A stretch of 64,000 nt of DNA from Acanthamoeba sp. SK_2022b (Eukaryota > Discosea > Longamoebia > Acanthamoebidae): positions 37,381 to 101,380 of the forward strand of contig JANDJZ010000175.1 of assembly GCA_027943245.1 (NCBI GenBank), in the 5' to 3' direction. A program made the position numbers and the translations under genes. The stretch's first letter is position 1. Each line of letters opens with the position of its first letter. The notes beneath the pieces were generated by a model. It saw nothing but the letters and a program-made list of their open reading frames with translations. It was not told where the DNA came from and made no database searches. This document shows, in pieces, positions 1-64,000 of the stretch.

Positions 1-1223
1 AGGCTCGGCTGTCACTTGGGAGGAGATCAGCGTCTGGCTCCTGGATTCCTCGTAGTACTGTTGCACCACGTCCTGTTGCACCACATAACGTTCGTGTATG
101 TCAGGACACACGAAGGAAGCACGGGGATCATCCCGGTGAAATAAAGACCGCTTATTACCCAGTTGACAACGTTCCACCAGGCCTGGATGTAGTCTGGTCG
201 ACGGTTGTGGCGCAGGAGGTAGTAGGCGTGCTCCCACACGTCCTAAAAGGTCACGGTGTTAGAGCTATCACAACAGAGCGAAGAAGGGATGGGCACTCCA
301 TCCCATGCACAACCTACCAAACACAAGACTGGATACAACTCATTCATCAACGGCGAGTCCTACCGCGCCCCAGCCCAGTGAGCGCGTCAGTGTACATGTC
401 CATGGATAGATGGTGAAGGAAAGCAAGACCTTGAGGCCCGCACCTGGTTGGGAGTTGCAACTATCTTGAGATCGCCGCTGGAAGGTTCGACCACGAGCCA
501 CGCCCAACCGCTGCCAAAGACCGTGGCAGCAGCGGTACTGAACTGCTTCTTGAACTCTTCCTGCGTTTGTGCATCAGTTGGGTGTTAGTCCACAATGTGG
601 TTAGCGCTCCGTGTGAGAGCGAGGAGGGACCGGAGGGGAAGTACGAGCGAGCCAAAGTGTTGGCCGATAGCAAAGGCCAGGTCCCCCTGCGGCTCGCTGG
701 CTCCCCCCGGAGTCATGACGCGCCAGAACATGTTGTGGTTCACATACCCGCCACCGTGATTGCGCACCGCCTGCCCTCACACGCACACCACGATGACGGG
801 TCAGTGGCTGCACACCAATGGCGATACAACAGTGGGAGGGGCACGGGTACGGTAGCCAGCTGATCAGAAGGGAAGGTAAGAGAGTGAAAGGACTTGAGGA
901 TGGACTCAGCAGTCGTGTTGGGACCCACCATGAGCGCCTCCTCCGCTTCAAGCCGGTCAATGGCCTCATTGAACTTGTCAGTGTAGGCCTGGTGGTGCTT
1001 GTCCTGCACTCCGCTTTGTAGTAAGCCGAGAGTGTGCAGGTGGCTAAAAGACAGCACTGGGGGGGGGGATAAATAATACGTGGTGCAGCTGCATGGTGAG
1101 TGTGTCGATGTGGGGTTCCAGCGAGTCGTAGGCGTAGGGCAGCGGTGCTAGTGGAAACCGCACTTCCTTGCTGGCAACATGTACTACCACAATAGCGAGC
1201 ACCAATGCCACTCCTGCCCTCAT
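1..1223 (-). CDS. Secreted Fe/Mn superoxide dismutase, 3' end beyond the window
   Basis: Converts superoxide to hydrogen peroxide and oxygen using Fe or Mn. Exons read right to left. The first codes for a hydrophobic signal-like start ([18 protein letters not shown]) and the start of the alpha-hairpin domain ending in MQLHH. Later exons carry [17 protein letters not shown], then [13 protein letters not shown] with a metal-ligand His, then [24 protein letters not shown], then [19 protein letters not shown] with the Asp and His ligands, up to WWNVVNW and a GTAATAAG donor. All four expected ligand positions are present. A last exon appears to continue past base 1, so the C-terminus is missing. 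The start at 1223 is chosen because it begins the signal-like segment; an in-frame GTG at 1253 is not needed. A transposon end lies about 50 bp upstream of the start codon. The leader points to a secreted or vesicular enzyme; an organelle is possible. Family call firm, exact splice sites approximate. Confidence 0.85.
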
Positions 1224-1280
1224 CGTGTAGGTCGTTTTTATGTAGAACACCAACTTTTTTTATCATAGTCCGGCATTTAA

Positions 1281-1293
1281 GGGGCCAGTGCTC
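1281..1293 (+). repeat. Left terminal inverted repeat
   Basis: 13-bp GGGGCCAGTGCTC adjacent to TTAA. It is the perfect inverted partner of 3315-3327. Similarity drops sharply after 13 bp, although both ends continue into T/A-rich runs. Confidence 0.85.
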
Positions 1294-1351
1294 TCTTTTT
1301 TCGATGGTTGGTGCTGTGGTTCGGCCAGTACGAAGATAAACGACCACGTCA

Positions 1352-2641
1352 ATGAGGAGAAGTGAGCCAGAGATGTTCATGATTCCAACCTCAGCGGACT
1401 TGAGGCAAGCCAAGCTCAACAGGAAGAATAAGACAGAGAGGGAGAAGAGAGCTGAACTTCTACATGTGAGGAATGAAGAGAAAGCTGAAAAGGCAAAGCT
1501 GGAGAACAACAACCAAGAGCAAAGGAGGGAGAGAAAGAGAGAGCAACAACAAGAGAAAGAAAAAGAGAAGGAAAGAGAGAGAGAGGTCGTGGCTAGAATT
1601 GACACAGCCATCCAGCCAGTTGCTGACAAACTGACCACAGCCAAGGAGAGAAGCAAAGAAAGGAGGCTGAAGCTCAGCAAGCTGCATGTACAACTGCACC
1701 AGAACAAGCAGGAGCTTGATGAAGCCAAGAAAAGCTTGAGGCAGACCAACAAGCTGCTTGAAGAGGCACAACAAGGCCTGGAGCTGGCCAAGAAGAGGCG
1801 CACACAGCAAGAAAGAGAGAGGGAACAAGAAAAAGAGAGAGATAGGCAAAGAGAAAAGGACAAAAAAGAGAAGCAGCTGGCTGCATGGACCAAGCACAAG
1901 AAGACCCTTCACCTACATGCCTCACCTCCACCAACAGCCACACCACAGACTCAACAGCATGCTGAGCAGGACCAGCCACATCACCTTTGGGCACTCATTG
2001 AGCTACAGCAGGTCACCACCTTCCTCCCACTCCTTGCTTGCCCCTTGTGCCTCCACCTCACACTCCACTGTGTGCACTGGCATGAGGCCAACAGTAGCTT
2101 CTCTACAACTCTTCACTGTGGCAAAGAGGACTGCTCTTTCAAAACTGTCTTCCATTCAACCTCTCACCTTCTCTCCAACAGCCACCACCACAACACACCA
2201 ACTCATCTCACCATCACCTGGGGAGTGCATGCCATCAGCTATGAAAGGCTTGAGAGTATCTTCACCTTGGCTGATGGCATGCCATTGGTGAACAAGACCA
2301 ACTACCTTGCAAAACGAGCTGACCTTCTTCAACTTGTCAAGGATGCCATTGCTGGTGTTCCCACCCCTTCTCCTGCCAAGGGGAAGAGGAAGAGGACATC
2401 ACCATCTTCATCACCATCCTCCTCATTGGCGTCTTCCTCATCAACTTTGTCATCTTCATCTTCATCTTCCCCACCCGTTCCTTCAACGTTTTCCTTGTCG
2501 TCCTCCTCATCAGCATCTTCATCACCATCCTCCTCATTGGCGTCTTCCTCATCAACTTCGTCTTCCCCACCCTCTCCTTCAATGCTTCCAGCATCTTCAT
2601 CTTCCTCATCATCATCTACGTCTTGCCCTTCCAAGAAATGA
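1352..2641 (+). pseudogene. Truncated transposase-like protein (coiled coil + Cys/His domain)
   Basis: A 429-residue open frame inside the TIR element. Residues ~20-200 are a highly charged Lys/Glu/Arg coiled coil. Residues ~225-330 contain a Cys/His-rich segment (CPLC, then HCGKEDCSFKTVF, then a hydrophobic part with WGVHAISYERLESIFTLADG), which resembles the zinc-binding N-terminal region of Mutator/Kolobok-like transposases where a CxxC/CxxC cluster precedes the DDE fold. After residue ~345 it becomes a Lys/Arg patch followed by ~90 residues of Ser/Pro low complexity. No DDE core is visible, so it cannot encode a complete transposase as it stands. A ~40-bp Ser-coding segment occurs twice (about 2408-2447 and 2518-2557). 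The family link is by eye and only moderate; expression as an accessory protein cannot be excluded. Confidence 0.45.
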
Positions 2642-2659
2642 TGATCCTCAGTTTCTTAT

Positions 2660-2938
2660 GTGTGTGCCTGGCCCAGTTGTGGGCGCACCTACACCTATAA
2701 GGCATGGCTCGACCACCACACCCTTGACCATGAAAAGGGGCTAGGGACAGCCCCCATGGCAGCAACAACAACAACACCAACCGCAGCAGCACCATCAACA
2801 GAAACAACAGCACCTTCCCCACCATGGCCAACCAGCCAAAGACATACATTATGCTTGATCTCTTTCTTTATTTTATTGCTGACTTTTTTTGTATCTGAAA
2901 CTGGTAGGGGAGTGAATTGTCTTCAACTCCATCTTTGA
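2660..2938 (+). pseudogene. C2H2 zinc-finger frame inside the transposon
   Basis: An open frame without its own ATG (it opens on GTG) encoding CAWPSCGRTYTYKAWLDHH followed by TLDH. The spacing C-x4-C-x12-H-x4-H fits a C2H2 zinc finger. An Ala/Thr/Pro-rich tail follows. It could be a 3' exon of the transposon protein or a remnant left after deletion of the catalytic domain. The finger is clear; the gene structure is not. Confidence 0.4.
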
Positions 2939-3314
2939 TGAACAGTATCTCCATGAGACTCTGGACCCAGACTTCATCCTCACTGACCTTGGGTTGGGTG
3001 CTATGTCTACGCCAACCACACTGGCCGGGCTTCCATCACTACCAGACCTTGTGCCTCCTTGGTTCATTCATTTCCTTTTGTTCGCCCTTGTCACGACGAT
3101 GAACTAACACCCCTTTGGTGACAGATGGGAGTACGAGGGAGCGAGGAGCGCAGAGCGAGGAGCGAGGCATTTTGGGCCGATTTTTTTTTCGAAAATAAAA
3201 AAACATTGCTCAAGTTCTGATGGGGGCGTGACTTTTTGGCCGTGACTGGGCGGGCGCAAGGCCGAGTTTCAGTTTCGCCACTGCAAAAAAGGCCCACCAC
3301 CATTTTTTTCCAAG

Positions 3315-3327
3315 GAGCACTGGCCCC
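3315..3327 (-). repeat. Right terminal inverted repeat
   Basis: GAGCACTGGCCCC followed by TTAA; exact reverse complement of the left end at 1281-1293. Confidence 0.85.
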
Positions 3328-3331
3328 TTAA

Positions 3332-3852
3332 ATTAAAAATAGAGTTCCCAATACTACAGATTCAGCCTGTGTTGCCAGGTTTGCACCATCTTGTTGGAGT
3401 TATCATTCTCTGACTCTCATCCCTTATCTGTGATACCTACCTTAAATCAACCACTTCTTCCTCTTCTTTCAACACATGTCCTCACATCCTTGTTGGCCTT
3501 CTTGTTTCCAACACATCTTTCTTGGAGCAATCAACACCAAACCATCTCTTCAACATCTAAATTACCCTTCTTCATTCTCCACCCACCGTTTTTGTTGTTC
3601 CAATTAAAATCCATCTCACTTCTCTTAACCAATCTCCCCAGACCCAAACATCATTTAGTAGTACTTAAATGTTGAAGGATCTCTTCAGCACCATTCCCTG
3701 ACCTGCTGTGGACATCTGCAACTTTGGCTGAAGCAAGGGAAGTGTCCCATCACAAGTAAGGGAGAAGCAGGGAGAAGATAAGGAAAGTTTTGTGCTGCTA
3801 GCTGCCACTTGCCCCACGCTGCCCAACCACACTGTTCCATAGCTAAATATGT
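3332..3852. other. Non-coding stretch between transposon and PMK gene
   Basis: About 520 bp of pyrimidine-biased, AT-richer sequence (many CAACAC, CTTCTT, TCTCATCC motifs) without a convincing gene. It holds the 3' flank of the phosphomevalonate kinase gene. The composition differs from the GC-rich genes and resembles the transposon interior, so an older decayed insertion is possible. Confidence 0.4.
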
Positions 3853-4797
3853 TTATGCTGGTTTCTTGCTGACGCCATCAACAGGCACTTGACTGCTCGC
3901 CTGCTGCACTGTCATGGCGGTGCAGGGAGCAGAGCTGACGAATGGGAGCAGTTTATCATGAAGAAAGCTGATGGTGCTTTCATTTCCAAGCCTGTCGTTG
4001 TTGAAGATCAGGTCCCACCGGTCGAATGAATCCAGCTCGGTTTCAGACTCTGGTTACGCTCATGTGAGAAGAAAGCCATTGTTCTGCTCAGAGCAGATGT
4101 TCAACGTAACCATGACAGTCAATCGAGCTCTTGCGCCATCCCAACTGCTTCTTAAACTCCAATGGAGAATCCACGCGAAGCCGTACCAAGCGGATCGGGC
4201 CCTCTCTGGCAATAAACTGTTAGAGCATAGTCTCTCCTTACGAGGCTCCCAATAGAGGAGGCCATTATACCCTGAACTGGCGAGCTGGCCAAGAAGGGCT
4301 TGCTCAAAATACTCAACCTCCCACGAGTAGCGTATGCCTGTCACAAAGAAGAGTCTGAACCTCACCCTATCGCTGTCCGCCCTCTCTGCAGCCTTTTGGT
4401 CGAACATGTGCTTGGCCTGCTTGAGCAAGCGGCGGCAGTAGCGCATGCGGTCGATAGTCTTGATCTCTGTCCAGTAGGCGGTCATCATCATGCGGTGCTG
4501 TTCCTTGTACTCGCGGTCTGTAAGCAGTCGATCATGGTCAATCTCGCCTCGAAACCTCTCCGTGAAGTCCTCCTTGAAGAGGTCCGTCGTAGAGGCAAAC
4601 ACGCTCTCGACGTCTGTGGTCCTGTCCTTTTGCTCCCGGTTTGTGCAAAAGAGGTCCTTCGCCACACTCACCAAATGGTCTTTGCCTTTGCACAACCATG
4701 AAAATGTTAACACATACAGTGCGTGCAGTCCTTGGCTGGCTTAGGAACCTGAGAAACGCTTGCCCGAAACAAGTACAATGGCTGACGGGCAGCCCAT
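3853..4797 (-). CDS. Phosphomevalonate kinase, animal type (PMVK-like)
   Basis: Phosphorylates mevalonate-5-phosphate to the diphosphate in the mevalonate pathway. Four exons fit by eye: 4749-4797, 4271-4685, 4111-4205 and 3853-4049. Together they give 756 nt, an exact 251-residue frame with GT-AG junctions in matching phase. The start MGCPSAIVLVSGKRFSGKDH contains a P-loop of the PMVK form GKRxSGKD. Then come FKEDF, a segment with LLTDREYKEQHR (cf. STYKEAFR), an Arg-rich CRRLLKQAK stretch, FFVTGIRYSWEVEYF (cf. VSDTRRVSDIQWF), IRLVRLRVDSP, and a SETELDSFDRWDLIFNND C-terminus matching the acidic FDWVIEN end of the family. The human enzyme is ~192 residues; this one is longer. Fungi and plants use the unrelated GHMP-type enzyme, so the animal type is notable. 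It diverges from the WDR75 gene, sharing a 272-bp spacer. Confidence 0.75.
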
Positions 4798-5069
4798 GCG
4801 CAGCGGTTTCTTGCTTTTATCTCTCGCGTCCTCATCTTTTCTCTTTTGGCGCCATTGCTGTCGACCTCTCGGTGTTTCTGCCTTTCTTCTCTGACGGCGG
4901 AGACGCAGTTGTTGTGCGGCTTCCTTCATCTCTTCGCGGCTCGCGAACGCCTTCCTCCTTTCCTTCATCTTCTTTCCTATCTCGCTCCGCGGGGTTGTCT
5001 GTTCCTGCGGCGCCGCGTCCGTAATCACCTGCCACCCACTCCGGGATTTTCCATTTTTAATTTTGCAAA
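4798..5069. promoter_or_regulatory. Shared bidirectional promoter region PMK / WDR75
   Basis: 272 bp separate the start codons of two divergent genes, so both 5' UTRs and core promoters must lie here. The minus strand happens to be open in a very basic frame, but this is best read as untranslated leader. No TATA box is obvious. Confidence 0.5.
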
Positions 5070-8000
5070 ATGCAGCAGGCCGCTGCTCCGCCCTCATCTT
5101 CTTCTGCTACCGCCTCAGCCCCCACTCCTGCCCCTATTGCTCCCTCTCCTGCGTGGCAGGAACGCATTGCTGGTGGTCTAATCACCACCACCCCGCCCGC
5201 CTTCACCAAAGATGGAGAGTACGCAATTTTGCCACCCTAAAATAATCTTATAAGATAATCTGCCAAGGAGAGCGCAAGATTTTTCTTTTCAATTGTTGCC
5301 CACGAATGTAGATTTAAAATTCTAAGTTGCACGGCCTCACACCAAGCTTTTCTCGTACTACAGCTTTTTGATCACCTGCGCTGCCTCAGTGCTGAAGGTG
5401 TACAGTGTCAAGACCGGTGAGGTTGTCAAGACCCTGCGACACAAGTCCCGAGTGACTGGTTTCTTCTTCAACCCCGTCAATGCTTTGCAGGTGCGTCCCT
5501 GCACAGCTCGTGGTTTACGCTTCCAGTGAGTGCTGATCGCTGAATGTCGGCAGCTCTACTCGGCGGCTGAGGAAGGCATCATCCGCTTGTGGGATTTCGA
5601 AGACGGCGTGCTTCTGAAGGTACATCCTTGTCCTTTCCTACTCGCGCGTGGTTGAGTAATGGTGGCAAACGTGAGTCTGGTCGGAATGCGTGGAACGTGT
5701 GCGCACACAGAGTTGGAGGATTGGCGGAGAGGGAAAGATCACACAGGCCGTTCTCGACGCCAACCAACGCGTGGCCTACTTGAGCATTACTAAGAAGGAC
5801 CCCAACTCGCACAGAGTGACGTATCTCATCAGGTAGGTCTCGACTTACAGCATGCACATTTGTGGTGTCGCCGCGAACGGTCAATGGCTCATTCGATTTC
5901 TCTATGATTAACCGCGTTAAACAGCACATTCAGCCTGGGCAACTGCACGAGTCGAGTGCGCTACACTAGCAGCCGGCCTCTCGCTAGGGTACCCGCCCAC
6001 TCCAATCGGGCCTGTGTTGGCAATGCCGGCGTATGACTTTTTTCAGAAGTCTGATCCCATCCTTTGCTTTGCAGCTGTACGTCAGCCCTCGGGGCGACTA
6101 CTTCGCTGCCCTCCAGGCCAACTGTCGCGGGTTCCAGTTGTTCAACGTGAACACGAAGGACATTCAGTCGTACGTCGCTTGGTCTCGGCATTTCGACGTT
6201 GCATCCCTCCCTACAGCGTCCATTCGCTTACGCCACTCTTTCATTCGTTTGTTGGGGAATCCGCAGTATCCAGCACCCCCACAAGATCACCTCGTTTGAT
6301 TTTCATCCCACCGAGCCGTGCGTGGCTTACGGTGATGAGGCCGGCGTGATACGCGTCAACTACTGCCTCCCCACCGGCTCCGCAGGCTCGGCCGACGCGA
6401 CCAAGCCCTGGCCCAAGCAGAATCGTATCGACAGATACGAATGGCACACGTCCAGCGTCTCGACCCTTAACTTTTCACCCGATGGCTACTACCTGTTCTC
6501 CGGCGGTTTCGAGGTGCGGTCCCCGCTCATGCCCTTGTGTGTTGATGTGGTCGATCTCGAGACCTCACTCCATCCATGCAGCAAGTGTTGGTGCTCTGGC
6601 GACTCAACACCAAGCACAAGATCTTCCTCCCCCGCTTGGGCGCTGCCATTTCTTCCATCACCCTCAATGAACAAGGTCCATCGCGAGACCCTCGATTCAC
6701 ACGACGATCATTCTTGAGTTTGTCCCCTTCGCTCACCACGATCCCTTGTCTTCCCATTAGGAACCGTGTATGCCGTGTGCTGCAACGACAATAGCATCCG
6801 CATCATCGACGCTCTGTCGAGGGAGCTGATCATGGCAATTCAGGGCATCAGCTTGGGTGCTCCTTTCTTTTTCTTGTCTTGTCTTGGGCTGCGATCGTCC
6901 AATTTTTTATTCATTATTACTTACATGCGTTTGGGTCTTTTAGACACCGGTGGTATGCCTATTGCCATCGAGCCCCGCAATGGTCTCATCGTCACGTCTT
7001 TCAAGCATGGCTCCCTGCAGCGCTATGACCCCGTGCGCGACAGGTGAGCTTGCGCGGCTTCCGTCCCCATCTCTCGTCTCGCTTTGCGTCAGCTGCCCCC
7101 CCCCCTCCTGAGACGGCCCTTTGACCCTTCTCTCCCCACCCTCCAAAGGCACGTGGATCTGGTTGAGATCGTGTCCAATCCTCAGGTGGAAGAGTTCGAG
7201 ACTCTGGCATTGGCCAGTGTGAGGCAGGTTGCCTTCGGTCCTAAGGGCAGCTACATGGTCACGGTACTGTAACCACCCCCACTGGCGCGGCGGTTCGAAC
7301 AAGCCTTTCCTTTGGGCTCACTCGAGGTGGGGGCTTCGTCCGTACGCAGAGCGACCACCGCGCGAAGACAGACATTGAACCCGAGATCTCCATCAAGTTT
7401 TGGCTACACGATGGCAAGCAGTACGGCCCCGCCGCCAATATGTAAGCATGCTATAGCCCTCTCGCTCTGACCCTCGAGCGGCAGGTATACCCTCAATACC
7501 GCGGCACACAAGGCCCACAGCGCTCCCATTACGGCTCTGGCTTGCCACCCCATTCTTCCGCTGGTCGCCTCGTGCTCCGAAGACGGCAAGTTCAAGCTTT
7601 GGGAACAGACTGAGAGGCCGCCCGGTGCGTTGCTACTCTCTGCGAACATCAGATCACGCGCGTGTAACCTGACACCCGTTCCCCATGTGTGTGGCGTGTG
7701 CGCCCCTTTTGGTTCTCTGCAGTGCCTGGCAGTAAGAATACCGCTAGCCGCCAGCTCTGGGTGTGCCGCTCGGTGGGTGACTTCAAGCAACTGGAGGCGA
7801 CTGCCATTTCTTTCTCTACGGACGGTTCACTCCTCGCCGTCGCCTACGGATCGGTATGCGATAGCCACTGCTCATCACCAGGCCAAGACTGGCCATTACG
7901 GCCCAGCGGTACACCATGTGTGGCATTGCTCACCCGTTTTTCCCCCTTGCTCCCCGTTCACCGCGCAGACTATCACTCTGTGGGATCCTATGTCGAACAC

Positions 8001-9902
8001 CTTCCACCGCTCTCTCAGCTTCACCAACTGCGTCGGCCAAACGATCAAGCACCTGGCCTTCATCCCGTCCTCCCGCTACATGGTCTCCGCCACCTGCGAT
8101 CAGGTAAGGAAGCCTCGTCCCATCCACGCGCTGTTAGAAGGCTATTATTATTTTATTTTTTTATTTTTTTTATTTTTTATGTTATTTTTTTTGTTTTGGG
8201 CCCACCAAAATGGTGCGCTAATTTGCCGTGCGCAACAGCTGTTCGTCTGGGATCTGGTGCGGTGTGCCGTCGTGTGGAGCTATAACATCCAGGTGAAGAG
8301 CTTGGCGGTGGACATGTCGGTCAACTACAAGGCCAACCTGGTCTTCCCGTCACCGTCCTCCCTGGTCTCCTCCTTCGTGGTGAGTAACGGGAAACACATT
8401 TTCCTCTTTAACCCATCGTCGCCCAAGGTAAGCCACTCCCCCCCCCCAACCAATATCTCGCCTGCTCACGGGGGCTTACCACAACTTTCTCTCCTCTGCC
8501 ACAGCCCCTCCACGTGTGGATTGCGGAGAAGCGCGCGGTCGTGTCCCTCGCCTTTACCGCGACGTCGAGCCTCTTGCCCGAGGGTCGTGTCGTCTACTTG
8601 AACGACAAGTGCGAGCTCGTCTGTCTGGAGAAGAAGCTGGAGAAGAAGCCCGACCATAAGACAGGTACGGCGCGAACAAAACTCCCGTTCGTGTCACGCT
8701 TATGCGGTGCGGCTCACCGGTTGTCTGTGGCGTGATCGCGCTCGAGCAGACCAGGAGAAGGTTTCGCTCAGCATGTCCAAGCTGAAGCGGGCCAAGAAGG
8801 AGGTCAAGGAGGAGAAGCTGTCAGCTTTCGAGAGCACGTTCGGCAAGCTTTCCGTCGCCGGTACGGAGACTTCCCAAACGGGGGCGTCGACGAGAGACGG
8901 GGACACGGGCGTCCTGGTCCCGCGCGAGGACACCGGCACGCTGTTCAATCCATCTACCCCGCAGCTGTCTCACCTCTTCAATGGACCGTCCCACCTGCTG
9001 CCCTCGCCCGCCAAGATATACTCGTCGTTCATGGAGGGCCTCCTGAAGAAGGCCCACACCCACGTCGCCAACGCCGATGCCGCGCAGCATCCGACTAGCG
9101 GTGCTGACGCCGCTGATTCCACCATGCAACTCGACTCGCCCGCCGAAGCTGCCGTGAACAAGAGCCAGGCAACCGACGGCGTTGAAAATGCCGCCACTTC
9201 GAAGAACGTACGCACGCATGCTTCGCAATGACCGCTTGAACAGTGTGCCTCACATTCCTCCGTCAAACACGGCACAGCAACACAAGAGACAAACCAAGGC
9301 GACCGAGAAGACGTTCTACGACTCGATGTTCAAGTTCTTCTCTTCCTACGCCGCTCGCGACGGTGAGTGCTCTCTGCGGGAGGTCTCATTTGTTGGCTGT
9401 TGTGTCGCTTACCTCTCCCTCCCTTTCTCTCTCTCTCTCTCTCTGCGATTGCGTTCAACCAGAGGAAACGGAAATGCCGGCCTCGCTGCTGAATGAGCTT
9501 ACGGCAACAGTGAAGAGGCCCAAGCAGGCGGCCAAGCATCAGGCCAAGGACGCTCAGACCCAGCGACAGAGCAAGAGCAAAAAGCAAAAGGATCGCAGCG
9601 GACAGAAGAAGGAAGTCAATGGTCAGAGCACTACGCCCACTACCACAACGCCGACCGAGTCCACTTCCGAGGTTGCTGCGGCCACGGCCGTCACCCCCGT
9701 CAAGAGCACGAAGGCTCAGCGAAAGGAGAAGCGTGCCTCACAGCCCACGGCGGGCGCCGACGTGGATGCTATGGCGGTGGAGAACGACACCAACGGCGGC
9801 AGCAGCGGACCTCGAGAGGAGGAGCAATCCAATGGCACCAGGGCCAAGAAGACCACCCCACGAAGGAGCAGGAAGAGCGCGAACGGGCCGCAGCAGGAGT
9901 AA
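5070..9902 (+). CDS. WD40 protein WDR75/UTP17-like, rRNA processing
   Basis: Nucleolar component of the t-UTP/SSU processome that links Pol I transcription to 18S rRNA maturation. Start MQQAAAPPSSSSATASAP is a Pro/Ala tail leading to ITTTPPAFTKDGE. WD repeats follow in many small exons: VLKVYSVKTGEVVKTLRHKS, LYSAAEEGIIRLWDFEDGVLLK, HKITSFDFHPTEPCVAYGDEAG, EWHTSSVSTLNFSPDGYYL then FSGGFE, VLVLWRLNTKHKIFLPRLGA, VYAVCCNDNSIRIIDALSRE, and a second set around 7180-8400. The LPRLGAAISSI segment and the two-propeller layout match the WDR75/Nan1 family. The C-terminus (from ~9470) is a Lys/Arg/Ser/Thr-rich tail ending GPQQE. Introns are short. Family call from motif order; any single repeat could fit other WD proteins. 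Confidence 0.75.
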
Positions 9903-10210
9903 CGCGCACATACAAAAGCCAACTAAACATTTGACGCAAATTAGAAGCTCATATCAGTGAAACCCCACCTGGGCTCCTCTGTCGTCTCTTCAACTTCTGT
10001 CGTGCGTCGCCCTCCACACCAGGTTGCCTCTCCGTTTCGCCCTCTTTGTCGGCGAGCCGAGGGCAGCTACGGGATAAATCCGGGAATTAACTCCGTGCAA
10101 ACCTGGCAAAAAGGCGATAGCCGCGTCTTTCTTCTCTCTTTCTCCTTTCTCTCTCCCTTAAATCGGCCGTCGTCGTTCGGGCCTCTTCAGTTTCTGAATT
10201 CATCGCAAAG
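9903..10210. promoter_or_regulatory. Intergenic region, RPL10 promoter with pyrimidine tract
   Basis: About 300 bp. A strong CT-rich run (about 10126-10160) lies ~50-85 bp before the RPL10 start, typical of ribosomal-protein gene promoters and 5' TOP-like leaders. The upstream part holds the 3' flank of the WD40 gene. Confidence 0.45.
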
Positions 10211-11049
10211 ATGGGACGCAGTACGTCACCCTCCTCCCCCATCAGATAGATTTTCCCTCTCCTTGTAGCGCCAAGTTTTCGTTATGGTAGAGAGAAAGGG
10301 CGCCGTGCCGTGCTTGATGTCAAGAGAGTGCATCATTCATTTAACGATGAAATAATGTCGCGATGGTTATGCAGGACCCGCTCGTTGCTACCGCTACTGT
10401 AAGAACAAGCCTTACATCAAGTCCCGCTACTGCCGTGGTGTCCCCGAGCCCAAGCTCAGGATCTACGATCTCGGCAGGAAGAAGGCCGGCGTGGACGAGT
10501 TCCCCTTCGTTGCCCACCTTCTTTCGTGGGAGCACGAGCAGATCTCCTCGGAGGCTCTTGAGGCTGCCCGTATCTCGTGCAACAAGTACATCACCAAGAT
10601 GGCTGGTAAGGATTCCTTCCACATGAGGGTCCGCGTCCACCCCTACCACATCCTCCGTATCAACAAGATGTTGTCATGCGCCGGCGCTGACAGGTACGTG
10701 CCGTTTAATGCTCATTTATAGGGATCTTGTTTTAACCTTTCTCCCCGACAGACTTCAGACTGGTATGCGTGGTGCCTTCGGTAAGCCCGCTGGTTGCGTC
10801 GCTCGCGTGAAGATCGGTCAGATCCTCTTCTCTGTCCGCTCGAAGGACAACTCCAAGGCCCACGTCATTGAGGCCCTCCGTCGTGCCAAGTACAAGTTCC
10901 CCGGCAGGCAAAAGATCGTCCTCTCCAACAAGTGGGGTTTCACTCCCCTCCAGAGGGAGGAGTACCTGCAGCTCAAGAGCGAGGGCAGGATCATCCCCGA
11001 CGGTGTCAACGCCAAGGTGATCAAGAACAAGGGTGTGCTCGGCTTCTAA
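10211..11049 (+). CDS. RPL10: 60S ribosomal protein L10 (uL16)
   Basis: Universally conserved large-subunit protein near the peptidyl-transferase centre and tRNA corridor. The start codon sits in a very short first exon (MGR, split after CGC A), and joins after a ~150-bp intron to [20 protein letters not shown]. Continues with [20 protein letters not shown], the conserved [20 protein letters not shown], a second intron after CAGADR, then [19 protein letters not shown] and ends [12 protein letters not shown]. Full length for the family. The conserved RGAFGKP loop is present. Codon use is strongly biased to C/G-ending codons, as expected for a highly expressed gene. No oddities. Confidence 0.95.
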
Positions 11050-11166
11050 GCACCTTTTTTTCATTGAAAATATAGCCCTATTAAGCCCTCACGCACGCTT
11101 GCTCTCACAAAGTGTACACTCCAAAGTGGTAAGTAAATGCGCATTTTAGATGCCAGCCGATCAGGT

Positions 11167-11712
11167 TTATTTGCTGGTGTTGAGCATCATCGTGATGTTA
11201 TCGCCCTTCAGCAAGATCCTGCCGAGAGGCGTCCTCGTCTTGTGCTTCGTCGAGACTTCCTCCGCATCATCGAGCACAAGGTTCATGTACTCATCGAAGC
11301 CCTGTGAAAAAACAATTTAAAAAGAAAAAGAAAAATAATGAGCGGCGTGGCTGATAAGATACGGAACACTGGTTTATAATAATTATCACAATAAAAAGAA
11401 CGCCACAGCAGGGGTGCGTACAATGATGCGCCCCTCGATTCTGAGATCGGTATTTTCGTAGAGCATAATCTGGATCCTTGATTTCTGAGGAATGAATGAG
11501 AAATGGAGGCACACAGATGCCGATTCAGTGACAAACAAAATGATGAGGAGAGAAACGCACGTTCTGCAGAAACCTGAAGATCAAGTTCTGTCGCATGAAA
11601 AGCATTAACATTAGGGCATTCTTTTTTAAAGGGTGGCAGGAATTAAGAACGAGTGTGTGCGTACGATCGGCTGGGTCATAATCTTCTGCACCTTGGGTCC
11701 GCGGGCCGCCAT
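11167..11712 (-). CDS. Small nuclear ribonucleoprotein E (SmE)
   Basis: Sm-ring subunit of U1, U2, U4 and U5 snRNPs; required for splicing of the many introns in this genome. Four exons: [16 protein letters not shown] (11665-11712), NLIFRFLQN, a segment with [20 protein letters not shown], and [20 protein letters not shown] to [19 protein letters not shown]. These match the Sm1 and Sm2 motifs of SmE almost residue for residue (human ends GRIMLKGDNITLLQSVSN). Predicted length ~92 residues, the family size. It lies downstream of ATM on the same strand with ~430 bp between. Confidence 0.95.
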
Positions 11713-12146
11713 TTTGTCGTGAATCTAGACAAGCGAGGATCTGGCTCTTGTTCTTGAAGGCGAAGGATGATTGACAATTTGTGTGCAAGAAAATGACTGG
11801 AAAAAGTTGCGCCTACTTTTTGGGGCACAAAAAAAAGCACAAGCAGCCGTCCACTCGCCTTACGTTTTGTCCACGCGCACTCAAACCCTCCCGCTACAAT
11901 ACAAAGTAAGGTGTGTGCCATTCTGTGTTGTACCAAGATCACTGACAAGACCACAGCCATGGGATGGCCTTTTGGGAAGAGGGGGGCTAAACCAACCGTT
12001 ACCAGAAATAACACATAAAACTTGTTACTGTGGATTGCCAGTAAGTGTATGGGCACATTGAATGTAGCAGAAGGCACCATGGCTGCATGCCAAGACAAGA
12101 AGTAAACCATCATTGGGCAGTCTCCGCTACGAGCGCTTGTATGTCT
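11713..12146. other. Spacer between ATM 3' end and SmE start
   Basis: About 430 bp. It carries the ATM 3' flank and the SmE promoter/leader on the minus strand. Open frames exist on both strands but none has coding character. Nothing else recognised. Confidence 0.4.
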
Positions 12147-13698
12147 CTACAGCCATGGGGCCCAGCCAGCAAACATTTCAGCAAGGCGCGTGGGATCTTG
12201 AGCTTCGGTGATGAGCTGTTTGACTTGGCCCTCAACGCTCAGCGCCTGACCGTACTCGTAGCCCTGCAGCTTGGCCTTGAGCCGCAGAAGTGCGCGCTCT
12301 GCGTCCTTGTTGCCGCTTGCGCCCGATGAGCCGCCTGACTCAGCATCGCCTATAAACCACCACCCCACCAACACGTCAAAACGAAGGAAGCAGCAGCGGC
12401 AGCAAGTGTCTACAGGAAATGCGTACCGACTTCTTGGATGCCGTCATTTTGCTCGTTGTCTTCGCGCTGTAGCTGGAGAGCTTTGACGGGGGAGAGTGCC
12501 CACTTAAAAAGCGGATCGTGAATGAACACCTCCATGATGGTGAGCAAGAACTCGTGAGACGCCCGCAGCACTTGCATGGTCTCTTCGCAGCACCGTCGAA
12601 AGACCCCCTCGCAGCCGGTAATTCCCATCCCGTCGACAATGTCCCGGGTCAATCGGAAGGGGACCACTTCGGGCGTGCGGAGGGTTTTCCCCTGCTCGAA
12701 CGCGACGCCGAGATCGATGTGGACTACTTCTGCCGTAGCCTTGTCGATCAATATGTTCTGGGCATGACGATCGCCGAGACCCACCACGTAGCCTATCTCC
12801 CGCACAAACAACACAACACGCAAACATTTAGGATTCTATCAGAGAGAGAGAGAGAGAGAGCGAAGTTACGAGGACAACGGGGGGCCGAAGAGAGGACGGT
12901 GTACCGAGGATGGAGGACGAGGCCACAGAGCGGATATAATTGAGCCGGTGCTCAAACCACAGGGGAGGATCGGGGAAGTTCTCGAGGAAGAAGTGGTGGA
13001 ACACCGGCTTGAACCGATCCAACACTGAATCGAACACCTGAGCAGAGAGATGAGCCACGGGGACAACGGCATGCGCCTGGAAGTGCTTCACTAATCCCTC
13101 GAGTGGAGTACCTTGCGCCTCTTTTTGGCGGTGGCGGCTTCTTGCATCTCCTTGCGGCAATCCGAAGAGAGCATATCTTCGGGCCGGTACCGCACATGCG
13201 CGCCGGATTTGAAGTCTCGCGACGTGCCGATGAGGTACTGCCCGAGCGGAATCGTGTTCTGCACCCACTCGAGCAGGCCAGCAGACGGCGTCAAGGGAAT
13301 CACCTGCAAATTAAGAACAACAATAAAAGCCACCAGTCACGTGAGTTCAGACCGTTTACATGAAAGGGTACTCAACTGTACCTTGTAGCTCCTGGCGCGA
13401 AGTCGACGCTTCCTCGTTTCGGGGTTTTCGCGAAGCAAGATATTGACCATGAGGAACATTTGCTGCATCACTGCATCCTGCCGCAGATCATCGGAGCCTG
13501 GCCAAAGTAGTCGTTTGCTGAATGGTGAGCAAAGCTTGCACTCTCTTAAAGCTGTGTTATTGAAGGGTGCACCCTTGACGAGTTGCTTGTAATGTTGGCC
13601 GTCGGAGCCGATGCACTCAATAATCTTGGGCAAATTCAGGCCACCGGCTAGACTGAAAGTATCACTGAACCGGCTGATGGTTGTCATTCTCTGTGTAT

Positions 13699-13774
<76 letters not shown>

Positions 13775-16700
13775 ATTATTGTCGCTGTTGGACAGCACAA
13801 CTGCGTCATGGTGGGTGTACCTGGTAGTTCGCATCTGTACTTACGTCGTAGTTGATGGTCGGTACCGGTACGAGTGACAGGTTACGAACGTTACGAACCG
13901 AGCCAATCAAGGGAATCGGATTTGTCTGCACACCACGCAAAATGAGTTCGAGGGAAGGGAAGAGAGAGAGAGAGAGGAAAAAGAGACTGGTTGCCAGTTG
14001 GTCGCCAGTTTATACGAGCGCATACGAAACAAGAGAATAAAACGGGAAGGCTGGGGCACGTACCTCTCCTTTGTAGTTGGAGACGTCCATGAAGGCAAGC
14101 TCGATGTAGGCGCCGATCAGCTTCTCCATCTCCTGGATTAGCTGTTTGTGCTTTGTCGCGCGGAGCCGGGTGAGCAGATCTAGAATAAAGCAATGAGTCA
14201 GTAGCGGATAGGAATTAATGATTAGCCCTCCCTTGGGCTCTCAAGTCACCAGGGACAGCACGTACCTTTGGCGGCTGTGGCTTTGTCGTTGTCCACGAGA
14301 TAGCGATTCTTGCCCTTTTGCGCAGCGACGACGCGGTCCCCGTTGGAAAGCGCAAAGATCTGCCACAGGGCATGATGTGGATGGTCGACCGCGATGGCTT
14401 CGATGACGGTATTCAGCACGTCCTGGAAGTTGGCCGTGTCGGACCCCGGGACTTCATCGCCATCGTCCTCGCTGTCCTCGTGCTTCGCTTTGCCTTTGCC
14501 CTTGCTCTGAGCAGCAACCTTCGCTTTGCTGCGTCCTACGTACTTGGTTACTTTACCAACCGCGGCCCTGGTCTTTCCTCTCTTCTTATCAGCTCCCGCC
14601 TGTAATATATCAGTTCAAGCCGTGTCAGGTGTGGTGTGGTGTGGTGTGGTGTGGTGCGGTGCGGTGCGGTGCGTGCGCCATAAAAAGCTATAGAAAACGA
14701 GGCGGCGAGTAGCGGTTAAACCTTGGCAACCTCGACAGGAGCGGCGTGAATGCGTGAGGCGATCTGATAGATCAGCGGTACAAACTTACGGGAGGGCAAG
14801 CCCTTCTGGAGCGATTCGCTGAGTTTGAAGTTGACGGTAGGATCTTTATCCACGAACAGGACGATGTAGATGGGCGTTCAGGGCATTAGGATCTTGGAGT
14901 AGCTGAGGATTGCCTTCTCTCCGAGGACAAAAGTGTGGGACGCGCACCTGATGGGTTGTTGAACCAAAGCGAGCACAAGCGGAACATTACCCTGATGTCG
15001 TATTTGTCTCCGCTCAGCAAACACTGCAAATAGTTATCGACCGCCGAGTGCAGCAGCTCTTCTCGGTCTGCGTTTGTTGGTTGTGTGCCGTGGAAAGACA
15101 AAGCACCATATCTGTGGTTAATAGCTCTGGTAAGTGTAAGACTTGAATTACGGACGTACCCTTCTGGAGGCGTCGGTTTTCGGATTTGTCGATTTCGCAC
15201 TGCCGGCGCAGCACGATCGTGTGACGCAGCAGATCCTTGTCCTTTGGTCGAGTCTCGAGAAGCTTCTCGCACTGCTGTAGCTCCCTCTCCTTTTGTTTGC
15301 GCAGCTCCTGTGACATCGCCCACTCACTTGACTTGAGCTTTTCGACCAGGTGCCCATACAACCCTGACGTGACCCCGGACAGCGCACCACCTCGTTAGCG
15401 TCCCTAAAGAGTGAGAGAAAAGGGAAGGGTGGTGTCCGCGCGCTCACCGTCAGCATAGCGAGCCAGCGTGAAATAGGCTCGACCGCGATGGCCGTCGTCA
15501 AAGTGCTGGTAGAGCTCCACCGTCTTCTGGAGATGGTCGTTGATGACCGTAGACGAACTCTCAGAACGAGTTTCAGCAAGCCACTTGCCTGTACACGAGC
15601 GATTGGTTGGGTTGCTCAGTATCGTATTACCGACGGCAGGACAAGCCCACACGCCGCCTTGTGTTTCCGAGCGGGTGGTTTTCGTTTGTTACCTGTGCAG
15701 TAGGTAGCTTCGGCGTAGGCCCGGAGCAGACGTTCATCGAGCGGAGCGGAGCGGCCTTTGTCTGATTTGCCGCTACTGCCAGCAGCCTCCGCATGCTTGC
15801 TGTGCAGCTCTTGCAGCGACTTGGTAAGAAGCTTGCCCATGCTAATGGCCTTGTCTCCTTCGCCCTGTTACCGGAACAGTTTAACTTGACTTACTCCACT
15901 GTGCCATAGCAACAACATCAGGCATACCTGATCCCACAGTACTTGGGCTTCCGCAAGGCGCCATGACACGCTGCTGACTGCATCTTGGTGGCTCACATGT
16001 TTCAACTGCGTGCACATGGGCGAGTGTGTCACAGCTCGTTCCGTACAAGCGTTCAATTGCGTGCGTGAATACCAAATGAAAGGCCTACCTGATGAATGCA
16101 ATTGGAAGCTATCTGGAAGCACTGCGCCTTACGGGCCAGTTGAGCGAAGGTACTCAGCTGCGTCGGGAGATAATCCTCCCTTTCCAGAATCTTGAGCAGC
16201 GTCGTGCCCAGGGACAGAAGGGGCTCGATCAACTCGAAGTTGTTTTCCATCAGCGAAAGTCGCTCGCGCCAACCGCTGAGCAGGCTGTCCATCTCAGCCA
16301 CCGACGGAATTCTCTTCTTCCGCAGGCTTAACCCAGCGCTCGCTCCTGTAGCGGCAGCCCCCGCGTAATAAGATCGTGAGTGAGCTCAAGTCGAATAAGG
16401 TGGCCTGTTGGGGCTACTCTCGGATTTACCTCCTGAGGCGGGAGAAGGTGTAATATCGATTCGCTTGTCCTCCTCCCAGCGAAGATACCACGCGTGCTCG
16501 ATCTCGCCCAGGAACTGCAGCTTGGCTAGCGCCGGGTAGACACTCTTGGTACTCTCGAGGCTGGTCACGCCGATTGCACGCACTAGCTCAAGACGTGTCT
16601 TGCGCAGGTTCTTCCAAAAGACGGCTTGGTCGCCATCATGCAGCGATCTGGCGCGTGCACTCAGGACCTCATCAGCCTCAAAAACACCATTGGAATGAGT

Positions 16701-19165
16701 TCAGACGCAAGGGGGAGGAGAGACAACTACTAACCTGAGGCACTGATAGGCTCCCATGTGGAAATTGCTACTCGAAAGCGATTGAGCTTGGTCCTCTCCG
16801 CCCTCCTCTGTCACGCGAGTGAAGAGAAGCGGATTGACCGAATGGCGAAACCAATCCATCTGCCACTTGCACGTACGCCACGCCTCCTGTGGGAAGTCAG
16901 AACCCATGGTGCACGTGAGCAACATTTGATCTTCCAGAAGACTCCCTTCACGTGGAGTTCAACGAGGGAGAAGCATACGGCATATTGGAACTCAGAGAGG
17001 TCCAGGAAGTGGCTTGGGTATTGCACAGCGAAGCCGCGCAGGTAGACTTCCAACAGGTGGTGATGGCCCAGCTTCTGCAACGACGAAAGCAGTCCTTGAC
17101 ACAATGGTAGCGGAGGCTTGTTGCCTGTGTGCTGTAGCGTCATGTCGTAGACACCAAGTGCTTTGCTCCAATCGTGCTCGTGCTCGTAGGTCTTAATCCG
17201 TGAGTGGATGCTTGGAGTCGAGAAATGCGTATTCGGTTGTTAGGACGTGAGTGAGAGAGCAGCAGTGGACATACCTCTGATTACGCTGCAAGCCATAAAT
17301 GCTGTCCGGCTCGTTGATGTTGCTGTAGATCTCAAGCAGCAGCTCCATGTACGAAGGCGTCTCCTGCTGTCCGTCGACTATCATGCCGTCGCTCCCGTTG
17401 CTGTGTCCGTTGCTCGAAATGCTGCCTCCGATATCAAGGAAGCGCGAATACGACTCATCCGGCGGCAATTGCAGCTGCCCCATTTCCTTTTCGCACCACA
17501 ACTCTACGTACAGCAAGGAAGTGAGGTATGCTGAACACCTATTTGGTTGGTTGGTTGGTTGGTTGGTTGATAGAACAACACGCGTGGGTCAAGAACACCA
17601 GTCAAGAAGAAAATTGGGAGGAAGATTCCTTTTGCAGCGAGATTAGCCATTAGGTACCTCTGGGCAGCGCGCGCGATGTCCAAGAAGTTGAAGTCCTTCC
17701 AGAAGTCAGTGTGCCAGAACCTCTGGCAGCCATTCTTTGTCCCCTTTTTCTCCGGTGGAGCTTTGAAATCTCCTGCGCCGGCATCGCCGTCATCAACACA
17801 CACATAGTTAGCACCAGCGTTGGCACGAATGCCGCCCTGGATCACATACCACGCCTCTTTGCTGTGACCTGCGTGCGTTCGTCGGTGTCCTCACCTTGCA
17901 ACATGAACTGCTTCCGCAAAACGTTCAGGGTATGCAGCGTCAGCTGTATCGATTCGGTGTTGGTGTTGGCGTCACACAGGATGTAGGTCCTAATAACCAT
18001 AAGAACAAACAAAAAGGTCATGGAGTTGAGCAGTCACTTACAACCCCGCCGTGAGCCAGGCTAGCTTAAGCTCAAAGGAGGCAGAATTGTGCGGCACCTT
18101 AAGTTGTACGAGACGTATGCCGCCAGGCTCATCGTCGAAGCTGTGCTCGATCCCACCGTGGTGAGCGTGATTGTTGAATCATCGGGGAAGCAGATGACGT
18201 TCATGAGCAGAAAGGGGAACAGGAATTCTGCAAATTCGGGCTTCTTCAGGCACATCGGAGCAGACAAATGCAGCATTCTGAAGCGACAACCGTAATAAAA
18301 CCACACTCACGAGTTAATGTGCTGTCAAGCTCATAATGTCATCCAAGAACCACACACGCGCGGGGGACAAACCTATCCTTGACGGCATGCTTGGCCAACG
18401 CGTACGCAACGTGGCACACCCATTCGTTGTAGCTGTTGTATTTCTGCGGAGACCAAAGATCGGCTGTGGCGAGAGGAATCTCGGGAAGGGCGTATGGGAA
18501 GATTGGAGGCTGTAAACGATGTTGGTGAGCAGTCCCAACACACAGCCACGCATACATCACGCAACCTCTTGACCAGAAGATCAGAGCGGGGAAAGGAGAA
18601 AGATGAAAGAGGACCTTTGCGTTCTTGACCGAAGGGCGGTAGGGCATCAGTTCCTCCTTGATCTCCTCGTTGAGAGCGTTGAGGGCGCTGTTTCCAGAGT
18701 TGGTGCAGAGGACAGCTTTCAAGCAGTTGGATGCCATGTGCAGAACGTCCACGTCGGCGTCGGTAAGGTAGGCGTTCAGCAGCTCCAGGATAGAGATCTG
18801 TCCCCCAAGAAGTGTTCCCCAGAAGAGAGCGTAAGTGGATCATGGCACATGGCATACAACTCTAGAGAGAAGCTACAATGAGAATATGTGGAGAGCTCCC
18901 CCCCCTGACGCACCTTGGCCGCCTTGGTATGCTGTTCCTTGGAAGCCTGTCCCGTGTGTCCACCAGCGGATTGCGAAGTGTCACGCGGGAAAGAGAAGGC
19001 AATGGCGTAAGGATCGACAGCACCCAGTTCACCCAGGCATTCTCCGGCCATCTGCTGGATGGCACTGTCGTATTGCGGCGCGCAGAGCTGTACAAGCTCC
19101 CAAATCAACCGATCGATCAGGCTCTGCTGTGTCTCGGCACCTTGCGAAGCAACTAGTACCAAAGC

Positions 19166-19196
<31 letters not shown>

Positions 19197-20154
19197 CGAG
19201 AGAAGGTGAGAGTGAGCTGATATGCAATACGACAAAATCGTACCATCGATGGAAGGCGTTTGGTGCTGATGCTGCTGACCCAGATAGGGCGTCTGGGCCT
19301 GCTTCAAGAGGCAGGTAAGATCCGTCTTGGAGGTCTTGAGTAGCTTCTTGAGATGAGCCAGCGAAGCAATCTTCGTGGCAACGGAGATGGCCGAAGACGC
19401 CGCAACCTTGTGTGCCATGGAACCTGTGCCAGCTCCTGCCCACATGCGTATGAAGCGCTCGATCTCTTCAGCCAGGCTGTATTCGCCTCGCATACTGGCA
19501 CACATGCACATGAACGTGAAGAGGGAGGGAGAGAGCGGTGGTAGCAGTGAAAGGCCGACATGAGTTGATGTGCTTACAGAGCGTATTAGGGAAAAACCAC
19601 ACCGAGTACAACGTACGTACCTGTAGTAGATTTTGTTGATCCCGCTGAACACAGGACTGTCGGGAAATGGATCCAGACGAAGGATTGCGTCCTTGATCTG
19701 CATTTGCTTCATCAGCAGAGAGAGCACAGAGAGTGCTTCAAGCTGTCCCGGCTTGTTGACTCTTTGGGCGAGCGGAACGAGGGAAGTCACAATAGCCTTG
19801 AGATGATGGCCTAGCCGCTTGCCGTTCTTCTCCAGAGCGAGTGTCTGTTATGCCACCAGGTGGCGGGTGGGTAGATGGTAGTGGGGGTTAATTGGAGACA
19901 TAAGACCCTCTACCCTCAAGGGCGCATTTCCCGGTACCGATAATTGCTTGAGCAGGCCGCAAGCGAGGGGAGCCAGGTTTGGGTTGTTGATTGAGCGCAG
20001 GATGGTATGGATGACATCACGGAGCACACTGGCGGTACAAGCATTATCGCCCAGTATGTCCACAAACAGCGCCAGCACCCGGAACACCCGCAGTTGTTCC
20101 TGGACCCCCGTCAAGCTGTCAACAACAGGTGCAGAGACAGCGCGTGCGGAGGTC

Positions 20155-20185
<31 letters not shown>

Positions 20186-23100
20186 CGAGAGAGAGAGGGG
20201 ACTAGGCGCAGTACTTGGCGTCGGTGTGCTGTGGCCAGGCACTGGTTGAGATGAAGCAGAATTTTCTGCACCCGGTCTTTCGTTTTGAAGAATAGGGAGA
20301 CCACTTCCACCTTGAACCCTTGAGCCAAGTGTTTCAGCACATTTTTGATGGTGTCGGCGGAGAAGTAGAGATTGCTATCGTCGTCTTCCTCCTCTTCATT
20401 CTCCTGGGCGGACTGACTCTCACTATCTCCAACTGTGGCCGCACAAGGAGCAGGGAGGTGAGCGGCGCAACAGTGGGAAATTAATGCAGGTCGTGTGTAC
20501 ACACCTTCGGACGATTGGGTCTTGGTGAGATCGAGCAGCTTGATGAGGATCGTGTCAAGCTCTTTGGGGATCAGCTGATTGACAATCTCCGCGCCCACGA
20601 ACGTAGGCAGGAAGGTGTCGCAGATGTACATGCCCAAGTCCTTCTTCTCCTTGCTTGGGGCATAGTAGAGCGGAAACGTTTGCGCAAAGATGTCCGGGTA
20701 GTACTGCAGCACTGCACACAACCGGAGGTAAGCAACGGCATGTTACGTATGACACACGCCAACAATGTAGCATAAGCGCGCCAACGTACTGAGCTTTTCG
20801 GGGGTGACGCCCAGATGTTGTGCGACAAGCTCGATGTTGTCTCTGTCTGTAAGGTAGACGAGCTTGGGCAGAAGAATGGCCGCGAAATGGCGGAGAAAGT
20901 CCGTAAGATTCGGTTCGTTGAGGAGTTGAGTCGGGAAGAGGTGTAGCGGGAACTTGGCTTCACACCACCGGCCCAGGAGGAAAGACAGGTGATCCGAGAG
21001 CAGTGACTGGGTCGAGGGATAGGAAAGAGTCAGCGCGACGTGCTCGATGACGTAGGCGACGAGGTCGGACATCTCCGATGCTGACCCTCCTTTATCTTCC
21101 CCAATTCGGTCATCCTCTTCGTCGACGCGCTTTTCTTTTCCCTTGCGGGACCTGGGTGCTGCGGGCTCTTCTTTCTCGCCACACCCGCTGATAACGCACA
21201 GCTCGAAGAGAATGCGCTGCTCGTTGTCCGGCGACACACAAGCAATCTCACCTAGAGTGAGCAGAGCGGTGACCCTTCCCTCCTCGGATTTGTACTTGCC
21301 TGGTGGTCACGACGCAGCAGCAGCAGCAGCGGCATGTCAGCCACGACACGCAATTGGGCGCCAAGCCGGAAAGGGGCCGGAAACGCACTGATGGGCAACA
21401 ACTGGGGAGACAAGTCGTTGAATATCTGGGTCTGGTGCGGATAGAGCGAGAAGAATAGGGTGATAGCTTGGCTCATGTACTTGCGCACTTGATAGCTCGG
21501 ATCCTAGTAGGCATTCACGATCAGCTTTAACTGCCATCGCGTCCCACTCCGCAAGAGAGGACAAGTATAACACGCAGGTCTGGTACGTACCTGGAGCAGC
21601 TTGAGGAAAACCTCGGAAAAGTCTTCGCCGTCCTCTTCGTCCAGGTTCAGAAACTCGCGAACGCACTGAGCTAGCGCCACACGGGTGGGCCAGCTGATCT
21701 TGCCGTTCTCCCACAGGGCAACGAAGGTTTTCAGCAAGGAGGTGCCGACCTTGATCGCGAACTTTCTGTCCTCCTCAGAGTGGATAGTCTGCGCAGGAGA
21801 GCAGAGCCGTTGTATTCAGCTCAGATGCACGGGCAATGAAATGAAAGATAAGTGTACCTTGGCGTTCAGGAGACTAATGACTCGCTCGACGACTCGCAAC
21901 AGGTTTCGACGCACGCACTCGCGCCCAAAGGCGTCTGGCTGGGAGGTAAGCCGTCTGATACCTGTCAAAACCTGAACGTCCCGACCAAATATCGTCAGGT
22001 CGATTGAGCTCCCGTTTCTTCTCCTTCAACACTGGCCCCACTCCAACGTTTAGGCCACCTTTTTGATGTAGCTTGCTTTCGTCTCCGCTGAGATCTCAGA
22101 AAGCGTTGGAGGGTAGATGTTATCGTCACAGAACATGCTGTCTTTATCCAGGGAAGGAGCTGATCCAGAGGTTAGCCCGACAACCCCGCAGAGCATTCAC
22201 GATATTCGTGTGAAGGGAGGGTATGTGTGTACCAGTAGCATGCGTCGGTTTGGTATGGCAAATGTCCAGCAGATGCGCAGCGAGCTCGAACTTGAAATCG
22301 ACGACCTGGGTGAGCTTGAACAGTTCCACCAAGACGTCACCAACATGCTCGACGGACTGCGAGAGCTGCGACGTGGCAACCTTGGCAATCGTGCGGGCCG
22401 CCATCAACACGCAGTCGTCATCAGGCGTGCTGGCAATTTCGCCTTCGGAAGGGATAGGAAAAATGAAACGTTAACTACGCTTCGACGACAGGCCAATGGG
22501 AGTGGATGAGTACTCGAAGTCGCCCCGCTTGCTCCGGCGTCACCAAAGCTCTCTTGCTTGACGCGCCCTCCGCGCAGAGGACTTTGCACGACTGGGACTT
22601 CCTCCATCAGATCCAGATCGACAGCGTCAAGCCGAGAGTGAGAACTCGTGGCAATGAGTGCCTACCGAGCATTGAATAGCGAGAGAAAGAAGAGAGAGAG
22701 AGAGAGAGAGAGAACGTGTGAGCGAGGTTGAACCTATGGGGAAAATGGCGAAAGCAAACCGCACTTGATTCTCCTTGCTCTGCTTTTGAGCAGTTGAGCA
22801 GTAGTCCTGGAGATAGCCGACCAGAAAGGCTGTCAGCGGTTGTAAGAGATGCTGGTACCGGTCCAGCGGATTACTCGAGCCGCTCACGCTCTCCGCAGAG
22901 GAGCTCGACAAGCCTGCGCTTGCTCCACCGGCGGATTTAGGCATGCCACCACTTTCGCCGCTTGGCTTCTTGGGCCGCGTGGGAGGTGTCCTCGGGCTCT
23001 CGGTAGAGGTAAGTCTGCGCATGGCCTTCGGGCAACCGCGGGATGCCGCCCATGATCTGACCAACGAGTAGAGTCGCTGGAGGAGTTGGTGGAGGAGCTG

Positions 23101-26100
23101 GGGGTGCGTGGTGAGCAGAGGCACGTTGGAAGCCAAGAAGCCGAGCAGGGTGCTTAGGGAAGAGTCGGCCAGCGTCATCACCCGCTCCACATCGACAGCG
23201 AGAAGCGAGTAGTCAGCCTTTGATGACACCGACGACGACGACGACGACGACGACGCCGACGAAGAAAGGAGCTGCGGGAGAAGAATGACGATGATCTGAG
23301 CGAGGTTGCAGATCTCCACGAGGACAAGTGTCAGCTTGTGCTTATCGAGGCCCATGGTCTTCAGTTTCTGCGCGCTGTCGAAGAGGGCGCGTCCGAGGCC
23401 CACCAGCTCGTCCGTGCGGCTGCAGAGCAGTTCCACGCAGGTGCTCTGAAGTCGTATGCGTAGAGGCACCGAGATCTGGCTCTTGCTGAAGTGGTTCTTG
23501 TTCGGCGGCTTGCTGCCGGCTGGGACAGGCTGGTCATTGGCGTACAGCTTGCGCGAGCAGTTCACCTCTGCCAGCCTCCGCTCTACCATTTGAGACTCGG
23601 TGAGCCGTGACCCTGTGACACAGCGTCGCCGCGAGTTAGCCGAATCCGGTGGCATACACCACTTATTCACGTGTGCGCATGTACCCAAGTACTCCTCGAT
23701 TCCTGCGAATGCTGGAGAGTCCAAAGGGTCGGCTGTCGAAAAGTCAAGCGAGGCAGCAGCGACGTTCCTGCGAAAGGGATCAGGGTCAAAGCCCCACTTG
23801 GCCTCATGGTGGTCGGAAGGGTCCTCCTTGATGGTAGGCGACGGCCCTGGTCGAAGCAGCGCGACGACAGCCGAGACGATGAGGTAGGGCGAGATCGGCT
23901 TGAGCAAGTTCTTGGAGAGGCGGACGTTGATGGTGTCGCGATTGAGAGACAAAAGTAGCCATTCCACGAGTCTCTCCCTCTGGGTGATCTGGCCACTGCC
24001 TTGATTATCCTTCGAACTCGAGTCGGTAGAGGAAGAATCGCCGAAGTGAAGGCGCTTCTTCATCGTCCCGCGCGCGACTTCGGCCCCTCCCCACTCCGCC
24101 GCTGTGTCCTTGACCTCGTGGCGTCGAAGGAAGCTGATCACAAACTCGATGGCAGCAATACAGCACTTGGCAGGCTCGTTGAATAGGGACGCCTTCCAGA
24201 GCTCGCCCTGCGACTCGCGCACCAGCTTGCCATCGATGAGGTCGTGGTCGAGAATCTCCTTCATGAGTGTCAATGCTAGTTCGCTGCTGCCAGAGTTGTA
24301 GTAGGCCATCTTCCTCACCAGCGTCTCCCAGACGCCTTGCCAGAGCAGGTCTACCGTACTCCTGTCCACGAGCCTGCGCTGCGATTCGGTTTTCCTGAAC
24401 GGCGCACGCTCAGCGAGGAGGTTCGGAGCTGGCTCGAGAGCGGACACCTCCAGGTCGGCGGCGTAAGTGGTCTGAACGGTCTTGACCAGCCCGATGAGTC
24501 CAGCCAGAGTCCACGCCTGTTTGGAATTAGTACGCCGCCACATATATATACACACACACACACAGAGAGAGAAAGGAAAGTATAGGTGAGTGTAATCACA
24601 GCCTAAACGGCGAGAGGAAAGGGGAGGAAGTCTACCTCAACCTCGGGCTTGTCAGAAAGATCTCCCTTGAGAATTATTGAAAGAGACTCAACGCATTGCA
24701 GGTGATGCTTGGGCGGTAAGAGGTGTGGATGCTTACTCAGCATCACCGTCAACAGCTGCAACCACGGCAGAACCGAGGATGAAAGAACGAAGCTTCCGTC
24801 GTCTGCGCCGATTATGGAGATGCTGCCACCGCTGCTTCGACGCCCTGGTAAATGGTTGGCGACTTAGCTGAGCCAGGTGCTTGGCCAGCCGAGTAAGTGC
24901 GGGAAGTGGGAGGGTGTACCTTCGGCCACACTTGGGACGAGCAGGTTGCCGCTGTTGCCGCTGGCGGCGCCGATCACTACAGGAGAGGGAAGAGCCGACA
25001 GCAGCAGCTCAAACACGTCTGTATGTTTCCGTCGCTTTCGAGACTTGTTGGTCTCCGAGTCAGTGCTGCTGCTGCTCGCGCTCGTGGGCTGGTTCTTTCG
25101 CTTTAACTCCTCGCCTCCATGTTCCAGTAGATCCTGCGGTGGCCAACACGGAGAGTTGATCAACTCGGGGCGTGCGATGAAGTCTAAAAGGTGCCTCTAA
25201 GGAGCTGAGGGCGCGACCCTACCTCTGAGGATGAAGAAACGACCAAACACGCTCGACGATGGGACATGTGGAGAAAGACATCCACTGCAAACTCCAAGAA
25301 GGAGCGCCACCGGTCTTCCAGGTACAGAGGGTCCTCTTCGTTGAAGCGAGACTGCCGCATGCGATTGCTGCCAATGCATCAAGAACTCATCAGGCACGAG
25401 CATGGATGCGCTGCTGTCATACAAATTGAGCGCCAGCTTTCAAATGAAAGTTACCTGGAGAGAAGCTGGTAGGCCTGACCTGCACTCCTCTCGAGCTCCT
25501 TTGTTGTCAGGTCGAACAGCGTGTCCAGGTAATCGATGCCATAGTGCAGCCCGACAATGGCGCCCTCTGCAAGTCGCAGGGTCAATTAAAAAACGCACAC
25601 GTACACACGACCGTTACGGTCCGGGCGCTGTGCTGGCGTACCGACAGTGGAATTGGGCATGGTGGACAGAATCTTGCCCGTAAACGAAGTGTGGAGCAGG
25701 AGTTGAAGGCGGAAGAAGTAAATGATCTGCTCCTTGAGCAACTGCTGCCGAGTGTCCCATCGTTTGAGCAAGGTCATGTGGAGTTCTTTTCCCAATTTGC
25801 GCACGCGTGCTCCTTCATCCATTGCACAGGTCTGCACCAGATAATTAAGGGCTGACAACAGAGTGGCTGAAAAGGAGGTGGGTCAGTGACATCAAGGCCA
25901 AGGTTTGGCCCCCAGGCAGGAGACCTGTATAGGACGACCGAGGCGGGAAAAATCACCTGATGGTTTGTTGTCTTCCATGTGCTCGGAGAAATATCTAGTG
26001 AAGAACGTGTTGAACTTGGTGAAGAACGGTGCCAGCTCCATGGGGTAGTGCGTCAGCAGGCAGTGGTAAGTGCGAGCGTAGATTTGGTGCTCGATGGCAG

Positions 26101-27140
26101 ATGACGGAGTGGACAGCAGATACTCGCCATAGAGTGTCAGCAATTCTATGCACCATGCAGCATAGAGACATTAGACTCCCTTGCTAGCACGAGAACGCAC
26201 GCACGATTGTTGCAACACCGATCAGAAAGACACACACTGACCTTCGAAAAAGCTTGAACTTGCCAGCTGGCAGTAGCTGGGGACGGGTAGAATGTAGTCG
26301 CAAAGGATGTCGCTGTACTCTTTGAGAAAGGGTTGCTGCTGTGCGTCGCTTTGGCACAGCATTCGCACAAAGTGCTGCGTGAGGTCCTTGATTGAAAGAA
26401 AGAGTCGTGGACCACCTGCGCATATTTGTGATCGCACGCAGCATTTCGATCAATCACCACCGTCAGACGACCAAAAATGAGAGGATAGAGGATAGAGGAT
26501 AGAGGATAGAGGATAGAGGATAGAGGATAGAGGATAGAGGATAGAGGATAGAGGATAGAGGATAGAGGAGGCGCGAACGTTGTTCGGCAATCTTGAGGGC
26601 ATTTTTGAGAGCATCGAGCACATCTTTCCTCAGCACTGGCGGCTTGATGGCCTTCCTCTTGGATGACTGAATGTGTTCGACCTCGCTCTCCACCATGGCC
26701 ACTACTGCACGCACCACGTCGTCCCACGTGGTCGTATGCCCTAGGTTTATGTCCACAACACAAACGTCGCATTACGGACACAATTAGCGAGAGCGAGAGA
26801 GAGAAAGAGAGCTCGCGGATGGTATGCATGGTGTTTGCGCAGCTGCTGTGAAAGAAGCCGCCAAGAAACAAAAAGAGGAACCTTTTTTACGTGCTTCGGA
26901 GGGCTTGAGGAGTACGGCCACACTGCTTTGGTCCACTTGCTGGCACACCTTCTCGAGACTGAGAAGCGCCAACAATTCGGCCAGATTTCCCTATTTAATG
27001 ATGATATATGTGCCATTAATTTCAATTTAATGGAATACAAATTTATGTTGTTGGTCAAGGTAACGTACCTTGCGCTCTTTGACCTTGGTGGAGGTGGCAA
27101 GCAGGTTGCATTTTTGTTTTACCTCCTCCAGGGAAGACAT
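12147..27140 (-). CDS. ATM: ATM/Tel1-type PI3K-related checkpoint kinase
   Basis: Nuclear Ser/Thr kinase that signals DNA double-strand breaks and maintains telomeres. The N-terminus begins [20 protein letters not shown] and leads to KERK, the TAN-type motif. Next come an ATM-like segment ([20 protein letters not shown]) and several thousand residues of helical repeats across dozens of short-intron exons. The FAT region includes [21 protein letters not shown] and [20 protein letters not shown]. The kinase domain has [48 protein letters not shown], the catalytic [13 protein letters not shown] and [12 protein letters not shown], then [19 protein letters not shown]. The FATC tail has [16 protein letters not shown] and ends [11 protein letters not shown]. 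The [12 protein letters not shown] wording separates it from ATR and mTOR. Several microsatellites lie in its introns, and a 7-bp minisatellite sits in the N-terminal part. Confidence 0.92.
13699..13772. repeat. (AC)n microsatellite in an ATM intron
   Basis: About 37 uninterrupted CA units between the exons encoding the PTINYD and [14 protein letters not shown] segments of the ATM kinase region. Confidence 0.95.
14628..14673. repeat. Pentanucleotide repeat GTGGT/GCGGT in an ATM intron
   Basis: About nine 5-bp units that change from GTGGT to GCGGT partway, indicating expansion after a point change. Confidence 0.8.
20157..20198. repeat. (GA)n tract in an ATM intron
   Basis: Purine-rich GAGAGA run with GAGC interruptions. 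Similar short GA/CT runs recur in many introns of this window. Confidence 0.7.
26480..26569. repeat. 7-bp minisatellite AGGATAG in the ATM gene
   Basis: About 13 near-perfect tandem copies of AGGATAG. On the coding strand the 21-bp superperiod is fully open and would read as repeated LYPLSSI directly after the exon ending KIAEQRSRL. Whether it is translated or intronic is unclear because no obvious GT donor precedes it. Confidence 0.9.
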
Positions 27141-27466
27141 GCCTGGGGCGAGATCTCGTGCGCGGCCTATTTCGTACTACGAAATAATTGCAACGAGAAA
27201 TTAATTCTTTTATTCATGCTTTCTTTCACCTCCGGTGGTGCCAAGGAGAGAAACCTGTCGTCTTTTTGGCCACGCAGCAAAGAGCCCAGCGAAAGGCCGT
27301 GATGAAGCCAAGCCCAGCGCAATGTCGAATGCGCCGCTTCGAGCGAACCAAGTCTGTGCAATTGGTTTGGCTTCTCTTTTAATGCTCCCTTTCATACGTA
27401 AGTGTATACGAAACGTTTGACCACGTCTTTATTCTTGTTGTTACCAGTTCGCGCAAGACTTCAGCG
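27141..27466. promoter_or_regulatory. Divergent promoter region ATM / EF-hand gene
   Basis: 326 bp between the starts of two divergently transcribed genes. The middle carries a GC-rich block flanked by AT-rich stretches. No specific elements recognised. Confidence 0.45.
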
Positions 27467-30125
27467 ATGAGCAAGTACGTTAAAAAAAATGGTCACCTTT
27501 TTGCTCCCCAACCCCACAAGAGTGCATTGTACTTCCTTGCTCTCCTCCTCTGCGCTCAGGTTACAGTCATGCGCGAGCTGTTCGATCTCTGTGACGCTGA
27601 TGGTGACGGGAACATTGCTGCCTCGGGTACGGACGTGTTTCGCCTCCTCAGAGCACTCCGGCTCTTCGTTGTTCCCATGTTGGGTCTTTATAATTCATTT
27701 TTTCAGTAACAAACATTTTAATTTGTTCATTAATTTATTGTTAATACCATTTTAAATACTGAAAATATTCACTGCAGGCAAAAGTTCACTCTTGTGGTGT
27801 GTGGGTAGAGTTGCGGCAGGTGATGGATGAGCTGGGCCTGCAAGTGGGCAAGGAGGAATTCGAACAGCTGTTCAAGCAGCTGGACACCAACAATGATAAG
27901 ATGATTTCCTTTGGGGACTTCCTCAGGTGACGCACAACGCATCTCAGGCGTGACACGCCTGCCAATCGTCTCACAGGACTCGTTCTGCAGCGGCCTCAAG
28001 TGGATACAGAAGTCCATTCGTATTACGGCGTCCTCTGGCGCGGTTCCAGTCCGAAAACCGGCTGGGTCGGACTCCGTACCTCCAGCTCCCGATGCGTCAA
28101 CAACTGTTCCGCCTGGCCCCAAACGACTCGGCCGCACCCGCAGCGTCACTCAGGTGCATATTGTGCATTATGGTTACTCTCATTTTCAGCCCTTTTCATT
28201 AGTGTACAATTGACACTCGCCTTCATGACTGGCTTGGCAGTTTATTGAAGAAACTGGTGGCATGAACGAAGCAGAACTGGCGAAAATGAAGAAGCTGTTC
28301 AAGGAGTGCGATGAAAACCAGGACGGGACGGTATACTCGCGCAAAAAACCTTCCTCTAAGCAGCTCTCCTGTTCAGCTGCGGTCTTTCCTCTTCTTCATC
28401 AGGTAAGCAAGAGGGAGTTGTGGAATTTTCTGCACAAGCAAGGCGTAGAGGCTTCCAAGGAGGAGTTCATCTCGTTTTTCAACGAGCTGGATGACGATCA
28501 GACTGGCACTCTCTCCTTCAAACAGTTCGTCAACGGCATCCAGGGCCTGCGCAAGGTAGATTTTCTTCCGTCTTGATAGGGGACTCCCTCTGCCCGCCCC
28601 TTCTTTCTCTTTTCTCTGTGTTGCTTTCCATTCTTAACGCCGTTTGCGCCACAGGGTCTGTACATTCTCCGAGCAGCTCCTGCGTCCGCCCCTGCTCCTG
28701 TCAAGTCCGCCAGTCCCCCGCCGCAGTACCACAAACCCTCCATCTGTTTGAGCTGTGTCTGTCTGGCGTTGGTTGACTGTCTATTGTCATGGACACAGAA
28801 GACTGAATGCTCCGGTAGTTAGTCCCCGAGCGCGAAGAGCTTCGTCCGGTGGTCGCGATCTGCCAGTGCCGTCAAGGTATGGCTGTGTATGGAGAACGAC
28901 AGGCAACGCGCTGCTGATGGCGGTGATGTGCGCGGGGGTGATCCTGTGCTTCCAGTCCTCCGGTCTCGCCGTTGGCGTCCTCACCCACAGTGCACCGCCC
29001 TGCACCTCACCCGTCGGGATCGCCCAAACCACAAACTGTTCCACGCCCATTAGTTCGCCGCAGGACTCTTGTGGACCTCGTTCAACAAGGGGTGCAGGAG
29101 GAGGAGGCGGGCCACGTCCGTGAGCTATTCGCCTTGTGTGACAAGAACGGAGACGGATCCATTGATAGGGTACATGCTCTGTTCGCAGAGCCCCCACTAT
29201 TTCCGTGCACTCAGCGAGCTACTCTTGAGATAAAGCACTGACAAACCCTCCCGTGTGTCCCCTAGGACGAGCTGGCCGCAGTGTTTGTAGAGCTGGGTAT
29301 GCTCTTGCTAATGTTTCTTATCGGGATTGCTCTCTGGCATTTATTACCACGGTGAAAGTCTCACGCGGTCCATGCAGGTATTCGAGCTACTCCCGAGGAG
29401 GTGGCGTCTCTGTTCCAAAAGTTGGCTGGCCAAAACCGGCGAGCCATCACATACGACGAATTTCTCAACGGCATGCAATGGCTGAACAAGGTTCGTACGA
29501 GCTGAGCCATGCTATGTTGTCGAGGTTGGAGGTTGTGACGCCAAGCATGCGACACCACAGGGCGTTGTTCTATCGAATACGCTGGAACAACGTGCAGGCA
29601 CCTCGCGAAAGGAAGAGGAATCGCAACAGAGAATTGCCGAGCTGGAGAAGATCAACGAAGTACTGCGCTCGGTACGCTTCTCCCGTGGGTGGAGGAACAA
29701 CTCACTGAGCCTGGGAAGCCCAGCATTAGCCAGCTGTAATTCCGGTCAATAACCGCGGTGGTGCAGTATTTACAACAGTTCGTGGGGAAGGTGGCAACGA
29801 GAGCTGACAAGGAATGCAAAACGCAACATCCAAAGGTGCCGCGCCTTCCTCTTGCTTCTTGCCGCAAGCCTACCTGACGACACCCTGCTTCTTCTGTCTG
29901 CAGACCGCCTCCATGTTGCTGGAGCTGCTCGACTACCCATTCATCCGGCAGGTGCGACTGCTTGGTAAGGGTTCGAGGGGTTCAACTCCAGCTCACACTC
30001 TTTCCCTCTCTCGCGCGCATCAGATGGAGGGATTTGTCGGCGGCAAGCTCACTACCCCAGAGGCAGACGAAGCCATCGCCAGTACGCAGCGGCAGCTCGT
30101 CGCCGCGGCAAGTCGGAAGAAATGA
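27467..30125 (+). CDS. Multi-EF-hand calcium-binding region
   Basis: Start MSKY joins (GTTAAA donor) to VTVMRELFDLCDADGDGNIA. Visible calcium-binding loops: DADGDGNIAA, LDTNNDKMISFGDF, CDENQDGT joined to VSKREL, DDDQTGTLSFKQF and DKNGDGSIDR joined to DELAAVF. A sixth, degenerate loop (AGQNRRAITYDEF) lacks the first acidic ligand. The hands are arranged in three pairs separated by Ser/Pro-rich linkers. A short coiled coil (RIAELEKINEVLR) and a C-terminal helix ending QRQLVAAASRKK follow before TGA at 30123-30125. The next codon in the same frame is the ATG of the RhoGEF reading frame, so this may be the N-terminal half of one large calcium-regulated RhoGEF rather than a separate gene. Confidence 0.65.
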
Positions 30126-33100
30126 ATGGAATGGATGCTTCAGCTGCAAAAGAAAGGCCCTCCCCTGGAGTGGGAGGTTGCAAATAGATCGCACAGTCGC
30201 CATGTGTTGTCTAAGGTCGCCAGCTTGCACCTTGTGTTGTGCTCCACACCGTCGACAAAAAAAAACTTGATCCAACCAAGCCACGTGAGAGAGGCAATAA
30301 TTGGTGTCCAACGGCGCTCTGCGAGAACAACGCGCAACGGCTCGAGGAGGTCTGCGAGCAGCTGTGTGTTGCCACAAACCACAAAAGAGCCGGTAGCTGC
30401 TGTTCGCGCGTTAATATACCTGCCTCTCGCTGTCCACGCCACTGGCGTTTCTGCTTCTCTCCTGATGGTACACCACTACCCACCCGTCTCCTTCCTCACG
30501 TCAACGTCCCAATCTTGTTTCTTCCTTCTGCTCTCCTCTTTCTCTTACTGTTGCCCCTCCTCTTTCCGCCGCGTCCACTGTTACAGGAGGATAAGCGGAA
30601 GCACATCATCAACGAAGTCATCGAAACGGAGCGTGCCTATGTTTCCTTTCTTTCTCTTCTTGTTCAGGTGAGGCATCCCTTAGCCCCCCCCCCCGGTCGT
30701 TTATTTGTGTCGTCTTCGTTATTTGTTGTTTCCTTTTTTGTTTTTTAATTATTTGTATTTATTTATTTTTGTGGTCCTTCACACGGGTGCTCTGGTGCTG
30801 TTGATTCAAAACTACGACAGTAAAGGAGAAGAACAACAACAACAACAACAACAAGAAAATAACTGTTACAAAACATGTTGTCGGACAGGCATACGCCAAA
30901 CCTCTGAAGGAGCTGGCGAAGGCAGGCAAAGGCGTGATCGACGTCCACAGCGTGCGGTGCATTTTTTCGGATGTTGAGACAATCCATTTCTTCAACTCTC
31001 AGCTCCTGGCTGACCTCGCTGATGCTTCCACATCGGGTTCGCCTTTGGGCGATATATTCCTACGGATGGTACTTGGGCTGTTTCAGCTCTGCGGGCCTCT
31101 ATGCTATTCTGCCGTGACTCACCCGTACTTTGCCTTTGTTGCGACAGGGGACCGGGCTGAAGCTGTATACGTCGTACATCAACAACTACGGAGCCGCCTT
31201 ACAGGAGTTGAAGAAGCAGCAAGCCAACGCTGCCTTTCGCGCTTGGCTCGAGGTAGTACACTCGCGGAACAGCAAATCGACCTTTTGGCCTTTGAGTTCT
31301 ATGTACTGACGCGGGTCCTCCCCAACTGTCACAGCAAACGAAGGCTCAGAATTTGGAGCAGCTGAAGAGAAACGATCTGTCGTCATTGCTGGTGATGCCC
31401 ATCCAAAGAATACCCCGCTACATTCTACTTCTCAAGGTTCTCGCTACTTTTCATCTTACAACACCACACACCAACACACATCACACACACAAATCATGCT
31501 GACAACGCGTGTGCTGGTAACTGCAGGACCTGCATAGGAACACTGATCCAATCGTGGATAAAGAGGAGCATGGCAAGCTAGGTGAAGCTGTACATATGAT
31601 CAGCGAGCTGGCGCAGTACATTGATCAGAGCAAGCGCACGTCGGACAACTTCCTCCGCCTCGCCGAAATCCAAAAGAAGCTGCATGGACTCAAGGAAGTA
31701 TGTTAACTGGAGCCTGTGGCTGCCCCTTCCTGCTTCACACCGGTGGTGACACTCTGCGATGGATTCATCTTTTGCTGCTTTGCGTTGACATGTCTCTTGT
31801 GTCTGTCAACTCCAGAAGCTGATCCAACCACACCGTCGGTTCATCCACGAGGGCAAAGTGGGGTTGACGAAGCAGGGCGTCACGTCGGCGCTCGAGCGGA
31901 CCCTCTACCTGTTTAACGACATCCTGATCATCGCCAAAGAGGAGGAGAAGGAGTCCCGGGGAGGGTAAGTGCGGCTGGCCTCCATTTTGCGCTTGGTCGG
32001 CTTGGATACGTGTGTACACAGGACTAAACAATACGTGCCCCCAAGGCGAATGATGCAGTTCAAGTGCCTTTCGTCGGTGTCGGCGATTGCGGTCTATCCC
32101 GAGGAGTCAAACAACTGCTCATTTGTGCTGACGTGCCATCTCACCAGCCTCAATGCCAGTCCGCAAGAGACCAAGCTCACCGTGACGGTCGCATCGCCTG
32201 CGCACGTCAAGGAGTGGTTGACCAAATTCGAAGAGGCCATCGGCGACACGAAGCACAAATGGACCTGTACGCATTGCCCATGGAACGCGTCACTCGCCAG
32301 CTCTTCGAAAGAAACTCACGCAACATTGCACTTCTCTACTGCAGTCGATCTGGAAACGAAGCCGCTTGGAGAGAAGCGGAGGCTGTGGCTTCACGGTTCG
32401 GCAGCAGCACGGTGTGGCGACGTGGTGTACTTCTTCGGTGGATCGACCGCCGCACGCTTCCGCAAATGCCTTTGGACTCTCGATCTCAGTGCGCCTTCTC
32501 TCCTCCTCACCTTTGAAGGCCACCCAGCGGAGCTCATCGTCGCTCATCGCATGATTCGCCTCTGAAATAGATGAGCTCACGTGGATGAGGAGGAAGAAGA
32601 CCGGTAAAGGGCCCTCTCCTCGACGGGGACACAGCGCCACTTCTATCAAGCACGATGGGGAGGATATGATCGTGCTCATCGGGGGCGTCGACGGTCGAGC
32701 CTCTCTGGGCGATGTTCACCTTTTCCAGTGCTCCAATTTCACTTGGCTTCAAGAAAAGGTACGCGTACATAACTGCCATAAATGCATGCCCTCAATTCCA
32801 GCTGCTTATTGCGGCACTCGCAACAGGCCAAGATGATCGCCAACTCAGCCGAACTTGCCCCGAGGAGCGGCCACTCTGCGACTCTCATCGAAGACGCCAT
32901 CTACGTGCTGGGCGGCAAGGACGACGGCGGCGTTCACTACACGGACGTGTCCATATTGGACACGCGCACCTGGCGATGGGAATCTGCGGCCACCACGACC
33001 GGCGAGGCCCCTCCCGGTCTCTGCAGCCATACAGCCACGGCGATCGGTCGACGTATATTTGTAGTGGGCGGCCGACGCTCAGACGGCGAGGCCTCGCAAT

Positions 33101-35251
33101 GCATCTACATCCTCAACACCGGTGCGCGCCGCTACGTATCACAGACCTTGCTCAGCAAAAGCGAAGGCGTGACGCTGATAGCCCGTCTTGTTATTGCGCA
33201 TCGATGATTTCCACACACAGAGAACATGTCGTGGACTGCGGGCCCTGCTTTCCCGGCACTGGCGGGTCACAAGGCGAGCGCGTACGGGGAGGATATCTTC
33301 CTCGTGGGCGGCACCTCCTCAGGTCAACGGAATGGACACCTGCTCTTCATTCTTCGTACCGGTAATTGCTGTCTCCTCTCTTTCCTGTTGAGTCCGCCAG
33401 TTCTTCTCCATCTGTCACTCAATCATTCGTGAATGTGTGCATTATCCTGGCACCTGGCAGAATCGCTCACGTGGGAGCAAATCGACGTGTCGGGCGTGGA
33501 CAACTTCCCAGACATAGAGGAGAACTACTGCTTCATGCTGACGGAGAAGAAGGCCCTATTGGTCCACTCCTCTCAGCCGGCGCACGCTGTGGGCTCTCGT
33601 CAGTCGCAGTCACTCGATAGTACCATCAGCGTTCTGCGCCTCGAGTCAACAGAAAAGCGGGTCAAGTTGCTCTCGTCGCCCACCGCCACCTACTCCTCCA
33701 CGCCCGGCGAATCACCCAGCCCTCGCATGGCCCCAACCGACATAGCCGGCGCCTCGCCCAGAAGGAAGGCCTCGCTCCGCGAAAAGCAGCGCAACCGTCG
33801 CAACACGCTTGGAAAGCGAAGGGGTCTCGAATCCCAGTCGTCCTACTCTTCGTTCTATGACGACTCTGCGTCAGAAGGTAAGTTCGCTGCCCTCCTACAC
33901 TTATGCGGTGCCCGAAGCCATTGAGACACCAAAAGGGGTTGGCCTGACACCGCAATCAGGGAGAAGCAGTGTGGACTTTTCTGCTGATTCAGACAGCGAG
34001 CGCGACTACGGCTCCTCGCGGCGCCATGGTTCCTTCTGTTCTGACTCGGGCAACTCCGAGGCTCCTTCGCCAGTCTCGTCGCGCGCCGCGTCGCCCCGGG
34101 TAACGATCGACACCACACCTCTTACATCGTCCGAGAGCGGGACCAAGGGGCTCAGGCCCGACTCCTCAGTGGGCCGGCCGTCGGACGCGCTCACCTCCGA
34201 GGAGGACATCGACTCGAGCAGCAGTAAGCAGCACAAGAGCAAGCGCGACAACAAATGGAAACGCTTCACCCGCAGCTTTAGTGTGGGTAACATATGGAAG
34301 TCTCAGGAGATATCTGGTATGCCTCCTCTCACAAACAAGCTCTGGACGTGCCTACGCAGTTGTACCTAACAAGTTACCTAACTCCGACCTGTGATGCGTT
34401 GGTTACGAAAGACGGAGGACATGCGACGGTCGAGGAGGACGGTGAACAGAGCCCAGCATTGACTCCATCTTCGGCGCGCAATTCAGCTCAGATAGGAGCC
34501 GCGGCAGGCGACGCCGCGACCACGAAGGAAGCCCTCCTGGCGCTGCTCGACAACCCCGGCCTGGTGGAACAGAAGCAACGCTCCCTGTCGCTCTCGGCTG
34601 GAGGGGTAAAGACGCGAACGGCGTTGGATAAGACCGCCAAGCCTTCGCCTCGGGAGACGACCCGGGTCGATGTGGCCGCGCGCTCGGTGAGTGAGGACGC
34701 CGAGCCATTGCGTCCGCAGGGCAAGACCCGGAAGAGCTTCACCATAAGTGGGCGGCGCAAGAGTCGTACGGCCCTGATCCCATTTGACCACCAGCCTACG
34801 CCTCTATCACCATCGCCACCCAGCAGTCATGAGGCAGAGTTACCCGCATCGCCCAGTCCGCGCAAGTATGCCACGCTCAAGAGCAAACAATCGCCTGTGG
34901 TGGCGAGCAACGACGGAACCCCACGCTCGGCTCGCTCGCGCACGCGGTTGGGTTCGAGCAGCAGCAGTGCCGCCAGTCCGCGCAGCCCCTCGATCGTGCG
35001 AGACACCAACTCCGAACCTCCCACACCAAGCACCACCGCCAACGGCAAGGGCAGCGACATTGCCAAGAGTTCTCTCTCGCCCACGCCCAAGAAACAGCTC
35101 TCCGTTCGCACACCCTGCTCCTTTCATTACATGCACTCACTCACCGCTCTTACAACATACACCCGTGTGATTACAATTAAAACAACAGGTTACGCAGAGG
35201 CTCAGCTTCAAGAACTTGCTGCACCGCGGAGACAAAACACGCGATTCTTGA
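30126..35251 (+). CDS. RhoGEF (DH-PH) with Kelch repeats
   Basis: Activates Rho/Rac-family GTPases by nucleotide exchange at membranes or cytoskeleton. The DH domain starts EDKRKHIINEVIETERAYVS and includes FLSLLVQAYAKPLKEL, LKLYTSYINNYGAALQEL and the conserved LLVMPIQRIPRYILLLKDL. The PH domain follows (QPHRRFIHEGKVGLTKQG, ERTLYLFNDILIIAKEEE, CLSSVSAIAVYPEE, VKEWLTKFEEAIGD). About five Kelch repeats come next (GDVVYFFGGSTAARF, RRGHSATSIKHDGEDMIVLI, RSGHSATLIEDAIYVLGGKD, CSHTATAIGRRIFVVGG, GHKASAYGEDIFLVGG). The last ~500 residues are Ser/Pro/Arg-rich and disordered, ending FKNLLHRGDKTRDS. The ATG at 30126 directly follows an in-frame TGA, and residues up to ~30440 have weak coding character, so the true N-terminus is uncertain. 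Confidence 0.75.
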
Positions 35252-35693
35252 TCTACAAAAGAAAAGCGTAACTGTGGTGATGGTCGCTGTACAGTAAAGT
35301 CTCACGGATTAAGCAAGGTGGTTGCATTCTGCACTCCTAGTGGCCTTGATGAACACTCCAGATGGAAGATCCTCCCTCCTTATCCCCTTACATTGGTAAT
35401 AGTCTCCATGCTACGAAATTGAGTCTTTACCACTCATGGTAAAGTACCAGTTGAAGTACAGTCAAAGAAGTGGCAATCAGATCAACAATGAGCTTAAGCT
35501 CAACCTTTCCCTTCCTTTTGGCCTTCCACACAAGATGATAGACCAAGCTAGCATACCAATCAATCTTGCCACCTCTCTTCTGTCGCTCTAATAATGTGGC
35601 GTGTAATTTTGGTTTGGTTTGCCGTTTAGTCCGCAAAATTGGCACACGCCGAAAGCTTTGTAGGTAAATCTTTCGTGTGGTGGTGTGCCGGTC
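35252..35693. other. Intergenic region before the PYROXD2-like gene
   Basis: About 440 bp holding the 3' flank of the RhoGEF-Kelch gene and the promoter of the next gene. AT-richer than the genes; no gene recognised. Confidence 0.4.
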
Positions 35694-37871
35694 ATGCGTC
35701 GAGTGTTGGGGTCAGCGTCGTGCCAGCAACAGCCAGTCCTCCGACGCACCCAAAGCTTGCGGTCGTATGCTTCACAAGCCGCGGTCTCAGGTCGCAAGTG
35801 GGACGCTATTGTGGTAGGGGGCGGACACAACGGCCTCGTCACTGCCGCTTACCTGGCCAAGGTACAAACACCCTCCCACTAGAACGAAAAGGATTAGATT
35901 TTGAAGAAATCAATTGTACGGCAGGCCGGTAAGAAGGTGGCCGTGTTGGAGCGGCGCCACGTCGTGGGCGGGGCAGCCGTGACGGAGGAGTTGCTGCCAG
36001 GCTACAAGTTCTCAAGGGCGTCATACCTGTGCAGCTTGTTCCGTCCTCAAATCTTCAAGGACCTCAAGCTCAAGGAGGTTGGCACGCCCTCCCCACACTC
36101 TCTTTCGCTCGCCTCCTCCTGCACATGCTTGGCATTCCCAAGCAAACAGCCCCGACATTCTCCGCAGCGCTCCGCCCGCTCATAGGATTGGTGTGCTGCG
36201 TATACTCGCGAGTGCAGAAGTATGGCGTGAAGCTGTATCACAGGAACCCGTCCTCTTTCACGCCCCTGCTGGATGGGCGCTATCTGCTGATGGGTGGCGG
36301 CACCATGGAAGAGACACAGCGCGCTATCGCTCAGGTAAAGCGAGCGCACGTGACACGTCCGCTCTGATATCTCTCTCACTTTCTCACCACAACGTGCGTG
36401 GCCAAGCAGTTCTCTAAGGCTGACGCCGAGGCCTACCCTGAGTACGAGGCCATGCTCGAGAAGCTGGTCCACTTCATCAACCCTCTCATCGACGAGATAC
36501 CACCCAACCTGGGCGAGTCACCCTTCTCGGGCAAACCCAAGCAGGTGTGCCTCCCACGGCTTTTCATTGATTACCACGAGCTGCCCCACATATACTCACC
36601 AACTCTCATTTCGCGCACGCTCTCTTGGTTAGGTTCTCGACAAGCTGACCTCGCTCTCCCGTCTGGGCTTGCGAGCTGCCAAGTTGGGGAAGGACATTGC
36701 TCCTCTCTACGAGATCATGACAGCGCCCGCTGCCCAGGTTCTCAACAAATGGTTCGGTAAGCCTGCCGCCTGTCCCTAGCTTAGCTGCGAATGGCGAGCC
36801 ACCGCTAAGGCCTGAGCCTGCTTGCTTGTGTTCGTGGTCAGAATCCGAGCCGTTGAAGTCGACTCTGGCCACGGATGCCATCATCGGAGCGATGACCAGC
36901 CCCCAGGTTCCCGGTAGCGGCTACGTGCTTCTTCATCACGGTCAGTACACTTTTCGCCCATCTCCGCCGCGTATTGTGGATCTCGCACTCATCATCACCA
37001 ACGTTTTGGTGGCGCGAGGGCAGTCATGGGAGAGACGGACGGAATTCCGGGCGCATGGAGCTACGTCGAAGGTGGCATGGGCGCACTTTCTCGCGCAATT
37101 GCCTCCGCGGCCGCGGACGAAGGGTACTGCATTCTTGTCTGAAAAAACGTTGCTGTTGCTGATACCCTTAGCACACACCCAGAGTGACCATTGTCACCGA
37201 CGCCACCGTCAAGTCCATTATTGTGTCGGGTACGCCCATTTCGCATCAGCGCTGGCCAAAGCTTGCTCACCTCGGTGCAAATGGACCATTCGCGTGCGCA
37301 GGCCGTGGTGCCAGTGGCGTGGAATTGGCCGATGGCACCAAACTGGAAAGCGACCTAGTAATCTCTAACGCCACTCCCGAAGTCACCTTCCACTCGCTCC
37401 TTTCCCAAGAAGCGCAGGCCCAGCTGCCGAACAGCTTCAGGTATAGGCCCTTCGTGCTCCCCACCACGCGGTGAGCAGTAATCAACACACCGACGTCGCG
37501 CGTGCGTACAGGCAGCAGCTCAAGCACTACGACTACGCGTCGCCTGTGATGAAGATAAACATCGCCCTCAACCAGATCCCCAATTTCACCTGCCTCCCCA
37601 ACCAAGCGCCCGGCACAGGTGCGCACCCCATTCTCCCTGTGCAATTTTGCTCTCTTTCTCCCTCCCTCCTCATCGTTTTGCCGTTGGCTCCGCGTTGACC
37701 GATACCAATACAGCGGGCCCGCAGCATCGGTGCACCATCCATTTGGGCGCTGAGTCTATGGCCGACATCGAGGCCGCGTACCAGGACGCCCTGCAGGTGA
37801 CCGACCTACCATCCCTCTCCCGTGCGCTCGGTTCGCCAGGACTGGGAGCACACCCTAAACTCGCGCGTACG

Positions 37872-37927
<56 letters not shown>

Positions 37928-38609
37928 CAGGGCACTCCCTCGCGTAAGCCAGTGATTGAGATGACTATCCCCTCCTCCCTGGACCCCACGCTGGCGCCCA
38001 AGGGCCACCATGTCTCATCCCTCTTTGTGCAATACGCCCCCTACCACATCCGCGTACGCTCTCCCATCGGCCAAGGGGCTCATGCATTCACCCCACCACC
38101 ACCACCACGTTCGCTTATACTTGGTGATCGTAGGGAGGAACATGGGACGAAAAGACCAAGGAGGAGTACGCGGACCGTGTGTTCTCGCTTATTGACCAGT
38201 ATGCGCCGGGTTTCAAGCAATCCATTATTTACAAGGACATCCTAGCTCCGCCTGACCTGGAACGCGTCTTCGGGCTGACCGGTACGCCTTGTGAAGGAAC
38301 GCAGTCGTCGAAACAACGCTGCTAACACGTCTTGACACATAACAGGCGGAAACATCTTCCACGGCGCCATGGGACTCAACCAGCTGTTCTTCATGCGTCC
38401 GGCTGCTGGCTTCGCGCGCCATCAAACTCCTATTCCCGGTTCGCACGCTCGCTGTTTGTGTGCCTCTTGGCGTGTCTCATGGCTCACTGGAGAGAACACT
38501 CCTGCTCGCTATTATAGGGCTTTACTTGTGCGGTTCCGGTGCTCACCCAGGCGGTGGTGTGATGGGCGCTGCTGGCAAGAACTGCGCCCAGTCCATCCTG
38601 AGCGCGTGA
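35694..38609 (+). CDS. FAD-dependent oxidoreductase, PYROXD2-like (phytoene-desaturase fold)
   Basis: Mitochondrial FAD protein of the phytoene-desaturase/carotenoid-isomerase-like family; its reaction is not settled. The first ATG gives [20 protein letters not shown] then SLRSYASQ, an Arg/Ser-rich acid-free leader typical of mitochondrial import. Then comes the dinucleotide fold [20 protein letters not shown], joined by an intron to [20 protein letters not shown]. Further family segments: [82 protein letters not shown], and the C-terminal FAD motif [20 protein letters not shown] ending CAQSILSA. Full family length, no breaks seen. It converges with the next minus-strand gene, 134 bp apart. 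A TG microsatellite lies in one intron. Confidence 0.85.
37873..37926. repeat. (TG)n microsatellite in a PYROXD2-like intron
   Basis: About 27 TG units just before the exon [20 protein letters not shown]. Confidence 0.9.
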
Positions 38610-38743
38610 TTCACACCACCCGCACGTTTTGGCGGTGTTCTAAAGAGAGAGAGAGAGAGAGTCAGACGCTGAAGTTTAAGCACGACCAGTGTGTCCTTTC
38701 CTGCCTGCGGACGACGGCCGGTGGTATGCTTGTATTTTCCGCT

Positions 38744-39485
38744 CTACTGCTCTCTTCTGATCTCGATGAAGAAGGAGGTGGGCACATCGCCTTCGGCCTC
38801 CTCCTTGAAAAACAGAATTGCCACCCTTTTATCGGCGATCTTGATATTGACCTGCGTGATGCGCAAGTTAGGTGGTGGCAAGTGACAGCACCACGAAGGA
38901 AAAGGGGACAAATGGTGAGTGCCTCACCTGGTCGAGGTAGGCGCCTATCTCTTGGAGAACCTGTTTCTCCAGTGCTCGGAACTTGTGCTCTTTGTGAAGG
39001 TGGAGAGGCACGGCGAGGATGGTGTACGACAGCAGGTTGCCGGAATAGAGTCTCTTGTTCTCCTTAATGACGACCGACCACATCTCGTTGAGCTTGCCTA
39101 CCACTTTCTGCCACTCTTCCTCTGAAAGGAGAGGAGTCGTCAGAGCCAAGTAGCTGGTCCCAGTCCAACAACCATCAGCATACCAGGCACTCGATCTTTA
39201 AGAATAGACGGGTAGTTCGTTGGGTAACTTCCGTACAGTTGCCCATTCTCCGCGTCAATCTGAAGCGTCTCCAAGTCGCATGGTTTGACTTTGCCCTGAA
39301 CGCTGCACCCGTGGTCAGCGCTCCCACACCTGTTATCGCCATGACAATTGACAGCCACTGGCACATCCGCACCTTTCCTTTTGAAGGGTAACGAATAGGT
39401 CGTTCAATCCTTGCGCAGTAATGTTTAGGGAGGTGGAGAGGGTAAGTCTCCCAGTACGCAGCGGGATCTTTGCGAGATCCTCCAT
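38744..39485 (-). CDS. Small protein, possibly Golgin-A7/ERF4-like
   Basis: Exons read right to left: MEDLAKIPLRTGRLTLSTSL leading to GLNDLFVTLQKER; then GKVKPCDLETLQIDAENGQL with YPTNYPSILKDRVP; then EEEWQKVVGKLNEMWSVVIK with SYTILAVPLHLHKEHKFRAL and LEKQVLQEIGAYLDQ; then VNIKIADKRVAILFFKEEAE ending TSFFIEIRREQ. The order (FPxxL start, helix with LN, hydrophobic helix, KVLxxI-like helix, then an LEI-type strand) recalls the Golgin-A7/ERF4 family, the partner subunit of Ras palmitoyltransferases. The similarity is structural and by eye only, and the start and first intron are tentative. If right, it would act at the Golgi or plasma membrane in S-acylation. Otherwise treat as a conserved hypothetical protein. 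Confidence 0.4.
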
Positions 39486-39651
39486 CTTCTTCAAAGCCAG
39501 GACAGTGAAAGGCGGCCAGCCCAAAATAAGCAAAAAGGTTTAAAAACAAAACGTTTTTGTAGACAAGGGAAAAGTTATTCGAATGATGAGGCAGCAAACC
39601 GTAATCGGCCTCGGGGTAGTGTTGTCTTCCTTTTCTTTCTCTCCACGACGC

Positions 39652-40667
39652 TCAGGAGATGCGTACATGGGGGCAGTCCTTGGTCAGCGCCAACGTCTCT
39701 CTCCTAAAGTGAGGCCCCTGCGGGAAGAACACTTGCTGCAGGCTATCCCGCCGCAGTCGTACCAGCCTACGTGCACAAGTGCAGAAGGCGGGAAAAGGTG
39801 AGCGCACCATACTGGAGAGGGGCATCACACAAGAAGGGTTACCTCGATGCGGCGGATGGCGTGATCTGGTCGCACTTCTTGAAGCTGAGGGACTCGAGAG
39901 CGAAGCACCGCGCGAGGTCGGCCATGGCACGATCGGTGATCGGGCAAGCGTAGAGGGCAAGCTTGCGCAAGGTCGCAGCACAGCAGAGCGAAACCCATGA
40001 CAGCACGTCGTCATCGGCGTTGGGACAGCTCGTGAGGTGCAGTTCCTTGAGCCCTCGCCGGTAGCCTGGCCCCGTACAATCAGTGTCCGCTGAGTACACC
40101 AAACGAGGCTAAGTGACGCGCACCCATGCCAGCGCTGTCGGCAGATGTCAGTCCGGACAGGATGTGGTGCATTTGGGCTCCGTTGATGCTGCTGCACGAC
40201 AGGTGTAACGACTCTAGGTCGAGGCACACGAGTGGTGTCAACTCCGCGCTGCCTGTAACGTCTGTACAGCGGGCAAAAAATTGTGTGTTAACAGATGTAC
40301 CTCGCATGGATCGCGGCGACGGGAGTGTGTGAATTCACGAACCCAAGGGTCTGTCTACGTAGAGCGAGAGAGTTCGCAGACTGGGCAGGTGCCTTGCCAG
40401 GAGCCACAGGGCACTGTCGCTCACCTTGCACAGACTTAAGCTCTCCAACTTAGGGCAGCCTGCCACCAACAGCGCCACTGCTCGGTCAGCCAGTAAGGAC
40501 GGATTGCGCAGCATGAGGTCTCAAAACTCACCCAGCGCAAGGCTACCCACGTGCTCGTTTTCAAATGCCTGGCCGACGCCAACATCGGTGGGCAGCAACA
40601 TCAAATAGAGGTAGCGGAGCTGATTTTCCCGCTCAAAACACCTGTAACGGCACACACGTTCAATGTT

Positions 40668-40717
<50 letters not shown>

Positions 40718-42146
40718 TGCACAGGCGTACGTCAGTGTGTCGGACGTGGCCAGGGTGGCTGACAGATCCTTGAGGTGCGGGCACTGCTGCAAGAGGAACG
40801 TCAGCGCCTCCTTGTCGATTGGAGTAGGCGAGTTTGACAGGCCTAAAGTACGCAAATCTTAGAACGACAACACATGTTCGAGTCAGAGCGTGTAGGCGAG
40901 ATCATTCGGCACAAATACCGGAGAGAGGAAAGCGGTGAGGGCGTACTGGTGCACACAGAGGCTATGTACATGAATGTGGAGCGAGGGAGCGCGCAATTGT
41001 TGAAATCAAACCGTCGCAATTTGGCACCAGCATTCTGTGGCGTGAGGTGGAGGAAGCACTCGCCCTGTATCTGCATTCCCAATCCGATGCGCAGCACCTC
41101 CAGCGCCGTGCAATGGTCCACCACGTCAGCGATCGCTGCGTAAACGAGAGAGAGAGAGAGAAAGCCCATGTCAGCGTCCCTGGAGCCTGTAGTGGACCAC
41201 TTGACGCACCTTCGTCGGTGACTAGGCTGCAATCGTTGAGCCACAGCGAGGTAAGGGTGGCATGAAGAGGCGCACGGGCGATGGTGTGGACGAGCTCGGA
41301 GGTGATGTGTTCCATGCACCCGAAAGTTGTGAGGGTCAGTTCTCTCAGGTTGATGCAGGCCTCCACCAGCTGCAGCAGGGTCTGGCCTCCCAGCGCCGCG
41401 TTCCTATTCAGCCGCAGCGTCTACGAGCACCGCGCACGTGAGAGAGACCCACACGCATGGTCGGTCATCGCACTGAAGGAGATCAGGGAGAGGACGCACT
41501 GTAAGGCGTGAGGCAACGGAAGAATTGTTGATCAAAGGCAGGACGCCAGCTTCCGTGATGTAGACCGCTGACTCCACTTCGATGCCCCGGAGCTGCGGCA
41601 GCCCCGCTACCAACGCGCGGAGCTCCCCGTCCCGCAAGCTGCCCACCACCTGGCCAAGACCGACTCTCGATTATTATTATCACAGAGATAAATAAACAAA
41701 TATAAAAAGTTGATAATTATTATTCAATTTCGTGCTTTAAAAAATAATATATATATTATTTTTTATTTAAAAAATGAACATGGCAAGGGCCTTACGATGT
41801 GGTTGAGGGACGGGCAAGCGTGAATGATTTGTGCTACGAGCCAGGCATGAAGATGGAGCGGCGCCGCGCGCACGCCAGAGGCATCTCCTCCTGAAACGTC
41901 GAGTGCCAGCATTGGCACTTCGCCGTCCGCCTGCCCAGCGACGGGTCTAACGCGGTGACGAAGGAGGGGAGTAAAGTCCCACTGCTCGTCCGAACCCACG
42001 GCGAAGAGGTTGCGCCGCACCATGCACTCCCAAAGGGCGTCCCACACGGGCGGCGCTGCGCTGGTGCGTTCCAAGGCACTGGCGTGATGCTTATAGTGGC
42101 GCGCCACCACCTCCACACACTTGGCCTCCAGCCTCTGCACCGACAT
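39652..42146 (-). CDS. Leucine-rich-repeat protein (AMN1/F-box-LRR type repeats)
   Basis: Cysteine-containing LRRs of the kind found in AMN1 and F-box proteins: CINLRELTLTTFGCMEHITS, LTSLWLNDCSLVTDEG, HCTALEVLRIGLGMQIQG, KLESLSLCKVSDSALWLLAR, LPSLRTLSLYVD, GLKELHLTSCPNADDDVLSW, LRKLALYACPITDRAMADLA and ALESLSFKKCDQITPSAAS. The N-terminal segment from the ATG at 42146 (MSVQRLEAKCVEVVARHYKH) is not recognised; I cannot see a clear F-box. Repeats of this class usually give horseshoe protein-binding surfaces, often as ubiquitin-ligase substrate receptors, but that role is inference. The last exon(s) after 39840 and the stop near 39652 are uncertain. An A/T-rich intron (about 41680-41775) and a CGCA microsatellite intron interrupt it. 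Confidence 0.65.
40671..40716. repeat. (GCAC)n tetranucleotide repeat in an LRR-gene intron
   Basis: About 11 GCAC units with one variant near the end. Confidence 0.9.
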
Positions 42147-42286
42147 AATGTCTCCTATCTGCTTGGGTGTGCCTGCGCCCACGACGTTGGGACTTTGTGG
42201 GTGGTGGGGTGACCTGGAAATTCAAGGAAGGGACATTTTGGCGCCAAAAAAAAGGGTGTTGTGCATTCGGTGAACGGTTGCCGCGA

Positions 42287-43865
42287 TTACTGCTGCTCGC
42301 GCGGGTTAAAGCCGCCCTTGCTCTTGGGCAGGTAGGCCCTCTTCTCGTGCAGCTCCCTCTCCATCCACCAGGTGGCGCCGTGGGGCATCTTCTTCTTGGC
42401 CTCCTCGAGATAAGCCTCGGCCTCCTCGAGCTTCCTGCGGGCCTCCTCGACGGCCTCCTCGGCCGCGGCCTTGGCCTGCTCGGAATGCTGCCTGGCTTGC
42501 TCCGCGCTGGCTCTCGCCTGCGACGCCTGGCGAGCTGCCTCCTCGGCGCTGGCCCTGGCCTGCGACGCCTGATGGGCGGCCTCCTCAGCCTGGGCTCTGC
42601 GCCACAGATCCAAAGAGTCAGTCGGTCGGTCGGCGGAGAGACTGTGAAGGAGAGAGGGGAGAGTAGAGTGGAGGAGGCACCTGGCCTGTTCGGCAGCGGC
42701 GCGGGCGGCCGAGGCCTGTTCGGTGGCCTCCTTGGCCGCCTGAGCAGCGCGATCGGCCTTCTTGACGGCAGCCTCCTGGGTGATCTTGGCGCGCCTCAAG
42801 GGAAGCGGGTCGGACGAGAGGTGCTGGGCGAGCTCGTTCTTGGCCTTGTTCTTCTGCACGATAGAGCCCTCCTCGGAGAGCCTCTGCAGCTCGGCTGTGC
42901 GGCCGTTGAAGGCGTCCTCCTGGGCCTTGAGCTCGTTGAGCGCGGCCTCGAGCTCGGCCTTGGCCGCCCGCAGCTCCTCCTCGCGCGTGCGGGCGTCGGC
43001 CTCGCGTGACTTGGCCTCCGACTCGGTACGCTTGGCCTCCTCCGCCGTGCGCTGGGCCTCGGCCTCACGCTTCTTGGCCTCGGCCTCGCGCTCCTTGGCG
43101 TCGGCCTCGCGGCGCTTCGCCTCGGCCTCCTGCGCGGTGGCAGCGCGGAGGGCCTCCGCGGCTTCCTGGTTGCGGGCCTCGGCCGCCGCAAACGCCTCCG
43201 ACACCTCGTCGAGGAACTTCTGCGCCTTGGCGATCTCCTCCCTGCTGCCCTGCAATCGAACAACCCAACAGCAACAGCAACAGCAACATCACAACCATAA
43301 CAACCATAACAAGAAGAAGGGTCAGCTCTCAACGTTCAACGCATGCAGCGAATAGGAGCCGATGAGAGGAGAGACCTGAGGAGCGTTGACGAGGGTGTGC
43401 CAGTCAGCGTTGTACTTGAAGATGAGGAGGTGCGTGAGCGGGACGCGCTTGACCTGGCCCACGATGGCCCCGGTGGACCTCAGCTTGTCACGCATAGCCT
43501 GCACAGTGAGGGTCTCTTTGAAGAACTCGAGGAAGCGGTGGGCCTGGAACTCGTCCAGGTCCGAACCCTCGGCACGCTTGGCCTCATCGAGCTCGACGGC
43601 CTTGTGCACGAACGACCACACCTTCTCGGCCTCCTTCTGCGCGAACTCCTGCTCGTACAAACTCCGTAAGTTAGCCCACGGGCACACGAGACTTCTAAAC
43701 AGTAAGAACGAAAAAAGCGACGAACGTCGCGAAAGATCGGATTTGTGGGTGGGTTTGGGGACTCCAGATGAGCAGAGTCATTGTTTTTTTTTTTTTTTTT
43801 TGTCTGTGTTTCATTGTTTTCCCAATGCATTGTGTTACGCTGTCTGGAGACTCGAGTCCCGACAT
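42287..43865 (-). CDS. Ala/Glu-rich coiled-coil protein with conserved N- and C-terminal boxes
   Basis: Function not recognised. An N-terminal ~110-residue helical region (SLYEQEFAQKEAEKVWSFVH, RFLEFFKETLTVQAMRDKL, GQVKRVPLTHLLIFKYNADW followed by HTLVNAPQ) precedes ~280 residues of coiled coil made of Ala/Glu/Lys/Arg heptads, including repeats of QASQARASAEEAARQ. It is broken by a more conserved patch (AQHLSSDPLPLRRAKITQEA) and ends with a compact box ATWWMERELHEKRAYLPKSK before the stop. The KYNxDWxxLV box followed by an Ala/Glu coiled coil resembles a group of amoebozoan cytoskeletal/calcium-response proteins, but I cannot name it. The ATG at 43865 (MSGLESPDS, then a GTAACA donor) is the best start candidate; the first splice junction is not resolved. 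Confidence 0.55.
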
Positions 43866-43987
43866 CTTTGTGTGCTGTTGGCGAGTGCAGTGGGTGCGGT
43901 AGCGCTGGCCTCGCAGTTTCACGTTGCGCTAAGTAGCTCATTGGACCAACCACATTACACAAATTGCCGGCAACTATATTTTCGTTT

Positions 43988-46900
43988 TCAATTTATCTCC
44001 TCCTGGTCGCGGACAGCTTTGTTGAAGTGGTCGGTCATGGTGGCGAAGATGGGCGACACCTCGGTTAGAGGCGCGAGCTGGGCCAGCAGCTGCCGCATGA
44101 TATCGTAGTGGCCCATCTCTTGCAGGATTTCGAGGACGCGGTTGAAGGTGGGCTTGTTCTCGTACAGCATAAGGTTGTTCTTCTCGCGTCGGTGCAGCTC
44201 CACGAAGTCCATTATGAGGGCGAGCGTGCCCTCCCGGTCGCCTGCGATCCACTTGTTCTCCACACGGAGGCCGTAGATGAAGATCCGAGACATGTTGTAG
44301 GACTGTGCCGAGAGGCAGCGCTCGCCGATCTCCGTGCCCTGGTAGAGGATCAGCAGCTCCTCCTCGAGCAGCAGGAGCTGATCGGTGAAGTACTGCGCGA
44401 TCCGGACCACGTCTTTGTGGCCCAGCCCCTTCTCCTTCAGACTCGTCAACGGGGACATGAGCTCATCCGCCGTGATCTCATCGTTATGCTGCTGCTGATG
44501 GTGGTGGTGGTCGGCGCTCTCCTCGTGCAGTCCGTCCTCGGTCTGCTTGGCCGTCGGCTTCGGAACAAGAAGGCCCAGCAGGCGCGCCAGCGCACGGCCG
44601 CCTCCGCGGCTCTTGGTGTATTCACGCTCGTCTTCCTCTGACTCCGCCGGTGCAGCTTGCTCGGGGGGATGCGCCAGTGCCAGCTGCGGCCGCCTGGATG
44701 CGGCGGTCTGGCGCAGCTTCTCGAGGTTGTTCATGGCGTCCATGAGATGCACGATGGCGAACAGAACGGCGTAGAGGGTCTTATGCGTGCGTCGCGCGCT
44801 GGAGTAGTTGAGCCAGCTCTGCTTCTGCTGTTGGATCTGCTCATGGAAGTTGAGCTCCGACTGGATGATCTCCTCCCATGACTTGTCCTGCTTGCTCGCC
44901 GCCCCGGCCGACTCGTCGCGAGCGGGTTGTGCATCGGTATCAACGTCCTCCATGAAGAACACCGCCTTCGAGCAGCGGCTATAGATGTCGCTGGCGAGCG
45001 CGCCCAGCCGGCGGCAGATCTGATTAGCCAAAGTGAGGTAGTAGATCGTGACCCGCCATCCCTCGGCCTCATCGTGCGCGTAGAACCGCTCGGAAAACCC
45101 CATGGGCACCAGCGCCTGCGCCACCGAGTAGTCCGTCATGTCGAATACGTCGGCCAGGTGCTCTTTCGCCGTTTGGAAGAAGTCGCGCGCGTGTGCAATG
45201 TGTCCCGATATCATCGCACCTGTACACCGCCACCCCCCCCCCAACAATGGTACCAGCAGCGTGAGGGACGAATGGGCGGGGCGGAAAGAGGGGGGGCGGA
45301 ACTGTTACCAAGGGAGAGAGCAAAGTAGACGTTCAAGGAGAGAGCACTTCTCTCCTCGGCACCTTCCTTTGTGCAGAGTATGTAGCGGACATTGCTTTCC
45401 TCGAGCGCGGCGGGGTGCATCGGGCACTGGATGTAGTACGACTGCCGGTAGTGGTGCATGAAGTGAGCGGCGAGCGCCATCACATAAAGGTGCGTCGACT
45501 CGCCCGACGCCGGCCACAGCGGACTCGGCTTAACATAGAGCAGGCTCGGGTCCACAGGTGGCGCATTCACGCGTGCCTGAGCCGCCGACGCCTGCGTATA
45601 GGGATCGTTCATCGCTTGATGGTGGAAAAGGAGGCAATCAACATGAGCAGCCACGCTTTAGCCAACAAACAAACAAACAAACAAACAAACAAACAAACAA
45701 ACAAACAAACAAACAAACAAACAAACAAACAAACAAACAAACAAACAACACAAACAAACAAACAAACAAACGATGCCCCCTTGCAGGTCGGCGTGGTGCA
45801 AGCGTTACCCAGATGGTCGGTGAACGTGGGGAACGAGTAGCTGAGGTCGATGGGGAAGGGAACGGGTGCCGGGACGAAAGCAGGCATCGACGGCTGCGGC
45901 ACATCCGAAGTTGGCGTCGTCGACACGAGCAGCGAAGCTATGCTTCCGCGTTGGAGGTGCGGAGAGGCGGGGGCAGGCAACACGGAGCTATCGTGCTCGT
46001 CCCTGGACACAGCTGCTGACGATGAAGAGGCTGACGATGACGAAGAGCTGGGCGTTGAAGCAGACGAAGAGGAGGAGGAGGAGGAGGAGGAGGAAGAACA
46101 TGGAGAAGGGGCTGCAATGGGCGCAGAATGCGGCATGATGTACCCAGCAGCGAGCGGAGATGGGGTGGGCTTCTTGCGGAAGTTGTAGTAGTGCACAACG
46201 TTGGCGCCGCGACGCCCGAGACGGCGTGAGCTGATGGTGGGGAACACCATACGCACGAGCTTGCCAAAGATGGCGGCCGTTGTGGAGTTAAGGCTGTACT
46301 TCTGACAGAAGTCGCAATACTCCGCGTAGACATCGCGCCTTGCCACACTCCCGCCCTCGGACATCTCATACGTGCTCGCTAGCCTGGTTGAGGGCCGGCG
46401 ACAGTTAGAGCACGGAAGAAGAAGAAGAAGCACCTTCATTCTTTTTTTGAACCGAACAAACAAAAAGAGAAAATATCATCTGAAAAAACCTTCTCCCTTG
46501 AGAATGAATGGTTAATGTAACATCACTTAGCATCGTTACCGGTGGCAATTTGCGATTCAAGATTGATTTAAGACCAATGTGGGCTCGAGAGAGGAGAGAG
46601 GCTGGAGAGTACCAGGCGAGGGTGAGTTGCTGCCCTGCTGAATCCATGGATGCAGGTGGGACGAAGAGATGTTCACCTGCGCGTCGGAGGCGCAAGTTGC
46701 GAGCAGCGAGAGGGCCGGAGACGCGTGTCGCGTTTGTTGTTGGAGGAAAAGGACCACGACCGGAACGAGCCTTCCGTTCTCCTTGCAACGCGTTGGCGCG
46801 ATTGTGATCACGCTCCTTTTCCCTTTCTTTTTCTTCTCTTCCGTTGCATAGAGAGAAATTTGTTTTTTGGTTCTTCTTGTTATTATTATTATATTTAAAA

Positions 46901-48963
46901 AACCCGGTTGGAGCTGTACAGCACAGGCAAGAGAGACATGGACCTTGCTGGTTCACTCTCCCGAACCAGCAAAGTAGTTGTAGATGGACGCGAGCAGCAG
47001 GTACGCACTGGACAGAAAAGAGGTAGATCTCAGCAAAAGCGCCTCTCACGGCGAGATAGAGTGAAACCATCAGATGGTGGTTGTAGTACCTCAATATTTT
47101 GACGCCAATCGTAGTCTGCGCGCGCAGCAATGCGACGCATAGGTGCAGCAGGGGTGGATGTGAGCGAAGAGGAACATTAAGAGAGGAAGCGGAAGAAGAA
47201 GAAGAAGAAGAAGACGTACGGCAGTACACAGTAGCGGGATCAGGACACCAAGCCAGGAGGTGAGGACAGTCCGCCACGAGTTATGAGCAAGGCGCGGTGC
47301 CGGTTGGAGCGGCTGCTGTCCTGTCAATGTGGAGTCGCCTCGCTTGTCAAGAGAATCGAGAACATCGGTCGGTTGTAGAGCTTGTACGGCGGCTGGCGTA
47401 GTGATGAGCATCACCTCTCGGTTGCTCTGCCCCGACGTGCCGAGATTGCTCTGCGCGCTCACCTTGAGCGAGTAGGAGAGCCTGTTGTCGCCGTGGTATT
47501 GGGTGGCCTTGCCCATGGATCGGAACGCCTTGATGGCAGATGGCGATACAGACGGCGATGAAGTTGGTGATTGCGACGACGAAGGGGCCGGCGAGTCAGC
47601 CGAAGACGGACCGGGAAGGTCAACGTGGGCTGGCAACGGAGAGGACGACAAGGAAAAGGAGGGGTCGAGGACGTCCTCTTGGGTTGGTGCGCTCCAGGCG
47701 GCATCGGTGCACAACTGGCTCGATGGTTGCCGAACTTCTGGCGACTTGATGATGCTGAACTTGTACCTGTCGTTAGTTTGGGGGGGGGGGTCGATTAGGC
47801 TCAGGCTCTCTCTCTCTCTCTCTCTCTCTCAGCGACAGCCCACTCTGTCTCCCACTTACACCACAAGCAGAAGTGGGGAGGTGGACAGACAAAGAGGGAT
47901 CAAGAGGTGCACCCAACAAGAGCTTGGTGCTCGCCTGCCGACTTCATCAGCACGGTTATGACGTCCCTGAAGAGAAGAAGGTCAATGAGAAGAATGCACC
48001 ACTAATACCACACAACTTACGTCTCATTGAGACACGCCTCTCGCTTGCCACGCGGTACCTGTGGGTGAGCTCATACTCCTGGTCTTTGCACAGGAGGTCG
48101 CCGTTGAGATACGTCCCGTTTGCTGTGGTGTGCACGTGAGAGGCGCATAAGATTTATTTGAAAGACATAATAAAAAAAACACAACAACAAATTACCACAC
48201 AAAATAAAAAACGGAAAATAAAATAAAATAAAATAAAACACACACACACGCCTGGACAGCACTGGGTGTGTGCTCCAGAGGGCGGGCACGCACCAGAGAG
48301 GTCCTTGAGAAAGAAGCACGGTTCGTCCCTGGCAGACGCACTACGTCGCCGCTTGGCACTTCCCTCAGTGGGTTTCTTTGTGGCCAGCGTCGTGCGCACG
48401 GCACAGCGAATCTCAAAGTGCTGTCGGCTGATTCGCTCAAGCCCAACAATCGATCGGAAGCTGTCGGACTTAGCGAACTGTTCGCGCCCGAGGCTGAAAA
48501 TCTTACCTGGCCGCCACCTCTTCTGTATGACCACCTGCTTGCTTTGGCGCTGCACCGCCTCTCCGATCAGCTGCAGCTGGTACCCAAAATAGCCCGTGTA
48601 GTCGTCTGGCCCTTCGCTACTACTGTTGTCTTCCACTTTAGTTGTAGTAGCCTTTTCGTCGTTCGAAAGGTTCTCGAGCTCCATCGTGATTTCCTCAGAA
48701 TCATCGTCACCTTCCTCTTCCAAATTCTCGTTTTCGTTCCTCTTTACCTTCTTCCTGCTGTTGTGACCACCATCTGTGTTTGTGTGTGGTTCTGTCATGC
48801 TGTCGTGTTGCCTCTTCACACCTCGAGGTGGCGGCCTCGATTCTCGAGCGGGGCTTCGCTCGAAGCATCCATCGACTTCTTCTTCTTCTTCTTCTTCTGC
48901 AGCATTTGCCCGATTTTGTGCGCGCTTTCGCTTGTGGCCTCGAACCCCCACAACATCCTCCAT
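43988..48963 (-). CDS. FHA-RFX fusion transcription factor
   Basis: Predicted nuclear regulator combining a phosphothreonine-binding FHA domain with an RFX winged-helix DNA-binding domain (X-box type). Starts MEDVVGVRGHKRKRAQNRAN with acidic, Lys-rich low complexity. FHA motifs: FSLGREQFAKSDS, LERISRQHFEIRC, CFFLKDLSG, NGTYLNGDLLCKDQEYELTH; the last strand YKFSIIKSPEV is joined in phase across an intron. After a ~150-residue Ser/Pro linker, the RFX domain starts SWRTVLTSWL, splits by a ~830-bp intron, and continues ASTYEMSEGGSVARRDVYAE then YCDFCQKYSLNSTTAAIFGK and VRMVFPTISSRRLGRRGANV. A poly-Ser/Glu region follows. The ~550-residue C-terminus (VMALAAHFMHHYRQSYY, SVAQALVPMGF, TIYYLTLANQICRRLG) looks like the middle-homology helical region of fungal zinc-cluster regulators. 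All junctions checked keep phase, so one gene is likely. Confidence 0.75.
45664..45771. repeat. (AAAC)n repeat in the FHA-RFX gene
   Basis: About 26 AAAC units (TTTG on the coding strand) with one AACAC break. It lies in the intron between the exons ending FPTFTDHL and starting AMNDPYTQAS. Confidence 0.95.
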
Positions 48964-49187
48964 GTTGTTGTTGTTGTTGTTGTTGTTACCTCTGTTATGT
49001 TTTTTTCATTTTCAGAGAGATTAATACTATATCAATCCCGGAAATTCTCGGGTGCCGAGAAAAGGGGATCTGTAATCGTGCTGGCCAAACGTGTCTCCGG
49101 GAACCGCCAAGCCTCGCGCCAACCCTACGCACCACCACCACCACGAACACCTGTTGCCCACCAAGAAGAGACTCACGGACCACGAGC
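48964..49187. promoter_or_regulatory. Divergent promoter FHA-RFX / receptor gene A
   Basis: 224 bp between two divergent start codons. A (GTT)n run (about 48968-48987) lies immediately upstream of the FHA-RFX ATG. A CCACCACCACC stretch lies near the receptor start. No defined elements recognised. Confidence 0.45.
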
Positions 49188-49986
49188 ATGCCGCGAGCGT
49201 TGTCCACCGCAGCTGCTCTTGTGATTGTCCTGCTCTTGGCACTCGAAGCGGGTACCGGTGGCACCTTCCCTTGCTGCCCCCTGGAGCGAAGAGGCTCAGA
49301 AAGGGGAAACGACGCGTTTGACACCTTACCCAACACAACTGTCGCGGGGGGTGTTGTGCAGTGGTGGGGTTCAACATGACGCTGCTGCACACACAAGACA
49401 CATACGGTTCGGTGGTGGCCGTCTCGAAGCAGAACGTTGCCTGCGCCCCCTTTGCCAACGGCACCTATCCCGCCAAATGCTACGGTGGCCTGGGCCGCCG
49501 CCTGACCTACATCAACGATGTGCGGGCCTCGCACACCAACGTGCTCCTCATCGACACTGGCAATTTCCTCACGGGTACGAAGAAGCCCGTTGACGCTTTT
49601 CCTTTCTTCGGTTTTCGATCCAACACACACACGAACATGTACAAAACTAGAAAGTGGAAGGGAACTCTCTCTCTCTCTCTCTCTTCTTACCCTTCTCACT
49701 GTGGTGGACCAACGTGGCAACGTCTGTGCAGACTCGCCTCTCGAGGCGGCTGGCGGACCGTTGGCCATCGGCCAGTTCTACAACACTCTCGGTGCGCTTG
49801 GGAGCTTTTCTTCTTACCCTCCTTGAGTCTCGTGTGCCATGACGATTTTGACAGCCGCAATATTGAAGAATCCAACGGTAACCGTCCGACCCCATGCAGG
49901 TTACGACGTTCTGAAGCTTGGGGACCACGACGTGGCAGACCCAGCAAAAGTACAAACGTCCTGGAGTCGCGTATTGGGGGAGGTTC

Positions 49987-50021
<35 letters not shown>

Positions 50022-53000
50022 GTGGTTGTTTTGACCATAGTCAGCGCTGTCTTGTGGGTGGGCGAAAGCACAGTTGGGCGAGTTCCTGAGTGCCGTGCCC
50101 AATGCCACCATCGTGTCGTCGAACCTCATCAACTCTCGTAACGATTCAAATCTTGGCAACTATTCCATCGCCACCTATGCCGTCCACACCTTTGCCGGAG
50201 GTGAACGCGTACGAGAGGCTCCCCATTCCGGTTTGCTTTCGCATTCGGCTCCCTGAGAGCTGATCCCTGGGATCAACGTTGTGCTGTCCGTCGGCGTGAC
50301 TCAGGTCGGCGTGTGCGGCGGCGTGACCCAGGCCATTCGGGTGAAGATAACCTCCGAGACACCCCTGGTATTGCTCCTTCCGCATCTCGTGGCGACTACT
50401 TTATCACTAGACGCGTGGTGGTGCTAAACGTCGTCCACTTCGTCGCGTGGTTAAAGGACTCCACAAGCGAGCTTCAGGCGCTCAAAGCCGCCGTTGGCAA
50501 GCTGACCAACCTTGGCGGTTCGCCTCATCCTGGATCGCCTGATTGCTACAGCCCCTCCGTGCAGGTGCTAACCGTGGTGGTGGTGGGTGGTGGGTGGTGG
50601 GTGGTGGGTGGTGGGTGGTGGGTGGTGGTGGGTGTGAACAGTGAACAAGATCATCGCAGCCATCTACGATGAGACGCTCTTGAGCACTGTCATAAGCGAT
50701 GTCGTGGGAATTGATGTGCTTGTGGTACACTCAGAGCTCTACATCACCAACCCCTCGGGTAGTTTTCCCATCTCCCAGCAGCCCTGCTCGTTTGGCCTGT
50801 ACGCTCACATTCACCTCCCACCTCCACCTGTTTTGTTCTGTTCTGTTCTGTTCTTGTTTTTTTTTTTTTTCTTTTTGCTTCTTTCCCTTGCCAGTGGTTC
50901 TGAACGATCAAGTAGTGGGCACATATCCAACGTATTACAACGTACGTTCGGTACTTGGTTGGCGAGCTTGCTTACCGATCACTAACCTTGTTTATATCAG
51001 GTGCCCTGGGGTCAGCCGGTGTTGGTGGTGGGCTCGGGGTCGTACGGCAAGTACATCAGCCAGCTCGACCTCGAGTTTGACCAATACGGAGTCATCACCT
51101 CTTGGGTAATTTGCTCATGTTACTCTGCATGCAGGCGGCGGAATTGGTAGAGTGGAGGTGCTCACCCTATTGATGACCTCACACGTGATCACCTGCGTTC
51201 TTAGGGCGGCGACTCGCACGTCTTGACTTCGAGCTATGCCGAGTCTGCTGCTGTGGAGGTTAGACACTGCCCGAACAGCCGATTAATCAGAAGCTGGCAT
51301 GATCGTGTACTAACCTTGTGTCCTGCTTACACAGAGCGACGTGGTCAGTTATTACACGAATGTGGTGGCTGCTCTGTACACTACACAAGTCGGTACAGCG
51401 GGAACCAACATCAGCTTCGAGTCGGGATGCATCTTCGTCGAGTGCACAATCGGCAGCTGGCAGGCAGACAAGATGCGCGAGGTGACCAACACATCGATTG
51501 GCCTCATCAACAGTGGAAGCATTGGGTACCCAGCGTGATGTAGGGGAGGAGGCATCTCGTTTACCGGGCCATCTGCACTCACTCTCTCTCTCTCTTCTCT
51601 CTCTCTTCTCTCTCTCTTCTTCCGTATCTGGGCATCCGCAGCGGCGGCTGGCAACAAGGGCCTATTATGGCTAGCGACGTGCAAACGGTCGTAAAGTATG
51701 GCCAGGACTTCATCTACACGATGAGCGTAACAGGTGCCGAGCTTCTTGTCGCGCTCGAGAACTCAGTGTCTAAGAGCAACACCGGACAGTTCCTCCAGGT
51801 CTGAATCTCGTCCACCACGGCCCACACGACCGCGTGCCTCAAGATGTTTTCACCTCACCACGCCTCTCTTGCACGAGCAGATTTCTGGCCTCAAATTCTC
51901 GTGGAACGCCGCGCAAGATGTCGGGTGGCGTGTGGTGAACGCATGGACGGTCGACTCCGCCGGCAGGACAAATCTGATTGACAACAGCACGCGCTACTCG
52001 ATCGCTCTCCTCGACTACGTAGCCAAAGGCGGCGATGGCTACACCGTGTTCGCCAACAACGGAACCAACGTCGTCAACACTGGCTATACGCTCAATCAAG
52101 TGGTCCTCCAGAAGCTGGCGGCCGAAACCGTGATACCTGGAATCAGCCCCAGGATCGTCAGCAGCACGGCCGTGAGGCGCTCATGCCTGGCCGAGGACGG
52201 CTCCCTGTGCAACAACAATGGCTTGTGCCTCGGCGGCGTGTGTCAATGCAATTCCGGCACTGCAGGTGGGTCGCATGGCAACTTCACGCTCTCGCTTCTT
52301 GTCCCTGCTGTGCCGAATGTTGCTAACGTCGTCCCCCCCCACTACGTATGTGCAGGTCCACATTGCGATCGGATCAGCTCCTCTGGATCGAGTGACAACA
52401 CCATAGCGATTGTGCTGGGCGTGGTGCTGCCTATAGTCTTCTTCCTGCTTGTCCTTACCTTGATCTGCGCCCTCCTCTTGTGGGGTTACATGAAGTACAA
52501 ACAGCCCAAGCTGGTCCTCAAGGTAAATGTGCTTTCAGCACGCCGCTTCGCCCCTTCCCCCAGGCTACAAAGTGTTCCAACAACTCATTCACGTCATCGG
52601 CATTTTTTTTTCAGGAACCCAACTACCAGGTGCTGGTGTGGCGCCGAGAATCGATGGAAGGAGAGAAGAAGGCCATCCTGCTCAAGAAGCTCAACGTTAA
52701 GGTGAGCGGTGTGCTTGAAAAGGTATTTTCATGCGACTCCCATCGATGCTGCCTTCGCAGTTGGTCTCGTGGGCTCAACTGTCTCTATACTGCTCAGTTC
52801 CTTATGAACAAGCACGTGGTCAAGGCCCTCAGTGGAGTGATCCATGTTCAGCGGGCGTACATCGACGAAGTGTCGGCAGCGATGGTGCTGGTGCACCAGT
52901 CGGCCAACAACGGCACCAAGCTGATCAAGACTCTATTGAAGCACGAGCTTCAGTCCGAGGACGAGAAAGTCTTGTTCCGCGAAGAGACGCTGGGTGTCAA

Positions 53001-54531
53001 GGCCTTCTCCGTATTCAGCCGTATGGTCGGCTTGCCTTACCTGTGGAGCGTGTTCGCCTATCCTATCGCAGAACTGGAAATGGCCAATAACGCCCACGTA
53101 CGCGCCACCGCCACCCTCCCCCGCCCTCGCGTCGTCTTCGCGTTCCTCTGCGTGCCCTCACACGTGTCTCCTGCGCGATCTCACGCAGGACGAGGCGGCT
53201 TCGCCTAGGATCAAGTCCAACGTTTCCGACAGCGATGCTGTCCCGCTGCAGAGCATATTTTCCATCACCAACACTATCGAGGTATCGCCTACGTAGTTCA
53301 ACTTTTAGTGAGTGGTTTTCCTCTATGGCCACAAGGACGGTGCTGATCGCCATCTTGGTTCCTCCACTCTCCACGCAGATCAACCCCAAGCACTTGGAGG
53401 AAGGCCAGGATGACTCCATCGGCAGGCTGCAGCTGGAGCTCATCCTTCAGAAATTGCTCTCCCGCATCGTCGACTCCCTTCCTCACTTTCCTCTGTACAA
53501 CCCGCTCTGGCGCGTGCGCTCGTCTTCTTCCCGATCGTGTGTTCTCTAATCCCTCCCTCCCTCCCTCCCTCCCTGTGTCGCCGCCGAACATTAAGGTACC
53601 TGCGGCAGCTATGCCACATGGTGTACGAGGACATGCGCTATGACCACCCTGACTACATCCACCGCGTGCTGGGCAACCTCATCTTCCTCCGCTTCATCGT
53701 ACGAGAGCCCCTAGACAGATTTTGTTTCCCCCCCCCCGCTAATCAACTCAGCTCCGTCTCTCCCCCGCGACTCTGGTCACAGTGTCCAGCACTGCTGGTA
53801 CCGCAAAACTACGGCCTCGCCAAGGAGCACACCCACGCGAGAACGCACCGCACGCTCATCCTCATCGCCAAGGTGCTTCAGAATCTGGCCAATAAGAACG
53901 ACTTCACCGGCAAGGAGGTGCGCCAGTATTCTTTTCTACAAAGCGCTCTTGATTCATGAATCCACATTTTTTTGCAGGAGTTTATGGAGTCCATGAATGG
54001 CTTCATCCACCGCAACATTGGCAAGGTATGCAAATCACCAAATGGCGCAATGATGAACTCCTTCTTCAGCATCTTCTGGCTGGAGAGAGCTGACGCCGTT
54101 GCCTACGCACACAGCTGGAGTCATTTTTCAATGGCCTGTGCGCGCCGACCGATGAACCCAGGTTTGGCGACCCACCGACTTCAATCGTGCCGCGGCAGTT
54201 CAAGAAGAAGGCAATGTTGGTCATGTACCAGTTTGTGCAATCGCATGGCAAGGAACTTCACGACGAGCTCAACGAGTTTCCTGCGTACGAAGTCAAGGTA
54301 GTTACTGTTTCTCCTCATCCTCCTCCTCCTCCTCCATCCTCCTCGTATTGGAAACTTACGGGCCTTGGCGGCCGGTATCAGGGCGCGCTGGATCAGCTCA
54401 AGTACCTCACGCAGGAGGTGGACGCACTGGACGACGACGAGGACGAGGACGAAGAGGGCAACGGCAGCAGCACAAGCGACCAAGACGAACTCGACAGGGC
54501 TGACGAAGGGGTCCTCACGCCCCGCCCGTAG
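49188..54531 (+). CDS. Receptor A: 5'-nucleotidase-like ectodomain, EGF, TM, RasGAP
   Basis: Type I membrane protein. Signal peptide MPRALSTAAALVIVLLLALE. Ectodomain follows CD73/UshA order: NMTLLHTQDTYG (normally HTNDxH), GGLGRRLTYINDV, VLLIDTGN, GYDVLKLGDHDVAD (normally LGNHEFD), VNKIIAAIYDE (normally IIALGHSG), GIDVLVVHSELY (normally VVGGHS), GKYISQLDLEFDQYGVI, CIFVECTIGSWQADKM, INSGSIG (normally NGGGIR), GQFLQISGLKFSW and YVAKGGDGYTVF. The first metal Asp, the Asp of IDTG, the dyad His (GDH) and HS are kept. DxH is DTY, the GHSG His is Tyr, and the substrate Arg is Gly. An EGF-like Cys cluster (CNNNGLCLGGVCQCNSG) precedes a TM helix (IVLGVVLPIVFFLLVLTLIC) and MKYK. The RasGAP domain has VLFREETLGVKAF (arginine finger), CHMVYEDMRYDHPDYI, NLIFLRFI then CPALLVPQ, and LIAKVLQNLANKNDF. 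The tail is acidic. Likely a ligand-sensing, Ras-inactivating receptor. Confidence 0.85.
50574..50634. repeat. GGTGGTGGGT minisatellite in a receptor A intron
   Basis: GT/GGG-rich tandem array with a ~7-10 bp period, just before the exon VNKIIAAIYDE. Confidence 0.8.
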
Positions 54532-54796
54532 TGGGCCGCTGCTGTCACACAGAACCGCGGTTCGAATGAATATCCATCTGTCGATCACGTGGCGACCTTT
54601 TGGCCCATTGGTTGATTCGGCCGAGATTGATCGACAGTTCCGCCGGTCGCGCGCGAATGGTGCTCCCACGTGGCTGTCATTTGTGTCAGAGGATAAGCGG
54701 TGAAGTTGCCTTTTGCAGCCCTCACTGTTGCTGGCATCTTGGCAGACACACCCCGTGACCCGACATTTGTAGCTCGTTCGACAACTGTCAGCCACC
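54532..54796. promoter_or_regulatory. Spacer between the two receptor genes
   Basis: 265 bp between the stop of receptor A and the ATG of receptor B on the same strand. It must contain the terminator of A and the promoter of B. No signal clearly recognised. Confidence 0.45.
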
Positions 54797-57700
54797 ATGG
54801 CCCCAACTGTTGGGGCATTAGGCTGTCTTCTTTCTTTTCTCTTGTGGTCTCCGTCGCTCGGTACTCCCCCCCCCCCCAAATTTACCCTTTTGACAACCCA
54901 TCTCTTGCGTCGTCGTCGCCTCTCTTCTAATCCCCCCTTCCTCCTTTTGTTCTTGAAGGGTGGGAGTTGACGTTGGTCCATTCAGGCGACACTTTCGGAG
55001 CAGTGGTTGCCGTCAACGTGGCCAACAACCCATGTGAGCCCACCAACTCGTCATACAGTTCGGACCTGCCCCTATGTCTGGGAGGAGTGGCCCGTCGTGC
55101 GGCACTCATCTCCCAGCTACGGAATACAAGCGCGCACACTCTCGTTGTTGACACAGGCAACATTCTCCCAGGTAACTTATCAATTATGGGCCCTGACCCA
55201 CTCTACTCTCCTTGTTCTCTGGGGGGTTGGCTGGGACTCCTTCTGGCTGCCGCGCTCACTTCTACCCGGCTTCTTCGCCCGTACACAGGAGCAAACTACT
55301 TCCTCTTCAGTCCCGAGCTGGTGACCAACTACACCAAGGATGTGGGCTACGACGTGGTCAAGCTCGACCTGTACGACATGCAGGGCGGCCTTGCCGTGGT
55401 ATTGTGCCGCTTAAGTGGCTCTGTTTTGGCCATTTCTTGCCCATTTCTAGTGGGCCCGACTTACGATGGCCGCATGGGCCGTGTGTCGCTCGTGCGAGTG
55501 CAGCTTAACTCGTTCTTGTCGGCAACCGGTACAGCCAACCGCACAGCAGCCGTGTGCTCCAATCTCGTGGGCATGCAAAACGAGTCTGCTCTTGCGAACG
55601 TGAGCATTCAGACGTACACCACCATCAGCTATTCCGATGGCGAGAACGTCGGGTTCGCCGGCACCATGCCCGCCAACATTGCCGGCCTTGTCTCTAACCC
55701 TGGCCGTCTGGTACCGCTCTTCCATTTGCTGCTATTGCAGTGGCCTCCCACGCTCCTCATATGTGGCCTCATATCTCTCTCCGCTAGGACTCGACCGACG
55801 AGATCACCGCGCTGCAGGTTGCAGTGGGCAGCCTGCTCAATGAAGGAGGTACGGCGGCGATCTTTCAGAACCTCACTGTTGTGTCTCTGAGAGAGAGAGA
55901 GACTCGAAACACGATGTGCAGTGAACAAGGTCGTGGTAGCCGTGAGCAACTCGCAGATAGTAGATCCCCTCGTACAACAGGTGCTCGGCATAGATGTGGT
56001 GCTCGTTCAGGGCCAGTTCTACGCCAACCAAAACGGTGAGCAACCCTGTTCGATGTTTCTTATCTGGAACGTTTAACTTTTTATTTTGTTTCAACACTGT
56101 TTACGTTGAGGCCAACCAATCGTGTGGTGTGCGTGGAGCAGATACCGGCACTCCTATCGGCCCGTACCCTGTGGTGAGGCAGCTACCGTGGAAACAGAAG
56201 GTGTGCATCGCCGGCGTGGGAGTGTGGGGTAAGTACTTGGGCAAGCTCGATATCGTGTTCGACGAGCACGGGGTGATCGAAAGCTGTTCTGGCGATGCCC
56301 TCCCCCTGGGCGATGACATTGCCCCAGTGTCTAGCATGCAGGTACCTCCAGCCAATCCATCAACGCCATCATGGCGAAGCTACAACAGATGTCTTACTTT
56401 CAAAAACCTCTTGAGGCGGAGGTGGAGCAAGACTACAACCGTTCGATGGCCGGCCTGAATCGAGTGATCGGATCGGCCGAGGTGCCACTTGATTACAACG
56501 TATGTCTGCTCGCTCCTTCGTGTTTCTGTCCCTCCTCTTGAATGATTGATTCTCATTAGACTATGCTGCGAACCAATGCACGAACCCTATCCTTGTGTTT
56601 ATTGTTTATTGTGACTCGAACAGCATCGCTGCATGTTTGGGGAGTGCGGTGTGGGCAGTTGGACCGCCGATCTCCTTAAGAAGGCTGGCCGGACTACTAT
56701 CGGCGTTGTAAATGGAGGCTCGTTTGGGTAAGTGTCCAGCTTGCTCTCCTTACATTATTCGTTGCTCCTCTCTCTCTCTCCCCCTCCTTCTCTCTTCTCA
56801 AAACTGATCGTAGGCATTCAGAGGGTCGATTGAAGTGGGCAATGTTAGCCTAGCGCAGTTTGTGAGATCGTTCCCGTTTCCAGCCGATCTTATCGTGACA
56901 ATGGACCTAAAGGGCAAGCACCTGCTCGAAATGCTCGAGCACTCGGTGTCTCTCGCCAACGAAACCTCGTTCGAGATCTCCCAGGGCATCGGCCGCTTTC
57001 TCCAGGTGACTGACCCATTTTATGAGGCTGGCCTGAAAGCAAGGAAGAAACGCGTCTCACCTATGCTCTTCAAACTGAGGTTTTTCCAGATATCTGGCAT
57101 GAAGTTTACCTTCAACGCGAAGGAGGAGATTGGCCTGCGTATCGTCAATGCGTGGGTTCAGGGACAAGGCTCGGCGCCCGAGACCAGCAAGAGAGCCATC
57201 GCTGCTACCTCCTGGGAGCTGGTTGACCCCGAGCGCGACTACTCCCTCACCACCATCAGTTACATCGCCAGCGGACAGGATGGCTACAGTGTCATCCCCG
57301 CCAACGCCCAAAACGTGCAAACCACAGTCCGCACGGCCGAGAACGTACAGGGGAGCCCTCTCCTTAATACGGTTTCCAAGTCACTTCGGTTGCCTCACAC
57401 GGGACCGGTTCTCTTGCTTCTTGGGTTGGGTGCAGGTCTACCGAGCTGGCTTTGCCGACGGACCGATTACGGGCTTCGACAAGGGGCTTATTGTAGCCAG
57501 CACGGCCTCGCGAAGGACCTGCATCCCCCCCGGGGACACGGAGCTTTGCAACCGGAACGGCAACTGCATTGAGGGCTCCTGCGAGTGCACCACCACCGGA
57601 GCCGGCGGTAGGTCGCCGCCAGTTTTCAATCGCTGCAGCATGCATCCCTCACCACCTGCACAATACACCTGTTTGGACAATGCAGGTGAGTTCTGCGAGA

Positions 57701-59723
57701 TCTCGCCGTCATCGTCGAGTCCAGATAACACTGTGGCCATTGCGTTGGGTGTCATCCTGCCGCTGGCCTCCATGGCGGTAGTGATCGCCGTGCTGATCGC
57801 CGTGCTCGTGTTGGGATACATGAAGTACAAACGACCGAAGCTCATTCTCAAGGTAAGCATCTATCCCTAATCCCTGTCCAAGTTCAAGGTAGCTCACATC
57901 GTGTTGCAGGAGCCCAACTATCAACTCTTAGTGTGGCGTCGAGATTCGATGGAGAGCGGCGGCGAGATCAAGATGCTGCCTATGCGACGCCTGAGCGTCA
58001 AGGTCCAGACAGTGCTCGAAGAGGTGACTCTCCTCGCTCGCTCTCTTGTCTGCATTGAAAAGGGGCGCGGCAGGCATGAAGGCTTTCACTTACACTGGTT
58101 CTGCTGGACCAGTTCTTGATGGATAAGCACGTGGTTCAGGCTATCGGCAACGTCTCCCACACCAAGTCTTCGTCCAGTGATGAAGTTGCTGCCGCCATGG
58201 TACACACCCACTCATCCCGGATCCAAAATCGATCGTCAGAGGCGCTTCTGACATAAATGGGGGTCCGGGTCCTTGCAGATGCTGGTCTACCAGTCGGCCG
58301 ATAAGGGCGTCGACCTGATCCGCCTGCTTCTAAAGAATGAGCTGATGGCTCTCGACGACGAGAAAGTCTTGTTCCGCGAGGACACGCCCGGCGTGCAGGC
58401 TTTCAATGTGTTCAGCAGGATGGTGGGCATGCCGTGGCTGTTCCACACGTTCGCGCTTCCTATCGCAGAGCTCGAGCTCGCCAACAACGCCCAGGTGCGC
58501 TGCGCCAGTGTTCGAGAATAACACAGCATGAGCTAACCCTACGTGTCTCTCCCTCTCTCTATTTCTCTCTTCGCTCCAGATCGGAAGTGGTCCTTCCAGG
58601 AGCAACGTAACCGATAGCGATCCATCTCCACTCGGGACCATATTCTCGCTAACCACGTCCGTCGAGGCACGCTCGCCCATTTACCTGATTTACACAGGTG
58701 GAGGGATGTCTGATATCTGTCTATCGTTGTAACCTCTCACAGATCAATCCAAAACACTTGGAGGAGGGCCAAGACAACTCCATCGGTAGGCTACAGCTGG
58801 AGCTTATCCTCCAGAAGCTCGCCACGCGCATATTCAGCTCTCTTCCCCACTTCCCGCTGTACGCTTCTCTCCTTTTCTCACTCGCCTTGCGGGCCTGACT
58901 CTTGCACCGCCGTACAGATACCTGAGACAGCTGTGCCATATGCTCTACGAGGACATGCGCTACGATCACCCAGACTATATCCACCGCGTGCTGGGCAACC
59001 TCATCTTCCTCCGATTCATCGTATGCGCATCGCCCCTGACCCCAACCTCGCTCGCTCTTCCTTGCTGACGGAACGGGCAAAATGTCATAGTGTCCAGCGC
59101 TGCTGGTCCCGCAGAACTATGGCCTGGTCAAGGGCGAGACGCATCCCAAGACCCATCGCACGCTCATCCTCATCGCCAAGGTGTTGCAGAACTTGGCCAA
59201 CAAGAACGATTTCAGCGGTAAGGAGCAATTCATGGAAGTCATGAACGGCTTTATTCAGCGTAACGTCGGCAAGGTGCTCTCCCTTCCCAAGAGGATTGAT
59301 AAGACTATGAATACAAGCCTGACTGACATCAAAATGATTGCCGGCTTGCTTACTCCAGTTGGAGGAGTTCTTCAACGGCCTGTGCGCACCAGCCGATGAG
59401 CCCCAATTTGGAGACCCACCCACTTCCATTGTACCGCGGCAGTTCCGCAAGAAGGCGCTCATGCTCCTGTACCAGTTCGTGCGATCCCACGGCAAGGAGA
59501 TCCACGAAGAGTTGAGCGAGTTCCCTCCATACGCGGTTCAGGTGCGTTTAGCTGATTAGTGCCCGGATGGGGAGGCAGTGCGCGCGCGCAGTGAAGCGAT
59601 AGTTAAGTCGGTGGTGTGCAGGAATCTCTCGCGCGGCTCAAATACATCACACGAGATGTCAACGTGCGCGACTTGGTCAGCGATGAGAGCGAGAGTGAAT
59701 CCGAAGAGGAAGGCAGCCGATGA
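54797..59723 (+). CDS. Receptor B: degenerate 5'-nucleotidase-like ectodomain, EGF, TM, RasGAP
   Basis: Tandem paralogue of receptor A with the same domain order. Signal peptide MAPTVGALGCLLSFLLWSPS, joined across a ~97-bp intron to GWELTLVHSGDTFGAVVAV. Ectodomain blocks: CLGGVARRAALISQLR, LVVDTGN, GYDVVKLDLYDMQGG, VNKVVVAVSNSQIVD, GIDVVLVQGQFY, YLGKLDIVFDEHGVI, CMFGECGVGSWTADLL, VVNGGSFG, GRFLQISGMKFTF and YIASGQDGYSVI. Compared with active enzymes, DxH is DTF, the NHE dyad is LYD, GHSG is SNSQ, GGHS is VQGQ and the NGGGIR Arg is Gly, so hydrolysis is very unlikely. The EGF-like module (CNRNGNCIEGSCECTTTGAG), TM helix and MKYKRPK juxtamembrane follow. RasGAP is intact: VLFREDTPGVQAF, NLIFLRFI then CPALLVPQNYGL, and IAKVLQNLANKNDFSGKE. 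Ends with an acidic SDESESESEEEGSR tail. Predicted pseudoenzyme receptor acting on Ras. Confidence 0.85.
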
Positions 59724-59757
59724 TAATGAACTATCTTCTAGTTGAAAGAGGCCTTTC

Positions 59758-60207
59758 TCACAATTCAGGATCGGCTATTACTGCGCACAGGGTTACACTG
59801 TGTAGTAGTTTAGAGCTGCTGATCATCGCCATCGCTCTGGGAATCAACCCAACTGCTCTACCACCGGAGAACTTGCAGAACACATCCCATCCCAGGGCGG
59901 AGAGGCTGAACCGTGCGAGCACAGGGCGGCCTGCAAGGACTGCCCTCCTGGCCTCCTCACTGCTTACAGGTCGGGATCGCAGGCCGTACCAAGTTTCAAC
60001 CTTGTGCTTGCTTAGGAGAGCAGCCATGGACCACCCAACTTCAGGCGGGAACTCACACAGGATGCAATCGCGCACCTCCTCAAAGCTGGGCACCCCACTG
60101 GAGCTCATGATGGAATGGCTGCGATGAACAGAGGAATTAGTTCCAGGTTCTGCATGAGGTGGGTGTGAAGCAGAGTCGCCTGATGCCAAAGACAACAACG
60201 AAGACAA
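59758..60207 (-). CDS. Hypothetical 149-residue open frame, possible cysteine-peptidase-like fragment
   Basis: Single open frame with reasonable coding character (CEFPPEVGWSMAALLSKHKV; EEARRAVLAGRPVLARFSLS; LHSVTLCAVIADPE at the C-terminus). The arrangement 'AGRPVxAxF ... HSVTLxAV' faintly recalls the middle and His region of C1-type papain-like peptidases, but no catalytic Cys or Asn region is visible, so this is a guess. It overlaps the 3' flank of receptor B on the opposite strand, at the start of the subtelomere. It may be a gene remnant. Confidence 0.3.
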   Translation of the reverse strand: MSSLLSLASGDSASHPPHAEPGTNSSVHRSHSIMSSSGVPSFEEVRDCILCEFPPEVGWSMAALLSKHKVETWYGLRSRPVSSEEARRAVLAGRPVLARFSLSALGWDVFCKFSGGRAVGLIPRAMAMISSSKLLHSVTLCAVIADPEL

Positions 60208-60869
<662 letters not shown>

Positions 60870-61013
60870 AACAACAACAACAACAACCAAAGTAAAAGAT
60901 ATCTCTAAACAAACAACCCTTGAAAAAACCAAGCAATATGGCAGAAACAAACTGTATTTGTTGTTGTTGTTTTCTGTTAAAGAATACTTGGTGTTTTTTG
61001 TGTTGTCAAGTGT

Positions 61014-61376
61014 TCAGAACAGATTTGCCTGGAGTAGGAAAGCCTCAACACATTCAAGGGCAATTCCCATCTGGTCAAAAGGCTCCCAGCTGTTAAAGTC
61101 AGCTGAGTAGCCAGCCCACTTGACCAGGACTTCCAGCTGTCCAGCCTTGCCAACTCTGATCTGCTGTATCTCTTCCACTTCACCATAGACCTCTTCCACC
61201 TCATCTTCCTCCTCTTCCTCTTCTACCTCCTCTTCCTCTTCTACCTCCTCTTCCTCTTCTTCCTCTGCTTCCTCTTCTTCCTCCTTCTTCCTCCTCTTCT
61301 GCTGTCTTCTCTTGTGGCCAGAGATGGCCTCCCACTGACTGTCATCAGCAGTGACTCTGGCCTGGCGTTTCTTCAT
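61014..61376 (-). CDS. Chromodomain protein/segment, copy 1
   Basis: MKKRQARVTADDSQWEAISG and a basic patch (HKRRQQKRRKK), then ~35 residues of Glu low complexity, then a chromodomain: VYGEVEEIQQIRVGKAGQLE continuing VLVKWAGYSADFNSWEPFDQ and MGIALECVEAFL. The VKWxGY..xxNSWEP core and two of the cage aromatics (Trp, Tyr) are visible, so methyl-lysine histone binding is plausible. The frame is open upstream for ~38 residues except one TAG (61404-61406) and joins the last recombinase exon. It is therefore probably the C-terminal domain of the recombinase, or a separate ORF of the same mobile unit. Confidence 0.65.
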   Translation of the reverse strand: MKKRQARVTADDSQWEAISGHKRRQQKRRKKEEEEEAEEEEEEEVEEEEEVEEEEEEDEVEEVYGEVEEIQQIRVGKAGQLEVLVKWAGYSADFNSWEPFDQMGIALECVEAFLLQANLF

Positions 61377-61403
61377 GTTGACTCTCTGGGCCTTGGCCTC
61401 TGG

Positions 61404-62873
61404 CTAAAGAGCTGCAGCCATCTTCCTCTCCACCTCAGCCATGACCTTACCATCAGCCTCAGCCACCCTGCCAGAATTGGCTGCCTTGAGAGTGCCCTTG
61501 TGCTTCTTGTGAAGATCATGCCTGCATGGTGGTTATGTCAAAAAAGTGTGAGTGTGTGTGTGTGAGAGAGAGAGAGAGGGAAGTGCAAAAGAGGGTACAA
61601 CTTGACACCTGTTATAGACACCCTTCATGATTTTGACTGACACTCCCAGGTAGTCACTGAACCAGTTGTGGAAGTGCTCCAGAGTCTCACCTTCCTCCAT
61701 AGGAATTCTCTCTGTCATGGGATAATTGTGAGTGTGAGGTGGTGGTGGTGGTGGTGGTGGTGGTGGTGGTGGTGGTGGTGGTGGTGGTGGTGGTGGAGGA
61801 GGAGGAGCACCAGCAAAGATGTCAGTGCCTGAAGTCTATGGCTGTGGTGGTGAGCTCAGGGTTGAACTCCTTGACCAGGGCATTGAGCTGGAGAGCAAAA
61901 GTGGTGGTGCTGAGAGGCATGCCACCAGAGCTGAGCCAGAGAGCCAAGGGAGGCTGAGCAGGGTCTTTGCAGAGGAAAGGCCTCACCCTCTGCTTGAAGA
62001 ACTCTATTTAGGTAAAGAGTTGGGGAGGCAGAGGCAGGTGGTCTGTATTGACCCTGGTGACCTTTTCATCACCAACCTGCATGACCATCTCCTCCTCATC
62101 CCACTTGCAGTGGTCCACATAGAGGTTCACAAAGACCTGCTTTCTCAGACCACCACCAAGGTAAAGCATCATGCCCATGAGACACCTCTGGAGAAGCAGG
62201 GCTCTCCTCCTCCTGAGCTTCCTTGACTTGCCAGGGAGCTGGCTTATCTCAGCTGGAGTTCTGATTTTACAGAAGAGGTCCACATGGGCTGCCCATTCCT
62301 TGAGGAGCCATGAGAAGAATGCCACTCCCTCCTCTTTAGTAAAGAACTTGCCTATCAAGACCAGGTGTGTAGATATATATATATATATACACACACATAT
62401 ACACAGAGAGAGAATGTAAAGTCAGAGTCTAGCATATACATGGATGTGTATGCCTGTGAGAGAAGGGGTATTGTTTTACCATTGGCAGTCATGTGCTTCT
62501 CATCTGCTAGCAGCACTCTATTCTTTGCTGCTTGGAGCTTGTGCCTGTTAGCTGCTCTCCCCAATAGCTTCTTGCAAACAATGAGGTCAGTGAGCTCCTT
62601 GTTGGTGGCCTCCTTGAGCTCAGTCCTGAGGAACTTGACAAAGCCCTTGACCAGCCAGCACTTGTTCCTGACTGTTGAACCTGGACCATAATAGGCCTCC
62701 AGCCAGGTGATCCACTCCTTTACCCTCTCAGGATCCTGGAGCAGGGCAATGGAGGCTGATTTAAGCCACTTTGTTTGATTTTGATAGTTGTGAATGTGAC
62801 TAGATCTTACCTGGCAGTTGCATGTTGAAAAGCATAATTTTCCAGATTTTTCTCTAAACGCGCAAGGCCACAA
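61404..62873 (-). CDS. Tyrosine recombinase (Crypton-like integrase)
   Basis: Exons read right to left. Core-binding part: LLQDPERVKEWITWLEAYYG, STVRNKCWLVKGFVKFLRTE, ending MTANG before a GTAAAA donor. Next exon: KFFTKEEGVAFFSWLLKEWA, then LMGMMLYLGGGLRKQVFVNL, where the Arg (~62145) matches the first catalytic Arg of the TGLR box. A 69-bp intron removes an apparent stop and joins EFFKQRVRPFLCKDP, with LALWLSSGGMPLSTTTFALQ and TTTAIDFR (second Arg box, around 61825). After the (CCA)n intron, RIPMEEGETLEHFHNWFSDY LGVSV ends with GVYNR, supplying the Trp and the catalytic Tyr (~61615). The N-terminus has no clear ATG, and the junction beside the (GGT)n tract lacks a canonical donor. Single-domain DNA recombinases of this type move Crypton and related elements without terminal inverted repeats. 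Confidence 0.6.
61738..61796. repeat. (GGT)n repeat inside the recombinase gene
   Basis: About 19 GGT units, placed in the putative intron between the IDFR box and the exon carrying the catalytic Tyr. Confidence 0.95.
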
Positions 62874-62977
62874 AGTGATAATTGTTCTAAGACTTAGATG
62901 ACCAGCCCTTATAAGACTTGAGAGATGGATGATAGGAAGAAGAAGAAAAAAAACAATGGAGTTGGAGGTCTATATTA

Positions 62978-63364
62978 TCATTCTTTCTTGGGACCCAAGA
63001 GAATTACCTCAAGGTTGGGCTTGAGGAATTCCTCCACACATTCCAGGGCATTCCCCATCTGGTCAAAGTCCTCCCAGGTGTTGAACTCAGTGGGGTAGCC
63101 TTCCCACTTGACCCAGACCTTGAGCTTGCCATCCTCACTATTGATCCTCATGTCTTGAATCACTTCCACTTGATCCTCTTTCTCGTTGTCGCTGAAGTTG
63201 TGGTTGTTGTCAGAGTTCATCTCTTCTTCTTCTTCTTCTTCATCTTCTGCTTCTTCCTCTTCTTCCTCTTCCTCCTCAAGCAGCCTGGCACTCTTTCTTT
63301 TGTGGCCAGACAAGCTTTCCCACTCTGCATCATCAGCAGTTTCTCTAGCCTTCCTCTTTTCCAC
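62978..63364 (-). pseudogene. Chromodomain segment copy 2, truncated by the telomere
   Basis: Paralogue of copy 1: EKRKARETADDAEWESLSGH KRKSARLL, an acidic run, then VEVIQDMRINSEDGKLKVWV, KWEGYPTEFNTWEDFDQM and GNALECVEEFLKPNLE. The reading frame is open right up to the telomeric repeats at 63365, which replace everything upstream. There is no ATG (the first codon is GTG). In copy 1 the same place is preceded by the recombinase, so copy 2 is the C-terminal stub of a second, tandem unit lost by chromosome-end truncation and healing. Confidence 0.7.
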
Positions 63365-63526
63365 AGGGTTAGGGTTAGGTTTTAGGGTTTAGGGTTAGGG
63401 TTAGGGTTAGGGTTAGGGTTAGGGTTAGGGTTAGGGTTAGGGTTAGGGTTAGGGTTAGGGTTAGGGTTAGGGTTAGGGTTAGGGTTAGGGTTAGGGTTAG
63501 GGTTAGGGTTAGGGTTAGGGTTAGGG

Positions 63527-63567
<41 letters not shown>

Positions 63568-63924
63568 GGTTAGGGTTAGGGTTAGGGTTAGGGTTAGGGT
63601 TAGGGTTAGGGTTAGGGTTAGGGTTAGGGTTAGGGTTAGGGTTAGGGTTAGGGTTAGGGTTAGGGTTAGGGTTAGGGTTAGGGTTAGGGTTAGGGTTAGG
63701 GTTAGGGTTAGGGTTAGGGTTAGGGTTAGGGTTAGGGTTAGGGTTAGGGTTAGGGTTAGGGTTAGGGTTAGGGTTAGGGTTAGGGGTTAGGGTTAGGGTT
63801 AGGGTTAGGGTTAGGGTTAGGGTTAGGGTTAGGGTTAGGGTTAGGGTTAGGGTTAGGGTTAGGGTTAGGGTTAGGGTTAGGGTTAGGGTTAGGGTTAGGG
63901 TTAGGGTTAGGGTTAGGGTTAGGG

Positions 63925-63978
<54 letters not shown>

Positions 63979-64000
63979 GGTTAGGGTTAGGGTTAGGTTA
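63365..64000 (+). repeat. Telomere, (TTAGGG)n
   Basis: 636 bp of TTAGGG with the G-rich strand running 5'->3' to the right end, as at a right-hand chromosome terminus. Variant units are few: TTTTAGGG and TTTAGGG at the inner border (~63380-63393), TTTAGGG near 63545, an extra G near 63783, and two TTTAGGG near 63942-63960. The fused first repeat directly abuts the chromodomain copy. Confidence 0.98.

Follow-up and report, generated by a model that had tools for sequence, protein, structure and literature searches.

Two neighbouring Acanthamoeba genes for predicted single-pass receptors that join a degenerate 5'-nucleotidase ectodomain to a RasGAP domain

In Acanthamoeba castellanii, 67 kinase-cyclase-kinase receptors with an extracellular receptor domain and a single transmembrane (TM) helix have been described (Clarke et al. 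2013, PMC4053784), and the word 'RasGAP' does not occur in the main text of that paper. Plexins, the semaphorin receptors, are described as animal receptors that signal through a cytoplasmic GAP of their own, which acts on Rap. The RasGAP proteins p120GAP, SynGAP and neurofibromin are not known to be single-pass receptors.

The window analysed here is the whole stretch of 64,000 nucleotides from Acanthamoeba sp. SK_2022b. It contains two neighbouring paralogues on the forward strand, as are all features given below: g1 (49188..54531; 24 exons, 1047 aa) and g2 (54797..59723; 22 exons, 1050 aa), with base 49188 the start of the g1 ATG, base 59723 the end of the g2 stop codon and a gap of 265 bp separating the g1 stop from the g2 ATG. 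Their proteins are identical at 509 of 1038 positions (49%) in a nearly full-length alignment, and both consist of a signal peptide, a 5'-nucleotidase-like ectodomain, an EGF-like module, one TM helix and a RasGAP domain. The tandem arrangement and this domain order, as claimed in the earlier note, are borne out by complete gene models, Pfam matches and one TM peak in each protein. The signal peptide of g1 (aa 1-24, 49188..49369, interrupted by intron 1) has a hydrophobic stretch at aa 5-23 and an estimated cleavage site, while that of g2 (aa 1-21, 54797..54859) is signal-peptide-like in sequence and lies under the hydropathy threshold applied. The EGF-like modules (g1, aa 554-584, 52184..52366; g2, aa 570-602, 57520..57696) have six cysteines each and are recognised by the positions of these and by sub-threshold matches to EGF_Teneurin/EGF_2 and EGF_integrin, respectively; the module stays under the Pfam cut-offs in g1, g2 and a further paralogue, g3, yet exceeds two of them in a fourth receptor, g4. 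The TM helix (g1, 52409-52474; g2, 57739-57810) is the single strong hydropathy peak of either protein (3.17 and 2.97, other internal peaks being at most 1.74).

With g3 and g4, which both lie outside the window, the number of intact RasGAP receptors found is four, g3 having a pseudo-nucleotidase ectodomain like g1 and g2, and g4 one that resembles phosphate-binding proteins (PBP). At six loci of the same genome the ectodomain, EGF-like module and TM helix of g1 and g2 are joined to two kinase domains, and the PBP-like ectodomain likewise occurs with both outputs, namely RasGAP in g4 and kinases in C51, C708, C275 and others. The kinase loci of this genome share with g1-g4 a pseudo-nucleotidase or PBP-like ectodomain followed by EGF and TM. 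From kinase-cyclase-kinase receptors g1-g4 differ in their output, a RasGAP domain in place of a cyclase flanked by two kinases; Pfam matches in g1-g4 included neither kinases nor cyclases. Since the middle domain of the kinase siblings had no Pfam match in any of the four segments tested, 'cyclase' in their naming rests on the literature. The multi-exon models of L014, L015 and other RasGAP genes are approximate, because the automatic spliced aligner from which they derive failed to reproduce the g2 model exactly; L012 and L013 yielded the later part of the ectodomain only, and L011 is truncated at a contig end.

Kinase-nucleotidase fusion proteins are also present in cedratviruses (P0001, P0002 and P0005). 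P0001 is 36% identical to g2 across 58% of the latter, and both P0001 and P0002, whose ectodomains resemble those of g1 and g2, have lost the metal ligands as have g1-g3. Unlike g1 and g2, these two viral proteins have two kinase domains each and no RasGAP match. Scans of viral contigs with P0001 and P0002 as queries found no relative, and protein-database searches, with the best 7993 candidates scored in each, gave 4 and 59 matches, none of which carried a eukaryotic name, although several carried no name at all. The earlier note knew of no characterised receptor with this layout; as far as the described systems reach, the RasGAP output is indeed unusual, but the layout class is known from the kinase siblings and the cedratviruses, and receptors that bring a GAP of their own have an animal precedent in plexins. 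Hence g1 and g2 are best regarded as a real and unusual output swap within a larger, already known receptor class.

We favour, with a probability of roughly 0.6, the reading that g1 and g2 encode ligand-responsive receptors that arose by output exchange and combine a dead-nucleotidase sensor with a RasGAP that removes Ras-GTP locally. Their products would be type I single-pass receptors, in which a 5'-nucleotidase fold without its former metal site acts in binding or dimerisation. Through the EGF-like stalk and TM helix this ectodomain would be connected with a juxtamembrane segment and a RasGAP domain equipped for catalysis. Ligand binding or its loss may alter the pairing or orientation of the receptors and, in whichever direction the regulation runs, how active the GAP is or where it is placed, which would lead to local removal of Ras-GTP at the membrane. 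That the ectodomain, EGF and TM layout is common to both receptor sets suggests an origin by exchange of outputs between the Acanthamoeba kinase-cyclase-kinase receptors and a RasGAP module, whichever of the two outputs came first.

Divergence within the family bears on this reading. The tails are 67.5-71.9% identical among g1-g3 and 63.7-74.6% identical to that of g4, with dN/dS estimates of about 0.17-0.19, and the ectodomains are 34.3-55.3% identical with estimates of 0.24-0.59, all at dS >1. Such a pattern fits an output that is kept and a sensor that diversifies. A conserved GAP module next to a fast-diverging ectodomain would also be found if the proteins were constitutive membrane-anchored RasGAPs of ligand-independent activity, the ectodomain merely placing or retaining the GAP by adhesion, sorting or membrane patches. 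This is the most serious alternative, to which we would give about one chance in four; the occurrence of the same ectodomain family with kinase outputs at six loci is more easily explained by sensing than by anchoring alone.

The RasGAP domain itself (g1, aa 714-913, 52921..53893, PF00616 at 2.7e-25; g2, aa 734-932, 58315..59201, 4.2e-25) scores 77.9-89.9 bits in all four receptors against a curated cut-off of 28.3. The LFR finger, FLR and QNLA motifs are present in each of the four, the FLR motif invariably reading FLRFICPA. The arginine finger is R733 in g1 (52978-52980) and R754 in g2 (58375-58377), and the FLR motif lies at 53684-53692 and 59006-59014, respectively. The g2 tail aligns with p120GAP (finger to TLFR, FLR motif to FLRLICPA) and with SynGAP, and the g1 tail matches SynGAP, p120GAP and neurofibromin in a PDB search; the arginine finger and FLR motif of the RasGAP core are common to these proteins and to g1 and g2. 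With both of these kept, the domain looks catalytically competent, and the claim of a receptor-like protein that crosses the membrane once and carries a seemingly competent RasGAP on the inner side is upheld at the level of gene models, Pfam matches and motifs. Direct switching of Ras by such a receptor, as proposed in the earlier note, is an inference. As the cytoplasmic GAP of plexins is described as acting on Rap, the target might instead be Rap or a different member of the Ras superfamily of small GTPases, or the domain might be a non-catalytic Ras binder. Taken together, these alternatives are somewhat less probable still than simple anchoring, given that p120GAP, SynGAP and NF1 are the nearest relatives of solved structure, that finger and FLR motif are present and that the plexin family is unmatched. 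Neither the plexin cytoplasmic family nor a Sema ectodomain was among the Pfam matches listed for g1 and g2 up to E 10, which rules out plexin membership; known from sequence alone, g1 and g2 resemble plexins, as far as these have been described, in their single-pass layout with a cytoplasmic GAP and would work like them without being members.

The ectodomain had been described as CD73-like with two domains, and in terms of homology this holds from end to end: residues 25-517 of g1 match a PDB 5'-nucleotidase chain at 2.7e-39, and the CxFxEC cysteine pair is as in the aligned chain. The 5_nucleotid_C domain (g1, aa 367-510, 51425..52054, PF02872 at 4.8e-29; g2, aa 340-515, 56464..57293, 2.3e-26) scores 101.9, 93.2 and 100.8 bits in g1, g2 and g3 against a cut-off of 23.6. 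Of the families named for an HMM check, this one and RasGAP are far above their cut-offs, but Metallophos (PF00149) is matched in none of g1, g2 and g3. The preceding, degenerate metallophosphoesterase-like domain was delimited in g1 (aa 25-330, 49370..51240) by phmmer matches to PDB 5'-nucleotidases and a motif table, and in g2 (aa 22-325, 54860..56421) by motif comparison and alignment to the PDB chain. The second-position His, the bridging Asp and the Asn of GNH are replaced in all three RasGAP receptors with this ectodomain, whereas the controls P0004 and C536 UshA retain these ligands. Judged by these replaced key ligands and the unmatched Metallophos family, the ectodomain of g1 and g2 is a pseudo-nucleotidase, and an active 5'-nucleotidase is ruled out as the default reading. 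That it is still a nucleotidase or other phosphoesterase whose hydrolysis is coupled to Ras would agree with the end-to-end homology, with the first Asp, the aromatic pair and the C-terminal Asp kept in g1-g3, and with one third-motif His and, in one alignment, a last-motif His retained by g1; given the losses above, it is nevertheless very improbable. The two arginines that contact the nucleotide in CD73 are also replaced at the equivalent positions, and because both these and the metal ligands are gone, the proposal of an extracellular nucleotide as ligand is left unsupported; a nucleotide may still be the ligand, as may another compound, for which the earlier note also left room. Apart from these sites, g1 and g2 differ from CD73 and UshA in being attached to the membrane by a TM helix, CD73 itself having a GPI anchor.

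Each of g1 and g2 is confirmed as a complete single gene, as predicted from exon structure. Splice sites were set by hand with the paralogue as guide, giving open frames with GT-AG introns in 23 of 23 cases in g1 and 20 of 21 in g2, where the remaining intron (58667..58742, beginning after 58666) is GC-AG. One exon in each gene (g1 exon 15, 52356..52522, uninterrupted; g2 exon 13, 57686..57852) encodes the final cysteine of the EGF-like module together with the TM helix and the beginning of the juxtamembrane tail, and the TM exon of g3 likewise carries the end of the EGF-like module and the start of the tail. In g4 a single exon of 2487 bp extends from the signal peptide across the TM helix into the juxtamembrane segment. 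Among the 23, 21 and 22 introns of g1, g2 and g3, 13 positions are common including phase and are spread over both halves. Although such hand-placed splicing could in theory have joined an ectodomain gene to a RasGAP gene of equal orientation, two separate genes are ruled out for practical purposes by the TM exon, the 13 common introns and the continuity of g4.

The two halves of g2 may have different histories. The ectodomain tree, computed without L012, L013, P0003 and P0004, joins g2 with g3 (100/100), and the tail tree, without the long-branched L020, joins g1 with g2 (86/99); for clades named after the trees had been inspected, g1+g2 is rejected for the ectodomain (p-AU 7.2e-05) and g2+g3 for the tail (p-AU 0.00036). 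In 50-column alignment windows g1-g2 exceeds g2-g3 within the tail (column 650 on) at 850-1050 only, and within the ectodomain at columns 150-200 and, minimally, at 600-650. A modest reading is partial gene conversion between the neighbours, rather than an exchange at the TM helix. Constraining the ectodomains of g1, g2 and g3 to one clade gives a p-AU of 0.167, which neither establishes nor rejects such a clade; that of g1 need not share its origin with those of g2 and g3.

If the favoured reading is true, receptors that are at the same time GAPs for a Ras-family GTPase would occur not only in animals, as plexins, but also in a single-celled predator. Sensor and output modules occur in several combinations, one ectodomain occurring with kinase or RasGAP and one RasGAP tail with two unrelated ectodomains, so that chimeric-receptor tests of ligand and output are directly possible. 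In Dictyostelium, the RasGAP NF1 is reported to control macropinocytosis and phagocytosis (PMC4374526). More tentatively, and with the odds rather against it, a plexin-like system may have evolved in Acanthamoeba, in which one-component receptors, sensing an extracellular cue by a dead-nucleotidase or phosphate-binding-protein-like ectodomain, directly extinguish Ras at the membrane patch that meets the cue and so steer feeding or motility while their sisters with the same ectodomain fire kinases, and giant viruses with a kinase sister may act on the same cue.

The two neighbouring genes g1 (49188-54531, plus strand) and g2 (54797-59723, plus strand) were spliced by hand into 24 exons coding for 1047 aa and 22 exons coding for 1050 aa, respectively, with GT-AG boundaries in all 23 introns of g1 and in 20 of the 21 introns of g2, the remaining one being GC-AG; intron length is a multiple of three in 8/23 and 5/21 cases. 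Their proteins are 49% identical (509/1038 aligned positions). In line with the domain content expected in the earlier note, the Pfam models 5_nucleotid_C and RasGAP score far over the cut-off in both proteins, and EGF-like models match under it. Against solved structures, residues 25-517 of g1 align end to end with a venom 5'-nucleotidase (2.7e-39), other 5'-nucleotidases including CD73 entries aligning almost as far, and its cytoplasmic tail matches SynGAP, p120GAP, neurofibromin and IQGAP; g2 gives the same pattern. Hydropathy reveals one strong transmembrane (TM) peak in each protein as well as a signal peptide in g1, the N terminus of g2 being signal-peptide-like yet below the threshold applied. 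Hand splicing, Pfam and hydropathy thus agree on the proposed pair of paralogues combining ectodomain, EGF-like module, TM helix and RasGAP domain. In each gene, a single exon (52356-52522 in g1, 57686-57852 in g2) encodes the last EGF-like cysteine, the TM helix and the start of the tail.

Downstream of the pair lies a minus-strand open frame with a chromodomain (PF00385; 61014-61403), and a long, charged, coiled-coil-like minus-strand frame matches F_actin_bund_C (PF18060; 42287-43288). Four profilin genes were also read in the assembly, of which the one compared best matches PDB profilins II, IA and I of Acanthamoeba castellanii (1f2k, 1prq and 1acf), the best pair agreeing at 113/125 positions as counted by eye; on this basis we treat the genome as that of an Acanthamoeba.

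The family search covered the assembly to which the window belongs (1129 contigs totalling 44.9 Mb), where 23 stretches were fetched and examined and 68 of 86 candidates were scored in one search and 77 of 77 in another. The g1-type ectodomain is found at ten loci at least. Three of these encode RasGAP receptors, namely g1, g2 and g3 (contig C1002, 23 exons, 1071 aa); six (L009, L010, L012, L013, L014, L015) join the same ectodomain-EGF-TM part to two kinase domains; and L011 is truncated by the contig end. The ectodomain reads within one exon in L009, L010 and L011, and L014, L015 and g1-g3 are intron-rich. Further 5_nucleotid_C matches lie on six more contigs, including C536, where a single exon encodes a bacterial-looking 5'-nucleotidase of the UshA type that retains its metal motifs (L033, C536:13501-15600); this contig may represent bacterial contamination or transfer.

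A fourth RasGAP receptor, g4 (contig C1116, 6 exons, 1189 aa), has a tail 63.7-74.6% identical to those of g1-g3, a PBP_like_2 ectodomain and an EGF module over the Pfam cut-off, its first exon (2487 bp) taking in the signal peptide, the TM helix and all that lies between them, and extending into the juxtamembrane segment. The nearest relatives of its ectodomain in the assembly, on C51 (51%), C708 (47%) and C275 (45%), continue into kinase domains, the C275 contig including the first kinase only in part. Therefore, from g1-g3 and the kinase loci together with g4 and these three relatives, both outputs, RasGAP and kinase, occur with two ectodomain families, which have no common Pfam family.

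With regard to the nucleotidase site, 15 rows were aligned by MAFFT (L012 and L013 being without N-terminal motifs) and compared at the residues presumed to hold the two metals in 5'-nucleotidases. In g1, g2 and g3 the first Asp is retained, the His two residues past it is replaced by Y, F and F, the bridging Asp by Asn throughout, and the GNH Asn by D, L and L, respectively; the following His is present in g1 only, and the fourth-motif His is gone in all three. The last-motif His is missing from all three by MAFFT, but is perhaps retained in g1, since phmmer aligns a g1 His there. The comparison protein P0004, a control, is intact at 8/8 checked columns, the C536 protein keeps them except for a Gln in the extra last column, with its fourth-motif His shifted by one column, and P0003 is itself partly degenerate. 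Degenerate motifs also characterise L009, L010, L011, L014 and L015, i.e. all five motif-bearing members of seven further amoebal ectodomains, and both viral rows. Judged by the alignment, the ectodomain of g1-g3 is a pseudo-nucleotidase.

In its C-terminal domain, g1-g3 all retain the aromatic pair (Y or F at both positions) and the GGDGY Asp; the two CD73 arginines are substituted at their columns in all three, with an Arg close by in g3, and one of them is retained in L009, L010, L012 and the cut-off L011. Since the aromatic pair and the Asp stay and the arginines and metal ligands are replaced, a nucleoside-like ligand is possible without positive support, and the suggestion of an extracellular nucleotide as ligand likewise gains none.

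Giant viruses carry related ectodomains. Among the database matches listed, those closest to g2 are the cedratvirus kinases P0001 (36%) and P0002 (35%), over 58% of g2, and the source of a further such protein, P0005, calls it 'serine-threonine/tyrosine kinase fused to nucleotidase'. The viral ectodomains cluster with amoebal kinase-side ectodomains next to the intron-rich L015 and L014 (support 91/87 and 95/96 in the first tree, 90/84 and 88/90 in the second), a placement that fits capture from a host.

As to the output domain, the VLFRE finger, FLRFICPALLVPQ and QNLA motifs are found in 4/4 receptors and align with those of p120GAP and SynGAP, so that the GAP looks competent. The four tails form one clade (100/99), outside which fall the five RasGAP regions that were included from other genes of the assembly. 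Amongst g1-g3, identity is 67.5-71.9% in tails and 34.3-55.3% in ectodomains, and dN/dS (NG86) is 0.17-0.19 and 0.24-0.59, respectively, values that are rough because dS > 1. In alignment columns 850-1050, the RasGAP core, g1 and g2 are closer than g2 and g3, opposite to most of the gene; gene conversion between the neighbours is possible in this core. Broken minus-strand fragments similar to the g2 RasGAP tail at L018 (C388:86001-91848; ~4517-5808), continuing into sequence resembling a g2 intron, and L019 (C728:27001-32815; ~2708-3813) appear to be remnants of segmental copies of g2 that have decayed.

The 67 nucleotidyl cyclases described by Clarke et al. 2013 (PMC4053784) have a receptor domain outside the cell, a single TM helix and two kinase domains flanking the cyclase, a configuration also reported there in giant viruses infecting amoebae; 'RasGAP' and 'nucleotidase' each occur 0 times in its main text. 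For A. castellanii, 66/67 cyclases are of this kind, with a count of 43 for Physarum (PMC4758236). Pfam found no cyclase in the middle segment of the kinase siblings (0/4 segments). No description of an ectodomain-TM-RasGAP receptor was found by title or abstract start in the open-licence literature searched, where 'receptor RasGAP' and 'transmembrane RasGAP' were also unmatched. In plexins, dimerisation by semaphorin switches on a cytoplasmic GAP acting on Rap (PMC3787391).

The layout, the metal-ligand loss and the GAP motifs are evident from the sequences. These receptors most likely work as follows, with ligand, pairing, direction and substrate as we infer them: the non-catalytic nucleotidase fold would bind a ligand or pair receptors, the EGF-TM link would carry the change to the tail, and the tail GAP would remove Ras-GTP locally.
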